64,000 nucleotides of DNA from Saccharothrix syringae. GTDB lineage: Bacteria; Actinomycetota; Actinomycetes; Mycobacteriales; Pseudonocardiaceae. The notes beneath the pieces are model-generated. The model was not told the DNA's origin. It searched no databases and saw only the letters and a list, made by a program, of their open reading frames with translations. The stretch lies in the NCBI RefSeq assembly GCF_009498035.1, contig NZ_CP034550.1:496001-560000 (forward strand), written 5' to 3'. Both the position numbers and the translations under genes were made by a program. This document shows, piece by piece, positions 1 to 64,000 of the stretch (positions are counted from its first letter, which is position 1; each line of letters starts with the position of its first letter).

Positions 1-549
1 CGCGGCCGGACCACGATGCTGGTCATGCTGCTGGTGGTGCAGATGGTGCCGGTGGAGGCGCTGACCATCCCGCTGTTCTTCGTGATGCGGTCGGTGCGCG
101 ACGTGGCGCCGGCGTTCGGGCTCAACCACCTCGGGTCGCTGGTGCTGGTGCACCTGGCGTTCAGCCTGCCGTTCGCGATCTGGATGCTGCGCGGGTTCGT
201 CGCCGCGGTGCCCGCCGAGCTGGAGGAGGCCGCCACCCTCGACGGCGCGTCCCGCTCCCGCTTCCTGTGGACGGTGCTGTTCCCGCTGGTGGCGCCCGGC
301 CTGGTGGCGACCAGCGTGCTGTCGTTCATCCACGCCTGGAACGACTTCCTGTTCGCCAAGACCTTCATCATCTCGGCGGCGGAGAACCAGACCCTGCCGC
401 TGGCGCTGCAGGTGTTCGTCAAACCCGACCAGAACGACTGGGGGGCGATCATGGCCGGCTCGACGCTGATGACCATCCCGGTGCTCGTGTTCTTCATCGT
501 CGTCCAGCGGCGGCTCGTCGCCGGCCTCGCCGGGGCGGTGAAGTCGTGA
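1..549 (+). CDS. Carbohydrate ABC transporter permease (MalG type), 5' truncated
   Basis: The C-terminal 182 residues of an integral-membrane permease; the reading frame is open from base 1, so the start lies outside the window. The EAA loop that contacts the ATPase is visible near visible residues 73-95 (ELEEAATLDGASRSRFLW). At least three hydrophobic helices are present, and the protein ends in the short basic tail typical of MalG/NgcG-type permeases. The stop overlaps the GTG of the hexosaminidase gene by GTGA, so the two are translationally coupled. This suggests import of an amino sugar such as chitobiose or GlcNAc, but the substrate is inferred from the neighbour only. Confidence 0.88.
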   Translation, partial: RGRTTMLVMLLVVQMVPVEALTIPLFFVMRSVRDVAPAFGLNHLGSLVLVHLAFSLPFAIWMLRGFVAAVPAELEEAATLDGASRSRFLWTVLFPLVAPGLVATSVLSFIHAWNDFLFAKTFIISAAENQTLPLALQVFVKPDQNDWGAIMAGSTLMTIPVLVFFIVVQRRLVAGLAGAVKS

Positions 550-1898
550 TCCTGCTGCCCCGCCCCGCGTCCTACACCGCAGGCGAGGGCGAGGTCGACT
601 TCGACGGCGACCACCTGGTCGAGTACGTCGAAGGGCCCGCCGAGGGCTACCGGCTGTCCGTGACGCCCGGGGGCGTCCGCGTGCTCGCCTCCGACGCCGC
701 CGGCGAGTTCTACGCCCGGCAGACGCTGCGGCAGCTCGCCGGGCCCGCCGCGTTCCGCGCCGTGCCGCCCGGACGGGTGCGGCTGCCGGTGTGCGAGGTG
801 GTCGACCACCCGAGGTTCGCCTGGCGCGGCGTGATGCTCGACGTCGCCCGGCACTTCCTGCCCAGGCACGACCTGCTGCGCTACGTCGACCTGCTCGCCG
901 TGCACAAGCTCAACGTGCTGCACCTGCACCTGACCGACGACCAGGGCTGGCGCTTCGAGTGCCGCCGGTACCCCCGGCTGCACGAGGTCGGCGGCTGGCG
1001 CCCGGACTCCCGGTTCGGCGACCGCCGCTCCGGCGGCACGACCGGCCGGCCCCACGGCGGCTACTACACGCAGGACGACCTGCGCGAGGTCGTGGCGTAC
1101 GCGGCGGCGCGGCACGTCACCGTGGTGCCCGAGATCGACGTGCCCGGCCACAGCCAGGCCGCCATCGCCGCCTACCCCGAGCTGGGCGTCTCCGGCGGTC
1201 CGGTGTGGACGGACTGGGGCGTGAACCCCAACGTGCTCAGGGCCGACGAGGCCGTGGTGGAGTTCTACCGGCACGTGTTCGACGAGCTGCTCGACGTGTT
1301 CCCCGGCGAGGTGGTCGGGCTCGGCGGCGACGAGGCCGAGGGCGGCGACGGCCGGTTCGTCCGGCGCATCGCCCGGCACCTCGTCGAGCGCGGCCGGCGG
1401 CCGTTCGGCTGGGACGAGGTGCTCGACGCCGGACCCCTGCCCGCGAGCACGGTCGTCGCGTCGTGGCGCGGCGAGGAACCCGGCCTGCGCGCCCTGGCGC
1501 GCGGCCACGACGTGGTCATGTGCCCCGAGCGGCACCTCTACCTCGACTACCGCCAGTCCGACGACCCCGACGAGCCCATCCCCGTCGGCACCGTCACCAC
1601 CCTGGCGGACGTGTACGGCTACGAGCCGGCGGCGGCGGACCGGGTGCTCGGCGCGCAGGCGAACCTGTGGACCGAGCACCTGGACTCGCCCCGGCGGCTC
1701 GACTACGCCGCCTTCCCCCGGTTGAGCGCCTTCGCCGAGGTGGTGTGGAGCCCCGCGCCCCGCGACGGGGACGGGTTCACCACCCGGCTGGCCGAGCACC
1801 ACCTGCCCCGGCTCGACGCGCTCGGCGTCGAGTACCGACCCCTCGACGGTCCCCGACCGTGGCAGGTCCTCCCGGGCGTGCCCGGCTTCCCCCGATGA
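546..1898 (+). CDS. Beta-N-acetylhexosaminidase, GH20 family
   Basis: A 450-residue glycoside hydrolase that removes terminal N-acetyl-hexosamines. The GH20 TIM barrel is recognised by HLHLTDDQGWRFE (about residues 124-136) and by the catalytic Asp-Glu pair in GGDEAEGGDG (about 259). Substrate-assisted catalysis through the acetamido group is known for the family. The GTG start at 546 overlaps the permease stop; longer upstream reading frames only shadow the permease. No signal peptide is seen, so it probably acts in the cytoplasm on oligosaccharides imported by the preceding transporter. The length is short for GH20 because the N-terminal non-catalytic domain is small. Confidence 0.92.
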   Translation: MILLPRPASYTAGEGEVDFDGDHLVEYVEGPAEGYRLSVTPGGVRVLASDAAGEFYARQTLRQLAGPAAFRAVPPGRVRLPVCEVVDHPRFAWRGVMLDVARHFLPRHDLLRYVDLLAVHKLNVLHLHLTDDQGWRFECRRYPRLHEVGGWRPDSRFGDRRSGGTTGRPHGGYYTQDDLREVVAYAAARHVTVVPEIDVPGHSQAAIAAYPELGVSGGPVWTDWGVNPNVLRADEAVVEFYRHVFDELLDVFPGEVVGLGGDEAEGGDGRFVRRIARHLVERGRRPFGWDEVLDAGPLPASTVVASWRGEEPGLRALARGHDVVMCPERHLYLDYRQSDDPDEPIPVGTVTTLADVYGYEPAAADRVLGAQANLWTEHLDSPRRLDYAAFPRLSAFAEVVWSPAPRDGDGFTTRLAEHHLPRLDALGVEYRPLDGPRPWQVLPGVPGFPR

Positions 1899-1949
1899 CC
1901 CCGACGACCCCTGTCCCCGCTGTCCCCGACGACCCCGTGACGCCGCGCG

Positions 1950-2171
1950 TCAGTCCTTCTCGGGCACCAGGACCCAGCCCGCGAGGTAGAGCAGCGCGCC
2001 GGTGCCGAACCCGAACAGGGTCGCGGCGACCAGCAGGATCCTCAGCAGCGCGGCGTCCACCCCCAGCAGCTCGGCGACGCCGCCGCACACGCCCGCCACC
2101 ATCCGGTCGTCCCGGCTGCGGCGGAGCTTCCTGACCTTGTCGGTGGCCTGGTCGATCACGTCGTTCGTCAT
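1950..2171 (-). CDS. PspC domain membrane protein
   Basis: A 73-residue protein starting MTNDVIDQ. It carries the PspC signature (MVAGVCGGVAELLGVDAALLR type) followed by one hydrophobic helix ending in WVLVPEKD. Small PspC proteins are associated with membrane stress or act as DNA-binding membrane proteins; the exact role here is unknown. An in-frame ATG 33 bases upstream exists, but the internal ATG at 2171 matches the usual start of the family. It stands alone, convergent with the hexosaminidase and co-directional with the downstream oxidoreductase gene. Confidence 0.78.
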   Translation of the reverse strand: MTNDVIDQATDKVRKLRRSRDDRMVAGVCGGVAELLGVDAALLRILLVAATLFGFGTGALLYLAGWVLVPEKD

Positions 2172-2229
2172 GCCCCAAGGCTGCCCGCCGGACGCCGCCG
2201 GCACATCGGGGAACCACCCTGGTCCGCTC

Positions 2230-3021
2230 TCAGGGTTTCACCACGGCTTTACCCCTGAGCAGCCCGGCCTCGGCCCGCCGGTGCAGCTCCGGCAGGTCCT
2301 CCAGGCGGTGCTCCCCGCTCACGTCGACCTCGACGGCCGCCACCACCTCGCGCAGCTGCGCCGCGTCGAACCGGGTCACCACGTGCGCGCCCGGCACGTC
2401 CGACGCGGTCGCCGACACCACCCGGCCGCCGAGGTGCGCCACCCGGGCGTCCGCGACCAGGTTCAGCACCACGTCGAACGCGCCGACCGGCCCGTACCCG
2501 ACCACCTCGTCCGCGCCCAGCCGCCGCACCACCGCCGCGCTGCGCGGTGACGCCGTCGCCGTCACCCGCGCGCCCGCCGCCTTGGCCAGCTGCACCGCGA
2601 ACCCGCCGATCCCGCCGCCCGCGCCGTTGACCAGCACCCGCTCCCCGGCCCGGACCCGCGCGTGGTCGAACACCAGCTGCCACGCGGTCAGGCCGGCCAG
2701 CGGGATCGCGGCGGCGTGCGCCAGGGGCACCGACCGCGGCGCCGGGACCAGCCGGGCCGGGTCGGCCGCGGCGCGCTCGGCGGCCGCCCCCCCGATCCAC
2801 CCCACCACCGGCTCGCCGTCGACCGTGCCCGCCACGTCCCAGCCGAGGGTGTGCGGCAGCGGCACGGGGAACCGGCCGGTCCGGACCGCGACCTCGGTGG
2901 GGTTGAACGACGTCGCGGCGACCTCGACCAGCACCTGCCCGGGACCCGGCGCCGGGTCGGGGACCTCGTCCACGACGATCACCGAGGGACCGCCGAACCG
3001 GTGTATGCGTGCGCTTCTCAC
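2230..3021 (-). CDS. Zinc-independent quinone oxidoreductase-like NADP(H) dehydrogenase
   Basis: A 263-residue medium-chain dehydrogenase/reductase of the quinone oxidoreductase group. It has an N-terminal GroES-like fold, then the nucleotide-binding stretch NGAGGGIGGFAVQLAKAAGA. The family reduces quinones or enones with NADPH; the substrate is not predictable. It is shorter than typical members (about 310-330 residues), with a compact C-terminal domain. The GTG start at 3021 (VRSARIHRFGG) was preferred to an ATG 24 bases upstream because the family N-terminus begins at this point. It is divergent from the AraC regulator gene, starts 72 bp apart, which suggests it is that regulator's target. 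Confidence 0.85.
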   Translation of the reverse strand: MRSARIHRFGGPSVIVVDEVPDPAPGPGQVLVEVAATSFNPTEVAVRTGRFPVPLPHTLGWDVAGTVDGEPVVGWIGGAAAERAAADPARLVPAPRSVPLAHAAAIPLAGLTAWQLVFDHARVRAGERVLVNGAGGGIGGFAVQLAKAAGARVTATASPRSAAVVRRLGADEVVGYGPVGAFDVVLNLVADARVAHLGGRVVSATASDVPGAHVVTRFDAAQLREVVAAVEVDVSGEHRLEDLPELHRRAEAGLLRGKAVVKP

Positions 3022-3093
3022 CCCGTCGACGCTAGGGGCGCCCACCGGGACGATCCATGCGCCGCAAGCCCCCGGTCATGTTCAATCGTCCTC

Positions 3094-4020
3094 GTGGACG
3101 TGCCCGGAGACGTGCTCGGAGACGTGATCGCCGCCCTGCGCACCGGCCGGCCCGCGGCCGCCCGCGTCGCCCGGGCCGGGCCGTGGGCGCAGCGGTTCGC
3201 GCCGGTGCCGGGCGCCTCCGGGTTCCACGTCGTGCTCGCCGGCACCTGCTGGTTCCGGCCGGACGACGGCGACCCGGTGGAGCTGCGCGCCGGGGACGTG
3301 GTGTTCCTGCCCGACGGGCACGGCCACGTGCTGGCCGACGCGCCGGGCACCCCCGTCACGAGCGCGGCGTGCGACCCGGCGGCACCCCGCCCGGCGGTCG
3401 AACCGCCCGCCGAGCCCACCGCCGTCACCCTGTGCGGCGCCTACGAGCTGGACCGCGCGCACCCCCTGCTGCGGCACCTGCCCGCCGCCGCCGTCCCCGC
3501 CGGTCCCGACCTGCGCGCCGCCGCCGACCTGCTCGCCGCGGAGATCGCCCGGCCCGGCCCCGGCTCCGCCGCCCTGGTGCCCGCCCTGCTCGACGCGCTC
3601 CTGGTCTACCTGCTGCGCACGCACCTGACCGCCACCAGCCCGGCGCTGCGCGACCCCGTCGTGGCCATCGCGCTGGAGCACCTGCACCGCGACCCGGCGC
3701 ACCCGTGGACGGTCGCCTCCCTGGCCGCCGCCACCGGGCTGTCCCGCGCCCCGTTCGCCCGGCGGTTCACCGAACTCGTCGGCCGGCCGCCGCTGGCCTA
3801 CCTCACGTGGTGGCGCATGGCCGTCGCGGCCCGGCTGCTGCGCACCACCGACGCGCCGCTGGCCGCGGTCGCCCGCCGGGTCGGCTACACCTCGGAGTTC
3901 GCGTTCGCCGCCGCGTTCAAGCGCCACCGCGGCACCCCGCCCGGCCGGTTCCGCCGCGAATCCCCGCCCGGCTCCGCGCCCCCGCCGGACCGGTCCGGTC
4001 CCTACCCTCGGGGATCGTGA
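3094..4020 (+). CDS. AraC family transcriptional regulator with cupin N-domain
   Basis: A 308-residue regulator. The N-terminal half is a cupin_6 type sensor domain (WFRPDDGDPVELRAGDVVFL). The C-terminal half has two AraC helix-turn-helix motifs: WTVASLAAATGLSRAPFARR and the second around PLAAVARRVGYTSEFAFAAA. GTG starts at 3094 or 3100 are both possible. It is transcribed divergently from the oxidoreductase gene, a classic arrangement for a regulator of its neighbour. It also overlaps the MoxR ATPase gene by GTGA, so it is translationally coupled to the cox cluster and could be the cluster regulator; that is an inference. Confidence 0.88.
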   Translation: MDVPGDVLGDVIAALRTGRPAAARVARAGPWAQRFAPVPGASGFHVVLAGTCWFRPDDGDPVELRAGDVVFLPDGHGHVLADAPGTPVTSAACDPAAPRPAVEPPAEPTAVTLCGAYELDRAHPLLRHLPAAAVPAGPDLRAAADLLAAEIARPGPGSAALVPALLDALLVYLLRTHLTATSPALRDPVVAIALEHLHRDPAHPWTVASLAAATGLSRAPFARRFTELVGRPPLAYLTWWRMAVAARLLRTTDAPLAAVARRVGYTSEFAFAAAFKRHRGTPPGRFRRESPPGSAPPPDRSGPYPRGS

Positions 4021-4871
4021 CGCCCGAAGAGCTCGCCGACGGGCTGGACCGCGTCGGCTACCTGCCCGACCCCGGGCTGGCCACCGCCGCCCACCTGGCC
4101 CTGGCCATGCACCGCCCGCTGTTCTGCGAGGGCGAGCCGGGCACCGGCAAGACCTCCCTCGCGCACGCCCTGGCCCGGGCCCTGGACCTGCCGCTGGTCC
4201 GGCTCCAGTGCCACGAGGGCATCGACGCCTCCCAGGCCCTCTACGACTGGGACTTCCCGCGCCAACTGCTGCACCTGCGGGCCCTGGAGGCCGCCGGCCC
4301 GGTCGACGCCGAGGCCGCCGAGGCGTCCCTCTACACGCGCCGCTTCCTGCTCGCCCGCCCGCTGCTGGAGGCGCTGGAGCGGGCGCCGTGCGTGCTGCTG
4401 GTCGACGAGGTGGACCGCGCCGACGACGAGTTCGAGGCGTTCCTGCTGGAGGTGCTGGACGAGAACGCGGTGACGATCCCCGAGCTGGGCCGCGTCGCCG
4501 CGGCCACGCCGCCGCTGGTCGTGCTCACCTCCAACCGCACCCGCGAGGTCCACGACGCGCTCAAGCGCCGCTGCCTCTACCACTGGCTGGAGCACCCGGA
4601 CCTGGCCCGCGAGGTCGCCATCCTGCGCCGCCGCCTGCCCGGCCTCACCGGGCGCCTGGCCGGCCAGGTCGCCGCGGCCGCCCGGCGGCTGCGGGAGCTG
4701 GACCTGCTCAAGCCGCCGGGCGTGGCGGAATCGCTGGACTGGGCGGCGGCGCTGCTCGCCCTGGGGCGGGAGGAGCTGGACGCGGAGGCCGCGGCGGTCA
4801 CGCTCGGCGCCGTCCTGAAGTACCGGGAGGACGTCCAACGCGCTCTTTCAGCGGGTGTCGCCGGCCGGTGA
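4017..4871 (+). CDS. coxD: MoxR-family AAA+ ATPase (CoxD-like)
   Basis: A 284-residue AAA+ protein. The Walker A GEPGTGKTS lies near residue 39 and the Walker B VLLVDEVDRADDE near 127, with a sensor segment VLTSNRTREVHDALKRR. CoxD of carboxydotrophs is a chaperone-like ATPase that works with the VWA protein CoxE to insert the copper-sulfur or related cofactor into the molybdenum enzyme. The gene begins with GTG overlapping the AraC stop, and its end overlaps the reading frame ahead of the CoxE-like gene. The cox assignment rests on gene order (D-E-F-S-L-M-G). Confidence 0.87.
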   Translation: MTPEELADGLDRVGYLPDPGLATAAHLALAMHRPLFCEGEPGTGKTSLAHALARALDLPLVRLQCHEGIDASQALYDWDFPRQLLHLRALEAAGPVDAEAAEASLYTRRFLLARPLLEALERAPCVLLVDEVDRADDEFEAFLLEVLDENAVTIPELGRVAAATPPLVVLTSNRTREVHDALKRRCLYHWLEHPDLAREVAILRRRLPGLTGRLAGQVAAAARRLRELDLLKPPGVAESLDWAAALLALGREELDAEAAAVTLGAVLKYREDVQRALSAGVAGR

Positions 4872-4890
4872 CCGCGCGCACAATCGGGGG

Positions 4891-5976
4891 ATGACCGGCG
4901 CCGGCGCGTTGACCGGGCTCGTGGGGTTCGCCCACGCGCTGCGGCACGCGGGCGTGGCGTGCGGGCCCGAGCGCGTGCACGCGTTCGTCCGGGCCCTGGA
5001 CCACCTCGACCTCGCCCGCGCCGACCACGTCTACTGGGCCGGCCGGCTCGCCCTGTGCGCCGAACCCGGCGACCTGCCCCGCTACGACGCCGCGTTCACC
5101 GCCTGGTTCGGCGACGGGGACCGGCCGGCACCGCCACGCGGGCGCGCCCCGCGTCCCGGCCGCCTCGCCGCCCTCGTCGACGGCACCGGCCGCCCCGGAC
5201 CCGCGCCCGACCTCCGCGTCGCCGCCAGTGACGTGGAAGTGCTGCGCCGCAAGGACATCGCCGACCTCACCCCGGCGGAGCGGCGGCACCTGCGGGAGCT
5301 GCTGGCCACCCTGCGGCCCGTCCCGCCGCGCCGCCGCGCCCACCGCAGGCGCCCCGCCCGCACCGGCCGGCTCGACGCCCGCCGGACCCTGCGCGGCATG
5401 CTCGCCACCGGCGAACCGGTCCGGCTCGCCCGCCACCGCCGGACCCACCGGCCCCGCCGGGTCGTGCTGCTGATCGACGTCTCCGGCTCGATGAAGCCCT
5501 ACGCCGACGCGCTGCTGCGGTTCGCCCACGTCGTCGCCCGCGCCGTGCCCGTCGAGGTCTGCACGCTCGGCACCCGGCTCACCCGCGTCACCCGCCAGCT
5601 GCGCCGGCGCGACCCCGGGCAGGCCCTGGCCGCCGCCGCGCGGGCCGTGCCCGACCACGAGGGCGGCACCCGCCTCGGCGAGACGCTCAAGGCGTTCCTG
5701 GACCGGTGGGGGCAGCGCGGCGCCGCGCGGGGCGCGGTGGTGGTGATCTGCTCGGACGGCTGGGAGCGCGGCGACCCCGCCCTGCTCGCCGCCCAGCTGG
5801 CCAGGCTGCGCCGCCTGGCGCACCGGGTCCTCTGGGTCAACCCGCACGCCGGCCACGACGGGTACCGGCCGGTGCAGTCCGGCATCGCCGCCGCGCTGCC
5901 GCACCTGGACCGGCTGCTCGCCGGCCACAGCCTGGAGACCCTGCACGCCCTGCTGGAGGAGGTTCGACTTGCGTGA
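4891..5976 (+). CDS. coxE: VWA domain protein, CoxE-like
   Basis: A 361-residue protein with a C-terminal von Willebrand A domain. The MIDAS motif LLIDVSGSMKPY lies near residue 192 and is followed by the conserved EGGTRLGETL segment. VWA partners of MoxR ATPases in cox clusters take part in maturation of the molybdenum hydroxylase. The N-terminal half is arginine-rich and poorly conserved. An ATG at 4891 (MTGAGALTG) was taken as the start; a start 36 bases upstream would overlap coxD. Its stop region overlaps the TTG start of the next gene. Confidence 0.86.
   Translation: MTGAGALTGLVGFAHALRHAGVACGPERVHAFVRALDHLDLARADHVYWAGRLALCAEPGDLPRYDAAFTAWFGDGDRPAPPRGRAPRPGRLAALVDGTGRPGPAPDLRVAASDVEVLRRKDIADLTPAERRHLRELLATLRPVPPRRRAHRRRPARTGRLDARRTLRGMLATGEPVRLARHRRTHRPRRVVLLIDVSGSMKPYADALLRFAHVVARAVPVEVCTLGTRLTRVTRQLRRRDPGQALAAAARAVPDHEGGTRLGETLKAFLDRWGQRGAARGAVVVICSDGWERGDPALLAAQLARLRRLAHRVLWVNPHAGHDGYRPVQSGIAAALPHLDRLLAGHSLETLHALLEEVRLA
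5955..5962 (+). promoter_or_regulatory. Ribosome binding site deciding a TTG start
   Basis: GGAGGAGG six bases before the TTG at 5969, inside the 3' end of coxE. This strong Shine-Dalgarno supports the rare TTG as the start of the XdhC-like gene; no ATG or GTG in that frame lies nearby. Confidence 0.75.
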
Positions 5977-7075
5977 CGTCCTCGCCGAACTGGCCCGTCT
6001 CGTCGAACGCGGGGGCACCGCGGCCGTCGGCACCGTCGTCGCCACGTTCAGCTCCGCGCCCCGCCCGCCCGGCGCGGCCATGCTCGTCGGCGCCGACGGC
6101 GAGGTCGTCGGCAGCGTGTCCGGCGGCTGCGTGGAGGGCGCGGTCTACGAGCTGGCCCAGCGGGTCCTCGCCGACGGCCGGCCGGTGCTCCAGCGCTACG
6201 GGGTCGGTGACGACGACGCGTTCGCGGTCGGCCTGACCTGCGGCGGGACCATCGACGTCTACGTCGAGCCGGTCGGCGCGGACACCTTCCCGGAGCTGGC
6301 CGAGCTGGCCGAGACCGTGCGGGCCGGGCAGCCCGTCGCGGTGGCCACCGTCGTCGAGCACCCCGAGTGGGTCGGCCGGCGCCTGGTGGTGTGGCCGGAC
6401 CGGGTGGCGGGCGACGTGCCGTCCGCGCGGGCCCGCGACGCCGTCGCCGACGACGCCCGCGGCCTGCTCGCCGCCGGCCGCAGCGGCACCCTGCACTACG
6501 GGCCCGACGGCCAGCGCCGCGGCGAGGGCATGACCGTGTTCGTCAACTCCTTCGAACCGCCGCCGCGCATGCTGGTGTTCGGCGCGATCGACTTCGCCGC
6601 CGCCGTGGCCCGGCTCGGCGCGTTCCTCGGCTACCGCGTCACGGTGTGCGACGCGCGGCCCGTGTTCGCCACCCGGTCGCGGTTCCCCGGCGCCGACGAG
6701 GTGGTGGTGGACTGGCCGCACCGCTACCTGGCCGCGCAGGCCGACGCCGGGCTGGTGGACGGGCGCACGGCCGTCGCCGTGCTCACCCACGACCCGAAGT
6801 TCGACGTGCCCCTGCTGGAGGTCGCGCTGCGCCTCAAGCTCGGCTACGTGGGCGCGATGGGCTCCCGCCGCACCCACGACGACCGGTTGCGCCGCCTGCG
6901 CGAGGCGGGCGTGACCGAGGACGAGATCGCGGGGCTGTCCTCCCCGATCGGCCTGGACCTCGGCGCCCGCACGCCCGAGGAGACGGCCGTCTCGATCGCC
7001 GCGGAGATCATCGCCCTGCGCTGGGGCGGCGCCGGCCGACGCCTGGGCACCACCGCCGGCCCCATCCACCGGTGA
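5969..7075 (+). CDS. coxF: XdhC/CoxF family molybdenum cofactor maturation protein
   Basis: A 368-residue two-domain protein. The N-terminal XdhC_CoxI domain contains SGGCVEGAVYELAQR near residue 50. The C-terminal Rossmann-like XdhC_C domain contains AMGSRRTHDDRLRRLREAGV near residue 291. Members bind molybdopterin cofactor, promote its sulfuration and deliver it to xanthine-dehydrogenase-type enzymes. It starts at TTG with a GGAGGAGG site and overlaps coxE by 8 bases. Its location directly before coxSLM fits the maturation role. Confidence 0.88.
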   Translation: MRDVLAELARLVERGGTAAVGTVVATFSSAPRPPGAAMLVGADGEVVGSVSGGCVEGAVYELAQRVLADGRPVLQRYGVGDDDAFAVGLTCGGTIDVYVEPVGADTFPELAELAETVRAGQPVAVATVVEHPEWVGRRLVVWPDRVAGDVPSARARDAVADDARGLLAAGRSGTLHYGPDGQRRGEGMTVFVNSFEPPPRMLVFGAIDFAAAVARLGAFLGYRVTVCDARPVFATRSRFPGADEVVVDWPHRYLAAQADAGLVDGRTAVAVLTHDPKFDVPLLEVALRLKLGYVGAMGSRRTHDDRLRRLREAGVTEDEIAGLSSPIGLDLGARTPEETAVSIAAEIIALRWGGAGRRLGTTAGPIHR

Positions 7076-7123
7076 CCCCGCGGCCCGCACCACCGACGAC
7101 CCCCACCACCACCAGGAGGGTTC

Positions 7124-7630
7124 ATGCGGATCACCGTCAACGTGGACGGGGTGGCCTACGGCGACGAGGTCGAACCCCGCACGCTGCTGGTCCACCACCT
7201 GCGCGAACGGCTCGGCAGGACCGGCACCGTGGTCGGCTGCGACACCGGCAACTGCGGCGCCTGCACCGTCCTGCTCGACGGCCGCAGCGCGAAGTCGTGC
7301 TCGGTGCTCGCGGTGCAGGCCGACGGCCGCGAGGTCACCACCGTCGAGGGCCTGGCCCGCGACGGGCGGCTGCACCCGGTGCAGCAGGCGTTCCACGACA
7401 ACCACGCGCTCCAGTGCGGCTTCTGCACCCCCGGCATGCTCCTGCAGGCCGTCGACCTGCTCACCGAGGACCCCGACCCCGACGAGGACGCCGTCCGCCG
7501 CGGCCTGGAGGGCAACCTCTGCCGCTGCACCGGCTACCAGAACATCGTGCGCGCGGTCCGCGACGCCGCCGCCCGGATCAACGCGGCCGCGACGAGCGGA
7601 ACCGGCGCCGACGCCGGTGGTGCCGCGTGA
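7124..7630 (+). CDS. coxS: 2Fe-2S subunit of molybdenum hydroxylase (CO dehydrogenase small subunit-like)
   Basis: A 168-residue iron-sulfur subunit with two [2Fe-2S] domains. A plant-ferredoxin type cluster is formed by [13 protein letters not shown] (about residues 39-51) plus one more Cys. A C-terminal four-helix domain carries CGFCTPGM (about 98) and CRCTGYQNI (about 132). The subunit passes electrons from the molybdenum centre to FAD. It is preceded by a clear AGGAGGG site ending three bases before the ATG. Its stop overlaps the coxL GTG. All eight expected cysteines of the family are present. Confidence 0.95.
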
Positions 7631-9993
7631 CCGCCACCGCCGAGCCGGAGGTGGGCAGGTCCCGGCGCCGCAAGGAGGACGCCCGGCTGCTCACCGGCGC
7701 CACCCGCTGGACCGACAACCTCCGGTTGCCCGGGATGCTGCACATGGCCGTGCTGCGCAGCCCCGTCGCGCACGCCCGGATCACCTCGGTCGACGTCACC
7801 GGCGCGACCGGGATGCCCGGCGTGCTGGCCGTGCTCACCGGCCGGGACCTGGCCGGCGAGCAGGGCAGCCTGCCGTGCGCGTGGCCGATCACCGAGGACA
7901 TCCTCGTCCCGCCCGCCCCGGCGCTGGCCGTGGACGAGGTGAACTTCGCCGGCGAGGCCGTCGCGCTCGTGGTCGCCCGCACCGCGGCCGAGGCCCACGA
8001 CGCGCTGGCCGCGGTCGACGTCGACTACGCGGACCTGCCGGTCGTGCTGGACGTGACCCGGGCCGTCGAGGGCGGCGACCTCGTCCACGCCGACCTGGGC
8101 GCCAACACCTGCGCCACCTGGGTGTTCGACTCCGCCGGGGCGGGCACGGGCGCCGACGTCGACCGGGCGATCGCCGAGGCGGAGGTGCTGGTCGAGCGCA
8201 CCTACCGCCAGCAGCGGCTGATCCCGGCGTTCATGGAGCCCCGCTCGGTCGTGGTCGACCCGGCGCCGGACTCGGTCACCGTGTGGTCCTCCACCCAGGT
8301 GCCGCACATCGTGCGCTGGCTGCTCGCCGCCGTGACCGGCATCCCCGAGCAGCGGATCAGGGTGGTCGCGCCCGACGTCGGCGGCGGCTTCGGCGGCAAG
8401 CTCCAGGTCACCCCCGAGGAGCTGCTGACCCTGCTCGCCGCCCGCCGCCTGGGCAGGCCGGTGAAGTGGACCGAGACGCGCACCGAGTCGATGCTGTCCG
8501 GCCACCACGGCCGCGACCAGGTGCAGCGCCTGACCCTGGCCGCCCGCCGCGACGGCACGGTCACCGGCCTCAAGGTCGACCTGCTCGTCGACATGGGCGC
8601 CTACCTGCGGCTGCTCACCCCCGGCGTGCCGATCCTCGGCGCGTTCATGTTCAACGGCGTCTACAAGTTCCCCGCCTACCGCTTCACCTGCACCAACGTG
8701 TTCACCAACAAGGTGCCCACGGACGCCTACCGCGGCGCGGGCCGCCCCGAGGCCACCTTCGCGGTCGAGCGGCTGATGGACGAGCTGGCCGCCGAACTCG
8801 GCCGCGACCCGCTGGAGCTGCGCGCGCAGAACTGGATCCGGCACGAGGAGTTCCCCTTCACCACCGTCGCCGGCCTGACCTACGACTCCGGGCACTACGA
8901 GGCCGCCACCGCCCGCGCGGTCGAGCTGTTCGGCTACCGCGCCCTGCGCGCCGAGCAGGCGGAGCGCCGCGCGAACGGCGACCCGGTCCAGCTCGGCATC
9001 GGCGTCTCCACCTACACCGAGATGTGCGGCCTGGCCCCGTCCCGGGTGCTCGGCGCCGTGCGGTACGCGGCGGGCGGCTGGGAGCACGCCGCGGTCCGGG
9101 TGCTGCCCACCGGCAAGGTCGAGCTGGTCACCGGCACCTCGCCGCACGGCCAGGGCCACGCCACCGCGTGGAGCCAGATCGTCGCCGACCGGCTCGGCGT
9201 GCCGTTCGAGGACGTGGAGGTGCTGCACGGCGACACCCGGGTGGCCCACCGCGGCCTGGACACCTACGGCTCCCGGTCGCTGGCCGTCGGCGGCGCCGCG
9301 GTCGCGCTGGCCGCGGACCGGGTGCTGGCCAAGGCCCGCACCATCGCCGCCCACCTGCTGGAGGTCGGCGAGGACGACGTGGAGTTCGCCGCCGGCGCCT
9401 TCTCCGTGCGCGGCACCTCCACCACGATGGCCTTCGGCGACGTCGTGGTCGCCGCGCACACCGCGCACGACCTGCCCGACGGCGTGGAACCCGGCCTGGA
9501 CGCCGAGGCCACCTTCGACCCGGAGAACTTCTCCTTCCCGCACGGCACCCACCTGTGCGCGGTCGAGGTCGACACCGAGACCGGCGAGGTGCGCGTCCGC
9601 TCCTACGCGTGCGTGGACGACGTCGGCGCGGTGGTGAACCCGATGATCGTCGAGGGCCAGGTGCACGGCGGCGTGGCGCAGGGCATCGCGCAGGCCCTGT
9701 TCGAGGAGGCCGTGCACGACGAGAACGGCACGCTGCTCACGGCCACGTTCGCCGACTACCCGCTGCCCGCCGCCCCCGACCTGCCGCACTTCACCACCGA
9801 CCGCACCGAGACGCCGGCGACGACCAACCCGCTGGGCGCCAAGGGCGTGGGCGAGGCGGGTGCCATCGCCTCCACCCCGGCCGTGGTCAACGCGGTCGTC
9901 GACGCGCTGCGGCACCTGGGCGTGACCGACGTGGAGATGCCGTGCACCCCGATGCGGGTGTGGCGGGCGATCCGGCGAGGGGGTGCGGCGTGA
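7627..9993 (+). CDS. coxL: Molybdenum hydroxylase large subunit, form II CoxL-like
   Basis: A 788-residue molybdopterin-binding catalytic subunit of the xanthine oxidase family. An N-terminal Ald_Xan_dh_C-like domain ([17 protein letters not shown]) is followed by the molybdopterin domain with GGGFGGKL and the C-terminal segment [13 protein letters not shown] with the conserved catalytic Glu. The active-site loop reads AYRGAGR at residues 367-373. That is the form II signature; bona fide (form I) CO dehydrogenase has AYRCSFR with the copper-binding Cys. The true substrate may therefore be something other than CO. Coupled by GTGA overlap to both neighbours. Confidence 0.95.
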
Positions 9994-10844
9994 TCCCGGC
10001 ACCGTTCGACTACGTCGCGCCCGCCACGGTCGAGCAGGCCGTGCGGGCGCTGGCCGGTGGCGGCGAGGACGCCAGGGTGCTGGCCGGCGGGCAGAGCCTG
10101 CTGCCGGTGCTGCGGATGCGGCTGGCCGCGCCCACCCTGCTGGTCGACCTGTCCCGGGTGACCGAACTGACCGGCGTGCGCGACGACGGCGACTCCCTGC
10201 TCATCGGCGCCATGTCCACCCACCACGACCTGCACCGGGACCGGCTGGTCGCCGGGCACGCCCCGCTGCTGGGCCTGGCCGCGGGCGCCGCGGCCGACCC
10301 GCAGGTGCGGCACCGCGGCACGCTCGGCGGCGCCCTCGCCCACGCCGACCCGGCGGGCGACCTGCCCGCGCCCGTCCTCGCGCTGGACGCGGTGCTGGTG
10401 TGCACCGGGCCCGGCGGCACCCGCGAGGTGCCCGCGGCGGAGTTCTTCGTCGACCACTTCACCACCGCGCTGGCGCCCGACGAGCTGCTGACCCACGTGC
10501 GCGTGCCCAAGCTGACCGGCTGGGGCGCGCGCTACGAGAAGTTCAACCGGATGGCCCAGACGTGGTCGATCGTCGCCGTCGCCGCCGCCGCGCGGGTCTC
10601 GGACGGCACGGTCACGGGCGCCCGGGTGGCCCTGACCAACATGGGGTCGACGCCGGTCCGGGCGCGGGGCGTGGAGGAGGCCCTGGTCGGGCAGCCCGCG
10701 ACGGCCGCCGCCGTCGCCGTCGCGGCCGCCCGCGCCGCCGAGGGCACCGACCCGCCCGCCGACCGCGACGCGGACGCCGGGTACCGGGCCCACCTCGCGC
10801 GCGTGCTGACCCGGCGCGCGCTGACCGGGGCGGTGGGCGCGTGA
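9990..10844 (+). CDS. coxM: FAD-binding medium subunit of molybdenum hydroxylase
   Basis: A 284-residue flavoprotein subunit. The FAD pyrophosphate-binding loops AGGQSLLP (about residues 32-39) and TLGGALAHADPAGD (about 110) are visible, as is the C-terminal CO_deh_flav_C domain beginning near YEKFNRMAQTWSIVAVA. It accepts electrons from the 2Fe-2S subunit. The gene order S-L-M differs from the M-S-L order of Oligotropha carboxidovorans and is common for form II clusters. GTGA overlaps at both ends. Confidence 0.94.
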   Translation: MIPAPFDYVAPATVEQAVRALAGGGEDARVLAGGQSLLPVLRMRLAAPTLLVDLSRVTELTGVRDDGDSLLIGAMSTHHDLHRDRLVAGHAPLLGLAAGAAADPQVRHRGTLGGALAHADPAGDLPAPVLALDAVLVCTGPGGTREVPAAEFFVDHFTTALAPDELLTHVRVPKLTGWGARYEKFNRMAQTWSIVAVAAAARVSDGTVTGARVALTNMGSTPVRARGVEEALVGQPATAAAVAVAAARAAEGTDPPADRDADAGYRAHLARVLTRRALTGAVGA

Positions 10845-11461
10845 AGCTGGAGCACCGGTTCACCGTGCCCGCGCCCGTGCCCGAGGTGTGGGCGGCCCTG
10901 CTCGACCCCGAGGTGGTGGCGCCGTGCCTGCCCGGCGCCACCCTCACCGGCGTCGACGGGCGCGGCTTCACCGGCACGGTCGAGGTCAGGCTCGGGCCCG
11001 TCGTGCTGCTCTACCGCGGCACGGGCGAGTTCACCTCGGTCGACGAGCGGGTCCACGCCGCCGTGCTCAGGGCGTCCGGCAAGGACACCAGGGGCAACGG
11101 CACCGCCACCGCGACGGTGTCCGCGGCGCTGACCGCGGCCGAGGGCGGCACCGAGGTGTCCGTGGTCACCGACCTCGTCGTCACCGGCCGCCCCGCCCAG
11201 CTCGGGCGCGGGCTGATCGGCGAGGTCGGCGCCAAGGTCGTCGCCGAGTTCGCCGAACACCTGGCGGCCCGGCTCGGGCCGGCGGAAGCTGAACGGGTGA
11301 CTACCCAGGAGACCCGGCCCCGGCTGCGGGCGGTGCCGGACGAGCCCGTCGACCTGATCGACGCCGCCGGCGTGCCCGTGCTCAAGCGCGTGCTGCCGGT
11401 CGTGGCCGGGTTGGTGGCGGTGGCGCTGCTGGTCCGCCGGCTGCGCGGGCGGCACCGCTGA
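10841..11461 (+). CDS. coxG: CoxG-like SRPBCC protein with C-terminal membrane anchor
   Basis: A 206-residue protein. Residues 1-145 form the CoxG/START-like SRPBCC domain (LEHRFTVPAPVPEVWAALLD; CLPGATLTG). A linker leads to a hydrophobic helix, VLPVVAGLVAVALLVRRL, at the C terminus. CoxG is thought to recruit the CO dehydrogenase complex to the cytoplasmic membrane so that electrons can enter the respiratory chain; the single C-terminal helix fits that role. Last gene of the coupled run; it starts at GTG over the coxM stop. Confidence 0.87.
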   Translation: MKLEHRFTVPAPVPEVWAALLDPEVVAPCLPGATLTGVDGRGFTGTVEVRLGPVVLLYRGTGEFTSVDERVHAAVLRASGKDTRGNGTATATVSAALTAAEGGTEVSVVTDLVVTGRPAQLGRGLIGEVGAKVVAEFAEHLAARLGPAEAERVTTQETRPRLRAVPDEPVDLIDAAGVPVLKRVLPVVAGLVAVALLVRRLRGRHR

Positions 11462-11520
11462 ACGCGCGCGGCGGGCGGCCGACCCCCGGGACGGCCGCCC
11501 GCACCGCCGCGCTCCCGGCC

Positions 11521-12612
11521 GTGCTGCCGACCGCGCTGCTGGCCGTGCTGCTGGTCGTGCTGCTGGTCGCGGCCTGCACCGGCTCACCGGTGGTGATCAC
11601 CACCTCGCGGCCGGCGCCGACGACGACCTCGCCCGCCGCGCCGGAACCGCCGTCGTTCACCCTCGCCGCGGGCGGCGACATCCTGGTCCACCCGGCGCTG
11701 ACCGAGCAGGCCGACCGGGACGGCGCCCGCGACTTCGTGCCGCTGCTCGACGGCCTGCGCCGGGCGATCGAGGCCGACGTGTCCCTCTGCCACCTGGAGA
11801 CGCCGCTGTCCGCGCCCGGCGCGCCCACCTACGGCTACCCGGCGTTCAGCGCGCCGCCCGAGGTCGCGACCGCGCTCAAGGACATCGGCTACGACAGCTG
11901 CTCGACCGCGTCCAACCACACCCTCGACCGCGGCGCGCCCGCCATCAGGACCACCCTGGACGTGCTGGACGCGGCCGGGCTCCGGCACACCGGGTCGTTC
12001 CGCTCGCCCGAGGAGGCCGCGACCCCGCTGCTGCTCGACGTCAAGGGCGTGAAGGTCGGGCACGTGTCGTTCACCTACGGCTTCAACGGCATCCCGCTGC
12101 CGCAGCCGTGGATGGCCAACCAGCTGTCCACCGAGGGCGTGCTGGCCGCCGCCCGGGCCGCCAAGCGGGCGGGCGCCGAGGTCGTGGTGGCGAGCCTGCA
12201 CTGGGGCGACGAGTACCGGCACGAGGTCACCGGGCAGCAGCGCGCCATGGCCCGCGAGCTGCTGGCCGACCCCGCCGTGGACCTGATCATCGGCACCCAC
12301 GTGCACGTGGTGCAGCCCATCGAGCAGGTCGGCGGCAAGTGGGTCGTCTACGGCATGGGCAACGAGGTGGCGCGCCACTCCGAGCCGCGCGGCACCACCG
12401 AGGAGGGCATCGTCACCCGGTTCAGGTTCGTCAAGGGCGCGGCGGGCTGGTCGGTGGCCGAGGCGTCCTACGTGCCGACCCTGGTCGAGTTCGGCCCGCC
12501 GATCCGCGTGGTCGACCTGACCCGCGTGCCCGCCACGCCCCGCCGCACCGAGGCGCTGGAGCGCACCGACGGCGTGGTGCGCAGCCTCGGCGCGGCCATC
12601 GCCCACCCCTGA
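11521..12612 (+). CDS. CapA family lipoprotein (metallophosphatase-like)
   Basis: A 363-residue PGA_cap/CapA domain protein. It begins with a lipoprotein signal (LLAVLLVVLLVAAC, lipobox LVAAC, Cys19), then a proline/threonine-rich linker and the CapA domain with AAGGDILVHP, CHLETPLS, SNHTLDRG and HWGDEYRH motifs. CapA proteins resemble metallophosphoesterases and are linked to poly-gamma-glutamate or envelope polymers, but many actinobacterial copies are not tied to a capsule. No pgs genes are nearby. GTG at 11521 is the first start in frame, 59 bp after coxG, so the gene may be co-transcribed with the cox run. Confidence 0.85.
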   Translation: MLPTALLAVLLVVLLVAACTGSPVVITTSRPAPTTTSPAAPEPPSFTLAAGGDILVHPALTEQADRDGARDFVPLLDGLRRAIEADVSLCHLETPLSAPGAPTYGYPAFSAPPEVATALKDIGYDSCSTASNHTLDRGAPAIRTTLDVLDAAGLRHTGSFRSPEEAATPLLLDVKGVKVGHVSFTYGFNGIPLPQPWMANQLSTEGVLAAARAAKRAGAEVVVASLHWGDEYRHEVTGQQRAMARELLADPAVDLIIGTHVHVVQPIEQVGGKWVVYGMGNEVARHSEPRGTTEEGIVTRFRFVKGAAGWSVAEASYVPTLVEFGPPIRVVDLTRVPATPRRTEALERTDGVVRSLGAAIAHP

Positions 12613-12675
12613 GCGATTCCTGCCCGCCCGTCCGGGTGTCCGCACCCACGACATCCGCACGAGACGGGAGTGGGA

Positions 12676-13390
12676 ATGGCGAGCGCGCAGTCCGGGGCGG
12701 TCAAGGCGGTGTACGAGCGGTGGACGGTCGACCGGCTCAACGGGCGGCCGGTGGACCCGGGGAGCTGGGGCGACCTGACCGCCGAGCCGTGCGGCGTGGA
12801 CCACCTGGAGACCGGTGAACCCGGTGTGCCCGCGATGTGGCTGGTGCCGCGGGGCGCCGCAGACCGTCGAGGTCTACCGGTGGCTGCTCGGCGCCTCGAT
12901 CGGGTCGGCGCGCGTCGCGTTCGCCGGCGACTCCGCGGGTGCCGCCCTGGTCGTGAACGCCCAGCCGCGCGCCCGCGAACCGGGCCTGCCGCCGCCCGCC
13001 GCGGCGCTGCTGATCTCGCCGTGGGTGGACCCGGAGGCGGGCGGGGGGACGTACCGGACCAACGCCGAGACCGACGGCTACTTCTACCGGGACCTCGTCG
13101 CCCTCATGGCGGGCCTCTACCCGGGGCCGGGCGGCGACCCGCGCGACCCGACCGCCAACCCCCCGCACGCCGACCTGACCGGCCTGGCGCCGATGTACGT
13201 GCGGGCGGGCGGGCACGAGACGCTGCTGGACGACGGCCGGGCGCTGGTGGAGCGGGCGGGGGAGGCCGGGCTCGACGTGTTCGACGGGCAGGTGCACACC
13301 TTCCGGATGGCCGCCGGGCGGTCGCCCGAGGCCGACGACGCGATCCGCCGGCTCGCCGGGTGGGTGCGGCCGGGGCTGGGGCTCGCGTGA
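12676..13390 (+). pseudogene. Alpha/beta hydrolase (HSL-type esterase) with internal deletion and frameshift
   Basis: Two segments of one esterase gene lie in different frames. From ATG 12676 the protein runs MASAQSGAVKAVYERWTVDR to about PRGAADR (12860). From there homology continues one frame on, with QTVEVYRWLLG, GDSAGAALVV, LLISPWVD and HTFRMAAG to the stop at 13388-13390. Missing between them are roughly 45-50 residues that in intact members carry the HGGG oxyanion-hole motif and the YRRAPEHP segment. The nucleophile (GDSAG) and the catalytic His region remain. Loss of HGGG together with the frame change means no active enzyme. The stop overlaps the next gene by GTGA. Confidence 0.8.
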
Positions 13391-14090
13391 CCGCCCCCGC
13401 CGACTTCGCGCGGGTCGCCGAGCCGTTCCGGGGCGAGCTGCCGGCGCACTGCTACCGGCTGCCCGGCTCGCGGCACGAGGCCGAGGACCTGGTGCAGGAG
13501 ACCTACCTGCGGGCGTGGCGGTCGTACGGGGCGTTCGAGGGGCGCGCCTCGGTGCGGGTGTGGCTGCACCGGATCGCCACGAACGCGTGCCTGACCGCGC
13601 TGGGGCGGCGGGCCGTGCTGATCCCGCGCGAGGTGCTGGATGTCCCGGCCGCCGAGGTCGCCGACATGCCCGGCACGTCGGTGGCCGCGGTGAAGAGCGC
13701 GCTGCAACGCGCGCGGGCCCGCCTGGCCGAGGTCGCCCCCTCGGCGGACGACGTGCTCGAACCCACCTCGCCCGAGGCCCGGGCGCTGCTCGCGCAGTAC
13801 GTCGAGGGCTTCGAGAACGCGGACCTGTCGGCCCTGGAGCGGGCGCTGCGCGCCGACGCCGCCCTGGAGGTGGCGGGCTCGCCGACCTGGTTCGCGGGCA
13901 AGCGGCGGTGCCTGGAGCTCCTGGCCACCGTCCTCGGCTCACCCGGCGACTGGCGCATGGTCCCCACCACGTCGAACGACCAGCCCGCGGCCCTGGCCCA
14001 CCACCGCGGCGAACCGTTCGGCATGGGCGTCCCGACCGCCACCGCGACCGGCATCTCCCGCATCACGGTGTTCCCCGACCCGACCCTCGC
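13387..14090 (+). pseudogene. ECF sigma factor (SigG/SigJ-like with SnoaL-type C-domain), internally deleted and 3'-eroded
   Basis: Region 2 is clear (RHEAEDLVQETYLRAWRSYG, then RVWLHRIATNACLTAL). Immediately afterwards the sequence jumps to the middle of region 4 (REVLDVPAAEVADMPGTS, VAAVKSALQRARARLAEVAP). The linker and first helices of region 4, about 60-70 residues, are missing in frame. A SnoaL-like C-terminal domain follows (LAQYVEGFENADLSALERAL ... GISRITVF), but there is no stop codon where the family ends. The frame runs on antisense through menC. Leu-to-Pro changes occur at conserved positions (LPGS, MPGTS). Probably a pseudogene, although the N-terminal part is intact and starts with a GTGA overlap. 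Confidence 0.72.
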
Positions 14091-14156
14091 GAGTCGAACC
14101 CCCGGCACCCCCGTGTCGAACCCCCGGACCCCCCGAGTTCCACGTCCACCACCGTC
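14091..14156 (+). repeat. Three units of the 22-bp GTGTC repeat family
   Basis: Units begin at 14091 (GAGTCGAAC), 14113 (GTGTCGAAC) and 14135 (GAGTTCCAC), exactly 22 bases apart. They start where homology of the sigma-factor pseudogene stops and end at the menC stop codon. Same family as the arrays at 29375, 49085 and 62341. Confidence 0.7.
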
Positions 14157-15090
14157 AGAGCAGGCCCCGGACCCGGTCGAGCCGGTCCAGCCAGCGGGTC
14201 GCCGTCGCGCCGTCGGCGGCGAACCCGGCGGCCCGGTCGGGCTCCGGGGCCCGCACCGGCACCGGCAGCCACCCGTCCACCGGCCGCAGCGAGTCGGTCG
14301 TGACGTCGCCGTCCAGCAGCGACAGCGTGCCCAGCCCGCACGCGAAGCCCAGCTCCGGCAGCGCACCGGCCAGCGCCAGCCCGGCCGCCATGCCCACCGA
14401 CGTCTCCAGCGCCGACGACACCACGCACGGCAGCCCGCACGCCTCCGCCACCGCCAGCGCCCGCCGCACCCCGCCCAGCGGCGCGACCTTGATCACCGCC
14501 ACGTCCGCCGCGCCCGCCACGGCCACCCGCAGCGGGTCCTCCGCCCGCCGGATCGACTCGTCCGCGGCGATCCGCACGTCGACCCGCCTGCGCACGGCGG
14601 CCAGCTCCGCCACCGACGGGCACGGCTGCTCGACGTACTCCAGCCCGCCCGCGGCCCGGTCCAGCTCCCGGATCGCGGCGACGGCGGTGTCCACGTCCCA
14701 CGCGGCGTTGGCGTCCACCCGGACCGCGCCCGACGGGCCGAGGGCGTCGCGCACCGCCGCGACCCGCTCCAGGTCGTCGCGCAGCGGCGAGCCCGGGTCG
14801 GCGACCTTCACCTTGGCCGTCGAGCAGCCGGAGGCCGCGACGATCGCGTGCGCGCGCTCGGGGGGGACCACGGGGACCGTGCAGTTGACCGGGACGCGGT
14901 CCCGGACCGGCGCGGGCCAGCCTTCCTCGGCGGACTCCAGCGCGCACGCCAGCCAGGGCGCGGACTCGGCGTCGGAGTAGTCCTCGAAGGCGCAGAACTC
15001 ACCCCACCCGGCCGCGCCCTCCAGCAGCACGCCGTGGCGCACCGTGATACCGCGGAACCTGGTGCGCAGGGGGATCGAGTAGACCGGCAC
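14155..15090 (-). CDS. menC: o-Succinylbenzoate synthase
   Basis: A 311-residue enolase-superfamily enzyme that dehydrates SHCHC to o-succinylbenzoate in menaquinone synthesis. The catalytic set is visible: the Lys pair in AKVKV (K93/K95), metal ligands D126 (DANAAW), E154 (VEQP) and D177 (ADES), and the general base K201 (VIKVAP). The length is typical of actinobacterial MenC. No other men gene is in the window. It is convergent with the sigma-factor remnant and abuts a short repeat array. It starts at 15090, 10 bp after the stop of the upstream membrane-protein gene, so the two form an operon. Confidence 0.93.
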   Translation of the reverse strand: MPVYSIPLRTRFRGITVRHGVLLEGAAGWGEFCAFEDYSDAESAPWLACALESAEEGWPAPVRDRVPVNCTVPVVPPERAHAIVAASGCSTAKVKVADPGSPLRDDLERVAAVRDALGPSGAVRVDANAAWDVDTAVAAIRELDRAAGGLEYVEQPCPSVAELAAVRRRVDVRIAADESIRRAEDPLRVAVAGAADVAVIKVAPLGGVRRALAVAEACGLPCVVSSALETSVGMAAGLALAGALPELGFACGLGTLSLLDGDVTTDSLRPVDGWLPVPVRAPEPDRAAGFAADGATATRWLDRLDRVRGLL

Positions 15091-15099
15091 CGGGGGATC

Positions 15100-15732
15100 C
15101 TAGAGCGGGTCCAGCGCCGCCACCCGCCGCAGCGCGCGGGCGGCCAGGTCCGGGTCCGCCTCCTCGGCCAGCACCCGCAGGGCGTCCGCGAACCGGTCCA
15201 CCCGCCGGTCCAGGTCGGCCAGCTCCCGGGTCGCCTCGGCCAGCTCCGCGGCCAGCCCCGGCCGGTTCCGCGCGCCGGCCAGCCCGGAGCGGGTGGCCAG
15301 CGAACCGCGCAGCGCCACGAGCGCCCGCCACAGCTGTTCCTCGACGTGCGCCACCCGCCCGGGGTCGGGGCCGCGCACCGCGTCGAAGTACCCGCACAGC
15401 CGGCCCGCCCGCCGCCGCTGGGCCTCGTCGGCGAACTGGAGCGGGTGCACCACGTCGTCGGCGCTCGCCGCCCACGCCACCTGCCAGTCGGTGACCCGCG
15501 CCGGCAGCGCGGCGACCAGGCCGACCAGCACCAGGGGCGCGCCCGCCAGGCCCACCGACCACCACGGCGTCGGCCCGACCACCGCCAACGCCCCGGCCAG
15601 CGGGACCGCCGGCACCAGCACCGGCCGCAGCCGGGCCCGCCGGACCCGACCGCGGGCGACCCGGGCGGCCCCGGCCCGGTCGGCCCCGGGCCGCCACATC
15701 CACCAGCGCGGCGCCGGCGGGTCCGGCTTCAC
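15100..15732 (-). CDS. Hypothetical membrane protein with helical C-domain
   Basis: A 210-residue protein I cannot assign to a family. It has an arginine-rich N-terminus with WWMW, then two adjacent hydrophobic segments (about residues 38-52 and 58-76), followed by a charged, alanine/leucine-rich region predicted to be helical (ELAEATRELADLDRRVDRF). It lies just upstream of menC on the same strand and may be co-transcribed with it. A small soluble-domain-plus-hairpin membrane protein is the most that can be said. Confidence 0.65.
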   Translation of the reverse strand: MKPDPPAPRWWMWRPGADRAGAARVARGRVRRARLRPVLVPAVPLAGALAVVGPTPWWSVGLAGAPLVLVGLVAALPARVTDWQVAWAASADDVVHPLQFADEAQRRRAGRLCGYFDAVRGPDPGRVAHVEEQLWRALVALRGSLATRSGLAGARNRPGLAAELAEATRELADLDRRVDRFADALRVLAEEADPDLAARALRRVAALDPL

Positions 15733-15805
15733 GCGCGTGCCCGGCGGGTCGCGACCGGCACGGCCACCGCCGGCAATCCGCCGCTGTCCACGGCGCCCAC
15801 CCCGG

Positions 15806-17467
15806 CTAACCGACCTCGGGCAGCTTCGGCCCGAGCAGGTCGTCGGCGTCCACGATCCGGTAGGCGTACCCCTGCTCGGCCAGGAAGCGCTGCCGGTGGG
15901 CGGCGTAGTCCGTGTCCAGCGTGTCGCGCGCCACCACCGAGTAGAAGTGCGCCTGCCTGCCGTCGCCCTTGGGCCGCAGCAGCCGGCCCAGCCGCTGGGC
16001 CTCCTCCTGCCGCGACCCGAACGTGCCGGACACCTGCACGGCCACCGACGCCTCCGGCAGGTCGATGGAGAAGTTCGCCACCTTCGACACCACCAGCGTG
16101 CGCAGCTCGCCGCGCCGGAAGGCGTCGAACAGGGCCTCCCGCTCCTTGTTCTTCGTCGACCCCTGGATCACCGGCGCGCCCAGGGCCTCGCCCAGCGACT
16201 CCAGCTGGTCCAGGTAGGCGCCGATCACCAGGGCCGGCTCGCCGGGGTGCCGGTCCAGCACCGCCCTGACCACGGGCAGCTTGGTGCGCGCCGTGGAGCA
16301 GAGCCGGTACCGCTCCTCCGGCTCGGCCGTGGCGTACTCCAGGCGCTCGTTGTCGGTCAGCGTCACCCGGACCTCGGTGCACTCGGCCGGCGCGATCCAG
16401 CCCTGGGCCTCGATGTCGCGCCACGGCACGTCGAAGCGCTTCGGCCCGATGAGCGAGAACACGTCGCCCTCCTGGCCGTCCTCGCGCACCAGCGTCGCGG
16501 TCAGCCCGAGCCGGCGCCGGGACTGCAGGTCGGCCGTCATCCGGAACACCGGCGCGGGCAGCAGGTGGACCTCGTCGTAGACGATCAGGCCCCAGTCGCG
16601 GGAGTCGAACAGCTCCAGGTGCCGGTACTCGCCCTTGGACTTGCGGGTGATCACCTGGTAGGTGGCGATGGTGACCGGGCGGATCTCCTTGCGCTCGCCG
16701 GAGTACTCGCCGATCTCCTCCTCGGTCAGCGACGTGCGGGCGATCAGCTCCCGCTTCCACTGCCTGCCCGCCACCGTGTTGGTGACCAGGATCAGCGTGG
16801 TCGCCTGCGCCTCGGCCATGGCCGCCGCGCCGACCAGCGTCTTGCCCGCGCCGCACGGCAGCACGACCACGCCGGAGCCGCCCGCCCAGAACGCCTGCGC
16901 GGCCATCCGCTGGTAGTCGCGCAGCTGCCAGCCGTCCTCCTGGAGCACGATGGGGTGCGCCTCGCCGTTGACGTACCCGGCCAGGTCCTCGGCGGGCCAG
17001 CCGACCTTGAGCAGCAGCTGCTTGAGCCGGCCGCGCTCGCTGGGGTGCACGACCACGGTGTCGTCGTCGATGCGGGCGCCGAGCATCGGCTTGACCTTCT
17101 TGTTGCGCAGCACCTCCTCCAGCACCGCGCGGTCCAGCGAGGAGAGCACCAGGCCGTGCGCCGGGTGGTTGGCCAGCTGGAGCCGGCCGTAGCGGCCCAT
17201 GGTGTCGACCACGTCCACCAGCAGCGGCTGCGGCACCGGGTAGCGGGAGAAGCGCACCAGGGCGTCGACGACCTGCTCGGCGTCGTGGCCGGCGGCCCGG
17301 GCGTTCCACAGGGCCAGCGGGGTGACCCGGTAGGTGTGGACGTGCTCGGGGGCGCGCTCCAGCTCCGCGAAGGGCGCGATGGCGATGCGGGCGTCGTCCG
17401 ACAGCGGGTGGTCGACCTCCAGCAGCAGGGTCTTGTCCGACTGGACGATCAGGGGGCCGTCGGTCAC
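15806..17467 (-). CDS. XPB/Rad25-type DNA repair helicase
   Basis: A 553-residue superfamily 2 helicase. An N-terminal helicase_C_3-like/damage-recognition domain is followed by the ATPase core: PCGAGKTL (motif I, near residue 202), YDEVHLLPAP (motif II, near 296), LGLTATLVRED (motif III), and the C-terminal domain with SKVANFSIDLPEA and QRLGRLLRPK (motif VI). It is the bacterial XPB orthologue (Ercc3/Rv0861c in M. tuberculosis), a 3'-5' helicase. The GTG at 17467 (VTDGPLIVQSDKTLL) matches the family N-terminus. In M. tuberculosis the helicase-associated partner is adjacent; here it is about 9.6 kb away. Confidence 0.93.
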   Translation of the reverse strand: MTDGPLIVQSDKTLLLEVDHPLSDDARIAIAPFAELERAPEHVHTYRVTPLALWNARAAGHDAEQVVDALVRFSRYPVPQPLLVDVVDTMGRYGRLQLANHPAHGLVLSSLDRAVLEEVLRNKKVKPMLGARIDDDTVVVHPSERGRLKQLLLKVGWPAEDLAGYVNGEAHPIVLQEDGWQLRDYQRMAAQAFWAGGSGVVVLPCGAGKTLVGAAAMAEAQATTLILVTNTVAGRQWKRELIARTSLTEEEIGEYSGERKEIRPVTIATYQVITRKSKGEYRHLELFDSRDWGLIVYDEVHLLPAPVFRMTADLQSRRRLGLTATLVREDGQEGDVFSLIGPKRFDVPWRDIEAQGWIAPAECTEVRVTLTDNERLEYATAEPEERYRLCSTARTKLPVVRAVLDRHPGEPALVIGAYLDQLESLGEALGAPVIQGSTKNKEREALFDAFRRGELRTLVVSKVANFSIDLPEASVAVQVSGTFGSRQEEAQRLGRLLRPKGDGRQAHFYSVVARDTLDTDYAAHRQRFLAEQGYAYRIVDADDLLGPKLPEVG

Positions 17468-17610
17468 TGGTGCGCACTCCCGTCGGTTGGCTTGTCCCCA
17501 GTGTGCCCACCGGGTGCAAGTCGCCGTCGGCCGCGGGGGCGCGTGACCTGGCCACCACACGCCGAGGGCTACCTTCTGGGTCGTCACGCACCAGTCCAAC
17601 GAGGGTGATC

Positions 17611-18306
17611 ATGAGCAACGAGCCGAACAAGCCCGCCGACGACGCGGCGCGGGCCCAGCCGACACCGCCCGCCGACCCCTCCGTCGCCGAGCCCGCCGCA
17701 CCGGCCGACCCGTCCGGTTCCGCGCCGGTCGACCCCACCCCGGCACCCGCCCCCGCCGACCCCGGCTCCGCCGCCGTGCCGGGCAGGTCGGTCGACGGCG
17801 AGGAGCGCACCGCCGGCTCCGGCACCGCGCGCAAGGTCGTCATCGGCGCCCTGATCGTGGTGCTGGCCGCGGTGGTCGTCTTCGGCGTCGTCCGCCTGAC
17901 CGGCGGTGGCGAGGCGCGGGCGGGCGACTGCGTCAGCGTCAGCGGCCAGGTCGACACCGCCGACGCCGACGTGGAGGAGCAGGACTGCGACGCGGACCGG
18001 GCCTCCTTCAAGGTCGGCCAGGTCGTGGAGGGCGGGGAGGCCACCTGCCCCGAGGAGGGCCTCTACACCGAGGTGCCGCGGCCCGACAACGTCAAGCTGT
18101 GCCTGCTGCCGAACATGGTCGAGGGCGCCTGCTACAAGCCCGACGAGGGCCTGGGGTTCACCAAGACCGAGTGCACCGGCCCGGAGACGATCAAGGTCAC
18201 CAAGGTCGTCCAGGGCTCGACCGACCTGGAGGCGTGCCCCGACTCCGCCGGCATGTCCTACCCCGAGCCGAAGGTCACCTACTGCCTGGCGCCCGCCGAG
18301 GAGTGA
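17611..18306 (+). CDS. Single-pass membrane protein with cysteine-paired extracellular domain (LppU/SCO3897-like), copy 1
   Basis: A 231-residue protein. An acidic, Pro/Ala-rich cytoplasmic N-terminus (1-70) is followed by a membrane helix (about 75-94) and an outer domain with six conserved cysteines, including GDCVSV, QDCD, EGACYKPDE and VTYCLAPAEE. The same outer-domain pattern occurs in the next two genes, so this is a tandem family. Related actinobacterial proteins are annotated as LppU-like or septum-formation related; function is not established. ATG at 17611 with GAGGGTG upstream. Divergent from the XPB gene. Confidence 0.8.
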   Translation: MSNEPNKPADDAARAQPTPPADPSVAEPAAPADPSGSAPVDPTPAPAPADPGSAAVPGRSVDGEERTAGSGTARKVVIGALIVVLAAVVVFGVVRLTGGGEARAGDCVSVSGQVDTADADVEEQDCDADRASFKVGQVVEGGEATCPEEGLYTEVPRPDNVKLCLLPNMVEGACYKPDEGLGFTKTECTGPETIKVTKVVQGSTDLEACPDSAGMSYPEPKVTYCLAPAEE

Positions 18307-18325
18307 GCGGCCGGGAGTGACTATT

Positions 18326-18534
18326 CGGGAGCGGTCGCCCGGCCGTGGTCACCCGCGGGCGACCGCCTGAGAGCGGTCGCCCGGCAGTGGCCGCCCCAGG
18401 GCCGGCCGCCCGGCAGCGGCTGCCCAGGAGTGGCCGCCCGGCAGCGGCCGCCCGAGAGCGGCCGCCCAGGAGCGACCGCCCAGGAGCGACCGCCCAGGAG
18501 CGACCGCCCAGGAGCGACCGCCCGGCAGCGACCG
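18326..18534 (+). repeat. Tandem array of about 15 GC-only 14-bp units
   Basis: Consensus CAGGAGCGACCGCC, with four identical copies towards the right end (about 18467-18522) and degenerate copies to the left (for example CGGCAGCGGCCGCC, TGAGAGCGGTCGCC). The period of 14 is not a multiple of three and the array lies between two same-strand genes, so it is non-coding. It fills almost all of the 293-bp gap between the first two LppU-like genes. Confidence 0.85.
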
Positions 18535-18599
18535 GCGGGGCGACCCGCGGGAGTGACACGGGCGGGTGAACCCGCTCAAGCGCCGCCGCGGCCGCGCCG

Positions 18600-19082
18600 A
18601 TGCCCTGGTCCATGCGCAGGAAGATCCGTTGGGGCATCGCCGCGGCCGCGGTGCTCGCGGCGTTCGCGTTCGCGATGCCGCTGATCAGCGGGGGTGGCAC
18701 GGCCGAGCCCGGTGGCCCCGCGGCGGGTTCCTGCGCCCAGGTCGAGGGCGCGGGCCACGACGCGACCTTCCGGACCGCGGACTGCGCGGCCGACGTCGCC
18801 AACGTCAAGGTCGCCAAGGTGGTCACCGAGACCACCCAGTGCCCGTCCGGCGCGCCCTACACGACCTTCACCAGCAAGACGGTCCTCTGCCTGATCCCCA
18901 ACTTCGTCGAGGGCGCCTGCTACGTGCGCGACGCCCGCACCGGCCTGCGCAAGGTCGACTGCTCGACCGGCGGCTCGATCCGCGTGCTCAAGGTCGCGCC
19001 GGGCATCGCGAGCTGCGGGGACGGCCCCACGGTCCGCTACCCGGAGCCGCAGGTCACGTTCTGCCTCAGCCGCCCCTTGTGA
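18600..19082 (+). CDS. LppU/SCO3897-like secreted or anchored protein, copy 2
   Basis: A 160-residue shorter paralogue. A signal-anchor helix occupies residues 11-30, with almost no cytoplasmic tail. The six-cysteine outer domain follows: GSCAQVEG, TADCAAD, VLCLIPNFVEGACYVRD and VTFCLSRPL. IPNFVEGACY closely matches LPNMVEGACY of copy 1, showing duplication. ATG at 18600; a second ATG lies at 18612. The gene is separated from copy 1 by the 14-bp tandem array and followed 70 bp later by copy 3. Confidence 0.75.
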   Translation: MPWSMRRKIRWGIAAAAVLAAFAFAMPLISGGGTAEPGGPAAGSCAQVEGAGHDATFRTADCAADVANVKVAKVVTETTQCPSGAPYTTFTSKTVLCLIPNFVEGACYVRDARTGLRKVDCSTGGSIRVLKVAPGIASCGDGPTVRYPEPQVTFCLSRPL

Positions 19083-19152
19083 TGGCCTGAATTCCCTGCG
19101 CCGGGCTCCCGACCGGCGGTACGTTCCGCTCGTCCGACCGAGAGGAACGCAG

Positions 19153-20061
19153 GTGACCACGCCACCGAACCCGCCACCGGGCCCGCCCCACCAGCCCGAC
19201 TGGAACCAGCCGCCGCAGGGCTCGCCCGCGCCGCAGCCCGGCCACCAGCCGCCGGGGTACCCGCAACCCGGCCAGACCGGCTTCGCGGCACCGGACCAGG
19301 CCGGTTCGCCCCAACCCGGCTACGCCCAGCCCGGGTTCCCCCATTCGGGTTACCCCCAGGCGGGACCGGGTGACCAGGCGCACGCCCCGCACCCGCCGGG
19401 CGCCGCCCAGTTCCCCGGCCAGCAGTTCCCCGGCCAGCAGTTCCCGGGCCAAGCCCCCGGCCAGCAGTTCCCGGGTCAGCAGTTCCCGGGCCAGCCGTTC
19501 CAGGGCGCCCCCTACCCGCCGCAGTTCCCGGGGCAGCAGCTCCCGCCCCAGCGCACCTCGCGCGGGCCGAAGGTGCTGATCGCGGTGGTCGTGCTGGGCA
19601 TCGTCGGCGTCGTGGTCGCGGGCCTGTTCGCCAACGCCACCGGCCCGGGCGGCGCCGACGAGGGCGACTGCATGAAGATCAACTCGGCGGGCGTCACCGA
19701 CGCCGACGTCGAGCAGATCGACTGCGCGTCGCCCGAGGCCGCCTTCAAGGTGGCGTCCCGCCTGGGCAGCAGCACCGACTCCTGCCCGGACGGCGACTAC
19801 GTCGAGTTCTACGAGCGCGGCGGCCGCCGCAGCGACGGCTACAAGCTGTGCCTGGTCCTCAACGCCGCCGAGGGCGACTGCTTCAAGCAGGAGGGCGGCA
19901 TTGTGGCCGGCAAAACCACGAAGGTGGCGTGCGGTACCCCCGGGGCTTTCAAGGTCGTCCGGGTGATCGACGGGCGCGCCGACGAGAACGAGTGCGAGAG
20001 CGGCGACAGCGCCGTTGTTTACTCGCGGCCCGCCGGGACGATCTGCCTGACGGGCGCGTGA
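19153..20061 (+). CDS. LppU/SCO3897-like protein with PGQQF-repeat cytoplasmic tail, copy 3
   Basis: A 302-residue protein. The first about 135 residues are Pro/Gln/Gly-rich and disordered, with repeats FPGQQ (at least seven copies between residues 86 and 130). A membrane helix (about 139-158) is followed by the six-cysteine outer domain (EGDCMKINSAG, IDCASPEAAFKVA, AAEGDCFKQEGG, GTICLTGA). Such PGQQ tails are typical of actinobacterial membrane proteins with unstructured cytoplasmic regions. Starts at GTG 19153 with GAGAGGAACGCAG upstream. A bidirectional terminator hairpin follows the stop. Confidence 0.8.
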   Translation: MTTPPNPPPGPPHQPDWNQPPQGSPAPQPGHQPPGYPQPGQTGFAAPDQAGSPQPGYAQPGFPHSGYPQAGPGDQAHAPHPPGAAQFPGQQFPGQQFPGQAPGQQFPGQQFPGQPFQGAPYPPQFPGQQLPPQRTSRGPKVLIAVVVLGIVGVVVAGLFANATGPGGADEGDCMKINSAGVTDADVEQIDCASPEAAFKVASRLGSSTDSCPDGDYVEFYERGGRRSDGYKLCLVLNAAEGDCFKQEGGIVAGKTTKVACGTPGAFKVVRVIDGRADENECESGDSAVVYSRPAGTICLTGA

Positions 20062-20074
20062 ATCCGAAAAAAGA

Positions 20075-20102
20075 GGGGGCCTTCTCGCAATTGAAGGCCC
20101 CC
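20075..20102. terminator. Bidirectional Rho-independent terminator
   Basis: A 10-bp perfect stem (GGGGGCCTTC/GAAGGCCCCC) with an 8-base loop, flanked on the left by GAAAAAAG, which gives a U-tract for the minus-strand transcript. It sits between the convergent LppU-like copy 3 and the NMT1-type lipoprotein gene. Confidence 0.85.
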
Positions 20103-20115
20103 TAATGACTCTGCG

Positions 20116-21093
20116 TCATTCACCGGTTCCGGGCGGCAACATCGGGCCGACCTCCAGCCGTTCGAGGAGCACCCCCTCGGTGTCCATCATGTCGGCCACG
20201 CGCTGGAGCCGGACCGGGTTGAGCGACAGCGGGAACGTGCCCACGGACACCAGCGCCGCGGTCGGCTGGTCCACGTCGATGTAGCTGGGCAGCACGTCCT
20301 GCACGGACAGCTTGTCGTTCGACGCCGCCTCCTGCGCGTCGCGCAGCACCTGCCGGAACAGGGCCAGCGTGCGGGGGTTGTCGTCGGCGAACTTCTTGCT
20401 GGACGCGTACCCGGAGACGGGGAAGTCCTCGGTCGGGCCGACCGCGGTGTCGGTCACCACGCGGGCGCCCGCGTCGCGCTGGGCCTTGGTGATGAACGGC
20501 TCGGTCATCCAGGCCGCGTCCACCTCCTTGGCCTTCATCGCCTCGACCATCTGACCGAACGGCATCTCGCGCAGCCTGAGGTTCTGCTTCTCCACGCCGG
20601 CGGTGCGCAGCACGGCCGTGGTGGTCAGGGCGCCGATGTCGCCGGTGGTGTCCACCGCGATGCGCGGCGAGGCCAGCTTGCCGGGGCTGTCGTAGGCGCT
20701 GTCCAGGGTGACCAGGGCCATCGTGTTGGTGCCCGCCTGGTACGCCTCGCCCTGGAGCTGGAGCTTGGTGCCCTCGGCGAACGCGCGGAACAGGTTGACG
20801 TGGCTGGCCCAGGTGATGTCCAGGGTGGTGTCGAGCTGCTTGATTCCCTCGGTCTCACTCGTCAGTGTGACGAGCTGGACCTGGAGGCCGGCCCGCTCGA
20901 ACAGCTTCTGGTTGAGCGCCAGCTGCAGCGGCGCGACGTCGACCACGGGCAGCACGCCGATGCGCAGCGTGTTGCGCTCCACCTCGGGCCGGTCGTCACC
21001 GTCGGTACCCGGGAGCAGACCACACGCGGTCAAAGTCGCGGCACACGCGAACAACGCTGCCGCACGTCGCAGAACACGCGCTGGGGTAGCCAT
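20116..21093 (-). CDS. NMT1/THI5-like ABC transporter substrate-binding lipoprotein
   Basis: A 325-residue periplasmic-binding-type lipoprotein. The signal peptide ends in the lipobox LTAC (Cys24), after MATPARVLRR. The mature part is an NMT1/SsuA/TauA-type binding fold (RIGVLPVVDVAPLQLALNQK; SPRIAVDTTGDIGALTT). Family members bind sulfonates, nitrate, pyrimidine precursors or similar small molecules. No permease or ATPase is adjacent, so it is an orphan binding protein. ATG at 21093 preceded by GAGAGGTGCC. It is divergent from the conservon; a nearby NIT-domain sensor kinase raises the idea of a nitrate ligand, which is speculative. Confidence 0.87.
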   Translation of the reverse strand: MATPARVLRRAAALFACAATLTACGLLPGTDGDDRPEVERNTLRIGVLPVVDVAPLQLALNQKLFERAGLQVQLVTLTSETEGIKQLDTTLDITWASHVNLFRAFAEGTKLQLQGEAYQAGTNTMALVTLDSAYDSPGKLASPRIAVDTTGDIGALTTTAVLRTAGVEKQNLRLREMPFGQMVEAMKAKEVDAAWMTEPFITKAQRDAGARVVTDTAVGPTEDFPVSGYASSKKFADDNPRTLALFRQVLRDAQEAASNDKLSVQDVLPSYIDVDQPTAALVSVGTFPLSLNPVRLQRVADMMDTEGVLLERLEVGPMLPPGTGE

Positions 21094-21434
21094 GGCACCT
21101 CTCGCCGGGATGACCTCTAGGGCGGGGTCTGTTTGATCAACGAATATTTCGACGCACACTTGTCGATGCGGGGGATGGTAACCACCCGGAGGGATGAAAC
21201 GACAGCCCTGCTCCGATACGGTGAGTGCTTCCAGAGTCTTCCCTGGCGCAGGGGTCGCGCACTACGCTCCCCGCCGGGTGGCACAAGGTCTTGCAGGCCG
21301 TCGTGTCCCCGTGCAGGGGAGGGGCGCCTAGCCGGCGCCGCCACTCCTGTGCTGCAATTCGGCCCGTTTTCGAGTCCATGCTTCGGTCCTGGGGAGAGGC
21401 CGGGGAACACTGCTGCCGGAAGAGGAAGCCCAGG
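21094..21434. other. Divergent intergenic region upstream of the conservon
   Basis: 341 bp between the minus-strand lipoprotein start and the sensor kinase start. The left third (about 21120-21185) is the least GC-rich stretch of the neighbourhood (CAACGAATATTTCGACG contains the palindrome CGAATATTTCG with one central base skew) and probably holds the promoters. No gene was recognised. Confidence 0.5.
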
Positions 21435-24400
21435 GTGGCCCGTCGAGAGAGAGGTCCCAGCCAGTCGGACGTGGGGATGCCGCCACGCTCGGAAAGCCCC
21501 GGAACGGGTGACGAACTGGCTGCGCTGCGTGATGGAAGTGTGACCGAATCCACCAACGCCGGACCCGGCACGGAAGTGCGCGAGCAGCAGGCCCGCACCG
21601 CGGGGTGGCGGCTGCGCAACTGGCGCCTGCCCACCAAGCTCGCCGCCGTCCTGCTCATCCCCACCATCGCCGCGGTCGCCCTCGGCGGCCTGCGCGTGCA
21701 GTCCGACATCGCCGAGGCGACCGAGCTCAACCGCCTGGCCAACCAGATCCAGCTGGAGGCCGCGGTCGCCGACCTGGTGCAGCAGCTCCAGCGCGAGCGG
21801 GACCTCAGCGCGAGCCACGTGGCCTCGGGCAAGGAGCTGGACCGCGTCGTGCTGGACCGGCAGCTGCGCCGCGTCAACGACGAGAGCGACGCGCTCGACA
21901 GCAGGATCCTGGAGCTGAGCGGCGACCTCGACGAGGACGTGGTGACCCGGTTCCGGCGGGCGTCGAGCCAGCTCAACCGGCTCAACAGCCTCCGCAACGC
22001 GGTCCGCGAGACCCAGTACCCGTCCGACGCGGTGCTGCGCACCTACTCCGAGTCGGTGGAGGGCCTGCTCGACCTCGGTGAGCAGGCCATCGCGGGCATC
22101 AACGACCCCGAGCTGGTGCGGCTGCACCTGGCCACCAACGCCATCGCCCGGATCAAGGAGCAGGAGTCGCGCAAGCGCGGCATCATGCTCGACGTCTTCC
22201 AGAGCGGCCTGTTCGGCCCGGGCCGCCAGCGCGAGCTGCTGGCCGCCGACGCCGAGCTGGAGGCGGCGCGCAACGACTTCCGCAAGTCCGCGACCCCCGA
22301 CCAGGCCAAGATCTACGACGACACGGTCACCGGCCTGATCGTCGACACCGCGAACGACATGCAGCAGACGGCGCTCAACCTGGCCGAGGCCGGCAAGAGC
22401 CTGCAGACGCTGCGGTCGGAGAAGTGGGACATCGCCTCCACGCTGACGGTGAACCTCACCCGGGAGGTCGAGGTCCTGCTGCTGGAGCAGCTGCAGAACC
22501 GCACCGACGAGCTGACCGGCGCGGCCCGCACCGCGGCGTTCCGCGACTCCGGCATCGTGCTCGGCGCGCTGCTGCTGGCCCTGGTCATGGCGCTGTTCGT
22601 GGCCCGGTCGATCCTCAACCCGCTGCGCGTGCTGCGCCGCACCGCCCTCCAGGTCGCCGACCGCGGCCTGCCCGAGGCGGTCGGGCAGATCCTCAAGGAC
22701 CCGAACCCGCAGGAGGCGGCCAAGACGGCCATCGCGCCGGTGCCGATCACCACCCGCGAGGAGGTCGGCCAGGTCGCCCGGGCGTTCGACGCGGTGCACG
22801 GCGAGGCGGTGCGGCTGGCCGCCGAGCAGGCGCTGCTGCGCGACAACGTCAACTCGATGTTCGTCAACCTCTCCCGCCGCTCGCAGGCCCTGGTCGAGCG
22901 CCAGCTGAACCTGATCGACCGGCTGGAGCAGGACGAGCAGGACCCCGACCAGCTGGCCAGCCTGTTCGAGCTGGACCACCTCGCCACCCGCATGCGGCGC
23001 AACAGCGAGAACCTGCTGGTCCTGTCCGGCACCGACCTGTCCCGCCGGCTCACCCGCCCGGTCCCGGTGGCCGAGGTGCTGGGCGCCGCGGTGTCCGAGG
23101 TCGAGCAGTACGCCCGGGTGCAGGTCGGCCAGGCGCCGGAGCTGGCGGTCCAGGGCCGCGCGGTCAACGACCTCGTGCACCTGATCGCGGAGCTGCTGGA
23201 CAACGCCACCGCGTTCTCCGACCCGGTGACCAAGGTCACCGTGCGCACGGCCCGCACCCGCAAGGGCGAGCTGGCCATCGAGATCCAGGACCGCGGCGTG
23301 GGCATGGGCGAGCAGGAGATGGCCGACGCCAACGAGCGGCTGGCCGACCCGCCGGACGTGGACGTCGCCGTGTCGCGCCGGATGGGCCTGTACGTGGTCG
23401 CGCGGCTGGCCAAGCGGCACGACGTCCGGGTGCGGCTGCGGCCCAACGAGGACATCGAGGGCGGCACCACCGCGGTCGTGCTGGTGCCCGAGACGCTGGT
23501 CCAGCAGCCCGGCGCGCCGATGGAGGCACCGACGCCGTTCGCCGGCGGCAGCCCCGCGCAGCGCGCGTCCGGCATCGCCGGCGCGTTCGGCCTCGGCGGC
23601 GCCTCCCGCGCCGCGGACGACGAGCCGAGCTTCCCCAGCTTCCCCAGCCTGCCCCGGATCGAGGAGGAGCAGCCGCCCGCGTTCCCGGTGAGCGTCGTGC
23701 GCGGCGACGGCGACCACGACCCGGCGCGCCTGCCGGCGTTCGGCGAGGTCCCGGCCGAGACCCCCGCGGAGACCTCGCGGGAGACCTCGCAGCCGTGGCT
23801 GCCGGCCGTCGAGCAGCGCGACGACGTGCCGGAGCCGACCGGCTCGTTCGGCGAGCCGACCCTGTTCACCGCCTACGAGGACCGCGACGAGCGCGACTCG
23901 GACCACGAGCACGGCTTCGAGACCGCGCAGTTCGCCGCGGCGGTCGACGCGAACTTCGACGCGGGCTTCACCCCCGACGAGCCGGGGCCGGCGCACCGCA
24001 ACGGCACCCCGCCCGCCAGGGAGGCCCACCCGGACCTGGACGCGCCCACCGAGCGGCTGCCGATCTACGAGGCGGTCCTCTCGCAGTGGTTCCAGGCCGT
24101 GGGCAGCGAGACCTCGGCGGCCACCGCCCAGGCCGTGCCGCCCGCGCCCGGTGCGCCCGCGCCCGGTGCGCCCGCGCCCGGTGCGCCCGCGCCCGAGGTG
24201 TCCGCGCCCGAGGTGTCCCTGCCGACCCGCAGGCCGCAGGCGGTCCCGCCGGTCACGCCGTCCGCGTTCGAGGACTCGCTGCCGCAGCGCGGCACCCTCG
24301 ACGTCAACGGCAACGGCCTGCCCAAGCGCGACGCCGAGAAGCCCACGCCTACCCTGGGCGAGGGCGGGCTGCCCAAGCGGCAGCCCGGAGTGCCCGCCAA

Positions 24401-24791
24401 CCTGCCCAAGCGCGCTGCGGAGGTGTCCCGCGTGACCGAGCCCGAGCCGGTCGCCGAGCCCGAGCCGGCCGCCGAGCAGGTGTGGCAGTCGCCCGCCGAC
24501 GAGGGGTGGCAGGCTGCCCGGGCCTTGCTCAGCAAGGCACCCGAGACCACGACGCAAGCGGGGTTGCCCAAGCGGGTGCCCAAGGCTCAGCTTGTGCCGG
24601 GATCCGCCGCGCCGAGGCCCCAGGAGGCCCCGGAGCGGCAAGCGCAGCGGCCCCCGCTGCCACCACGGTCGGCTGACGCGATCCGTGGACGCATGTCGAG
24701 TCTTCAGCAGGGCGTCCGTCGAGGGCGACACGCGTTGATCGACGCTTACGCTGGTGACATGTCGAGCCGGCAAGACGAGGAGCAGGAGTGA
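21435..24791 (+). CDS. cvnA: Nitrate/nitrite-sensing-domain histidine kinase-like protein (CvnA, conservon)
   Basis: A 1118-residue membrane sensor. TM1 (about 65-87) and TM2 (about 370-392) enclose an extracellular helical NIT domain rich in [24 protein letters not shown] sequence. Next come a HAMP-like linker, an H-box-like segment ([19 protein letters not shown]) and a HATPase_c domain with [12 protein letters not shown] (N box) and [10 protein letters not shown] (G1). The last about 400 residues are a disordered acidic/proline tail with PAPGA and LPKR repeats. In Streptomyces conservons CvnA acts with CvnB-D in a GPCR-like membrane complex. Start is GTG 21435 behind AGAGGAAG; ATG 21477 is an alternative. 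It overlaps cvnB by GTGA. Confidence 0.9.
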
Positions 24792-25207
24792 CGACCGCAG
24801 CTCAGCCAGGCAGCTTTGGTTGGCTTATCACCGACTTCGTGCGCCGGGTTCCCGGTGTCGCACATTCCGTGGTCGTGTCGGCGGACGGGCTTCTGCTCGC
24901 CGGCTCGCAGGGCCTGCCCCGCGACCGCGCCGAACAGCTGTCCGCCGTGGCATCCGGCCTGGTCAGCCTCACCCAGGGCGCCGCCCGCTGCTTCGAGGCG
25001 GGCGCGGTCAACCAGACCGTGGTCGAGATGGAGCGGGGGTACCTGTTCCTGATGTCGATCAGCGACGGGTCGTGCCTCGCCGTCCTCGCGGCGCCCAACT
25101 GCGACATCGGCCTCGTGGCGTACGAGATGACGCTGCTGGTCGAGCGGGTGGGCCAGCAGCTGACCCCGGAGCTGCGCGCGCAGCTCCAGGGCGTGGTTCG
25201 GCGGTAG
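24788..25207 (+). CDS. cvnB: Roadblock/LC7 domain protein (CvnB)
   Basis: A 139-residue roadblock/LC7 protein with [20 protein letters not shown] and [15 protein letters not shown] motifs, the second component of conservons. It is homologous to MglB-type GTPase-activating proteins and is expected to interact with the small GTPase CvnD and the kinase CvnA. GTG at 24788 overlaps the cvnA stop; 29 bp separate it from cvnC. Length is exactly that of the family. Confidence 0.94.
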
Positions 25208-25236
25208 ACCTCATGAGATCGTGGGGGTGAGGGTAA

Positions 25237-26007
25237 ATGGCTGAACGATCTGGCGCCGGTGGCCGCCGCTTCGGTAGGAACTTCAACTACCAGGAGTGGG
25301 CGGTCGGCGGCTTCCGATTCGCTGAGCCGGATGCCGACCCCGCACAGGACGAGGAAGCCGAGGACGCACCGAACTCGTGGACGGGCCGCCGGTCGGAGCG
25401 GGCGCCGGGGCCACCACGGGTCGAAGGCACAGGGCAGGGGCAAGGCGACATGTCACAGCGTGAGGTTGACGACTCGTCGTACGACTACGACGACGTCCCC
25501 AACCGGTTCGACATCGACGGGTACGGCAGCGGGCTGTTCGGAGGTCCGGGCGCCGATCTGTTCGGTGCCCACGGCCTGCCCGACAGCGTGCCGGAACAGG
25601 TGCCGTACGCGACCGGTCCGCAGCCGGTCGTGCGGCGGCAGGAACCCGCGGCGGAGCCCTCGGAGGAGTCCGGGTCGCTCGTCCGCCCCTACACCCGCAC
25701 CGGCGGCCGCACCCGGCCGGACTACGACCTCGCGATCGAGGCGCTGGTGTCCACCAGCGAGAAGGGCATGGACCGGGAGGCGGCGGTGCTGCCGGAGCAC
25801 CGGTCGATCTGCGGCCTGTGCACCGACACCAGGTCGGTGGCCGAGGTGGCCGCACACCTGAGGTTGCCGCTGGGCGTGGTGCGGGTGCTGATCGGCGACA
25901 TGGCGAGCATGGGTTTGGTTTTGATTCACCAGGGCGGCTTGGTCGTTGGGGACCGGCCTTCCATTGAATTCCTTGAGAGGGTGCTCAGTGGGCTTCGCAG
26001 GCTCTAG
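25237..26007 (+). CDS. cvnC: DUF742 protein (CvnC) with long N-terminal extension
   Basis: The C-terminal about 115 residues are DUF742, winged-helix-like (SLVRPYTRTGGRTRPDYDLA; STSEKG; SVAEVAAHLRLPLGVVRVLI; HQGGLVVGDRPSIEFLERVL). About 140 residues precede it: acidic, Gly/Asp-rich and apparently disordered (SSYDYDDVPNRFDIDGYG). Streptomyces CvnC proteins are usually about 115-130 residues, so either the extension is a lineage feature or translation starts at the internal ATG 25450. Both candidate starts have only weak ribosome binding sites. The 3' end overlaps cvnD by 20 bases. Confidence 0.88.
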   Translation: MAERSGAGGRRFGRNFNYQEWAVGGFRFAEPDADPAQDEEAEDAPNSWTGRRSERAPGPPRVEGTGQGQGDMSQREVDDSSYDYDDVPNRFDIDGYGSGLFGGPGADLFGAHGLPDSVPEQVPYATGPQPVVRRQEPAAEPSEESGSLVRPYTRTGGRTRPDYDLAIEALVSTSEKGMDREAAVLPEHRSICGLCTDTRSVAEVAAHLRLPLGVVRVLIGDMASMGLVLIHQGGLVVGDRPSIEFLERVLSGLRRL

Positions 26008-26593
26008 CCCCAACGCGGCCGAAGGCGCGCGGAAGCCGACGACCTCCGCGAAGATCGTGGTGGCCGGCGGGTTCGGCGTGGGCAAGACGACGTTCGTCGG
26101 TTCCGTGTCGGAGATCGTTCCGCTGACCACCGAAGCGGTGATGACCGAGGCCAGCGCCGGGGTCGACGACCTCTCGGCCACGCCGAACAAGGTCACGACC
26201 ACGGTGGCCATGGACTTCGGCCGGGTGTCGCTGGACCAGGACCTGATCCTGTACCTGTTCGGCACGCCCGGCCAGCACCGGTTCTGGTTCATGTGGGACG
26301 ACCTGGTGCGCGGTGCCATCGGCGCGATCGTGCTGGTCGACACCCGCAGGCTGGCCGACGCGTTCGCCTCGATCGACTTCTTCGACGACCGGCAGCTGCC
26401 CTACGTCGTGGGCGTGAACTGCTTCGACGGGCTGCTGCACCACCGCATCGAGGACGTGCGGGAGGCGTTGACCATCGACCAGTCGGTGCCGATAGTGACG
26501 TGCGACGCGCGGAACCGGCAGTCGACCAAGCAGACGCTGATCACGCTGGTGGAGCACGCCATGCGCCAGTGGATGTCGGTGCGCGCGGGCTGA
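25988..26593 (+). CDS. cvnD: Small GTP-binding protein (CvnD)
   Basis: A 201-residue Ras-like ATP/GTP-binding protein of the conservon. P-loop VAGGFGVGKTTFVGS (about residues 22-36), switch region with TTTVAMDFGRV, and the G3-like LFGTPGQHRFWFMWDDL. Nucleotide switching on CvnD is thought to transmit the CvnA signal. GTG at 25988 is preceded by GAGAGGGTG and overlaps cvnC by 20 bases. It is the last gene of the unit, with a strong terminator following. Confidence 0.94.
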   Translation: MGFAGSSPNAAEGARKPTTSAKIVVAGGFGVGKTTFVGSVSEIVPLTTEAVMTEASAGVDDLSATPNKVTTTVAMDFGRVSLDQDLILYLFGTPGQHRFWFMWDDLVRGAIGAIVLVDTRRLADAFASIDFFDDRQLPYVVGVNCFDGLLHHRIEDVREALTIDQSVPIVTCDARNRQSTKQTLITLVEHAMRQWMSVRAG

Positions 26594-26601
26594 GGTCCGC
26601 G

Positions 26602-26627
26602 TCGGGGCGGTCCCTCGCGGGACCGCC
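26602..26627 (+). terminator. Rho-independent-type hairpin after cvnD
   Basis: An 11-bp perfect stem GGGGCGGTCCC/GGGACCGCCCC with a TCGC loop, starting 9 bases after the cvnD stop. There is no T-run, as is usual for high-GC actinobacterial terminators. Confidence 0.75.
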
Positions 26628-27074
26628 CCCGCGTCGCTTCGTGCTGCCCCGGTGCCGCCGTCCGGTGCCGCCGCGCGGTGCTTCGCTCCGCGATGCCGGG
26701 CAGTGCTCCGCTTCGCGATGCGCCCCCGCGGGCTCGCCCGGGCGGCGCGCTCGGGCCGTGCGCTTCGGCTGTGCGCTTCGGCTGTGCGCTTCGGCGGTGT
26801 GCCCCGGTGGCGCGTCCGGGTGGCGCACCGCCGCCGCGCCCGCCTCAGCGGCGTGCCCGGTACCGCCCGGTCACGGGGTGCTCATGATCAGGCCCGTGGC
26901 GGTGCCGCCGCCGGTCGGCGGCACCGCGGTGGTGGCACCGCCATGACGAGAACCGCCCTGCGCGCGAGGTTCATGCAAAGCCTCCTGTCGGTCGTCGGCG
27001 CCTCGGGAGCGCCCGCACCCGACGCTAGGCCGTTCGGACGACACCCGCGGGTGATCCGCTTCCCCGGACGGGGA
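26628..27074. other. Intergenic region with GC-rich short repeats
   Basis: Between cvnD and the helicase-associated gene. It contains three tandem 13-bp copies of GTGCGCTTCGGCT (26758-26796), degenerate versions of the same motif to the left (CTTCGC, GATGC), and a hairpin CGGTGCCGCC/GGCGGCACCG around 26899-26926. Apart from the candidate small ORF on the minus strand, no gene was recognised. Confidence 0.55.
26888..26974 (-). CDS. Candidate 28-residue small protein
   Basis: ATG at 26974 preceded by an excellent Shine-Dalgarno, CAGGAGG, with 6-base spacing, far better than most genes here. The peptide begins MNLARRAVLVMAVPPP and is basic, alanine/proline-rich, with one Cys. It lies about 100 bases downstream of the helicase-associated gene on the same strand, and the hairpin at 26899-26926 lies within its 3' part. 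No homologue is recognised. It could instead be a leader or a chance site. Confidence 0.35.
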   Translation of the reverse strand: MNLARRAVLVMAVPPPRCRRPAAAPPRA

Positions 27075-29321
27075 CTACTCCCGGTCGTCCTCGACCAGCG
27101 CCGCCGAGGTGATCCGGTGCAGCGGGAAGCGGCGCACCTCGCCGTAGGCGACGTCCACGCCCTCCAGCACGCCACCCCCGACGACCTGCGGCGTGATGAC
27201 GCGGCGGGCGGCGGTGCCGTGGCCGTCGACGAAGTCCACCAGCACGTTGCGGCCCTGCTTCGCGGCCAGTTGCAGCAGGGCGAGCGTCGCCGACGGTCCC
27301 GCGCCCAGGTGACCCGGCACCGACACGCGGGTGCCGCCGGTGGTCGTGGCCGCCCGGTCACCCGCCCGGACCAGGCGGACCAGCTCGCCGAGCTGCTCGT
27401 CGGAGGCGGCGGGCGGCTGGGGTGACCTGCGGCGGCCCTTGGCGGGCGTGCGGCGGCCGCGTTCGCGCAGGTCGAGCACGCGGCCGTCCGGTCCCTCGGC
27501 GGCGGGCGCGAACCCCGCGGCGCGCAGCTGGTCCAGCACCTCGGCCAGCGGCTGCGGGCTGACCAGCACGGTCGGCGCGATCCGGCGCAGCTCCAGCCGC
27601 TCGGCCGCCGGGTGGGCCAGGACCTCGGCGACCAGCACCGGGTCGTCGCAGCGCAGGAACGACCCGGCCGCGCCGCCGCGCAGCCTGCCGTGCTTGCGGG
27701 CGGCGTCGTCGATCAGGTAGGTCAGGGACTGCGGCACGGGCGTGCGGGACCTCGACCGGAACAGCTCGTGCAGGTCGGCGGCGCTGCGGCCCGCGTCGAA
27801 CGCCCGGCGCACCGAGCCCTCGTGCACGCGGTAGACGGTCGCGCCGCCCGCCGACTCGACGTCCGCGACCAGGTCGATCTCGTCGGCCAGCTCCGGGTCC
27901 AGGCGGCCGGGCGCGACGACGGTCAGGTCGGCCTGCACCAGCACGTGGTCCACCGGGGCGGGCAGCGCGTCGCCGAGCCGCTTGGCCGCCGGGCCGGGGC
28001 CCTCGGTGAGCAGGGTGCGGCCCTGGGCGGTGATCGCGTCGAGGGCCAGCACGCCGACCGCGGTGCCCTCGTCGACGGTCCAGCGGACCAGCTCGTCGCG
28101 CAGGCGCCCGCCGCGGCGGGGCGCGCGCCAGGCCAGCACGGCGGCCAGCCCGTCCGGGTCGGTCACCGCGGTGCCGGGCGGCAGGGCGGCGAGGGCTTCC
28201 AGCACGCGCCTGCGGTCCCGGGGCGCGGCGGGCCGGTTCAGCTCGGGCGCGAGGGGGTTGAGCAGGCGGTCGCGGTCGTCGCGCCGGCCGATCAGGCCGG
28301 GCAGGCGGGGCAGGTCGAGCCACGCCTGGGCCAGCGTCGCCCACCGCTGCTCGATCGAGGCCACCAGCCAGGTGTCGGCCTGCGTGGTCGGCACCCACTC
28401 CGGCTCGGTGCCCTCGGTGTCGGCGACCAGGCCCGCGTTGACGACCAGCTCCACCAGCAGCGCGGCGCGGCGCTCGTCGACGTCCAGGTCCTTGGCCAGC
28501 TTGCGCAGGTCGCGCACGCCCAGCCCGCCCGACCGCAGCACCGGCGGCGGTTCGGCCGACCAGCCCTTGACCAGGTTCTCCACGTGGCGCGACAGCTCCA
28601 GCGCCACGCCGCCGCCGGTGGAGTCGACGGTCGAGGGGTCCCGGGCCGTGGTGCCCAGCGGCGGCTCCGCCACCCGCACCTCGCCCAGCGGCCGGTCGCC
28701 GCGCACCCGCAGGCCGACCTCGCGGGGCAGCTCGACGGTCATCGCGTCCCGGCGGACCAGCAGCCCGCGGGCCAGCAGCTTCTGGATCGGCGTCCGGGCG
28801 TTGGCGAGCGAGGTGACGTGCGCGGCGTCGCGGGTCTGCCCGACCGGCGGCCCGGCGGCGAGCGCGCCCAGCACCCGCCGCTCCTCGTCGGACAGCTCGT
28901 CCAGGTCGACGCCCGCCAGCGCCGGCACCGACCGCCCCAGCCCGCACGGGAACGGGTTGACCGCGTCCCGGGTGGCGGGCGGCGTGGCCAGCGCGTCGTC
29001 GTCGCCCCACAGCAGCGCCCGCTGCCGCAGCGCCTCCACGGCCGGCCGCACGTCCAGGTCCCCGAACAGCGCCCGCAACGCCCCCACCGGCACCGGCGCC
29101 AGGTCGGCGTCCAGCACCAGCAGCGCCTCCAGCACCGTCAACGTGAGCGTGTCGAGGTCTTCGCAGGCCCGCGCCACCGAGGCCCGCGACCCGATCCGGG
29201 TGGCCAGCACCGTCGTGTCGGCCGGCGGCGGCGTCGCCAGGTCCGGCCGCGCGCGCAACAGCGCCACGAGCGCGGCGTCGTCCTGCGCCCGCAGCCACTC
29301 GGCAAGGGTGGTGCCGGACAT
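27075..29321 (-). CDS. Helicase-associated domain protein (partner of XPB; Rv0862c-like)
   Basis: A 748-residue protein beginning MSGTTLAEWLRAQDD. It carries a helicase_C_3 (XPB/Ssl2-like N-terminal) domain in the C-terminal third (LVQADLTVVAPGRLDPELAD; VYRVHEGSVRRAFDAGRSA; LTYLIDDAARKHGRLR). It lacks any Walker motif and so is not itself a helicase. In mycobacteria the orthologue is adjacent to ercc3, and the pair probably act together in DNA repair or unwinding. The internal ATG at 29321 is taken as the start; the upstream extension encodes a low-complexity VGWVGVGWGWG tract. It faces the 22-bp repeat cluster. Confidence 0.85.
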   Translation of the reverse strand: MSGTTLAEWLRAQDDAALVALLRARPDLATPPPADTTVLATRIGSRASVARACEDLDTLTLTVLEALLVLDADLAPVPVGALRALFGDLDVRPAVEALRQRALLWGDDDALATPPATRDAVNPFPCGLGRSVPALAGVDLDELSDEERRVLGALAAGPPVGQTRDAAHVTSLANARTPIQKLLARGLLVRRDAMTVELPREVGLRVRGDRPLGEVRVAEPPLGTTARDPSTVDSTGGGVALELSRHVENLVKGWSAEPPPVLRSGGLGVRDLRKLAKDLDVDERRAALLVELVVNAGLVADTEGTEPEWVPTTQADTWLVASIEQRWATLAQAWLDLPRLPGLIGRRDDRDRLLNPLAPELNRPAAPRDRRRVLEALAALPPGTAVTDPDGLAAVLAWRAPRRGGRLRDELVRWTVDEGTAVGVLALDAITAQGRTLLTEGPGPAAKRLGDALPAPVDHVLVQADLTVVAPGRLDPELADEIDLVADVESAGGATVYRVHEGSVRRAFDAGRSAADLHELFRSRSRTPVPQSLTYLIDDAARKHGRLRGGAAGSFLRCDDPVLVAEVLAHPAAERLELRRIAPTVLVSPQPLAEVLDQLRAAGFAPAAEGPDGRVLDLRERGRRTPAKGRRRSPQPPAASDEQLGELVRLVRAGDRAATTTGGTRVSVPGHLGAGPSATLALLQLAAKQGRNVLVDFVDGHGTAARRVITPQVVGGGVLEGVDVAYGEVRRFPLHRITSAALVEDDRE

Positions 29322-29374
29322 CCCCACCACGGTATATGCCCCCCACCCCCACCCAACCCCCACCCACCCCACGC

Positions 29375-29596
29375 GTGTCATGCCCTCAAGCCCGGCGTGT
29401 CATGCGCTCAGCTCGCGCGTGTCATGCACTCAGACCCGGCGTGTCATGCGCTCAGACCCCGTGTGTCGAACATTCAGGCCAGTCGAAACCGCTTCCCACA
29501 CCTGCGGCACGTCGCCCGAGCGCAGAACTCGGGGGTGCTGAACGCATGACACGCGCGGGTTGGGCGCATGACACGCGGGGGCTGGAGGCATGACAC
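29375..29596. repeat. 22-bp GTGTC repeat array with inverted halves
   Basis: Five forward units begin at 29375, 29397, 29419, 29441 and 29463. Four reverse-strand units have their GACAC (or AACTC) 5-mers at 29526, 29548, 29570 and 29592. Every step is exactly 22 bases. Forward units read GTGTCATGC four times, then GTGTCGAAC. Reverse units, read inward from the right, are GTGTCATGC three times, then GAGTTCTGC. About 25-40 bp of non-repeat sequence separates the arms. The array lies between two divergent genes. Confidence 0.85.
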
Positions 29597-29720
29597 GCGC
29601 GGAGGGGGCGGGTCGTTAGGTATCGCACAAGTGATGGTGATCTCGCCGGGTACCGCGGGCCGACCGGAGCGCGTCGGTGAGGCACACTTGAGCCGACGCA
29701 GGCAACACCTAGGAGGAACC

Positions 29721-29906
29721 GTGGCCAAGGCCCGCCCCGAGCGCATCGACCCGAACTGGCCGGAGCCGCCGGCGGACGGCAAGTACGCGGTCAGCGAGCT
29801 GGCCGCCGACGTCCAGGGCGCGCTGTCCCCGTTCGGCCGGGTCACCTTCCCGCTGCCGGTCGAGGAGCTCGGCTACCACCACCCGGTCACCGAGATCAAC
29901 CGATAG
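29721..29906 (+). CDS. Small conserved actinobacterial protein, 61 residues
   Basis: A short protein (MAKARPERIDPNWPEPPADG ... HHPVTEINR) with no membrane segment, signal or known domain; rich in Pro and charged residues. GTG start at 29721 with AGGAGG at 29711-29716, five bases away, a very convincing translation signal. Its position between the helicase-associated gene and the moaC block matches that of Rv0863 in M. tuberculosis; sequence homology to Rv0863 was not tested. A GC-rich hairpin follows the stop. Confidence 0.75.
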   Translation: MAKARPERIDPNWPEPPADGKYAVSELAADVQGALSPFGRVTFPLPVEELGYHHPVTEINR

Positions 29907-29914
29907 CACACGGC

Positions 29915-29942
29915 CGCGCGCGGCGAACGAGCCGCGCGCGTT
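29915..29942 (+). terminator. Hairpin terminator downstream of the 61-residue gene
   Basis: A 10-bp stem CGCGCGCGGC/GCCGCGCGCG with a 6-base loop (GAACGA), followed by TTCC; begins 8 bases after the stop codon. Confidence 0.65.
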
Positions 29943-30003
29943 CCGCAATTCAGCCGGGACTACGCTCGACGGCCTCTTGAGCAGCGCAGTCATGGGAGGT
30001 TCG

Positions 30004-31410
30004 ATGCCGGTCCCCGGCCCCGGTTACTCGATCACGGTCCGGCTGGAGGCCCCGCCGTCGGCCTCGGCCGCGGGTGACCTCACCACGGCGGTCGGGCGGG
30101 CCGGCGGTGTCATCACCGCCTTCGACGTCGTCGAGTCCCACAACGACCGGGTGATCGTCGACCTCACCTGCAACGCCCTGTCGGCCAACCACGCCAAGGA
30201 CATCACCGACACCCTGGGCCTGCTGCCCGGCGTCGCGGTCCGCAAGGTGTCCGACCGGACGTTCCTGGTCCACCTCGGCGGCAAGATCGAGGTCTCGTCC
30301 AAGGTGGCGCTGCGCAACCGCGACGACCTCTCCCGCGCCTACACCCCCGGCGTGGCCCGCATCTGCCAGGCCATCGCGGAGAACCCCGACGACGCCCGCC
30401 GGCTGACCATCAAGCGCAACACCGTCGCCGTGGTCACCGACGGCTCGGCCGTGCTCGGCCTGGGCAACCTCGGCCCGGCCGCCGCGCTGCCGGTGATGGA
30501 GGGCAAGGCCGCGCTGTTCAAGAAGTTCGCGGGCGTGGACGCCTGGCCGGTGTGCCTGGACACCCAGGACACCGAGGAGATCATCCGCGCGGTCGAGCTG
30601 ATCGCCCCCGTCTACGGCGGCATCAACCTGGAGGACATCGCCGCGCCGCGCTGCTTCGAGATCGAGGCGCGGCTGCGCGAGAAGCTGGACATCCCGGTCT
30701 TCCACGACGACCAGCACGGCACCGCGATCGTCGTGGTCGGCGCCCTGCGCAACGCCCTGCGCGTGGTCGGCAAGAAGCTGTCCGACTGCAAGGTCGTGGT
30801 GTGCGGCGTGGGCGCGGCCGGCTCGGCGATCATCCGGCTGCTGCTCAAGCAGGAGCCCGGCGACGTGGTCGCGGTCGACGTGGACGGCATCGTGCACCGC
30901 GACCGCCCCGGCCTGGACGACAACCTGCGGTCCATCGCGGCCGCCACGAACAAGGCCAACGTCAGCGGGCGCCTGCACGACGCGCTGGTCGGCGCGGACG
31001 TGTTCATCGGCGTGTCGGCCCCGAACCTGTTCGGCGCCGAGCAGGTGGCCACGATGAACCACGACGCGATCGTGTTCGCCCTGGCCAACCCGGACCCGGA
31101 GATCGACCCGATGGAGGCGCAGAAGCACGCCGCCGTCGTGGCCACCGGGCGCAGCGACTTCCCGAACCAGATCAACAACGTGCTGGCGTTCCCCGGCGTG
31201 TTCCGGGGCCTGCTCGACGCCAACGCGCACCGCATCACCGACTCGATGCTGCTGGCCGCGGCCAACGCGATCGCGGACGTGGTGGACGGCGACCGGCTCA
31301 ACGCCTCGTTCGTGGTGCCGAGCGTGTTCGACAACTCGGTGGCGCCCGCGGTGGCCGAGGCGGTGCGCAAGGCGGCGGCCGGCGAGTCGCGCGAGGGCGG
31401 TCGGGCGTAG
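30004..31410 (+). CDS. NAD-dependent malic enzyme with N-terminal ACT-like domain
   Basis: A 468-residue malic enzyme that converts malate to pyruvate and CO2. An N-terminal ACT-type regulatory domain ([17 protein letters not shown] ...) precedes the malic domain ([46 protein letters not shown]) and the NAD-binding domain ([24 protein letters not shown]-like [10 protein letters not shown]). The catalytic Tyr in RAYTPGV and the Lys in [13 protein letters not shown] are present. ATG at 30004 with GGGAGG upstream. Confidence 0.95.
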
Positions 31411-31565
31411 GCCGCTGGGGGCGGGCCGTTGGGGGGCGGGCTGCTGGGTGCGGGTGGCTGGGTGCGGGTGGCTGGACTTGGGTAGCCGGGCGTACGCGGC
31501 TGGGCTCGGGTGGCTGGGCGGAAGCGACCGGGCGCGGGTGGCCGGGCGTGGGCGGCGGGCCAGGA
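31411..31565 (+). repeat. Second 14-bp GC-rich tandem array
   Basis: About 11 degenerate copies of a 14-bp unit close to GTGGCTGGGCGCGG fill the gap between the malic enzyme and moaC. The best copies lie at about 31454-31480, two near-identical GTGGCTGGGTGCGG units. The period equals that of the array at 18326 but the unit differs. No reading-frame function is seen. Confidence 0.7.
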
Positions 31566-31607
31566 GGCGGCGGCGGGCGGGCGGTGGCGCGGCCTAGCAT
31601 CGCCGGT

Positions 31608-32081
31608 ATGACCCAGCGGTTCACCCACTTGGACAGCGGCGGCGCGGCGCGCATGGTCGACGTCTCCGGCAAGGAGCCCACTACGCGCACCGCGGTGGCC
31701 TCCGGCGTGCTGCGCACGACCGGGGAGGTGGTGGCGCTGCTCGGCAGCGACGGCCTGCCCAAGGGCGACGCGCTGGCCACCGCCCGCGTCGCCGGGATCA
31801 TGGCGGCCAAGCGCACCTGGGAGCTGGTGCCGCTGTGCCACCCGATCGCGCTGTCGCGCGTGGAGGTGGACCTCGCGCTGGGCGAGGCGGAGGTGCGCAT
31901 CACCGCGACCGTCCGCACCACCGACCGCACCGGCGTGGAGATGGAGGCGCTGACCGCGGTGTCGGTGGCGGGCCTGACCCTGCACGACATGGTCAAGGCG
32001 GTCGACCCGGCGGCGCAGCTCGACGCGGTCCGGGTGGAGCGCAAGGAGGGCGGCAAGACCGGTCTGTGGGAGCGCCCGTGA
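31608..32081 (+). CDS. moaC: Cyclic pyranopterin monophosphate synthase
   Basis: A 157-residue MoaC, which with MoaA converts GTP to cyclic pyranopterin monophosphate. The family motifs [30 protein letters not shown] and [20 protein letters not shown] are all present, including the catalytic lysines. The stop overlaps the next gene (GTGA), giving the operon moaC-mog-moaE. Molybdenum cofactor from this set would serve the cox-type hydroxylase of the same window. Confidence 0.96.
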
Positions 32082-32551
32082 GGCGCGCGCGGGTGGTCAC
32101 GGCGTCCAACCGGGCGTCCGCGGGCGTCTACGAGGACCGCGGCGGGCCGATCATCGTGGCCTGGCTGCGCGAGCGGTCCTACGACGTGCCGGACGCGGAG
32201 GTCGTGCCGGACGGCGAGCCGGTGGCGGAGGCGCTGCGGCGGGCCGTGGCCGACGGCGTTGAGGTGGTGGTCACCACCGGCGGCACGGGCGTCAGCCCCA
32301 CCGACCGCACGCCCGAGGCGACCCGGTCGGTGCTGGACTACGAGGTGCCCGGGGTGGCGGACGCGATCCGCATGTCCGGCTGGCCGCGGGTGCCCGCGGC
32401 CGTGCTGTCGCGCGGGGTGGCGGGCGTCGCGAATCGCACGTTCGTGGTGAACCTGCCCGGGTCGACCGGGGGCGTGCGCGACGGGCTGGACGTGCTCGCG
32501 GCCGTGCTGGAGCACGCCGTCGACCAGGTGGCCGGGGGTGACCACGCGTGA
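32078..32551 (+). CDS. mog: MogA/MoaB family molybdopterin adenylyltransferase
   Basis: A 157-residue MoCF-domain protein ([59 protein letters not shown]). The TTGGTG substrate-binding loop and the downstream DxTPE element are intact. The family adenylates molybdopterin before molybdate insertion. GTG start overlaps the moaC stop; its stop overlaps moaE. Confidence 0.93.
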
Positions 32552-32973
32552 CCGAGGTCCTGCGCGCGACCGTCAGCGACGAGCCGCTGTCGGTGGCCGA
32601 GCACGCGGCGCTGGTGGAGCACGCCTCGGCCGGTGCCGTGGTGACCTTCGCCGGGGTGGTGCGCGACCACGACGGCGGCCGCTCGGTGCGGGAGCTGGAG
32701 TACGTCGGCCACCCGACGGCCGCCGCGGTGGTGGCCGAGGTCGTCGCGGACGTGGTGGCCCGGTTCGACCGGGTGCGGGCGGTGGCCGTGTCGCACCGGG
32801 TCGGGTCGCTGGCGATCGGGGACGTGGCGCTGGCGTGCGCGGTGTCGGCCGACCACCGCCGCGAGGCGTTCGACGTGTGCTCGGAGCTGGTCGACGAGGT
32901 GAAGCGGCGGCTGCCGGTGTGGAAGCGGCAGGTGTTCGCCGACGGCACCGACGAGTGGGTCAACATGCCCTGA
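32548..32973 (+). CDS. moaE: Molybdopterin synthase catalytic subunit
   Basis: A 141-residue MoaE. Characteristic segments: VVTFAGVVRDHDGGRSVREL, LEYVGHPTAA, HRVGSLAIGD and the C-terminal VWKRQVFADGTDEWVN with the catalytic lysine. It pairs with the thiocarboxylated MoaD encoded on the opposite strand about 1.1 kb away. GTG start over the mog stop; a terminator follows. Confidence 0.95.
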   Translation: MTEVLRATVSDEPLSVAEHAALVEHASAGAVVTFAGVVRDHDGGRSVRELEYVGHPTAAAVVAEVVADVVARFDRVRAVAVSHRVGSLAIGDVALACAVSADHRREAFDVCSELVDEVKRRLPVWKRQVFADGTDEWVNMP

Positions 32974-33005
32974 CCGGCGGCCTGACCCGGTGCGGTGGGC
33001 ACGAC

Positions 33006-33046
33006 CGAGGGGCCCGACCGCCGGGGGAAGGCGGCCGGGCCCCTCG
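33006..33046. terminator. Bidirectional terminator between moaE and rpf
   Basis: An 11-bp stem CGAGGGGCCCG/CGGGCCCCTCG with an inner 5-bp extension CCGCC/GGCGG, placed between two convergent genes. Confidence 0.75.
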
Positions 33047-33065
33047 CGCGCTCACACCGGGTGGA

Positions 33066-33958
<893 letters not shown>

Positions 33959-34103
33959 GTAACGCTATGGGGTGACTCCTCGACCATGGTGTTTATCCTG
34001 GTCAGGGCACCGTTATCGGTCCGTTTCCGTTCCGAGATCGGGCGAAATAAATCACTTTAAGTGAGGTCTGGCTCACGTGTTAATCCGTCCGTGTCGGGCA
34101 GCG
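33959..34103. other. AT-richer promoter region between moaD and rpf
   Basis: The least GC-rich stretch of the window (GAAATAAATCACTTTAAGTG). It contains the perfect palindrome TCACTTTAAGTGA at 34052-34064 and lies upstream of rpf and its CRP-type site. No gene is recognised; it probably holds the rpf promoter and an additional operator. Confidence 0.5.
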
Positions 34104-34358
34104 TCAGCCGCCGGCGAAGGGGGGCAACACGTCCAGTTGTGATTCAGGGCACACGGTCGTGTCGAGGTCGCGCACCGCCACCCCGTCGAGCAGGAAGCTG
34201 CACGCGGGCAGCACCCGGTTCACCCGGTCGCCGTGCCGCGCGCCCACCGCCGCCAGCACCGCGGCGACCGTCGGCGCCGGGTCGGGCAGCTCGAAGCTCT
34301 CGTCGGCCACGCCCGCGGCCGCCCGCGCGCCCGCGAAGTACCGCACCGTCAACCGCAC
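34104..34358 (-). CDS. moaD: Molybdopterin synthase sulfur carrier subunit
   Basis: An 84-residue ubiquitin-fold protein (MRLTVRYFAGARAAAGV) ending in the essential Gly-Gly (VLPPFAGG) that is activated to a thiocarboxylate. It is encoded four bases after the moaA stop on the same strand. The partner MoaE is encoded on the other side of rpf. Confidence 0.95.
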   Translation of the reverse strand: MRLTVRYFAGARAAAGVADESFELPDPAPTVAAVLAAVGARHGDRVNRVLPACSFLLDGVAVRDLDTTVCPESQLDVLPPFAGG

Positions 34359-34362
34359 CCGC

Positions 34363-35421
34363 TCACCCTCCGATGGCGCTCATGGGCCGGGACGGCTGGC
34401 TGAACCCCTCGGAGCCGATGCCGTGCCCGGCCGCCTTCGACCACGAGTTCGCCCGCCAGAGGTCCGCGACCTCCTCGTCCGCCGCGCCGCCGCGCAGCAG
34501 CGCCCGCAGGTCCGTCTCGGACCGGCTGAACAGGCAGTTCCGCACCTGGCCGTCGGCGGTCAGCCGGGTCCGGTCGCACGCCGCGCAGAACGGCCGCGTC
34601 ACCGACGCGATCACGCCCACCACGGCCGGGCCGCCGTCGACCAGCCACCGCTCCGCGGGCGCGCCGCCCCGCTCGCCCGGCTCGGGCACCAGCGTGAACG
34701 CGGTGCGCAGCGCGGCCAGGACCTCCTCGGCGGTGACCATGCCGTCCCGGTCCCAGCCGTGCTGGGGGTCCAGCGGCATCTGCTCGATGAACCGCAGCTG
34801 GTAGCCGTGCTCCAGGCAGAACCGCAGCAGCGGCACGGCCTCGTCCTCGTTGACCCCGCGCATCAGCACCGAGTTGACCTTGACCGGCTCCAGCCCGGCC
34901 TCCCGCGCGGCGGCCAGGCCGGTGAACACGTCGCCCAGCCGGTCGCGCCGGGTCAGCTCCCGGAACCGCTTCGGGTCGAGGGTGTCCAGCGAGACGTTCA
35001 CCCGGTCGAGCCCGGCGGCGGCGAGCCCCGCGGCGCGCCGGGCCAAGGTCAACCCGTTCGTGGTCATCGAGATCCGCGGGCGGGGCTCCAGCGCGGCGGT
35101 GGCCGCGACGACGTCCTCCAGGCCCGGCCGCAGCAGCGGCTCGCCGCCGGTGAAGCGGACGTCGGTCACGCCGAGCCTGGTCACCGCGATGCCGATCAGC
35201 CTGGTCAGCTCCGCGTCGGTGAGCAGGTCCGGCTTCGGCAGCCAGTCCAGGCCCTCGGCCGGCATGCAGTAGGTGCAGCGGAGGTTGCAGCGGTCGGTCA
35301 ACGACACGCGCAGGTCGGTCGCGACCCGGCCGAACCGGTCGACCAGCAGCGGGGTGCCCGGGCGGGCGGAGGTGTCCGGGGTGGCGCGCACGGCGGGTAG
35401 TCCCAACTCCACGGCTGTCAC
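34363..35421 (-). CDS. moaA: GTP 3',8-cyclase
   Basis: A 352-residue radical SAM enzyme. The N-terminal 4Fe-4S motif is CNLRCTYCM (Cx3CxxC). The C-terminal cluster cysteines lie in the region CAACDRTRLTADGQVRNCLF, and the protein ends in Gly-Gly (MSAIGG), as required for MoaA. It makes the first intermediate of molybdenum cofactor with MoaC. ATG at 35421; divergent from the MarR gene. Forms an operon with moaD. Confidence 0.96.
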   Translation of the reverse strand: MTAVELGLPAVRATPDTSARPGTPLLVDRFGRVATDLRVSLTDRCNLRCTYCMPAEGLDWLPKPDLLTDAELTRLIGIAVTRLGVTDVRFTGGEPLLRPGLEDVVAATAALEPRPRISMTTNGLTLARRAAGLAAAGLDRVNVSLDTLDPKRFRELTRRDRLGDVFTGLAAAREAGLEPVKVNSVLMRGVNEDEAVPLLRFCLEHGYQLRFIEQMPLDPQHGWDRDGMVTAEEVLAALRTAFTLVPEPGERGGAPAERWLVDGGPAVVGVIASVTRPFCAACDRTRLTADGQVRNCLFSRSETDLRALLRGGAADEEVADLWRANSWSKAAGHGIGSEGFSQPSRPMSAIGG

Positions 35422-35504
35422 CCCAGCCAGGGTAATCGGCCCCGGTCGCGCCGAGGCCGGAGGAGCGTCCCTGGGCGGCCCGCCCGGCGGCTAAATTGCC
35501 TGAC

Positions 35505-35969
35505 ATGACCAGCGAGCACGAGGTCCCCGCCGACGAGCTGGAGCGGTTCGGCGCCTACGCGCGGGAGACCAGCGCGCTCACCGTCATGTTCCACACCAGG
35601 GTGGCCGAGCGGATGGGGCTCTCGCCCACCGACGAGAAGTGCCTCGACCTGGCCATGCGCGCCGAGGGCCCGCTCACCGCGGGCCGCATCGCCGAGCTGT
35701 CCGGGCTGTCCACGGGCGCGGTGACCGGCGTGATCGACCGGCTGGAGCGCGCCGGGTACGTGCGCCGCGTCCGCGACCCCCACGACCGCCGCAAGGTGCT
35801 CGTCGAGGTCACCCTGGCGGACGAGAACCGGTTCTCCCACCTGTTCGAGGGCGCCCGGCAGACGCTGCTGGAGGTGCTGGGGCGGTTCAGCCCCGAGGAG
35901 CGGGCCGTGCTGGAGCGGTACAACAAGGCGATGATCGAGGTGTTCCGCAGGCACGTGGTCGACGCCTGA
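35505..35969 (+). CDS. MarR family transcriptional regulator
   Basis: A 154-residue winged-helix regulator with the MarR core (TAGRIAELSGLSTGAVTGVI; RLERAGYVRRVRDPHDRRKV with the DxR wing). Target and ligand are unknown. ATG at 35505. Divergent from moaA by 83 bp and 9 bp upstream of the NagD-like phosphatase gene, so likely in one transcript with it. Confidence 0.88.
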   Translation: MTSEHEVPADELERFGAYARETSALTVMFHTRVAERMGLSPTDEKCLDLAMRAEGPLTAGRIAELSGLSTGAVTGVIDRLERAGYVRRVRDPHDRRKVLVEVTLADENRFSHLFEGARQTLLEVLGRFSPEERAVLERYNKAMIEVFRRHVVDA

Positions 35970-35978
35970 GCCGGCAGC

Positions 35979-36794
35979 ATGTCGCGCATGGCCGCTCAGT
36001 GGAACTACCTGATGGACATGGACGGCGTGCTCGTGCACGAGGAGCACCCGATCCCCGGCTCGGCGGAGTTCGTCGCCGAGCTGACCGCGAACGCCATCCC
36101 GTTCCTGGTGCTCACGAACAACTCCATCTACACGCCGCGCGACCTGCGGGCCCGGCTGTCCCGGACCGGCCTGGAGGTGCCGGAGGCCGCGATCTGGACC
36201 TCCGCCCTGGCCACGGCCCGCTTCCTGGACTCCCAGCGCCCCGGCGGCTCGGCGTTCGTGATCGGCGAGGCCGGCCTGACCACCGCGCTGCACGAGATCG
36301 GGTACGTCCTCACCGACCGCGACCCCGACTACGTGGTGCTCGGCGAGACCCGCACCTACAGCTTCACCGCGATCACCAAGGCGATCCGGCTGGTGGAGGA
36401 GGGCGCCCGGTTCATCGCCACCAACCCGGACGCGACCGGCCCTTCGCGCGAGGGTTCGCTGCCCGCCACCGGGGCGGTCGCGGCGCTGATCGAGCGCGCC
36501 ACCGGCCGCGAGCCGTACTACGTGGGCAAGCCCAACCCGCTGATGATGCGGTCGGCGCTGCGCGCGCTCGGCGCGCACTCGGAGAACACCCTGATGATCG
36601 GCGACCGGATGGACACCGACGTGCGGTCGGGCCTGGAGGCGGGGCTGCGCACCATCCTGGTGCTCAGCGGCATCTCCGCCGACTCGACCGCCGAGCTGTA
36701 CCCGTTCCGGCCGACGCGGGTGGTCAAGTCGATCGCCGACCTGGTCGGGCACTCGGCGGACCCGTTCCCGGAGGACGAGCCGAACCCGGTCTGA
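35979..36794 (+). CDS. HAD-IIA family phosphatase (NagD/PNPase-like)
   Basis: A 271-residue hydrolase. HAD motif I is [13 protein letters not shown]; motif II LVLTNNS; motif III with VGKPNPLMM; motif [19 protein letters not shown]. NagD-type enzymes remove phosphate from nucleotides and small phosphometabolites. ATG at 35979; a second in-frame ATG at 35988 is possible. Follows the MarR gene closely. Confidence 0.92.
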
Positions 36795-36841
36795 CCTGCG
36801 GCTGATCAAGGATTGTCGTACCCCGGCGCTAGCGTGCCGGC

Positions 36842-37594
36842 ATGAGCATCGACCACCTCGCCGTCGCCGAGTCCTACAGCGGTTACTTCACCGAGGCCGT
36901 GACCGGCAACCTCGCCGCGGCCGTGCCGAGCTGTCCCGGGTGGACGGTGGACGACCTGGTGGCGCACCTGGCCGAGGTGCAGTCGTGGTGGACGCTCGTG
37001 CTGGTCGCCAAGGGGGCGCAGCCGACCGGGGAGGACGCGCGGCGGGCCGCGGACACCGGGCCCGACCGCGTCGAGGGGTGGCGGGAGATCAGCGCCCGGT
37101 ACCTGGCGGTGCAGCGGGAGTACCCGGCCGACACGCCGGCGTGGGTGTGGTGGAACGACGCCGAGCGCGCCACGGCGGCGGACGTGGCGTCCCGGCAGGC
37201 GCACGAGGCCGTGGTGCACTGCTGGGACGCGTGGAACGCGGTGGGGCGGGTCGAGCCGATCCCGGCGGAGGTCGCGGCGGACGGGGTGGGCGAGTTCCTG
37301 GACCGGTTCCTGCACGGGCCGGCGTGGGAGTCGGGGCCCGTGGTGGTGGAGCTGGTGGCGACCGACACGGGGGAGAGCTGGCTCGTCGGTGCGGGGGGTT
37401 CGGCGGGGTCCGGGGACGCGGTGGCCGCCGGCAAGCCGCGGCGGCTCGACGCGGGGGAGCCGACCGCCCGGGTGGCCGGTCCGGCGGAGCAGCTGTACCT
37501 GCTGCTGTGGCGGCGCGTGGGGCTGGAGGGGGTGACCGTGACCGGTGACCGGGCCGGGGTGGAGGCGCTGCTGAGCTGGCCCAGGTTGGGGTGA
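36842..37594 (+). CDS. Maleylpyruvate isomerase family mycothiol-dependent protein
   Basis: A 250-residue DinB/MDMPI-fold protein. The N-terminal metal-binding helical domain shows CPGWTVDDLVAHLAEVQSWW and RQAHEAVVHCWDAWNAVG; the C-terminal MDMPI_C domain is in the last third. The family uses mycothiol as cofactor; many actinobacterial paralogues have unknown substrates. Mycothiol use fits the actinomycete origin. ATG at 36842, 47 bp after the phosphatase gene. Confidence 0.85.
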   Translation: MSIDHLAVAESYSGYFTEAVTGNLAAAVPSCPGWTVDDLVAHLAEVQSWWTLVLVAKGAQPTGEDARRAADTGPDRVEGWREISARYLAVQREYPADTPAWVWWNDAERATAADVASRQAHEAVVHCWDAWNAVGRVEPIPAEVAADGVGEFLDRFLHGPAWESGPVVVELVATDTGESWLVGAGGSAGSGDAVAAGKPRRLDAGEPTARVAGPAEQLYLLLWRRVGLEGVTVTGDRAGVEALLSWPRLG

Positions 37595-37892
37595 CGGAGG
37601 CTTGGCGCGGGAGCGCGGGGAACGGGAGCGGAGCCGGATCGGAATCGCCCAGGCCCGATCCGGTGCGATCCGGTCCGGTCCGACCCGTCGCGTCTTGGGC
37701 CCGTCGCGTCCCGAACCCGCCGGGCCCGTCCCGGTTCGGTCCGGCGAACCACCCCGCCGTAGTCGGGCCGCCACCGTCCGCCACGACGCCCTCACCCCCG
37801 CGGGGGATGAGGGCCGATCACGACCGGACCCGCGACCCCGCCCCTGATCGACTTTTGGTCACCACCCCCGCGCGTCGCTTATCGTCGCAGGT

Positions 37893-38678
37893 GTGGAACG
37901 ACCGCTCTTCGTGGTCGGCGACGTGCACGGGCACCTCGCCGAGCTGACCCGCGCCCTGCACACCTCGGGCCTGGTCGACGCCGACGGCCGTTGGTCCGGT
38001 GGCGACGCGGAGCTGTGGTTCCTCGGCGACTTCGTCGACCGCGGCCCGGACGGCATCGGGGTCATCGAGTTCGTGATGCGCCTGGCCGAGGAGAGCGGCG
38101 GCCAGGTCGACGCCCTGCTCGGCAACCACGAGGTGCTGCTGCTGGGCATGCACCGCTTCGGCGACGAGAACGTGCCGGGCGCCCCGACCCCGCGCAGCTT
38201 CGCCCGCAGCTGGCTCCTCAACGGCGGCCTGCGCAGCGACCAGGACCGCCTCACCGCCGACCACATCGACTGGCTCACCACCCGCCGGGTGCTCGTCGAG
38301 GTCGACGGCCACCTGCTGATGCACTCCGACACCCTCGCCTACCTGGAGTGGGGCGACACCGTCGACGAGGTCAACGAGGCCGTCCGCGAGCTGCTCCGGG
38401 GCGACGACCTCGACCAGTGGTGGGAGTGCTGGCGCAAGATGACCACCCGCTACGCCTTCCGCGGCCCGGAGGGCGCCGAGGTGGCGGGCGAGCTGCTGGA
38501 AGTGCTGGGCGGCCACGAGGTGGTGCACGGGCACAGCGTGATCGCCGACCAGCTGGGCGTGCCGCCGGAGGCGATCGACGGGCCGCTGCGCTACGCCGGC
38601 GACAAGGTCCTGGCCGTCGACGCGGGCCTGTACAGCGGCGGGCCCTGCCTGGTCGTGCGCCTGGACGAGGACGAGTGA
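37893..38678 (+). CDS. Calcineurin-like metallophosphoesterase (PPP type)
   Basis: A 261-residue phosphatase with all PPP signature motifs: VVGDVHGHL, FLGDFVDRGPDG and LLGNHEVLLLG, plus a C-terminal histidine motif VVHGHSVIADQ. It is likely a serine/threonine or nucleotide phosphatase. GTG start at 37893. The 298-bp upstream gap contains only GC-rich short repeats (GATCCGGTGC and GTCCGGTCC type). Confidence 0.88.
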   Translation: MERPLFVVGDVHGHLAELTRALHTSGLVDADGRWSGGDAELWFLGDFVDRGPDGIGVIEFVMRLAEESGGQVDALLGNHEVLLLGMHRFGDENVPGAPTPRSFARSWLLNGGLRSDQDRLTADHIDWLTTRRVLVEVDGHLLMHSDTLAYLEWGDTVDEVNEAVRELLRGDDLDQWWECWRKMTTRYAFRGPEGAEVAGELLEVLGGHEVVHGHSVIADQLGVPPEAIDGPLRYAGDKVLAVDAGLYSGGPCLVVRLDEDE

Positions 38679-38709
38679 CGGCCGCCTGCCGGCGGGCCGG
38701 CGCCCCCTC

Positions 38710-39093
38710 CTAGGGCACCGGCACGATCTCCTTGCCCAGCGGCACCAGCGACACCGGTACCAGCTTGAAGTTCGCGATGCCCAGCGGGATGCCGATGATC
38801 GTCGCGCACAGCGCGATGCCCGTCACCACGTGGCCGATGGCGAGCCAGATGCCCGCGACCAGGATCCAGATGATGTTGCCGAGCAGCGACGGCGTCCCCG
38901 CGCCCGGCCGGTCCACGACCGTGCGCCCGAACGGCCACAGCGCGTAGTTGGCGATGCGGAACGACGCCAGCCCCCAGGGGATCGTGATGATCAGCACGCA
39001 GCACACGATGCCCGCGAGCGCGTACCCGACGGCCAGCCAGAAGCCGCTGAGCACCAGCCAGACCACGTTCAGGATGAGCCTCACGACCTCCAT
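38710..39093 (-). CDS. YccF domain inner-membrane protein
   Basis: A 127-residue membrane protein containing two copies of the YccF motif, each with a long hydrophobic stretch followed by IPWGLASFRIANYALWPFG or IPLGIANFKLVPVSLVPLG. Four membrane segments are likely. Function unknown. It corresponds in type and position to Rv0870c of M. tuberculosis. Convergent with the metallophosphatase and divergent from the oxidoreductase. Confidence 0.9.
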   Translation of the reverse strand: MEVVRLILNVVWLVLSGFWLAVGYALAGIVCCVLIITIPWGLASFRIANYALWPFGRTVVDRPGAGTPSLLGNIIWILVAGIWLAIGHVVTGIALCATIIGIPLGIANFKLVPVSLVPLGKEIVPVP

Positions 39094-39117
39094 CCTGCCC
39101 GATTAAGCTCCCCGCTC

Positions 39118-40092
39118 GTGGTGAACGAACTCCGCTGGGGCGTCGTGGCTACGGGCGGCATCGCCGACGTGGTCACCGGCGACCTCCGCCTGCTGCCAGA
39201 CGTCGAGGTCCTCGCGGTGTCGTCCCGCGCCCTGCCCAAGGCCGAGGCGTTCGGGGCCAGGCACGGCATCCCGCGCGCCTACGGCGACTACCACGACCTG
39301 CTCGCCGACCCCGACGTGGACGTGGTCTACGTCGCCACGCCGCACGCCCAGCACCACGAGGTGACGCGGGCCGCGCTGGAGGCGGGCAAGCACGTGCTGT
39401 GCGAGAAGCCCGCCACCCTGACCCCGGCCCACCTCCGGGACGTGGTCGACCTCGCCCGCGAGCGCGGCCTGTTCCTGATGGAGGCCGTCTGGACCAGGTT
39501 CAACCCGCTGATCGTCGAGCTGGGCGAGCTCGTCCGCTCGGGCGCGATCGGCGAGGTCCGCTCCGTCCGCGCCGACTTCGGCTTCACCGTGCCCCACGAC
39601 CCGGACCACCGCCTGTGGAGCCGGCGGCTGGGCGGCGGTTCGCTGTTCGACCTGGGCATCTACCCGGTGTCGCTGGCGCACCTGCTGCTGGGCGAACCGG
39701 AGGTCGTCCACGCGCACGGCTCGCTGGTCGACGGCGTGGACGCGGAGGTCGGCATGCTGCTCGGCTACCCCGGCGGCGCCCACGCGCTGCTCGGGTCGTC
39801 GCTGGTCAGCCCCCTCAAGGAGAGCGCCGTGGTGTACGGCACGGAGGGCCTGGTCGAGCTGCCGGAGGCGATGTACAACCCGAGCCGCATGATCGTCAAC
39901 GGCGTGGAGCGCCGGTGCGAGCAGGAGGGCGCCGGCTACGTGCCCCAGTTGCGCGAGGTCGTGCGCCGCGTGCGGGCGGGGGAGACCGAGAGCCCCCTGA
40001 TGCCGCTGGACGAGTCGCTGGCCGTGATGCGCACCCTGACCAGGGCGGCCGAGCAGGTCGGCCTGACCTACGAGGACGTGACGACCGGCTGA
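39118..40092 (+). CDS. Gfo/Idh/MocA family NAD(P)-dependent oxidoreductase
   Basis: A 324-residue dehydrogenase. The N-terminal Rossmann fold begins LRWGVVATGGIADVVTGDL, with the VYVATPHAQHHEV motif and the catalytic-lysine signature VLCEKPATL. The C-terminal Gfo domain is complete. The substrate is probably a sugar or cyclic polyol, unresolved. Two adjacent GTG codons (39118 and 39121) are possible starts. Confidence 0.9.
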   Translation: MVNELRWGVVATGGIADVVTGDLRLLPDVEVLAVSSRALPKAEAFGARHGIPRAYGDYHDLLADPDVDVVYVATPHAQHHEVTRAALEAGKHVLCEKPATLTPAHLRDVVDLARERGLFLMEAVWTRFNPLIVELGELVRSGAIGEVRSVRADFGFTVPHDPDHRLWSRRLGGGSLFDLGIYPVSLAHLLLGEPEVVHAHGSLVDGVDAEVGMLLGYPGGAHALLGSSLVSPLKESAVVYGTEGLVELPEAMYNPSRMIVNGVERRCEQEGAGYVPQLREVVRRVRAGETESPLMPLDESLAVMRTLTRAAEQVGLTYEDVTTG

Positions 40093-40123
40093 CCGCCGCG
40101 CCCGCGCCTGCCCTGCCGGCCCC

Positions 40124-40678
40124 TCAGCGGGGCGGGCGGGGCGGCAGCAGGGCCAGGGTCACGGTGACCACCGCCTCCACGCTCCGGCTGCTCGGCGTCA
40201 GCAGGTGGCTCAGCGCGACCCGCACGATCGTCTCGGCGGTCAGGCGCACCCGGTCCGCCGCCACCCCCGGCCAGTGCCCGCCGATGTGCTGCGCGAACAC
40301 CGCGGTCGCCAGCGTCAGCACCGGCTGCCCCCTGGTGGTCAGGAACGGCAGCATGTCCTCGGCGTTCGCCCCGTTCAGCACGGACTTCGCCAGCGGGTCG
40401 CGGCCGGCCAGGTCGAACGCGAACGCGATGCCCAGCCGCAGCCCCTCCACCGGGTCCGGGGTCGACCCCAGCCGCTCGCGCACGCCGTCCAGGAACTCCC
40501 TGGTCTTGAACAGCGCCACGGCCTGCACGAGGCGTTCCTTGTTGCCGAACTCGTTGTAGACGGTCTGCCTGCTCACGCCCGCTTTCGTGGCGACGTCCAC
40601 CATGCGCAGGCCGCGGGAACCGTGTTCGGCCACCAGGTCCGCGGCCGCCTCCAGCAGGAGCCGGGTGAGTTCCGTCAC
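40124..40678 (-). CDS. TetR/AcrR family transcriptional regulator
   Basis: A 184-residue regulator. The N-terminal DNA-binding domain reads LLEAAADLVAEHGSRGLRMV, DVATKAGVSRQTVYNEFGNK; the C-terminal ligand domain is TetR_C-like. GTG at 40678 was chosen because the upstream extension is antisense to the next gene. Divergent from the HAD gene (43 bp apart) and convergent with the oxidoreductase. Confidence 0.88.
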   Translation of the reverse strand: MTELTRLLLEAAADLVAEHGSRGLRMVDVATKAGVSRQTVYNEFGNKERLVQAVALFKTREFLDGVRERLGSTPDPVEGLRLGIAFAFDLAGRDPLAKSVLNGANAEDMLPFLTTRGQPVLTLATAVFAQHIGGHWPGVAADRVRLTAETIVRVALSHLLTPSSRSVEAVVTVTLALLPPRPPR

Positions 40679-40721
40679 GGCGCAAAGCTTGGCACAGCGG
40701 GACCGTGGGTAGAGTCCGGCC

Positions 40722-41372
40722 GTGCCGTTGACCGTGGGTTTCGACCTGGACATGACGCTGATCGACCCCAGGCCCGGCATGGCGGCGGTGATGGACGCCG
40801 TGGCCGCCGAGACCGGGTACCCGCTCGACGGCGCCCACTTCGCGGCCAACCTCGGCCCGCCCCTGGACATGGTCTACCGCGACTTCGGCGTGCCCGAGGA
40901 GGACGTCCCGGCCCTGGTGACCCGGTTCCGCGCGCTCTACCCGGAGATCGTCATCCCGGCCACGCGCGCCCTCCCCGGCGCCGCGCAAGCGCTTGCGGCC
41001 GTGCGTGAGCTGGGCGGCACCACGATCGTGGTCACCGGCAAGTTCCGGGCCAACGCCGCCCTGCACCTGGCCGCGCTCGGCTGGGAGGTGGACCACCTGT
41101 TCGGCGAGCTGTGGTCGACCGGCAAGGCCGAGGCGCTGAAGGCGCACGGCGCCGCCGCGTACGTGGGCGACCACGTGGGCGACGTGCGCGGCGCGAAGGC
41201 CGCCGGGGCGGTGGCGGTGGGCGTGGTCAGCGGGCCGTGCGACGCGGACGAGCTGGCGGCCGAGGGCGCGGACGTCGTGCTGCCCGACCTGACCGCGTTC
41301 CCCGGGTGGCTGCGCGCGAACGCGGACCGGCTCAGCGCCGCCGGGGGCGCCGGGAGTCCCGGACCGCGCTGA
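40722..41372 (+). CDS. HAD family hydrolase (phosphoglycolate phosphatase-like)
   Basis: A 216-residue phosphatase. Motif I GFDLDMTLIDPRPG, motif II TIVVTGKFR, and motif IV with AYVGDHVGDVRGAKAAG. The cap domain is alpha-helical (class I). Substrate unknown. The GTG start at 40722 is 43 bases from the divergent TetR gene. The 3' end overlaps the convergent small membrane protein gene by 41 bases. Confidence 0.88.
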   Translation: MPLTVGFDLDMTLIDPRPGMAAVMDAVAAETGYPLDGAHFAANLGPPLDMVYRDFGVPEEDVPALVTRFRALYPEIVIPATRALPGAAQALAAVRELGGTTIVVTGKFRANAALHLAALGWEVDHLFGELWSTGKAEALKAHGAAAYVGDHVGDVRGAKAAGAVAVGVVSGPCDADELAAEGADVVLPDLTAFPGWLRANADRLSAAGGAGSPGPR

Positions 41373-41529
41373 CCACGCCGAGCGCGAGACCGGCGGGGGC
41401 CAGCAGCCACCCGGCGGCGAACACCCAGCCGGGCAGGCCCCGTTCGCCCACGACGAACATGGCGACGATGGCCACGACACCCAGCGCGAACAGGGCCACG
41501 GCCAGCGGCATCAGCTTCGAGGACGACAT
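41332..41529 (-). CDS. Small two-helix membrane protein
   Basis: A 65-residue protein, MSSSKLMPLAVALFALGVVA..., with two hydrophobic segments (about 7-27 and 35-53) and an arginine-rich C-terminus (DSRRPRRR). No family recognised. It overlaps the HAD gene tail to tail by 41 bases, so transcripts of the two would be antisense at their ends. It is divergent from the cold-shock gene. Confidence 0.65.
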   Translation of the reverse strand: MSSSKLMPLAVALFALGVVAIVAMFVVGERGLPGWVFAAGWLLAPAGLALGVVSAVRDSRRPRRR

Positions 41530-41655
41530 GCCGCGAGCGTAGTCCCGCTATCGGAGGTGCCCCGGGGGTGGTGTTCTGGCTAGTCTGGTGGGACGCGCCC
41601 TGGGCACGCCCCGGGCGCGTTCGTCGTGTGGATGACCCAGGGATTGGTGAGCGCG

Positions 41656-42042
41656 GTGCCGACCGGCAAGGTCAAGTGGTACGACTCGGAGAAGGGTTTC
41701 GGCTTCGTCACCCAGGACGGTGGCGAGGACGTCTACGTGCGGAAATCCGCGCTTCCCCCCGGTGTCGAGGGCCTGAAGGCCGGTCAGCGCATCGAGTTCG
41801 GCATGGCCGAGGGCAGGCGCGGTCCGCAGGCGCTGTCGGTGCGGCTGATCGACCCGGCGCCGTCGGTGGCCGAGGCGCGGCGCAGGCCGGCGGAGGAGCT
41901 GCACGGCCTGATCGAGGACATGATCAAGCTGCTGGAGCTGAAGGTGCAGCCCGAGCTGCGCCGCGGCCGGTACCCGGACCGGAAGAACACCAAGCTGATC
42001 GCCGAGGTGGTCCGGGCCGTGGCGCGGGAGCTCGACCCGTAA
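41656..42042 (+). CDS. cspB: Cold-shock domain protein with C-terminal extension
   Basis: A 128-residue protein. The cold-shock domain occupies residues 1-66 ([23 protein letters not shown]1 KGFGFV, RNP2-like DVYVRKS). A conserved helical extension follows ([20 protein letters not shown] ... [16 protein letters not shown]) that is absent from CspA-type proteins but found in actinobacterial CspB (Rv0871). Binds single-stranded RNA/DNA. GTG at 41656; starts at 41626 or 41647 are possible but family alignment favours VPTGKVKWY. Confidence 0.92.
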
Positions 42043-42169
42043 ACCCGGGTTCGCGAGCCCGGACCGCGAGCCCGCGGGCGCTCGCACCGGCGAGTCCGGG
42101 TCGACGAGCCCCGCGGTCGACGGGCCGTGACCGGTGAACCCCGGCCCGCGGGCCGCCAGCCCTCGACGG

Positions 42170-42640
42170 TCAGCCCTCGACGGTCAGCACCCAGACCCGG
42201 CGGGCGACGAAGTCGAACGCGCCGGTGGTGCTGGTCTGGATGCGCCTGCTCAGCTGCTGGACCTCGACGCCGATCAGCCGGTCGCCGGGGTTCGGCAGCG
42301 TCAGCGTGTAGGCGTGCTTGGGGGCGCTGACGGTGAACACCGCGCTGCGGCCCGGCTCCTGCTCGACGCCCGCGGCGTCGCGGTACCGGAAGTTGACGCC
42401 CCACGCGGTGTCCGCGACCTCGCCCGGCACGGAGATCTGCACCGGCAGGCCCGGCCGCACCCGCAGCCTGCCCTCGGCGGCGGGGTCGCGCCGGCAGTTC
42501 TCCGCGTCGATGTCGCAGTCGTCGAGCGGCGCGACGGCGACCGCCTCGCCGTCGGCGTAGAACGTCACCTCGGGCGGTGTCGGCGCGGCGCAGGCCGTCG
42601 CCGCGAGCAGCAGGACCGGGAGGAGCGGGACTCGGCGCAC
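42170..42640 (-). CDS. DUF2771 lipoprotein
   Basis: A 156-residue exported protein with a lipobox (LLLAATAC). The mature part has the DUF2771 pattern, PPEVTFYADGEAVAVAPLDD, paired cysteines in DDCDIDAENCRRD, and an all-beta C-terminus. Function unknown; type and position match Rv0875c. GTG start at 42640. It lies just downstream of the MFS gene on the same strand, 24 bp away. Confidence 0.83.
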   Translation of the reverse strand: MRRVPLLPVLLLAATACAAPTPPEVTFYADGEAVAVAPLDDCDIDAENCRRDPAAEGRLRVRPGLPVQISVPGEVADTAWGVNFRYRDAAGVEQEPGRSAVFTVSAPKHAYTLTLPNPGDRLIGVEVQQLSRRIQTSTTGAFDFVARRVWVLTVEG

Positions 42641-42664
42641 GGCCGTCGAGCCTACGGGTGCCCC

Positions 42665-44488
42665 CTACGAGGCGACCGGGGTGGGCCGCAGCGGGCGGTC
42701 GCCGCCCAGGCCGGGGATCAGGGTGCCGCCCCGCCGCGTCTGGACGGTCTGCGCGAGGCCCACCGCGAGCAGCGCCGACAGCACGGTGAACCCGATCCAG
42801 TACTCGGTGGGCAGCAGCACGCCCAGCGCGCCGCCGAACACCCAGCCCAGCTGGAGGATCGTCTCGGACCGGCCGAACGCCGAGGCGCGCGACGAGTCGG
42901 GCACGTCGTCCTGGATCACCGCGTCCAGCGAGATCTTGGCCAGCGAGCTGGCCGTGGCGCCGACCAGGCCGACGGCCGCCGCGGTGGCCAGGCCGGGCAG
43001 CACCGCGGCCACCACCGAGGTCGCCAGCGCGGCGGCCAGGCAGCCGATCACCACCCGGTCGGGCGAGCCGAAGTGCAGCCGCGCGCCCACCGCGTTGCCC
43101 AGGAAGCTGCCGACGCCGGCGGCCGCCGCGATCACGCCCAGCAGCAGCACCTGCCCGAACGCGTCGCCCTCGGTCTGGGCGCGCACCACGAACGCGGCGA
43201 ACAGCATCAGGAACCCGGTCAGCATCCGGATCGCGCCGTTGCCCCACAGCGCCACCACGACCGTGCGGCCCAGCGGCTGCCGCCGCGCCTTGCGGGGCGG
43301 CCCGGCCCGCAGGGACGCGGGCACCTCGCCCTCGGTGACCTCCACCCACGCCGGGATGCGCAGGCAGGAGTACGCGTTCACGGCCGACAGCACGGCGGTG
43401 AACCACAGGGCGCCCGGCGAGCCGAACACGTTGGCGAACCCGGCCGCGAACGCGCCGAACACGCCGCCCGCGGCCAGCCCGAACACCGTCATCCGGGCGT
43501 TGGTCTTGGCCAGCGTGATCTCGCGCGGCAGCACGCGCGGCGTGATCGCGGCCTTGAGCACGGTGAACGACTTCGACAGCACCATGCTGCCCAGCGCCGC
43601 CGGGTACAGGGCCCAGTTGTCGAAGTTCAGCGCCATCACGGCCGACAGCAGCACGCGCAGCGCGCAGGAGGCGGCCAGCGCCCACCGCCGGCCGTGCTGG
43701 ATGCGGTCCAGCGCCGGGCCGATGACCGGGGCGACCAGCGCGAACGGGGCCACGGTGATCAGCAGGTACAGCGCGACCCGGCCGCGGCTCTCGCCGGTCG
43801 CGGCGGAGAAGAACAGGGTGTTGGCCAGGGCGACCGCCATGGCCGCGTCGGCCGCGTAGTTCAGCATCACCGCGTAGGTCAGCGAGGACAGGCCGGACTG
43901 CTTGGCGCCGTCGGCGTGCGCGGCGCGGCGGAACAGGGCCACGGCCCGCCCGGTGAGCTGGCGGGTGCGGAACCAGGCGACGCGGGTGACGGTGAGCTTC
44001 TTCGGCGGGGCCGGCGCGGTGGGCCGGTCGTCCGGTGGCGGGGCGAAGCGGGCGGACGCCTCGGTGCGCCGGTCGCGGGTGTCGCGGGGTTCACGCGGGT
44101 CGTGCGCGTCACGCGGGTCGTAGGGCGTGGTGCGCGGGCCGCGGGGTTCACGCGGGTCGTAAGGCGTGGTGCGGGGTTCGCGCGGGTCGCGGGGCGTGGT
44201 GCGCGGGCCGCCCCGGGAACCGCGGCTCTCGCGGGTTCCACGGCTGTCGCGGGGTTCGTCGTACCAGGACTCGGCGCCGCGCGGCGGTCTGGCCCGGGGC
44301 GCGTCGTCGGGCACGGGGTGGGGGCGGGTGCCGCCCGGCCCGCGCCCGCCCGTCCCGGGCGAGGTCCCGGCCCACCCCTCGTCGCGCGGGTCGGGCCCCG
44401 GCGCGGGGTGCGGCCGGGTGCGCGGCTCGTACTCGTCGTCCTCCCACGGGTACCGCCGCGACGGGTCTTCCGGCCGAGGGGGTGTCAC
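42665..44488 (-). CDS. MFS transporter with long disordered N-terminus
   Basis: A 607-residue protein. About 190 residues of charged, proline/arginine-rich repeats (DPREPR, TTPYDPRE) precede a 12-helix MFS domain that starts near KLTVTRVAWFRTRQLTGRA. Motifs include FALVAPVIGPALDRIQHGRR and the helix-rich segment ending TVQTRRGGTL. The type and place match Rv0876c. The substrate is unknown. The repeat-rich cytoplasmic tail is unusual for MFS proteins and varies between actinobacteria. ATG at 44488. Confidence 0.87.
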   Translation of the reverse strand: MTPPRPEDPSRRYPWEDDEYEPRTRPHPAPGPDPRDEGWAGTSPGTGGRGPGGTRPHPVPDDAPRARPPRGAESWYDEPRDSRGTRESRGSRGGPRTTPRDPREPRTTPYDPREPRGPRTTPYDPRDAHDPREPRDTRDRRTEASARFAPPPDDRPTAPAPPKKLTVTRVAWFRTRQLTGRAVALFRRAAHADGAKQSGLSSLTYAVMLNYAADAAMAVALANTLFFSAATGESRGRVALYLLITVAPFALVAPVIGPALDRIQHGRRWALAASCALRVLLSAVMALNFDNWALYPAALGSMVLSKSFTVLKAAITPRVLPREITLAKTNARMTVFGLAAGGVFGAFAAGFANVFGSPGALWFTAVLSAVNAYSCLRIPAWVEVTEGEVPASLRAGPPRKARRQPLGRTVVVALWGNGAIRMLTGFLMLFAAFVVRAQTEGDAFGQVLLLGVIAAAAGVGSFLGNAVGARLHFGSPDRVVIGCLAAALATSVVAAVLPGLATAAAVGLVGATASSLAKISLDAVIQDDVPDSSRASAFGRSETILQLGWVFGGALGVLLPTEYWIGFTVLSALLAVGLAQTVQTRRGGTLIPGLGGDRPLRPTPVAS

Positions 44489-44549
44489 GCACCCAATCCT
44501 GCCTCACCCGTTGCGGCGTGTCCCCGCATTCCAGCCCGTCGTCGCGCGT

Positions 44550-45335
44550 TCACCCGGTGGTGAACCGGATGCGGAACACGGTGGGCCAGTTCTTGCCGGT
44601 GACCAGGAACTCGTCGGTGCCCGGCACGGCCGCGATGCCGTTGAGCACGTCCGAGGCGGGCACGCCGGCGGGCCGCAGCCCGGACAGGTCCACGGTCGCG
44701 GTGACGCGCCCGTCGGCGGGGTCGACGCGCACCACCTCGTCGGTCTGCCACACGTTCGCCCACACCTGCCCGCCGACGCACTCCAGCTCGTTGAGCCGGC
44801 GCACCGGCTCGCCGTCGCGGGTGACCCGGACGGTGCCGGTCTCGGCGAAGGTGCGCGGGTCGCGGAAGGTCAGCTCGTCGGTGCCGTCGCTCATCACCAG
44901 CCGGTCGCCGTCGCGGCACAGCCCCCAGCCCTCGCCCTCGTAGGTGACGCGCCTCACCTCTTCGAGGGTGTCGCGGTCGCGCTCGATGGCCACGCCGTCG
45001 CGCCAGGTGAGCTGCCAGATCCGGTCGTCGACGACGGTGATGCCCTCGCCGAACAGCCCGCCGGGCAGGTCCACGCGCCGCCGGACCTCGCCGGTGGCGG
45101 GGTCGACGCGCCGGATGGAGGACCTGCCCTCCAGGCCGGTGCCCTCGTAGAGCACGCCGTCGGCCAGCTCCAGGCCCTGGGTGAACGCGTCGGGGTCGTG
45201 GGGTGCGGTGCCGAGCACCTCGAAGCCGTCCGGGGCGCCGTTCGGGCCGCTCGCCGGGGTGCCGCCCGGGTCGCCCGCCGGTGCCCCGCACGCCGCCGAC
45301 AGGACGAGGGCCGCAGCCACCGGGATCCACCGCAC
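44550..45335 (-). CDS. Glutaminyl-peptide cyclotransferase family lipoprotein
   Basis: A 261-residue exported protein. The signal ends in lipobox LSAAC; the mature part is a beta-propeller of the Glu_cyclase_2 family (HDPDAFTQGLELADGVLYEG; LNELECVGGQVWANVWQTDE; VLNGIAAVPGTDEFLVTGKN). Plant-type glutaminyl cyclases of this family convert N-terminal Gln to pyroglutamate. GTG at 45335; divergent from the DUF3027 gene 58 bp away. Confidence 0.85.
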   Translation of the reverse strand: MRWIPVAAALVLSAACGAPAGDPGGTPASGPNGAPDGFEVLGTAPHDPDAFTQGLELADGVLYEGTGLEGRSSIRRVDPATGEVRRRVDLPGGLFGEGITVVDDRIWQLTWRDGVAIERDRDTLEEVRRVTYEGEGWGLCRDGDRLVMSDGTDELTFRDPRTFAETGTVRVTRDGEPVRRLNELECVGGQVWANVWQTDEVVRVDPADGRVTATVDLSGLRPAGVPASDVLNGIAAVPGTDEFLVTGKNWPTVFRIRFTTG

Positions 45336-45392
45336 GTCCGAAAGGGTGGCACGTCTGCGCGGCGCCGTGCGGACGTGCGGCACAATTCCCCT

Positions 45393-46217
45393 GTGACCGC
45401 CACGCCGACCCAGCAGCCCAACCCAGTGCTCGCCGATGACGCGGCCGTCCGGCTCGCGCGCGCCGCCGCCCGGGAGGAGGCGGGCTCGGAACTCCTCGGC
45501 GACCACGTGGGCGTCGTCGCCGAGGACGAGGCCGCGGTCACCCACCTGTTCGAGGCCCGGCACGCGGGCTACCGCGGCTGGAACTGGGCCGTGACCGTGT
45601 CGTTCGCGGGCGAGGGCACGCCGCTGTCGGTGAGCGAGGTCGTGCTGCTGCCCGGCGACGACGCGCTGGTCGCGCCGGACTGGGTGCCGTGGCACGAGCG
45701 GGTGCGCGCGGGCGACCTGGGCGTGGGCGACCTGCTGCCGGCCAAGGAGGACGACCCGCGGCTGGCGCCCGGCTACGTCGCCTCGCAGGACCCCGCCGTC
45801 GAGGAGGTCGCGCTGGAGGTGGGCCTCGGGCGCGTGCGGGTGCTGTCCCGCGAGGGCGTGCTCGACGCGGCCCGGCGCTGGCACGGCGGCGACTTCGGCC
45901 CGCGCAGCGAGATGGCGCGCAGCGCGCCCGCGCACTGCGGCACGTGCGGCTTCTACCAGCGGGTCGCCGGGTCGCTGGGCGCGGCGTTCGGGGTGTGCGC
46001 GAACGAGCTGACGCCCGCCGACGGGCACGTGGTGCACGCCGAGTACGGGTGCGGCGCGCACTCCGAGGTGGAGGTCGAGGGCGGGCCCGCGGTGCCGGTG
46101 GCGGACCTGGTCTACGACGACGCGGTGCTGGACGTGGAGGCCAACGAGGCCCAGGCCGGGCAGGCGCGGTCCGGGCAGGCGCAGGCCGACGCGCCCGACG
46201 CCGAGAGCGGGCGGTGA
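45393..46217 (+). CDS. DUF3027 protein
   Basis: A 274-residue cytoplasmic protein. The central region is conserved (ARHAGYRGWNWAVTVSFAGE; LLPGDDALVAPDWVPWHERV; LPAKEDDPRL). A four-cysteine cluster, CGTCGFYQRVAG ... VCANE ... YGCGAHSE, looks like a metal site. It is related to Rv0877; function unknown. GTG at 45393, and the stop overlaps the next, very large gene, implying co-translation. Confidence 0.87.
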   Translation: MTATPTQQPNPVLADDAAVRLARAAAREEAGSELLGDHVGVVAEDEAAVTHLFEARHAGYRGWNWAVTVSFAGEGTPLSVSEVVLLPGDDALVAPDWVPWHERVRAGDLGVGDLLPAKEDDPRLAPGYVASQDPAVEEVALEVGLGRVRVLSREGVLDAARRWHGGDFGPRSEMARSAPAHCGTCGFYQRVAGSLGAAFGVCANELTPADGHVVHAEYGCGAHSEVEVEGGPAVPVADLVYDDAVLDVEANEAQAGQARSGQAQADAPDAESGR

Positions 46218-49045
46218 ACCCGGCGCAGGCGGACCCGTTCGGCACGGCGGCGCTGCGCGAGTCGGTGCTGGCCGCGTGGCGCGGGTCGCCGACGAGGTTC
46301 CGCGAGGACGCCAACGCCGAGGAGGACCTGCGGCTCGGCGGCTACCGCGACCGGCTGCTGGTGGAGCTGGCGCAGAACGCCTCCGACGCGGCCGGGGACG
46401 AGCCGGGCGTGCTGCGGCTGTCGGTGGTGGGCGACGAGCTGCGGGCGGCGAACACGGGCGCCCCGCTGGACGCGGCGGGCGTGGCGGCGCTGGCGTCGCT
46501 GCGCGCGTCGTCGAAGGCGGCCGGCGCGGTGGGGCAGTTCGGCGTCGGGTTCGCGGCCGTGCTGGCGGTGACCGACGCGCCGCGCGTGGTCTCGCGCACC
46601 GGCGGCGTGGCGTTCTCGGCCGAGCGGACCCGCGCGGAGGTGCCGGACCTGGCCGCCGGGCGCGGCGGTGACGTGCCGGTGCTGCGGCTGGTGTGGCCGA
46701 CCGACGAGGCGGACCTGCCCGGGGGCTTCGACACCGAGGTGCGGCTGCCGCTGCGGGCGGGCGCGGCCGGGCTGCTGGACGGGTTCGCCGCGCAGGCGCC
46801 GGACCTGCTGCTGGCGCTGCCGGGGCTGCGCCGCGTCGAGGTCGGCGACCGGGTGTGGGAGCGGGTCGAGGCCGACGGCGTGGTGGAGCTGACCGGCCCC
46901 GCCGGGGTGCGGCGGTGGCTGGTGCGCCGCACGGGCGGTGAGCTGCCCGCGGAGCTGGTGGCGGGCGTCGAGTCGCGGCCGCGCTGGTCGGTGTGCTGGG
47001 CGTGGCCGCTGGACGAGCCGCTGTCCGGTGACGTGCTGCACGCGCCGACGCCCACCGACGAGAAGCTGTCGCTGCCCGCCCGGCTGATCGCCACGCTGCC
47101 GGTCGAGCCGTCGCGGCGGCGGGTGCTGACCGGGCCGGCCGCGTCGTTCGTGCTGGACCGGGCCGCGGAGGCGTACCCGGAGCTGGTGGCCGCGCTGCCC
47201 GCGGTGGAGCGGACCGCGCTGGTGCCGCTGCCCGGGTTCCCTCTGTCCGAGGTGGACGGCCTGCTGCGGGCCGGGGTGCTGGCGGCGCTGCGCCGCGCGG
47301 TGTGGCTGCCGCTGGCCGACGGCGGGTGGGCCGCGCCGGTGGCCGCGAAGGTGCTCGACGTCGCGTCGTTCGAGCTGGTGGAGCTGCTGGAGGACGTGGT
47401 ACCCGGCCTGCTCGACTACGAGCTGACGCTGCCGCGGCACGCCAGGGCGCTGGCCGCGCTGGAGGTGCCGCGCGTGCCGGTGGCGGAGGTCGTGGAGGCG
47501 CTGGCGGGCGTCGGCGGCGACCCGTCGTGGTGGCGGCAGGTGTACGAGGCGCTGTCGCCGGTCGCGGACGTGGACTCGGCCGCGCGCGAGGCGATGGGTG
47601 CCCTGCCGGTGCCGCTGGTCGACGGGCGGCTGGTGAGCAGCCCGCGCGGCGTGCTGGTGGGCGAGGAGCTGCCGGCCGTGCCGGGGCTGCGGGTCGCGCA
47701 CCCCGAGGCGTCGCACCCGCTGCTGCTGCGGCTGGGCGCGACCGAGGCGACGCCGGCCGAGCTGCTGGACTCCGACGCGGTGCGCGACGCCGTGCGGCAC
47801 AGCCTGGACGACCCCGGCGTGGACGGCCCCGAGCTGGTGGCCACGGTGCTGCGGCTGGTGGAGCGGGCCGGCGGGCGGCCGTGGCTGGCGGAGCTGGCGC
47901 TGCCCGCGGCGGACGGCGGGTGGCGGCGCGCGGACGAGCTGGTGCTGCCCGACTCGAAGCTGCTCGCGGTGCTGGAGCCGGACTCGCCGTTCGGCGTGCT
48001 GTCGGCGGGGTTGGCGGGGGAGTGGCCGCGCGAGGTGCTGACCGCGGTCGGCGTGGTCGACGGGTTCGGCGTGGTCGAGGACGACTCGCCGACCGAGCCC
48101 GACCACGACCTGGCCGACGAGGGCTACTGGTGGGACGCGTTCGACGTGCCGCCCGCGCGGGTGCTGGGCGTGCGCGACCTGGATTTGGTGGCGCACGACA
48201 AGTGGCCGCGGGCGCTGGCGATGATGGCCGCCGACCCGGTGGTGTGGCGCGCGGTCACCGAACCCGACGGCTACACCTCGTGGTGGCTGGCCCGCTACGC
48301 CACGCTCGACGGGGTGCCGCTGGGCGCGTGGCGGCTGCCCGGCGCCGACGACCTGGAGGGCCTCTACGACGTGGTGCCGGACGTGGGCCTGCCGGAGCAC
48401 GTGCTGGCCGCCGCCGGGGTGCGCGCGTCGCTGGACGTGGCCGACGAGGACGACGTGACCGACCTGCTGGCGCGCCTGGGCGACCCGGCGCGCAAGCTGT
48501 CCGACGCCCTGGTGCTGCGGGTGCACGCGCTGCTGGCCGAGGTGGCCGGGTCGGTGGGCGTGGAGCCGCCGGACCGGGTGCGGGTGCTGACCGGTGCCGC
48601 CGTGCCCGCGGACGACGTGCTCGTGCCGGACCTGCCGTGGCTGCTGGGCGTGCTGCCGCCGGACCAGGTGCTGGCCTCGCGGGGCTCGGCCGCCGCGCTG
48701 GCGGAGCTGCTGGCCCTGCCGCTGGCGTCGGAGGAGGTCTCCGGCTCGGTGGTCGGCTCGGGCGACGAGGTGGTGTGGTCGGAGCTGGGCGCGGTGCGCC
48801 TGGCGTGCGACCTGCTGGGCGTGGAGCTGCCGACGGGCTCCGTGGTCGTCCACGACGACCTGGTGGTGGCCGCCGAGGGCGCCGAGCACGAGGTGTCCTG
48901 GTGGGTGGAGGACGACGTGGTGCACGCCGCCGACACCCCCGAGGGCCTGGCCCGCGCCCTGGCCTGGACCACGTCCCGCTGGGACGACCGGCACACCTTC
49001 GCCGCCCTGATCGCCGACCCGACCCCCGCCGTCCTGCTCGGCTGA
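46214..49045 (+). CDS. Sacsin/HSP90-like ATPase domain protein
   Basis: A 943-residue protein. The N-terminal about 170 residues form a GHKL/HSP90-type ATP-binding domain: LLVELAQNASDAAGD (N box, about 44-58), LRAANTGAPLDAAGVAAL, and GAVGQFGVGFAAVLAVTD. This resembles the sacsin-type and actinobacterial DUF3684-like molecular chaperone ATPases. The remaining 770 residues are Asp/Val/Leu-rich with no motif I recognise. GTGA overlap with the DUF3027 gene links the two functionally. A 22-bp repeat array starts 40 bp after the stop. Confidence 0.8.
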   Translation: MNPAQADPFGTAALRESVLAAWRGSPTRFREDANAEEDLRLGGYRDRLLVELAQNASDAAGDEPGVLRLSVVGDELRAANTGAPLDAAGVAALASLRASSKAAGAVGQFGVGFAAVLAVTDAPRVVSRTGGVAFSAERTRAEVPDLAAGRGGDVPVLRLVWPTDEADLPGGFDTEVRLPLRAGAAGLLDGFAAQAPDLLLALPGLRRVEVGDRVWERVEADGVVELTGPAGVRRWLVRRTGGELPAELVAGVESRPRWSVCWAWPLDEPLSGDVLHAPTPTDEKLSLPARLIATLPVEPSRRRVLTGPAASFVLDRAAEAYPELVAALPAVERTALVPLPGFPLSEVDGLLRAGVLAALRRAVWLPLADGGWAAPVAAKVLDVASFELVELLEDVVPGLLDYELTLPRHARALAALEVPRVPVAEVVEALAGVGGDPSWWRQVYEALSPVADVDSAAREAMGALPVPLVDGRLVSSPRGVLVGEELPAVPGLRVAHPEASHPLLLRLGATEATPAELLDSDAVRDAVRHSLDDPGVDGPELVATVLRLVERAGGRPWLAELALPAADGGWRRADELVLPDSKLLAVLEPDSPFGVLSAGLAGEWPREVLTAVGVVDGFGVVEDDSPTEPDHDLADEGYWWDAFDVPPARVLGVRDLDLVAHDKWPRALAMMAADPVVWRAVTEPDGYTSWWLARYATLDGVPLGAWRLPGADDLEGLYDVVPDVGLPEHVLAAAGVRASLDVADEDDVTDLLARLGDPARKLSDALVLRVHALLAEVAGSVGVEPPDRVRVLTGAAVPADDVLVPDLPWLLGVLPPDQVLASRGSAAALAELLALPLASEEVSGSVVGSGDEVVWSELGAVRLACDLLGVELPTGSVVVHDDLVVAAEGAEHEVSWWVEDDVVHAADTPEGLARALAWTTSRWDDRHTFAALIADPTPAVLLG

Positions 49046-49084
49046 CCCCCCACTTCCCCGCCCACCCCCCGACTCAACCCGCGC

Positions 49085-49216
49085 GTGTCCTCCACTCGGA
49101 CACCGCGTGTCCTCCACTCCGGCACCGCGAGTCGAACGTTCAGGACCGTCGTGTCGAACGTTCCGGACCCCCGTGTTCGACGTTCGGGTCACGCGTGTCG
49201 TCCAGTGGGGTACCGC
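49085..49216 (+). repeat. 22-bp GTGTC repeat array, six units
   Basis: Units begin at 49085, 49107, 49129, 49151, 49173 and 49195, exactly 22 bp apart. The opening words are GTGTCCTCC, GTGTCCTCC, GAGTCGAAC, GTGTCGAAC, GTGTTCGAC and GTGTCGTCC. The array lies downstream of the sacsin-like gene, in its direction, and in front of the convergent DUF2530 gene end. Confidence 0.88.
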
Positions 49217-49240
49217 CGCGGTCGACGGCGCCGGGCGCGG

Positions 49241-49513
49241 CTACTCCGTCAGCCCCTGGCCCTGCTGCGCGGTGCGCTTCCCGCGGCGCGCGGCGGAGCG
49301 CTGCCAGGCGAAGACGCCGTAGCCGATCACGCCCAGCACGCCGCCCGACAGGCACGTCCACAGCAGCGTCCGCTCCCCGCGCCAGAACAGCAGCACCACC
49401 GCGAACGCCAGGAACCACAGCGCCGTGCCGCCGATGATGGCCGGCACCGGGTCGGCCAGGCGCGGCGGCAGGGGCGGGGGCGCGGGGAGGGGTGCTGCGT
49501 CCTGTTCGGCCAC
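49241..49513 (-). CDS. DUF2530 membrane protein
   Basis: A 90-residue protein. A Pro/Ala-rich N-terminus precedes two hydrophobic helices (IIGGTALWFLAFAVVLLFW and LWTCLSGGVLGVIGYGVFAW) and a basic tail with QRSAARRGKR. Type and position match Rv0879c; function unknown. GTG at 49513; divergent from the purine permease by 75 bp. Confidence 0.85.
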   Translation of the reverse strand: MAEQDAAPLPAPPPLPPRLADPVPAIIGGTALWFLAFAVVLLFWRGERTLLWTCLSGGVLGVIGYGVFAWQRSAARRGKRTAQQGQGLTE

Positions 49514-49588
49514 GTCAGGCAGGCTACCTGTCCGAAACACGGGTGGGGCACGCTCTGCCTCCACGCCACACCGAACAAGGAGTCCCGG

Positions 49589-51055
49589 ATGTCCACCGCC
49601 GCACCGGCGCCACGCTCCAAGCTGGACGGGTTCTTCAAGATCACCGAACGCGGGTCCACGATCGGGCGGGAGGTGCGCGGCGGGCTCGTCACCTTCGTGA
49701 CGATGGCCTACATCGTCGTGCTGAACCCGCTGATCCTGGGCAGCTTCGCCGCCGACGACCCGTCGGCCAAGGTGGACGTGCTGGGCAACGTCCTCACCAT
49801 CCCGCAGGTCGCCGCGGTCACCGCGCTGGTCGCGGGCGTCATGACGATCCTGTTCGGACTCGTGGCGAACTACCCGTTCGCGCTCGCCACGGGCCTGGGC
49901 ATCAACTCGTTCGTGGCCGTCTCGATCGTGCCGCAGGTCACCTGGCCCGAGGCGATGGGCCTGGTCGTGGTCAACGGCCTGGTGGTGCTGGTCCTGGTGG
50001 TCACCGGCGTGCGCACCGCCGTGTTCAACGCGGTGCCCGCCGAGCTGAAGGCCGCCATCGCGGTCGGCATCGGCCTGTTCATCTGCTTCATCGGCCTGGT
50101 CGACGCGGGCTTCGTGCGCCGCGTGCCGGACGCGGCGGGCACCACCGTCCCGGTCGGCCTGGGCATCAACGGCTCCATCGCCTCCTGGCCGACGCTGGTG
50201 TTCGTGGTCGGCCTGGTCCTCACCGGCGTCCTGGTCGCCCGCAAGGTCCGGGGCGGCATCCTGATCGGCGTCCTGTCCGCCACGGTGCTGGCCATCGTCG
50301 TCGAGGCGGTCGTGGACGCGGGACCGTCGCAGGGCACCAAGGCCACCGGCTGGAACCTCGGCTACCCGGCGCTGCCCGACCAGGTGCTCGGCCTGCCCGA
50401 CCTGTCGCTGCTGGGCGACGTCTCGTTCGGCGCGTGGACCCGGCTGCCCGCCATCACCGCCGCGCTGCTGGTGTTCACCCTGGTGCTGACCGACTTCTTC
50501 GACACCGTCGGCACCATGACCGGCCTGGGCAAGGAGGCCGGGCTGATCGGGGGGGACGGGCAGCTGCCCGGCGTGTCCAGGGCCCTGTTCGTCGACGGCC
50601 TCGGCGCGGTCGCGGGCGGCGCGGCGTCCTCGTCGTCGAACACCGTCTTCGTCGAATCGGCCTCCGGCATCGCCGAGGGCGCGCGGACGGGGCTGGCGAA
50701 CGTCGTCACCGGCCTGCTGTTCCTGGCCGCCATGTTCCTCACCCCGCTGTACGCGGCGGTGCCGATCGAGGCGGCGGCGCCCGCGCTGGTGATCGTGGGC
50801 GCGCTGATGATCGCCCAGGTCAGGGAGATCGACTTCGCCGACTTCTCGGTGGCCCTGCCCGCGTTCCTCACGATCGTGGTCATGCCGTTCACCTACTCGA
50901 TCGCCAACGGCATCGGCGCGGGCTTCGTCAGCTACGCGCTGTTGCGGGCGCTGACCGGACGGGCACGCAGCGTTCACCCGCTCATGTGGATCGTGGCGGC
51001 GGCGTTCGTCGTCTACTTCGCGATCGGCCCCATCCAGGCCGCCCTGAACGGCTAG
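49589..51055 (+). CDS. NCS2/AzgA-type purine permease
   Basis: A 488-residue transporter with the AzgA subfamily pattern: VRGGLVTFVTMAYIVVLNPL, LATGLGINSFVAVSIV, the motif TDFFDTVGTMTGLGKEAGLI and ASSSSNTVFVESASGIAEGA. It imports hypoxanthine, guanine or adenine in symport with protons. About 12-14 membrane segments. ATG at 49589 behind AAGGAG. Confidence 0.92.
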   Translation: MSTAAPAPRSKLDGFFKITERGSTIGREVRGGLVTFVTMAYIVVLNPLILGSFAADDPSAKVDVLGNVLTIPQVAAVTALVAGVMTILFGLVANYPFALATGLGINSFVAVSIVPQVTWPEAMGLVVVNGLVVLVLVVTGVRTAVFNAVPAELKAAIAVGIGLFICFIGLVDAGFVRRVPDAAGTTVPVGLGINGSIASWPTLVFVVGLVLTGVLVARKVRGGILIGVLSATVLAIVVEAVVDAGPSQGTKATGWNLGYPALPDQVLGLPDLSLLGDVSFGAWTRLPAITAALLVFTLVLTDFFDTVGTMTGLGKEAGLIGGDGQLPGVSRALFVDGLGAVAGGAASSSSNTVFVESASGIAEGARTGLANVVTGLLFLAAMFLTPLYAAVPIEAAAPALVIVGALMIAQVREIDFADFSVALPAFLTIVVMPFTYSIANGIGAGFVSYALLRALTGRARSVHPLMWIVAAAFVVYFAIGPIQAALNG

Positions 51056-51093
51056 GCGAGAGATTTCACACGTCCGGGTACGAGATCGTGAGG

Positions 51094-51099
51094 TATGCT
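51094..51099 (+). promoter_or_regulatory. -10 element placing the MarR gene in the leaderless class
   Basis: TATGCT seven bases before the GTG at 51106. Transcription starting at the usual distance would begin at or next to the start codon, and no ribosome binding site is present. No convincing -35 was found. Confidence 0.5.
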
Positions 51100-51105
51100 A
51101 ACTAC

Positions 51106-51537
51106 GTGACGGAGACCGAGGTGGAGACCGGACTGGCGAGCCGGCTGCGGCTGGCCGTGGTCCGCCTGAACCGGCGGCTCCGCGCGCAGCGGGTGAACTC
51201 CGCGATCTCGCTCACCCAGGTGTCGGCGCTGTCCACGCTGCACAAGTGCGGACCCCTGACACCCGGCGAGCTGGCCGCCAAGGAGGGCGTCCAGCCCCCG
51301 TCGATGACCAGGGTGATCGCCGCCCTGGAGGAGTACGGGTTCGCCACGCGCCGCCCCCACCCCACCGACGGCCGCCAGGCCATCGTGGAGCTGAGCGAGG
51401 CGGGGCTCAACTACATCAACGAAGAGGTGTCGGCCCGGGAGGCGTGGCTGGACGCCAGGCTCGCCGAGCTGACACCGGAGGAACGGGGCGTGCTCTCGCG
51501 CGCCGCCGGGATAATCGACAGGATGGCGGGGCAGTAA
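51106..51537 (+). CDS. MarR family transcriptional regulator (Rv0880-like)
   Basis: A 143-residue winged-helix regulator: LTPGELAAKEGVQPPSMTRV (recognition helix) and the wing ATRRPHPTDGRQAIVELSEA. The place and type match Rv0880 of M. tuberculosis. GTG at 51106 follows TATGCTAACTAC, a probable -10 region, suggesting a leaderless mRNA. It is 4 bp upstream of the MFS transporter, which is its likely target. Confidence 0.9.
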   Translation: MTETEVETGLASRLRLAVVRLNRRLRAQRVNSAISLTQVSALSTLHKCGPLTPGELAAKEGVQPPSMTRVIAALEEYGFATRRPHPTDGRQAIVELSEAGLNYINEEVSAREAWLDARLAELTPEERGVLSRAAGIIDRMAGQ

Positions 51538-51541
51538 CGAC

Positions 51542-52861
51542 GTGCCGGCGTACGCGGATGGTGCAGGGACCGAACAGCTCGACCGCAACTCGACCGCACC
51601 CCCGCCCAGGCGCCGCAACGCCGGCATGTTCGCCTCCCTGCGGGTCCGCAACTACCGCTACTACGCCTCCGGCCAGGTCGTCTCCCTGGTCGGCCTGTGG
51701 ATGCAGCGCGTGGCCCAGGACTGGCTCGTCCTCGAACTCTCCGACGGCTCACCGGTCGCCCTCGGCATCGCCGCCGCCCTCCAGTTCGCGCCCACCCTGC
51801 TGCTGTCCCTGTGGGCGGGCGTGCTCGCCGACCGCATGGACAAGCGCAAGCTGCTCGTCGCCCTGGAGACCGGCCTCGGCCTGTGCGCCCTGACCCTCGG
51901 CCTGCTCGACGTCACCGGCGTGGCCCAGCTCTGGCACGTCTACCTGCTGTGCCTGCTCCTCGGCGCGGTGTCGGCGGTCGAGACACCCGTGCGGCAGAGC
52001 TTCGTGGTCGAGATGGTCGGCCGCGACCAGCTCACCAACGCCGTCGCGCTCAACTCCATGACGTTCAACCTCGCCCGCATGGTCGGCCCCGCCATCGCCG
52101 GCGGCATGATCATCGTCGTCGGCACCGGCTGGGTCTTCCTCATCAACGCCGTCACCTTCCTCGGCGTCATCGCCGGCCTGCTGCTGATGAGGCCCGCCGA
52201 ACTGCACCGCGGCGCACCCGTGCCCCGCGAGAAGGGCCAGCTCCGCGCCGGCCTCCGCTACGTGCGCAAGCGCCCCGACCTGGTCATCCTGCTGTGCCTG
52301 GTGTTCTTCGTCAGCACCTTCGGCCTCAACTTCTTCGTCACCCTCGCCGTGCTGGCCCGCAACACCTTCGGCGGCGACGCCGACGCCTACGGCCTGCTGT
52401 CCACCATGCTCGCCGTCGGCACCTTCGCCGGCGCCACCCTCGCCGCCCGCCGCAGCACCCGGGGCAAACCCCGCCCGCGGCTGCTGATCACCGGCGCCCT
52501 GGCGTTCGGCGTGCTGGAGGTCGTGGTCGGCCTGATGCCCACCATGTGGCTCGCCGGCGCGGCCCTCGTCCCGGTCGGCATCGCCATGATGACCTTCACC
52601 ACCACCGCGAACGCCACCGTGCAGCTGGCCGTCGAACCGTCCATGCGCGGCCGCGTGATGGGGCTCTACATGCTGGTGTTCCTGGGCGGCAACCCCGTGG
52701 GCGGGCCCGTGATGGGCTGGCTGGCCGAGCACTTCACCGCCCGCGCGCCCATGGTGTTCGGCGGCGTCGTCTCGATCGTGGTCGCCCTGGTCGGCGGCGT
52801 GGTCCTGGCCCGCCGCGGCGGCATGACCCTCGCGGTGCCGCGCCTGCGCCGCCGGGCCTGA
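51542..52861 (+). CDS. MFS transporter (EntS-like exporter)
   Basis: A 439-residue 12-helix protein. The EntS/MFS_3 pattern is visible: LRVRNYRYYASGQVVSLVGL, RVAQDWLVLELSDGSPVALG, LWAGVLADRMDKRKLLV and SAVETPVRQSFVVEMVG. Such transporters export siderophores or drugs. It is encoded directly after the MarR gene, so probably induced through it. GTG at 51542. An iron box lies 121 bp downstream of its stop, which might hint at iron-linked regulation of the locus, but it points away from this gene. Confidence 0.9.
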   Translation: MPAYADGAGTEQLDRNSTAPPPRRRNAGMFASLRVRNYRYYASGQVVSLVGLWMQRVAQDWLVLELSDGSPVALGIAAALQFAPTLLLSLWAGVLADRMDKRKLLVALETGLGLCALTLGLLDVTGVAQLWHVYLLCLLLGAVSAVETPVRQSFVVEMVGRDQLTNAVALNSMTFNLARMVGPAIAGGMIIVVGTGWVFLINAVTFLGVIAGLLLMRPAELHRGAPVPREKGQLRAGLRYVRKRPDLVILLCLVFFVSTFGLNFFVTLAVLARNTFGGDADAYGLLSTMLAVGTFAGATLAARRSTRGKPRPRLLITGALAFGVLEVVVGLMPTMWLAGAALVPVGIAMMTFTTTANATVQLAVEPSMRGRVMGLYMLVFLGGNPVGGPVMGWLAEHFTARAPMVFGGVVSIVVALVGGVVLARRGGMTLAVPRLRRRA

Positions 52862-52890
52862 CCCGGCGGTCTTCGGGGCCTGACCGCGGC

Positions 52891-52913
52891 GCGCCCCTCG
52901 ACGGCCGGGGCGC
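52891..52913 (+). terminator. Short hairpin downstream of the MFS gene
   Basis: Stem GCGCCCC/GGGGCGC with a 9-base loop, 29 bases after the MFS stop. It is a candidate terminator that would separate the MFS transcript from the iron-box element. Confidence 0.45.
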
Positions 52914-52981
52914 TGCTCCGGACGGTGCACGCCGGCCGCTCCCGGTGGACCCGGTTTCGTGCGGTGGGGTTCCCCGGAAGA

Positions 52982-53000
52982 CTTGGTTAGGCTAACCTAA
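52982..53000. promoter_or_regulatory. DtxR/IdeR-type iron box
   Basis: CTTGGTTAGGCTAACCTAA matches the 19-bp consensus TTAGGTTAGGCTAACCTAA at 17 of 19 positions, and the inner TTAGGCTAACCTAA-type core is exact. Actinobacterial DtxR, IdeR and DmdR bind this palindrome when iron is sufficient. The box overlaps TAGGCT/TAACCT words that could serve as -10. Confidence 0.85.
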
Positions 53001-53003
53001 GCG

Positions 53004-53097
53004 GCGTCGCTTCGTGGTGGGAGCGGCAGTCAGTTCGGGAACAGACGAGGCCCCGCCCCCGGTCGTACCGCCGGGTGCGGGGCCTCGTCGGCTTTTC
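53004..53097 (+). ncRNA. Candidate iron-regulated small RNA
   Basis: Between the iron box and a strong terminator there are about 90 bases with no convincing gene: the one open frame (from GTG 53014) runs through the terminator stem. Transcription from a promoter overlapping the iron box would give a short RNA ending in the 53044-53089 hairpin. Precedents are IdeR-linked small RNAs such as MrsI in mycobacteria. The hairpin could instead be an attenuator for the hypothetical gene at 53148. Confidence 0.45.
53044..53096 (+). terminator. Rho-independent terminator after the iron box
   Basis: A 13-bp perfect stem GACGAGGCCCCGC/GCGGGGCCTCGTC with an inner CCCGG/CCGGG helix, followed by GGCTTTT. 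One of the few hairpins in this GC-rich window with a genuine T-run. Confidence 0.85.
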
Positions 53098-53147
53098 GGG
53101 TCCGCTTTCCTTCGGGGGCGCTGCCCACCCCCGACGAGCCTGGCAAG

Positions 53148-53567
53148 ATGTGGCCCATGGACACCGAGGAGGAATGGCCGATCGAGCAAACGTGGTCGAT
53201 GCGCAACACGCACTGGCACGCGTACGTGGAGCACACCTCACTCGATCACGCTTCCCCGCGGTCCGAGCGCCTGGAACGCACGCCGGAAGAGGTCCTCACC
53301 ACGCCGGCGGAGGTGGCCGCGTGGCTGGAGGTCAACCTGCGCAGCGCGACCAAGCCCGAGGAAGCGGGGAAGAAGCGCACCAAGGACGAACGGGACTTCT
53401 CCGACTCCAACCGCGTGCACACCTCCCTGGCGTCCAAGGGGGAGAGCATCTACACCGGGGTGAAGGGGATGCTGACGCTCGCGGTGGAAGCCGTGACCCC
53501 CGACGAGTGCCGCAACACCCACGACGGCGCCGACGTGGCACCGCTCAAGGCCGGCCGGCGCCGGTGA
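53148..53567 (+). CDS. Hypothetical protein, 139 residues
   Basis: The reading frame starts at ATG 53148 or 53157 (MDTEEEWPIEQTWSMRNTHW). It is hydrophilic, with no signal, helix or known domain, and ends in a basic tail KAGRRR. It contains EEWPIEQTWSMRNTHWHAYV and TSLASKGESIYTGVKGMLTL. A weak ribosome binding site precedes it. The third-codon GC is lower than in neighbours, which could mean recent acquisition or weak coding status. It lies just after the iron-box/terminator element. Confidence 0.55.
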   Translation: MWPMDTEEEWPIEQTWSMRNTHWHAYVEHTSLDHASPRSERLERTPEEVLTTPAEVAAWLEVNLRSATKPEEAGKKRTKDERDFSDSNRVHTSLASKGESIYTGVKGMLTLAVEAVTPDECRNTHDGADVAPLKAGRRR

Positions 53568-54060
53568 AGCCGGGTGCGGTGAAGCCGGGTGCGTGGGGTC
53601 GGAAGATCACACGTACGAGGTAGGGACGGCGAAACCGGGATCGATGTCAACGCCGCGAACGTTGCCGGAAATATGGAGGCGGCGCGGCGGACGGGGGAGT
53701 GGGCGGGAACGGACGACACCGCGTGGTTGTGGCGGTGGCGGTGGTCGTGGCGGTCGGTTGGCCATGGCGGTCGGTGGTCGGGCACGCGCGTGGGTGCGGT
53801 GGGAGTGAGGCGCGCACTCCGAGCGGGGCTCGGATCGGGCTTGGAACCCGGCCGCAGCTCTGAGCGCAGGTGGCCCTCGGCGTGACGGCGTGCGCTGTCG
53901 GGCTGTGGGCGACGGTGCGGTTCGGGTGTGACGGGCTTGGCGTGGTGGCCCTGGTCGGAGGACTGGGGTCGGAGAGCCGGTGCGCCGGGCGTGGCGGGCC
54001 CCGGTGCGAGGGCTGAGGCGCTGGGCGGGGTACGCCGGATGGCGTGCTGGCGCGGTGGCG
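53568..54060. other. Gene-free region between the hypothetical gene and the GCS2 gene
   Basis: About 500 bp without a supported gene. It begins with a direct repeat GGTGAAGCCGGGTGC (twice at 53565-53594). The rest is G/T-skewed, guanine-rich sequence with short imperfect repeats (GTGGCGG, GGTCGG). Reading frames on either strand are low-complexity Arg/Pro/Gly. Confidence 0.55.
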
Positions 54061-54195
54061 GCCAGAGGCGTGGTGGCTCGGGACGTAGTGGCCAGGGCGT
54101 GAGGCTCGGGGCATGGCGGCCAAGAGGCATCGTGGCTCGGGGCGTGGTGGCTCGGGGCGTGGTGGCTCGGGATGTGGCGGCTCAGAGCGTGGTCG
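54061..54195. repeat. 15-bp tandem repeat array
   Basis: About eight or nine copies of a 15-bp unit close to GGGGCGTGGTGGCTC. The GGCTC words at 54134, 54149, 54164 and 54179 are exactly 15 apart; copies further left are degenerate. The right end runs into the stop of the glutamate-cysteine ligase gene at 54182. Confidence 0.75.
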
Positions 54196-55687
54196 GCCAG
54201 GTGTGGACCGGCTCACCCGCGTGCATCAGCTCGACGTACCGGGCCAGCATCGTCGCCAGGGCCTTGTCGCGATCCACCCCCCGCTCCTCCAGCATCGCCA
54301 CCGTGTCGCGCTGCCACTGCGACCCCGTGCGCCGGGTCAGGCAGCGCGCCTCGATCACGCCCAGGTACCGCTCCCGCGCCTCGTCGGAAACCCCGCAGTC
54401 GCGCAACCCCTCGTGCGCCAACGGCAGCAACCGCCGCAGCACCAGCTCGTCCGGCGGCACCCACCCGGTCCCGGGCCAGTACAGCTGCGCGTTCATCCCG
54501 TGCCGCGACCCGGCGTACAGGTTCTCCTCGGCCGCCTGGAACGACATCTGGCTCCACAGAGGACGGTCGGCCGTCGTCAGGGCGCGTTGGGCGCCGTAGA
54601 AGAACGCGGCGTTCGCCATGGTGTCCACGACCGTCGGCCCGGACGGCAGCACGCGGTTCTCCACGCGCAGGTGCGGCACGCCGTCCACCACGTCGTACAC
54701 CGGCCGGTTCCAGCGCCACACCGTCCCGTTGTGCAGGCGCAGCTCCGTCAGCGACGGCGTCCCGCCCGCCCCGAGCACGTCCAGCGGGTCCTCGTCCCCG
54801 GTCTCGGGCAGCAGCGCGGGGAAGTACCGCACGTTCTCCTCGAACAGGTCGAAGATCGAGGTGATCCACCGCTCCCCGAACCACACCCGCGGCCGCACGC
54901 CCTGGTTCTTCAGCTCCTGCGTGCGCGTGTCCGTGGCCTGCAGGAACAGCGGTATCCGGGTTTCGTGCCACAGCGCCCGCCCGAGCAGGAACGGCGAGTT
55001 CGCCGCGATCGCCACCTGCACGCCGGCCAGTGCCTGCGCCGCGTTCCAGTGCGCGGCGAAGTCGTCGGGCGCGACCTGGAGGTGCAGTTGCACCGACGTG
55101 CACGCCGCCTCCGGCATGATCGACTCGGCGAAGCTCGAGAGCTTTTCGCCGCTGCGGCCGGGCAGCGGCGACGCCTCGCCGGAGATCGACAGCGCGACCT
55201 CCTCGCCGCGCTCGGCGAGGATGCGGTCGTTGAGCACCGCGTACCGGGGTTGGGGCGAGAGCCACCGCCGGTCGAAGTGCTCGTGCCGCAGGGTGGGCAG
55301 CACGCCGATCATCACGATGGACGTCCCGGCGTCGTGCGCCTTGTCGTCGGCCGACGTGAGGGTGGAGACCAGTTCGCGTTCCAGGTCGAGCGTCTCGTCG
55401 CCGGCCAGTTCGCGCGGTGGGACGTTGACCTCCAGGTTGTGCCGCCCGAGTTCGGTGGTGAACGAGGGGTCGTCGATCTTCTCCAGCACCTCGGTGTTGG
55501 CCATGGCGGGCCGGCCGGCGCGGTCGACGAGGTTCAGCTCGATCTCCAGGCCCATCTGCTGGCGCGGGAACGAGAAGCTGCCCTCGGCCAGCATGGTGCC
55601 CAGCGCGTCCATGCACCGCTGCATGCGCTCCCGGTAGCGTTGGCGGTCTTCCCTGGTGAACGTCCGACTGGACAGATCCCTACCCAT
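54182..55687 (-). CDS. Glutamate-cysteine ligase family (GCS2-like) protein
   Basis: A 501-residue ATP-grasp-like carboxylate-amine ligase. N-terminal substrate-binding motifs: QQMGLEIELNLVDRAGRPAM, FTTELGRHNLEVNVPPRELA, then SPQPRYAVLNDRILAERGEE; the central GSRHGMNAQLYWPG. Many actinobacterial members ligate Glu to amines or Cys; mycothiol rather than glutathione is expected in this lineage, so the product is uncertain. ATG at 55687 behind GGGAGG; a start 12 bases earlier is possible. The gene ends inside the 15-bp tandem repeat array. Confidence 0.85.
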   Translation of the reverse strand: MGRDLSSRTFTREDRQRYRERMQRCMDALGTMLAEGSFSFPRQQMGLEIELNLVDRAGRPAMANTEVLEKIDDPSFTTELGRHNLEVNVPPRELAGDETLDLERELVSTLTSADDKAHDAGTSIVMIGVLPTLRHEHFDRRWLSPQPRYAVLNDRILAERGEEVALSISGEASPLPGRSGEKLSSFAESIMPEAACTSVQLHLQVAPDDFAAHWNAAQALAGVQVAIAANSPFLLGRALWHETRIPLFLQATDTRTQELKNQGVRPRVWFGERWITSIFDLFEENVRYFPALLPETGDEDPLDVLGAGGTPSLTELRLHNGTVWRWNRPVYDVVDGVPHLRVENRVLPSGPTVVDTMANAAFFYGAQRALTTADRPLWSQMSFQAAEENLYAGSRHGMNAQLYWPGTGWVPPDELVLRRLLPLAHEGLRDCGVSDEARERYLGVIEARCLTRRTGSQWQRDTVAMLEERGVDRDKALATMLARYVELMHAGEPVHTWPTTL

Positions 55688-55893
55688 GCCGCCTCCCAAT
55701 CGGTCGGGGTGCTCCGGCGGGTTCAGCGGAGGTCAACCGTGACACAGCGGCCCCTCTCCTGCCAGCGTCCAAATCGGTGCTCTCAGTCACCTGTTGGTAA
55801 CAATGAGCGAGAACTTGCTGGTGGTGGACTTGCGGTTGGCCGCCCCAAAAATGTGAGAAGAACTCAAGAACCGCGAGGTGAGACACTGCCGGG

Positions 55894-56670
55894 GTGATCG
55901 AGATCGACGACCCGGCGGACCCGCGCCTGGACGACTTCCGGGACCTGTCGACGGCCGACCGCCGCCCCGACCGACCGGGCGGGCGCGGCCTCGTCATCGC
56001 CGAGGGCGTGGTCGTCGTGGAACGCCTCCTCGCCTCGCCCTACCCGGTGCGCGCGCTGCTGGGCGTGCGGCGCCGCGTCGAGGCGCTGGGCGACCTCCCG
56101 GCACCGGCGTACGTCACCTCCGCCGAGGTGATGGCCGAGGTGGTCGGCTTCCACCTCAACCGGGGCGTGCTCGCCGCCGCCGACCGCGCGCCGCAGCCGG
56201 ACCTCGCCGCCCTGGTCGCCTCGTCGCGCCGGCTGGCCGTGCTGGAGGGCGTGGGCGACCACGAGAACCTGGGTTCGCTGTTCCGCAACGCCGCCGCGCT
56301 CGGCGTCGACGGCGTGCTGCTCGGCCCGGGGTGCAGCGACCCGCTGTACCGGCGGAGCGTGCGCGTCTCGATGGGTCACGTGCTGCGCGTGCCGTTCGCC
56401 TCGGTGCCCGACCTGCCCGGCGGCCTGGACCTGTTGCGGCGCAACGGTTTCACCGTCGCCGCCCTGACGCCGCGGGCCGACGCGGTCGGCCTGGCCGACG
56501 CCGGGCTGCGCGGCCGCCGGGTCGCCGTGATGCTCGGTTCCGAGGGCCCCGGCCTGACCGAGGGGGCCATCGCCGCCGCCGACGTGGCCGTGCGCATCCC
56601 CATGGCCGGGGGCGTCGACTCGCTGAACGTCGCGACGGCCGCCGCGATCGCCTTCTACGCGATCGCCTGA
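55894..56670 (+). CDS. TrmH/SpoU family rRNA or tRNA 2'-O-methyltransferase
   Basis: A 258-residue SPOUT enzyme. A substrate-binding N-terminal domain precedes the trefoil-knot domain: NLGSLFRNAAALGVDGVLLG (motif 1), MLGSEGPGLTEG (motif 2) and IPMAGGVDSLNVATAAAIAF (motif 3). It transfers a methyl group from SAM to RNA. The place and type match Rv0881. GTG at 55894; followed 37 bp later by the DUF2537 gene. Confidence 0.93.
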   Translation: MIEIDDPADPRLDDFRDLSTADRRPDRPGGRGLVIAEGVVVVERLLASPYPVRALLGVRRRVEALGDLPAPAYVTSAEVMAEVVGFHLNRGVLAAADRAPQPDLAALVASSRRLAVLEGVGDHENLGSLFRNAAALGVDGVLLGPGCSDPLYRRSVRVSMGHVLRVPFASVPDLPGGLDLLRRNGFTVAALTPRADAVGLADAGLRGRRVAVMLGSEGPGLTEGAIAAADVAVRIPMAGGVDSLNVATAAAIAFYAIA

Positions 56671-56707
56671 ACGCGCTACGTTGCTCACCGAGCAGAGGAG
56701 GTCGCAG

Positions 56708-57337
56708 GTGGAGCTGCGGGTTCAGGACGGCCGGGCCGTCCTCGCGGGCCGCGACGACGCGGGCGAGCGGGAGGTGGACCCGCACGCGCTGCCGCTGGGC
56801 GCGGGCCTGGCCGACGCGCTGCACGAGTGGGCCAAGGTGGCCGACGCGGTGGTGCGCAGCGACGCGTCCTCCGACGGCGTCGCGAGCGCGCTGGTGACCA
56901 GGCGCGGGCGGCAGCTCGCGGGCCGGTTGGCCGCCGACATGGGCGCGCCCGTGCGGTACGCCGACCCGGTGACCGGCGAGCTGTTCACCGTGGAGGTGCC
57001 CGCCGAGGGCGAGGAGCCCGAGGACGTCGAGGACGCCGGGGAGGACGCCGGCGAGCCCGTCGCGGAGGCGGAGCGGGAGCCGACGCCGTGGGGCACGGGG
57101 CTGACGGTCACCCTGATCGTGGCGGCCGTGGTGACGTTCACCGTCTACAGGCTGTCGGTCGGGCTGGCCGAGACGAGCACCTGGCTGGCGGTGCTGGCGA
57201 ACGCGCTCGTGGTCGGCGGCATCTCGCCGTCGGTGTGGCTGGCGCGCAACGTGCCGGTGTGGCGGTGGGTCGCCTACGGCGTGGTGACCGGGGTGCTGGT
57301 GGCCTGGCTGTCGCTGCTGGCGGGCAACTTCCTCTAG
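56708..57337 (+). CDS. DUF2537 membrane protein
   Basis: A 209-residue protein. A soluble domain (VELRVQDGRAVLAGRDDAG; ADPVTGELFTVEVPAEGEEP, acidic linker DVEDAGEDAGEP) precedes three C-terminal membrane segments. The place and type match Rv0882; function unknown. GTG at 56708 with GAGGAGG seven bases away. Confidence 0.87.
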   Translation: MELRVQDGRAVLAGRDDAGEREVDPHALPLGAGLADALHEWAKVADAVVRSDASSDGVASALVTRRGRQLAGRLAADMGAPVRYADPVTGELFTVEVPAEGEEPEDVEDAGEDAGEPVAEAEREPTPWGTGLTVTLIVAAVVTFTVYRLSVGLAETSTWLAVLANALVVGGISPSVWLARNVPVWRWVAYGVVTGVLVAWLSLLAGNFL

Positions 57338-57503
57338 GAGGGGCGCCCCGGTGGAGTCCTGGTGCCCGGCCGATCCGGGAACGGCCCCCGAGGCCGGCGC
57401 GGACTCCCCGGTGCCCCGCGCCGGCGTCGGCACGACCCCGCACACCGGCCACCGGACGCTCGTGGCCGCGCCCGACCCGCCCACCGCGGCGGACACCCGT
57501 GAC

Positions 57504-57529
57504 GGGAGGGGGCCCGGCGGCCCCCTCCC
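57504..57529. terminator. Bidirectional hairpin between DUF2537 and the ABC exporter
   Basis: An 11-bp stem GGGAGGGGGCC/GGCCCCCTCCC with loop CGGC, six bases past the end of the minus-strand ABC gene; convergent genes on both sides. Confidence 0.75.
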
Positions 57530-57534
57530 ACCAC

Positions 57535-59370
57535 TTACGCCAACGAGTCCCGCCAGGCCGTGTGGAGCGCGGCGAACCGGCCGCGCTCCCCGATCAGCTC
57601 CTCCGGCGCGCCGTCCTCGACCACGCGCCCCCCGTCGAGCACCAGCACCCGGTCCGCGATCAGCACGGTCGACAGCCGGTGGGCGATGATGAACGCCGTC
57701 CGGTCCGCCAGCACCGTCTCCAGCGCACCCTGCACCAGCCGCTCCGTCGGCACGTCCAGGCTCGACGTCGCCTCGTCGAGCACCAGCACCGCCGGGTCGG
57801 CCAGGAACGCCCGCGCGAACGCCACCACCTGCCGCTGCCCCGCCGACAGCCGCCCGCCGCGCTTGCGGACGTCCGTGTCGTAGCCCTCGGGCAGCTCGCG
57901 GATGAACGCGTCCGCGCCCACCGCCCGCGCCGCCGCCTCGACCTCCTCGCGGCTCGCCGACGGCCGGCCCAGCGCGATGTTGTCCAGCACGGACCCGTCG
58001 AACAGGAAGTTCTCCTGCGTCACCATGACCACCGCGCGCCGCAGCTCGGCGTCGGCCACCGAGCGCAGGTCGATGCCGTCGAGCAGCACCACGCCCCCGG
58101 TCGGGTCGTAGAACCGCGCCACCAGCTTGGCCAGCGTCGACTTGCCCGCGCCGGTCGCCCCGACCAGCGCCACGGTCTGCCCGGCGGGCACGGTCAGGTC
58201 GAACGGCGGCAGCACCAGCGACGAGTCCGGCGCGTACCGGAACTCCACCCCCTCGAACCGCACCGCGCCGCGCACCTCGCCCAGCGGCGTCGGGTCCTCC
58301 GGCTCGCGCACCACCGGCGCCTCCTCCAGCAGCCCCGAGATCTTCTCCAGGGCCGCGGTGGCCGACGCGTAGGCGTTGGCGAACATCGCGAGCTGGTCGA
58401 ACGGGTCGTAGAAGCGCCGCACGTACAGGGTGAACGCGGCCAGCACGCCCAGCTCCAGGTCGCCGCCCGCCACCCGGAACGCACCCCACGCCAGGATCAC
58501 CGCCAGCGACAGGTTGCCGATGACGCGCACCGACGAGGTGAACGCCGCCATCACGCCCATCGCCTCGGTGTTGGCGTCCCGGTACCGGTCGTTGAGCCCG
58601 CTCATGATCGCGAAGTTCCGCCGCTCCCGCCGGAACGCCTGCACCGCCCGGATGCCGTTCATGGTCTCCACGAACTGCACGATGATCCGCGCGATCGCCC
58701 CGCGCGTGCCCCGGTACGCGCGCGCCGAGCGGCGCTGGAACCAGCGGGTCAGCAGCACCAGCGGCACGAACCCGGACAGCACCACCAGCGCCAGCGGCAC
58801 GTCCAGGTACAGCAGCACCACCGAGATGCCCAGCAGCGACAGCACCGAGGTGAAGAACCCGTCCAGGCCCTCCTCCAGCAGGTCCTGGAGCGAGTCGACG
58901 TCGCTGGTGGCCCGCGAGATGACCTTGCCGGAGGTGTACTTCTCGTGGAACGACACCGACAGCCGCTGCGCCTGCCGGAAGATGCGCTCCCGCAGCACCA
59001 GCAGCACGTCCTGCCCGATGCGCCCGGTCAGCCGCACGAACGACCAGCGCAGCAGGGTCGCGGTGAGCGCCACCGCCACGTACCCGCCGACGCACCACGC
59101 CAGCGCGTCCGGCCGCCCGTCCAGCGCCGCGGGCACCCCGGTGTCGATGGCCGCCGCGATCAGCAGCGGACCGGCCAGGTTGACCAGGTTCTCGCCGACC
59201 ACGATCGCCAGCGCCAGCAGCGCCGCCCCCGAGTGCGGGCGCAGCAGCTCGCCCAGCAGCCGCCGCGAACGGGCCTGCAGCTTCACCCCGGTGGCGTGGT
59301 CGACCTCCTCGACGTCCTCGGCGGCGACACCCCGCCACGCCTGCTCGTCCTGCGCCGTCGCCGCGGTCAC
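57535..59370 (-). CDS. Heterodimeric ABC exporter subunit 2 (catalytic-site Walker B)
   Basis: A 611-residue permease-ATPase fusion. Six membrane helices occupy about residues 50-340 and the nucleotide-binding domain the rest: Walker A GATGAGKSTLAKLV, signature LSAGQRQV (an Ala replaces the usual Gly), Walker B VLVLDEATSSLD with the catalytic Glu, and the switch His in IIAHRLSTV. With subunit 1 it forms a TM287/288-like exporter in which one ATP site is degenerate. GTG at 59370 overlaps the stop of subunit 1. The last gene of the operon is followed by a terminator. Confidence 0.93.
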   Translation of the reverse strand: MTAATAQDEQAWRGVAAEDVEEVDHATGVKLQARSRRLLGELLRPHSGAALLALAIVVGENLVNLAGPLLIAAAIDTGVPAALDGRPDALAWCVGGYVAVALTATLLRWSFVRLTGRIGQDVLLVLRERIFRQAQRLSVSFHEKYTSGKVISRATSDVDSLQDLLEEGLDGFFTSVLSLLGISVVLLYLDVPLALVVLSGFVPLVLLTRWFQRRSARAYRGTRGAIARIIVQFVETMNGIRAVQAFRRERRNFAIMSGLNDRYRDANTEAMGVMAAFTSSVRVIGNLSLAVILAWGAFRVAGGDLELGVLAAFTLYVRRFYDPFDQLAMFANAYASATAALEKISGLLEEAPVVREPEDPTPLGEVRGAVRFEGVEFRYAPDSSLVLPPFDLTVPAGQTVALVGATGAGKSTLAKLVARFYDPTGGVVLLDGIDLRSVADAELRRAVVMVTQENFLFDGSVLDNIALGRPSASREEVEAAARAVGADAFIRELPEGYDTDVRKRGGRLSAGQRQVVAFARAFLADPAVLVLDEATSSLDVPTERLVQGALETVLADRTAFIIAHRLSTVLIADRVLVLDGGRVVEDGAPEELIGERGRFAALHTAWRDSLA

Positions 59371-61130
59371 GCCGCCACCTCCTCGTCGTCCATGGTCGCC
59401 AGCAGGTGCCGGTAGACCGGGTCCCCGTCCAGCAGCTGCGCGTGCGTGCCGACCGCCGCGATCCGGCCGTCGACCAGCACCGCCACCCGGTCGGCCAGCT
59501 GCACCGTGCTCGGCCGGTGCGCCACCACCAGCGCGGTCACGCCCTTGAGCACGCGCCGCAGCGCCGCCTCCACCTCGGCCTCGGTGTGCACGTCCAGCGC
59601 GGACAGCGGGTCGTCCAGCACCAGCACGGCGGGCCGCCCGACCACCGCGCGCGCCAGCGCCAACCGCTGCCGCTGGCCGCCCGACAGCGACAGGCCCTGC
59701 TCGCCGATGCGGGTGTCCAGGCCCCACGGCAGCGCGTCGACGAACTCCTCCGCCCGCGCCACCCGCAGCGCCTCGCGCACCCGCGCCTCGTCCACCCCGG
59801 CCGCGCCCAGCGCCACGTTCTCGGTCACGCTCGCCGAGAACAGGATCGGCTCCTCGAACGCGGTGCCCACCACCCGCCGCAGCTCGGCCAGGTCCAGGTC
59901 GCGCACGTCCACCCCGTCGACGGTCACCCGACCGCGGGTCACGTCGGCCAGCCGCGGCACCAGCGCGGTCACCGTCGTCTTGCCCGAGCCGGTCGCGCCG
60001 ACCAGCGCCACCGTCTCACCCGGCCGCAGCTCCAGGTCCACGCCGCGCAGCACCTCGTGCTCGGCGCCGGGGTGGCGGAAGTGGACGCCCTCGAACCGGA
60101 CGTGCCCGCGCACCGGCGAGGGCAGCGGCACGGGCTCGGCGGGCGAGGTGATCGCCACGGGCGTGTCGACCACCTCGAAGTACCGCTCCAGTGCCGACGC
60201 GGTCGAGTTCGTCTCCGCCAGCAACCACCCGATCGAGTCAACCGGCCAGCGCAGGTAGGCACTGACCGTGACGGCGGCGACGAGCGTGCCGACGGTGACC
60301 GCGCCGTCCGCGATGCCGACCGCCCCGAACGCCAACTGGCCGGCGATGCCCAGCTCGGGCAGCACGATCAGCACCGCCCACAGCGCCGCGAACACGCGCA
60401 CCTTCGCGATCTCGGTCTCCCGCAGCTCACGCGCCTGCCGCAGGAACCGCCCGGTCAGGTGCGGGCCCCGGCCGAACGCCTTGAGCACCCGGATGCCCAG
60501 CACCGACTCCTCGACCACCGTGGTCAGGTCGCCCGACTGGTCCTGCGCCCGCCGCGCCACCACCTTGAACCGGGACTCGAACAGGTAGGACAGGGCCACC
60601 AGCGGCAGCGTGGAGGCCAGCACGATCCCGCCCAGCACCGGCGAGAGCCAGAACAGCACCCCCAGCCCCAGCACCACCACCAGGCTGTTGACCACCAGGA
60701 AGATCAGCGCGAACCCCACGAACCGGCGAACCTGCGTCAGGTCGGTCGTGGCGCGGGACAGCAGCTGCCCCGACTGCCACCGGTCGTGGAAGGAGACGGG
60801 CAGGTCCTGCAGGTGGTGGTACAGCTCCGCCCGCATCCGCGCCTCCACCCCCGCCGCAGGCCCGGCGATCAGCTTGCGGCGGGCGTAGAACAGGCCCGCC
60901 TCGGCACAGCCCAGCAGCACCACCAGCCCGACGAGCAGCGGCAACCCGCTCAGGTCGCGGGCGGCGATCGGGCCGTCCACGATGCGTTGGGTGATCAGCG
61001 GGATGCCCAGGCCGCACGTCATGGCCAGCAGGGTCGCCACCATGGCGAGCACGATCGGCGTGCGCACGGGCTTGAGGTACGGCCACAACCGGCGCACCGT
61101 CGCCGCCGTGGAAGTACGTTCTTCCGACAC
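59367..61130 (-). CDS. Heterodimeric ABC exporter subunit 1 (degenerate Walker B)
   Basis: A 587-residue permease-ATPase fusion beginning MSEERTSTAATVRRLWPYLK. Six helices precede the ATPase: Walker A GATGSGKTTVTALV, signature LSGGQRQRL, Walker B VLVLDDPLSALD, in which Asp stands at the position of the catalytic Glu. This is the classical degenerate-site partner. The pair could export a lipid, peptide or drug; no substrate gene is nearby. ATG at 61130. Confidence 0.93.
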   Translation of the reverse strand: MSEERTSTAATVRRLWPYLKPVRTPIVLAMVATLLAMTCGLGIPLITQRIVDGPIAARDLSGLPLLVGLVVLLGCAEAGLFYARRKLIAGPAAGVEARMRAELYHHLQDLPVSFHDRWQSGQLLSRATTDLTQVRRFVGFALIFLVVNSLVVVLGLGVLFWLSPVLGGIVLASTLPLVALSYLFESRFKVVARRAQDQSGDLTTVVEESVLGIRVLKAFGRGPHLTGRFLRQARELRETEIAKVRVFAALWAVLIVLPELGIAGQLAFGAVGIADGAVTVGTLVAAVTVSAYLRWPVDSIGWLLAETNSTASALERYFEVVDTPVAITSPAEPVPLPSPVRGHVRFEGVHFRHPGAEHEVLRGVDLELRPGETVALVGATGSGKTTVTALVPRLADVTRGRVTVDGVDVRDLDLAELRRVVGTAFEEPILFSASVTENVALGAAGVDEARVREALRVARAEEFVDALPWGLDTRIGEQGLSLSGGQRQRLALARAVVGRPAVLVLDDPLSALDVHTEAEVEAALRRVLKGVTALVVAHRPSTVQLADRVAVLVDGRIAAVGTHAQLLDGDPVYRHLLATMDDEEVAA

Positions 61131-61222
61131 GAGTCCCCCTCCGGTCTCACCCCGACGTTACGAAGGCGGACCACCGGTCGGCATCCTGTTTTCCCGTCCC
61201 CGAGCCTGCAGGCTCGACCCAG

Positions 61223-61462
61223 GTGGAGGTCAAGGTGGAGGTGCGGTTCCTGCGCGCGGAGCCCGCGATGGCGTACCCGAAGGGCCGACTGCTGGCGGTG
61301 AGAGGCGGCCGGCTCCACGTCCTGGCCCCCGACGGCTGGGACCCGGTGGGAGGCCCCCGACCCGAGGGGGCGCGCCCGATCACCCGAACGGAGGCAGAGG
61401 AGTGGTGCCGGTACGAAGGGGTGGACCCCGAAGTGCTGAACACCGTCCCCGGGCCGGCCTAG
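61223..61462 (+). CDS. Small hypothetical protein, 79 residues
   Basis: A short, soluble, basic-acidic protein, MEVKVEVRFLRAEPAMAYPK ... GVDPEVLNTVPGPA, with no known domain. It starts at GTG 61223 with a weak CAGGTGGAG upstream; the GTG at 61235 is also possible. Its 3' end overlaps the stop of the convergent membrane-protein gene by 4 bases. Confidence 0.55.
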   Translation: MEVKVEVRFLRAEPAMAYPKGRLLAVRGGRLHVLAPDGWDPVGGPRPEGARPITRTEAEEWCRYEGVDPEVLNTVPGPA

Positions 61463-61887
61463 TCCCGCCGCAGCGCCGAAGGCGACGTGATCAACCCGGC
61501 GACCCCGTAACTGGCTCCCGCCAGCAGGACGAGCACGGTCCACCTGTCGCCGACCCCGGAGAACCGCTCCGGCACCCCCGAGTAGTACGCGACCCCCAGC
61601 AGAACGGGCCCGCACAACACCACGGGCCACACCGGCCGCACCCGGAGCAACCACAACAACGGCCCGGCCAACAACGCGCTCAACACCAACGCCACCGGCA
61701 ACCCGACCACCACCAGCAACAGGAACTCGCCCATCCCGGTGCCCTCGACCACCCGGTCGAACACCCCGGTCCGGTAAGCCCGGACCCAGGCGAACAACAA
61801 CGCGGCGCCCACGACAGCGGACACCACCACCCGCACCAGAACCCTGAACGCGAACCCGCCCGCACCGGGCCCCGACGAGTCACCCAC
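61459..61887 (-). CDS. Small membrane protein, four helices
   Basis: A 142-residue hydrophobic protein (VVVSAVVGAALLFAWVRAYR; LLLVVVGLPVALVLSALLAG; VVLCGPVLLGVAYYSGVPER). No family recognised. It overlaps the start of its neighbour by 8 bases. Both are probably products of one duplication and co-translated. Confidence 0.6.
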   Translation of the reverse strand: MGDSSGPGAGGFAFRVLVRVVVSAVVGAALLFAWVRAYRTGVFDRVVEGTGMGEFLLLVVVGLPVALVLSALLAGPLLWLLRVRPVWPVVLCGPVLLGVAYYSGVPERFSGVGDRWTVLVLLAGASYGVAGLITSPSALRRD

Positions 61888-62248
61888 GACGAACAGGATG
61901 ACGAGCCGTCACCGGCGAGGCCAGCGCGAACCCCAACGCCCCCGCCACCACCGCCCCGGCGGGCACGTTCACCCACACCGTCAACAAGCTCAACACGGCC
62001 GCGAACGTCACCCCCACCGCCGAAAACCCCAACGGCCGCTCCTGCCGCAACAGCAAGAACAACAACCACCCCACCAACACGCCGACGGCCAGGCTCACCG
62101 GAATCGACACCAGCCCCAACCCGAGGCAGTCCCAGTCGTCCTTGGAGCACACCACCCCGGCCGCGATGAACTCGCGCACCCCCCACCAGCCCGCGCCCAG
62201 CAAAGCGCCGACCAGCACCCCGACCACCAGTCGCCCCACCACCCCCAC
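61880..62248 (-). CDS. Small membrane protein related to its downstream neighbour
   Basis: A 122-residue hydrophobic protein: MGVVGRLVVGVLVGALLGAG, a loop VCSKDDWDCLGLGLVSIPVS with two cysteines, then VGVLVGWLLFLLLRQERP and a C-terminal helix pair. It resembles the following gene product in plan (RVLVR/VGVLV, then SIPV/GLPVALVLS segments). Its start is 93 bp from the 22-bp repeat array. Confidence 0.6.
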   Translation of the reverse strand: MGVVGRLVVGVLVGALLGAGWWGVREFIAAGVVCSKDDWDCLGLGLVSIPVSLAVGVLVGWLLFLLLRQERPLGFSAVGVTFAAVLSLLTVWVNVPAGAVVAGALGFALASPVTARHPVRRG

Positions 62249-62340
62249 CGGTTACCCGACCACCGGGAACACCACACCCAGGACGTGAGCGCGGCACCGA
62301 CCAGGAACGCGCCACCACCCCCAGCCCAAAACCCACCGCC

Positions 62341-62560
62341 GGCCTGTCCGAGTGGAGGACACGCGGTGCCGGACCGGAGGACACGCGGTGTCCGAGTGGA
62401 GGACACGCCGGTGCTGAACGTAGAACTCGGGGGCCCGGAACGTTCGACACGAGGGTCCTGAAGGTTCGACTCGCGCGGCTTGAACGCATGACACGCCCGA
62501 CCTGAGCGCATGACACGCCCGACCTGAGCGCATGACACGCCGGTGCTGAACGCATGACAC
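62341..62560 (-). repeat. 22-bp GTGTC repeat array, ten contiguous units
   Basis: Ten units on the minus strand, exactly 220 bp, with 5-mers GACAC, GACTC or AACTC at 62358, 62380, 62402, 62424, 62446, 62468, 62490, 62512, 62534 and 62556. Read along the minus strand, the opening words are GTGTCATGC four times, GAGTCGAAC, GTGTCGAAC, GAGTTCTAC, then GTGTCCTCC three times, so types are grouped in blocks. Confidence 0.9.
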
Positions 62561-62592
62561 GCCGGGAGGACGCTGGGTCCGGTGGGGCCGGC

Positions 62593-62731
62593 GGGCCCCG
62601 ATTTGACATGGGTTCGAGTGCCATAGGCTGGTCGGAGCCGGCAGGCTCGGCGGGACGCTTTTCCCCGCCGTGCCTGTCGGCTGCGGCCTGCCTCCGGTGC
62701 TCGTAAGGGCCCCATGTCAAATCGAGGCCCC
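62593..62731. repeat. Long imperfect palindrome (139 bp)
   Basis: Outer arms of 14 identical bases, CGATTTGACATGGG (62599-62612) and its reverse complement (62711-62724), with GGGCCC/AGGCCCC flanks. Inner arms are GCCGGCAGGC-t-CGGCGGG (62637-62654) and its partner (62664-62681), 16 of 18 positions paired, around the loop ACGCTTTTC. The whole folds as one long hairpin. Just downstream of the 22-bp array and upstream of the sepH terminator. Confidence 0.7.
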
Positions 62732-62792
62732 ACGCGACCCAGGCGATCAAGCAAGATCGACTGGAGAGACCGGAAGACGGAAGAGGCGGAGT

Positions 62793-62830
62793 GCGAAGGG
62801 GCCCCCGCCGGCAGGCGGGGGCCCCTTCGC
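62793..62830 (-). terminator. Very strong hairpin terminator after sepH
   Basis: A 17-bp perfect stem GCGAAGGGGCCCCCGCC/GGCGGGGGCCCCTTCGC with loop GGCA, 31 bases beyond the sepH stop. There is no T-run, but the stem is among the longest in the window. Confidence 0.75.
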
Positions 62831-62860
62831 AAGATCAACGCAGAAGATCAACCGAGAGAA

Positions 62861-63796
62861 TCAGCCCCGGTTGGAGCGGACTCCCAGCAGCACGTCCTCC
62901 CAGGACGGCACGATCGGGTGGTTCTTCTTCCCGCGCTTCGGAGGCTCCTTCCGGGCCGCGGCACCCTGCTTCGCCGAAGCCGCCGGCTGAGGGGGCACCG
63001 GAGGAACCGGCACCGGCTCCTCCACCACCGGCGCGGGCACGACCTCGGGCTCCGGCTCGACCACGGGAGGCGGCGCGACCGGCTCCTCCCGGACCAGGAT
63101 CTCGGGCTCCCCGAGCACCCCCGACCCGGCGAGACCGGCCGAAGCCGGCTTCTCCAGCTCCAGGGCCGCCCGAGCCAACTGCGTCACCGGCCGCAAACTG
63201 CGCAACCCGCGATTCGGGTTCGGGTCCATCAGGTCCACGGCCGCGTCGTCCAGCGCCGTCACCGTGCCACCCTGCACACCGGGGTGGAACGCCCAGTGGG
63301 CCCGGTTGTCCGACCGCCCCGCCCGCCAGTGCAGCTGCACGACCCACCGGCCGTCCTCACCGCGCCACGAGTCCCAGCTGACGTCGGCGTAGTCCTGCCC
63401 CCGCAACCCGAACGAGTGCGCCACGACCTCGCCCAACGTCTGCACGTCGGGCCCGTCCTCGCGCACCGGGTGCGCCCGCTGCGCCAGCTCGGCCGTCCGC
63501 GACCGCTCCAGCAGCACCGGGTAGGCGAACCGCTCGACCCGGTGCTTGGGGATCCCCGCGGCCAGCGCGACCTGCTCCACCGACTCGCCGGCGCGGATGC
63601 GGGCCTGGATCTCCCGCGGCCGCATCTGGCTCTCGGTCTCGACCTCGATCTGCCCCAGCCGGGTGAGGTCGCCGCGGGCCGCCGCCCGCAGCCGCTCGTC
63701 CGCGGGCAGCACGAAGCGCTCGCCGCGTTCCGGGTCTTCGAGGAGGACGGTCTTGCCGTCGTCTTCGAGCCCGATGACCCGCAACGCTCGCATCAT
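62861..63796 (-). CDS. sepH: Septation protein SepH (DUF3071)
   Basis: A 311-residue cell division protein. The N-terminal DUF3071 domain (MRALRVIGLEDDGKTVLLED; LGQIEVETESQMRPREIQAR; AGIPKHRVERFAYPVLLERS) contains an HTH-like element. A Pro/Val/Glu-rich linker follows. The conserved C-terminal stretch KKNHPIVPSWEDVLLGVRS is the SepH hallmark. SepH promotes FtsZ assembly in actinobacteria. Start at ATG 63796 or 63793. Corresponds to Rv0883c. Confidence 0.94.
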   Translation of the reverse strand: MMRALRVIGLEDDGKTVLLEDPERGERFVLPADERLRAAARGDLTRLGQIEVETESQMRPREIQARIRAGESVEQVALAAGIPKHRVERFAYPVLLERSRTAELAQRAHPVREDGPDVQTLGEVVAHSFGLRGQDYADVSWDSWRGEDGRWVVQLHWRAGRSDNRAHWAFHPGVQGGTVTALDDAAVDLMDPNPNRGLRSLRPVTQLARAALELEKPASAGLAGSGVLGEPEILVREEPVAPPPVVEPEPEVVPAPVVEEPVPVPPVPPQPAASAKQGAAARKEPPKRGKKNHPIVPSWEDVLLGVRSNRG

Positions 63797-63956
63797 GGCC
63801 TCCCGGTTGGCTCACCTCGCCGAGTACGCAACGCTAATGCGGCGCGCCGCCTTGACGCGGGAGGCTCGCCGTGTTCACCGATATCTTCGTGTGATCTTGC
63901 CGTATGTCGCCGGGGTCCGCACGTTCGTTACCCGAAGATTCACCCCACCACGCGGC

Positions 63957-63990
63957 GAGGGGCCTCCCGGGCACGCCCGGGAGGCCCCTC
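63957..63990. terminator. Hairpin at the right edge of the window
   Basis: A 16-bp stem GAGGGGCCTCCCGGGC/GCCCGGGAGGCCCCTC with a two-base gap, probably the terminator of a gene beyond the window (serC follows sepH on the minus strand in M. tuberculosis). The 63797-63956 interval upstream of sepH holds no gene and presumably its promoter. Confidence 0.65.
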
Positions 63991-64000
63991 CGACCGGCAC

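Follow-up and report, generated by a model that had tools for sequence, protein, structure and literature searches.

What is the run of ten abutting 22-bp units at positions 62341-62560 of a 64,000-nt stretch of the Saccharothrix syringae genome (the window, positions 496,001-560,000 of contig NZ_CP034550.1), and how is it related to the similar runs found elsewhere in the same DNA? A previous reading of the window, made from its sequence only, had described a dispersed family of repeats with an exact 22-bp period in four arrays, and both the family and the four arrays were confirmed. The array at 62341-62560 is linear and contains the ten units claimed, but the order of its words (four ATGC, two GAAC, a GAGTTCTAC cap and three CTCC) holds only when the array is oriented, with GTGTC lying on the minus strand. 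The run of nine units proposed at 29375-29596 has the right number of units but is not a single run: a plus arm of five units (29375-29484; four ATGC and one GAAC) is separated by a 24-bp loop (29485-29508) from a minus arm of four (29509-29596; three ATGC and a GAGTT cap unit), which makes it a face-to-face array. At 49085-49216, between convergent genes, there are indeed six units on the plus strand (two CTCC, two GAAC), the last two being degenerate, whereas the three units at 14091-14156, also on the plus strand, are two GAAC and a third one of the GAGTT type. A CRISPR was discarded, in agreement with the sequence-only reading, as the units abut at 22 bp and there are no unique spacers, and so was a described RNA family, since Rfam 15 at curated score gave no matches within the window.

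The linear array adjoins a 124-bp palindromic module (62600-62723) with the terminal inverted repeat GATTTGACATGGG, and an array followed by a module of this type was found at seven further places in the S. syringae sequence read. The linear form reported for the window is only one of two, and by itself this array shows no RNA fold (z -0.15, or +3.5 with exact limits and 30 shuffles), whereas the composite of array and module reaches a z of -4.0 and the whole face-to-face array at 29375-29596 a z of -10.8. The module also carries a promoter-like TTGACA-17-TAGGCT motif (62603) directed away from the array. A second, unrelated family of palindromic modules precedes five other linear arrays (G000:C1 2313516, 2371815, 10184830, 10396813 and 10537842). 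Arrays yield spurious ORFs, such as those with repeated peptides of the VMRSG/VSCAQ type in window positions 62252-62560, which may get annotated as hypothetical proteins.

The genome of S. syringae (G000) is a single contig (C1) of 10,929,570 bp with dnaA at position 693, so that its numbering presumably starts at the origin. Units were searched with a 24-column weight matrix in 1,664,000 bp of it, corresponding to three 400-kb blocks, the window and twenty 20-kb pieces placed at already known pattern matches, using the reversed sequence as a control. A score of at least 13 gave 485 units and none in the control, whereas a score of at least 12 gave 488 against one; the words of these 488 are ATGC (168), GAAC (154), CTCC (117) and CTAC (17), others being rare. 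The units group into 77 clusters, and the spacing between neighbours is exactly 22 bp in 373 of 411 cases. In the whole genome, patterns for the three commonest words, GTGTCATGCNCTCA, GTGTCGAACNTTC and GTGTCCTCCNNTC, gave 84, 68 and 185 matches, compared to 0, 0 and 2 in the sequence read backwards, and the origin-proximal half holds 79 of the 84 ATGC/GAAC clusters (p 3e-18).

Each unit is asymmetric, reads G(T/A)GT(C/T)NNNCNNTC and sits on the 22-bp grid, which corresponds to two helical turns, as previously noted. The words are arranged blockwise, as had also been described, and many arrays have a distinct type of cap unit, with GAGTT at its start, after their GAAC units. Three array forms can be distinguished: linear, face to face (> <) and back to back (< >). 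The arms of face-to-face arrays often close with GAGTT caps around a short loop. Both arms carry the same words (overlap of 0.80 compared to 0.35 for shuffled arms, p 2e-4, 36 arm pairs), and linkers are barely more similar between two arms than across different arrays (0.613 vs 0.589). In back-to-back arrays the distances are either 5 bp (two cases) or 26-29 bp (nine cases). The 26-bp centre of these arrays often contains GTGAGAGCGCTYCCAC (for example at G000:C1:8721852 and 10487975), a sequence that we take to resemble a LacI-family/CebR operator. Two candidate causes of this architecture were rejected: base-pairing among the word letters within one unit, on reading the words, and an A-form RNA behind the 22-bp period, once genomes with a 21-bp period appeared.

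Outside the window, one intact gene (10129191-10130105) lies between two opposed arrays that, together with it, span G000:C1:10129022-10130198. The sequence-only reading was right to consider the binding of a protein or an array of terminators, but missed both this array-bracketed gene and the palindromic form of the arrays. The 304-residue product matches DUF559 (E 1.3e-4) and the AbiEi profile of PADLOC (E 3.7e-12), and a search of the PDB by sequence profile gave no matches to it. In a structure model obtained from 68 sequences (an earlier one from 15 sequences was poor, with a pLDDT of 60), residues 1-190 are predicted to adopt the AbiEi fold of the antitoxin and the other half a catalytic-domain fold of the Vsr/EDxHD homing-endonuclease type, both among the matches listed. 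Databases label the DUF559 proteins of this lineage by domain or as hypothetical only.

The distribution of this nuclease within the genus follows that of the arrays. A two-unit pattern with free words was found in 15 of 25 same-genus genomes (23 to 397 matches each, the other ten having none), and a close single-copy ortholog of the nuclease (57-71% identity, E below 1e-100) occurs in exactly the 15 array-bearing ones. The ten array-free congeners lack a close ortholog, and remote matches were obtained in G009 (E 2e-48) and G010 (E 5e-22) with a single-sequence query and in G017 (E 1e-27) with a profile. In all 15 array-bearing congeners the gene is bracketed by arrays and, as judged by eye, keeps the same neighbours at one locus, with no movement seen. 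In G019 (L290) the nuclease cassette lies inverted between these neighbours. When 69 nuclease loci were tested (those of the 15 congeners, the 15 best out-of-genus loci and 39 picked from genomes with and without array matches), a bracket was detected in 62, all of them scoring at least 42, compared to 21 of 490 random genes of S. syringae, only one of which reached that score. The seven loci with undetected brackets belong to G234, G145, G034, G402, G230, G313 and G200, the last one at a contig end.

This association extends to the whole family. Among 390 family genomes, in which the nuclease was called with profile A1 (E up to 2e-60, five candidates scored per genome), it is present in 37 of the 39 genomes with at least 20 array matches, compared to 139 of the other 351, and in 42 of the 45 with at least eight. 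At this threshold no nuclease match was obtained in three genomes with arrays, G247 (98 array matches), G249 (20) and G326 (11), and 93 nuclease genomes show no 22-bp match at all, two of which were sampled for 21-bp arrays. In the nine genera having both states (at least eight matches and none), the nuclease occurs in 38 array-rich genomes against 20.0 expected (p 8e-13). The co-occurrence within the genus of S. syringae, which is nearly one clade, counts for little more than one event, and it is the contrasts between genera that make up its independent part.

Arrays are not unique to the window either. The two-unit pattern was detected in 93 of the 390 family genomes and in 21 of 46 genera, although very unevenly (1 of 24 genomes in one genus, 2 of 6 in another), and in one of 80 NusA loci from named genomes, that of Pseudonocardia nigra (L147), in a scan that may omit S. 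syringae itself. The period is fixed in other copies, as the earlier description would require, but at 21 bp in some genomes: several of those invisible to the 22-bp pattern have 21-bp-period brackets around the nuclease gene, and dispersed 21-bp triples were found in G147 (four) and G179 (five), in 200 kb of each, with none at 22 bp and none in the 21-bp control. The words are species-specific, to the point that ATGC is nearly private to S. syringae (a single match, in one of 24 congeners). Moreover, the words of the bracket agree with those of the dispersed units of the same genome (overlap of 0.52 compared to 0.26 when shuffled, p 5e-5) in a comparison of 13 genomes with ten listed matches each, from which G102 was left out and in which G007 and G024 use GTAA, a word that the pattern cannot match among dispersed units. 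Given this shared dialect, the dispersed arrays seem to be reduced copies of a selfish DNA system that has apparently gone undescribed. Face-to-face arrays also share the anatomy of the brackets (GAGTC/GTGTC outside, GAGTT cap inside), with a short loop replacing the gene, and thus look like miniature derivatives that the nuclease helped to spread within each genome.

The reading suggested by these computed features (grid, grammar, placement, bracketing, co-occurrence, dialect match and predicted fold) is that the dispersed arrays are probably gene-less extragenic copies of a two-part element, composed of a nuclease gene and inverted arrays, which have been co-opted as terminators. The master copy would be the nuclease gene at G000:C1:10129191-10130105 enclosed by its inverted arrays. 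Each protein monomer probably has a single 21-22-bp unit as its site, which it would bind with the AbiEi-like half, so that successive monomers would follow the two-turn grid, and the variable word would be a species dialect common to protein and arrays. The Vsr/EDxHD half would then cut or nick at the units, and repair or strand transfer would copy the arrays to new places. Copies would survive best behind stop codons, where palindromic ones, forming long RNA hairpins, may act as terminators while the old terminator decays. Linear arrays may be decayed or composite copies. Points against this explanation are that 38 of the 71 arrays folded are linear and unstructured, that a few array-bearing genomes gave no nuclease match and 93 nuclease genomes no 22-bp match, that seven of the 69 brackets went undetected, that the co-occurrence within the genus comes from nearly one clade, that the terminator exchange was seen at a single gene, that the linkers of two arms are hardly more alike than those of different arrays and that the gene, as judged by eye, stays at one locus.

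A second reading, which we regard as unlikely, is that the arrays serve as binding platforms for the protein, which would be a DNA-binding regulator or a nucleoid protein, so that the bracket would reflect autoregulation, nothing would be mobile and the words would drift with the specificity of the protein. PMC7319586 describes AbiEi-type proteins that autoregulate through 23-bp repeats. The two-turn grid points in the same direction, and so do facing units, of which 23 out of 25 pairs have a 5'-5' distance of 0, 1 or 2 mod 11. Binding platforms of a regulator, however, fit poorly with the position of the arrays relative to genes. Genes were called by codon usage with an in-house program, which overlooks some of them, and on this basis the claim that all copies lie between genes holds for 75 of the 77 clusters, the remaining two not being assignable to one spacer. 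Of the 75 clusters, 32 lie in convergent, 39 in tandem and only 4 in divergent spacers, whereas divergent spacers make up 27% of all those of at least 30 bp (p 3e-6). Distances to facing stop codons peak sharply at 7 bp (median 17, n=103), compared to a median of 145 bp to a facing start codon (n=47). Similarly, none of 15 loci with the two-unit pattern (one of them from S. syringae) is divergent, and 15 of their 22 facing stops are at most 12 bp away. Brackets are also present downstream of the nuclease gene, and the nuclease residues are invariant in 68 of 68 aligned homologs, and both observations speak against this second reading. Finally, a replaced terminator distinguishes array-bearing from array-free ftsZ ends.

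Quite improbable, in our opinion, is a third reading in which the arrays are merely bidirectional terminators, copied and homogenised by gene conversion, and the nuclease gene just happens to sit between two of them. The placement at 3' ends, with mostly convergent and tandem spacers, agrees with it, and so does the strong folding of palindromic arrays. Among 71 clusters of at least 60 bp compared with shuffles, palindromic arrays show a median z of -11.2 (below -2 in 32 of 33), and linear arrays a median of -1.0 (below -2 in 6 of 38); array-free convergent spacers of 60-300 bp gave a median of -2.5 (below -2 in 33 of 58). Palindromic arrays thus provide the strong RNA hairpin behind a gene that characterises intrinsic terminators; linear arrays do not fold, which speaks against terminators as the whole explanation. 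Moreover, the array at 29375, one of the four divergent cases, lies between divergent genes, and therefore a terminator does not fit every copy.

A further point in favour is the exchange of array and terminator at the 3' end of ftsZ, which was compared across 25 same-genus genomes, S. syringae included. A compact hairpin of -22.7 to -49.9 kcal/mol lies within the initial 130 nt of all 13 ends that lack a tandem array, and in G013 two decayed units are also visible by eye farther on. Of the 12 genomes with an array, only G015 also has a separate compact terminator, G007 and G024 have a strong hairpin formed by the array itself, and the other nine have either no hairpin or one inside the units (-7.3 to -27.0), the hairpin of G001 thereby surpassing the weakest one of the 13 ends without an array. 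If array-made hairpins are counted as array, array and ordinary terminator are mutually exclusive in 24 of 25 genomes. The words at this site vary between species, and both arms match within a species. The exchange was observed at ftsZ only: most array-bearing congeners also have arrays at the 3' end of nrnA, with no clear exchange of terminators (4 of 25 loci were unreadable). In the nrnA of several congeners (for example L251), the stop codon is part of a cap unit on the minus strand and is supplied by the array, which looks as though it had been written over the end of the gene. Palindromic arrays behind stop codons seem to take over transcription termination, yet a terminator would need neither a fixed 21-22-bp grid nor a skeleton conserved across genera, and a fortuitous neighbourhood would hardly account for the frequency of bracketed nuclease loci (62/69 vs 21/490) or for the family-wide co-occurrence.

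Like the multiple transposase sites of Tn7 and Tn402, the units are tandem sites with a length close to 22 bp that face opposite ways at the two ends and carry TGT at the tip. That the arrays are MITEs of a classical DDE transposon of this type is nevertheless very improbable, because the bracketed gene is of the Vsr/EDxHD type instead of a DDE transposase, because an array may occupy everything from one stop codon to the next, and because inspection by eye of eight array sites showed no duplication on their flanks.

For a two-part element with gene-less copies, the nearest system in kind is the REPtron (RAYT/TnpA-REP; REP, BIME, REPIN). According to PMC2817692, PMC8266576, PMC3733652 and PMC3116915, RAYT genes are flanked by inverted REPs and are mostly single copy, whereas REPs occur by the hundreds in extragenic positions, mainly in convergent and tandem spacers, are of species-specific types and form hairpins as inverted pairs. 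The likeness to the arrays covers the mostly single-copy enzyme gene flanked by inverted repeats, the hundreds of cognate extragenic repeats, the hairpins of inverted pairs, the bias towards downstream and convergent positions and the species-specific repeat types. The enzyme, however, is an AbiEi-fold/Vsr-type fusion and not a tyrosine (HUH) transposase (Y1, PF01797), and the unit is an asymmetric tandem of 21-22 bp, in contrast to the REP palindrome of 20-40 bp with a GTAG (or CGTC) tag. The arrays thus place an enzyme gene between inverted cognate repeats with many extragenic copies, for a nuclease instead of a RAYT; lacking the tyrosine transposase and the tagged palindromic unit, the system is REPtron-like and not a member. 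A RAYT/Y1 transposase was also rejected as a partner of the arrays, as S. syringae has no match to PF01797, which was found in 4 of the 15 congeners with arrays and in 1 of the 10 without.

Other known systems share single features with the arrays. EDxHD/Vsr homing endonucleases such as I-Bth0305I have a catalytic domain whose fold matches the predicted one, but they home into one allelic site, whereas the repeats described here occupy hundreds of unrelated places and their cleavage is putative. The AbiEi fold is also that of the type IV AbiE toxin-antitoxin systems, although here it is fused to a nuclease, bracketed by arrays and accompanied by hundreds of repeats elsewhere. DNA uptake sequences of Neisseria also have species dialects and inverted pairs able to serve as terminators. 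The likeness ends there, as the uptake sequences are not known to form head-to-tail 22-bp arrays or to bracket a nuclease gene. Among the open-access papers listed in literature searches, none names these arrays or links DUF559 to a repeat family in its title or the opening of its abstract, and the available part of a REP survey (PMC12306157) does not mention the genera looked up.

A broader proposal, to which we give about even chances, is that the AbiEi-fold/EDxHD fusion (DUF559) represents a second, independent kind of REPtron, which, one dialect at a time, would place copies of its operator arrays at gene 3' ends throughout the Pseudonocardiaceae, the host having ceded the termination of many core genes to selfish arrays. 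If true, the arrangement of one enzyme and hundreds of cognate extragenic repeats would have arisen twice, with unrelated enzymes. A lineage of DUF559 proteins gains a concrete candidate DNA partner and a testable role, and the array words, together with the periods of 21 and 22 bp, offer a natural protein-DNA dialect series for the study of the co-evolution of binding specificity. Finally, the arrays may explain the transcript ends of many genes in antibiotic-producing actinomycetes.
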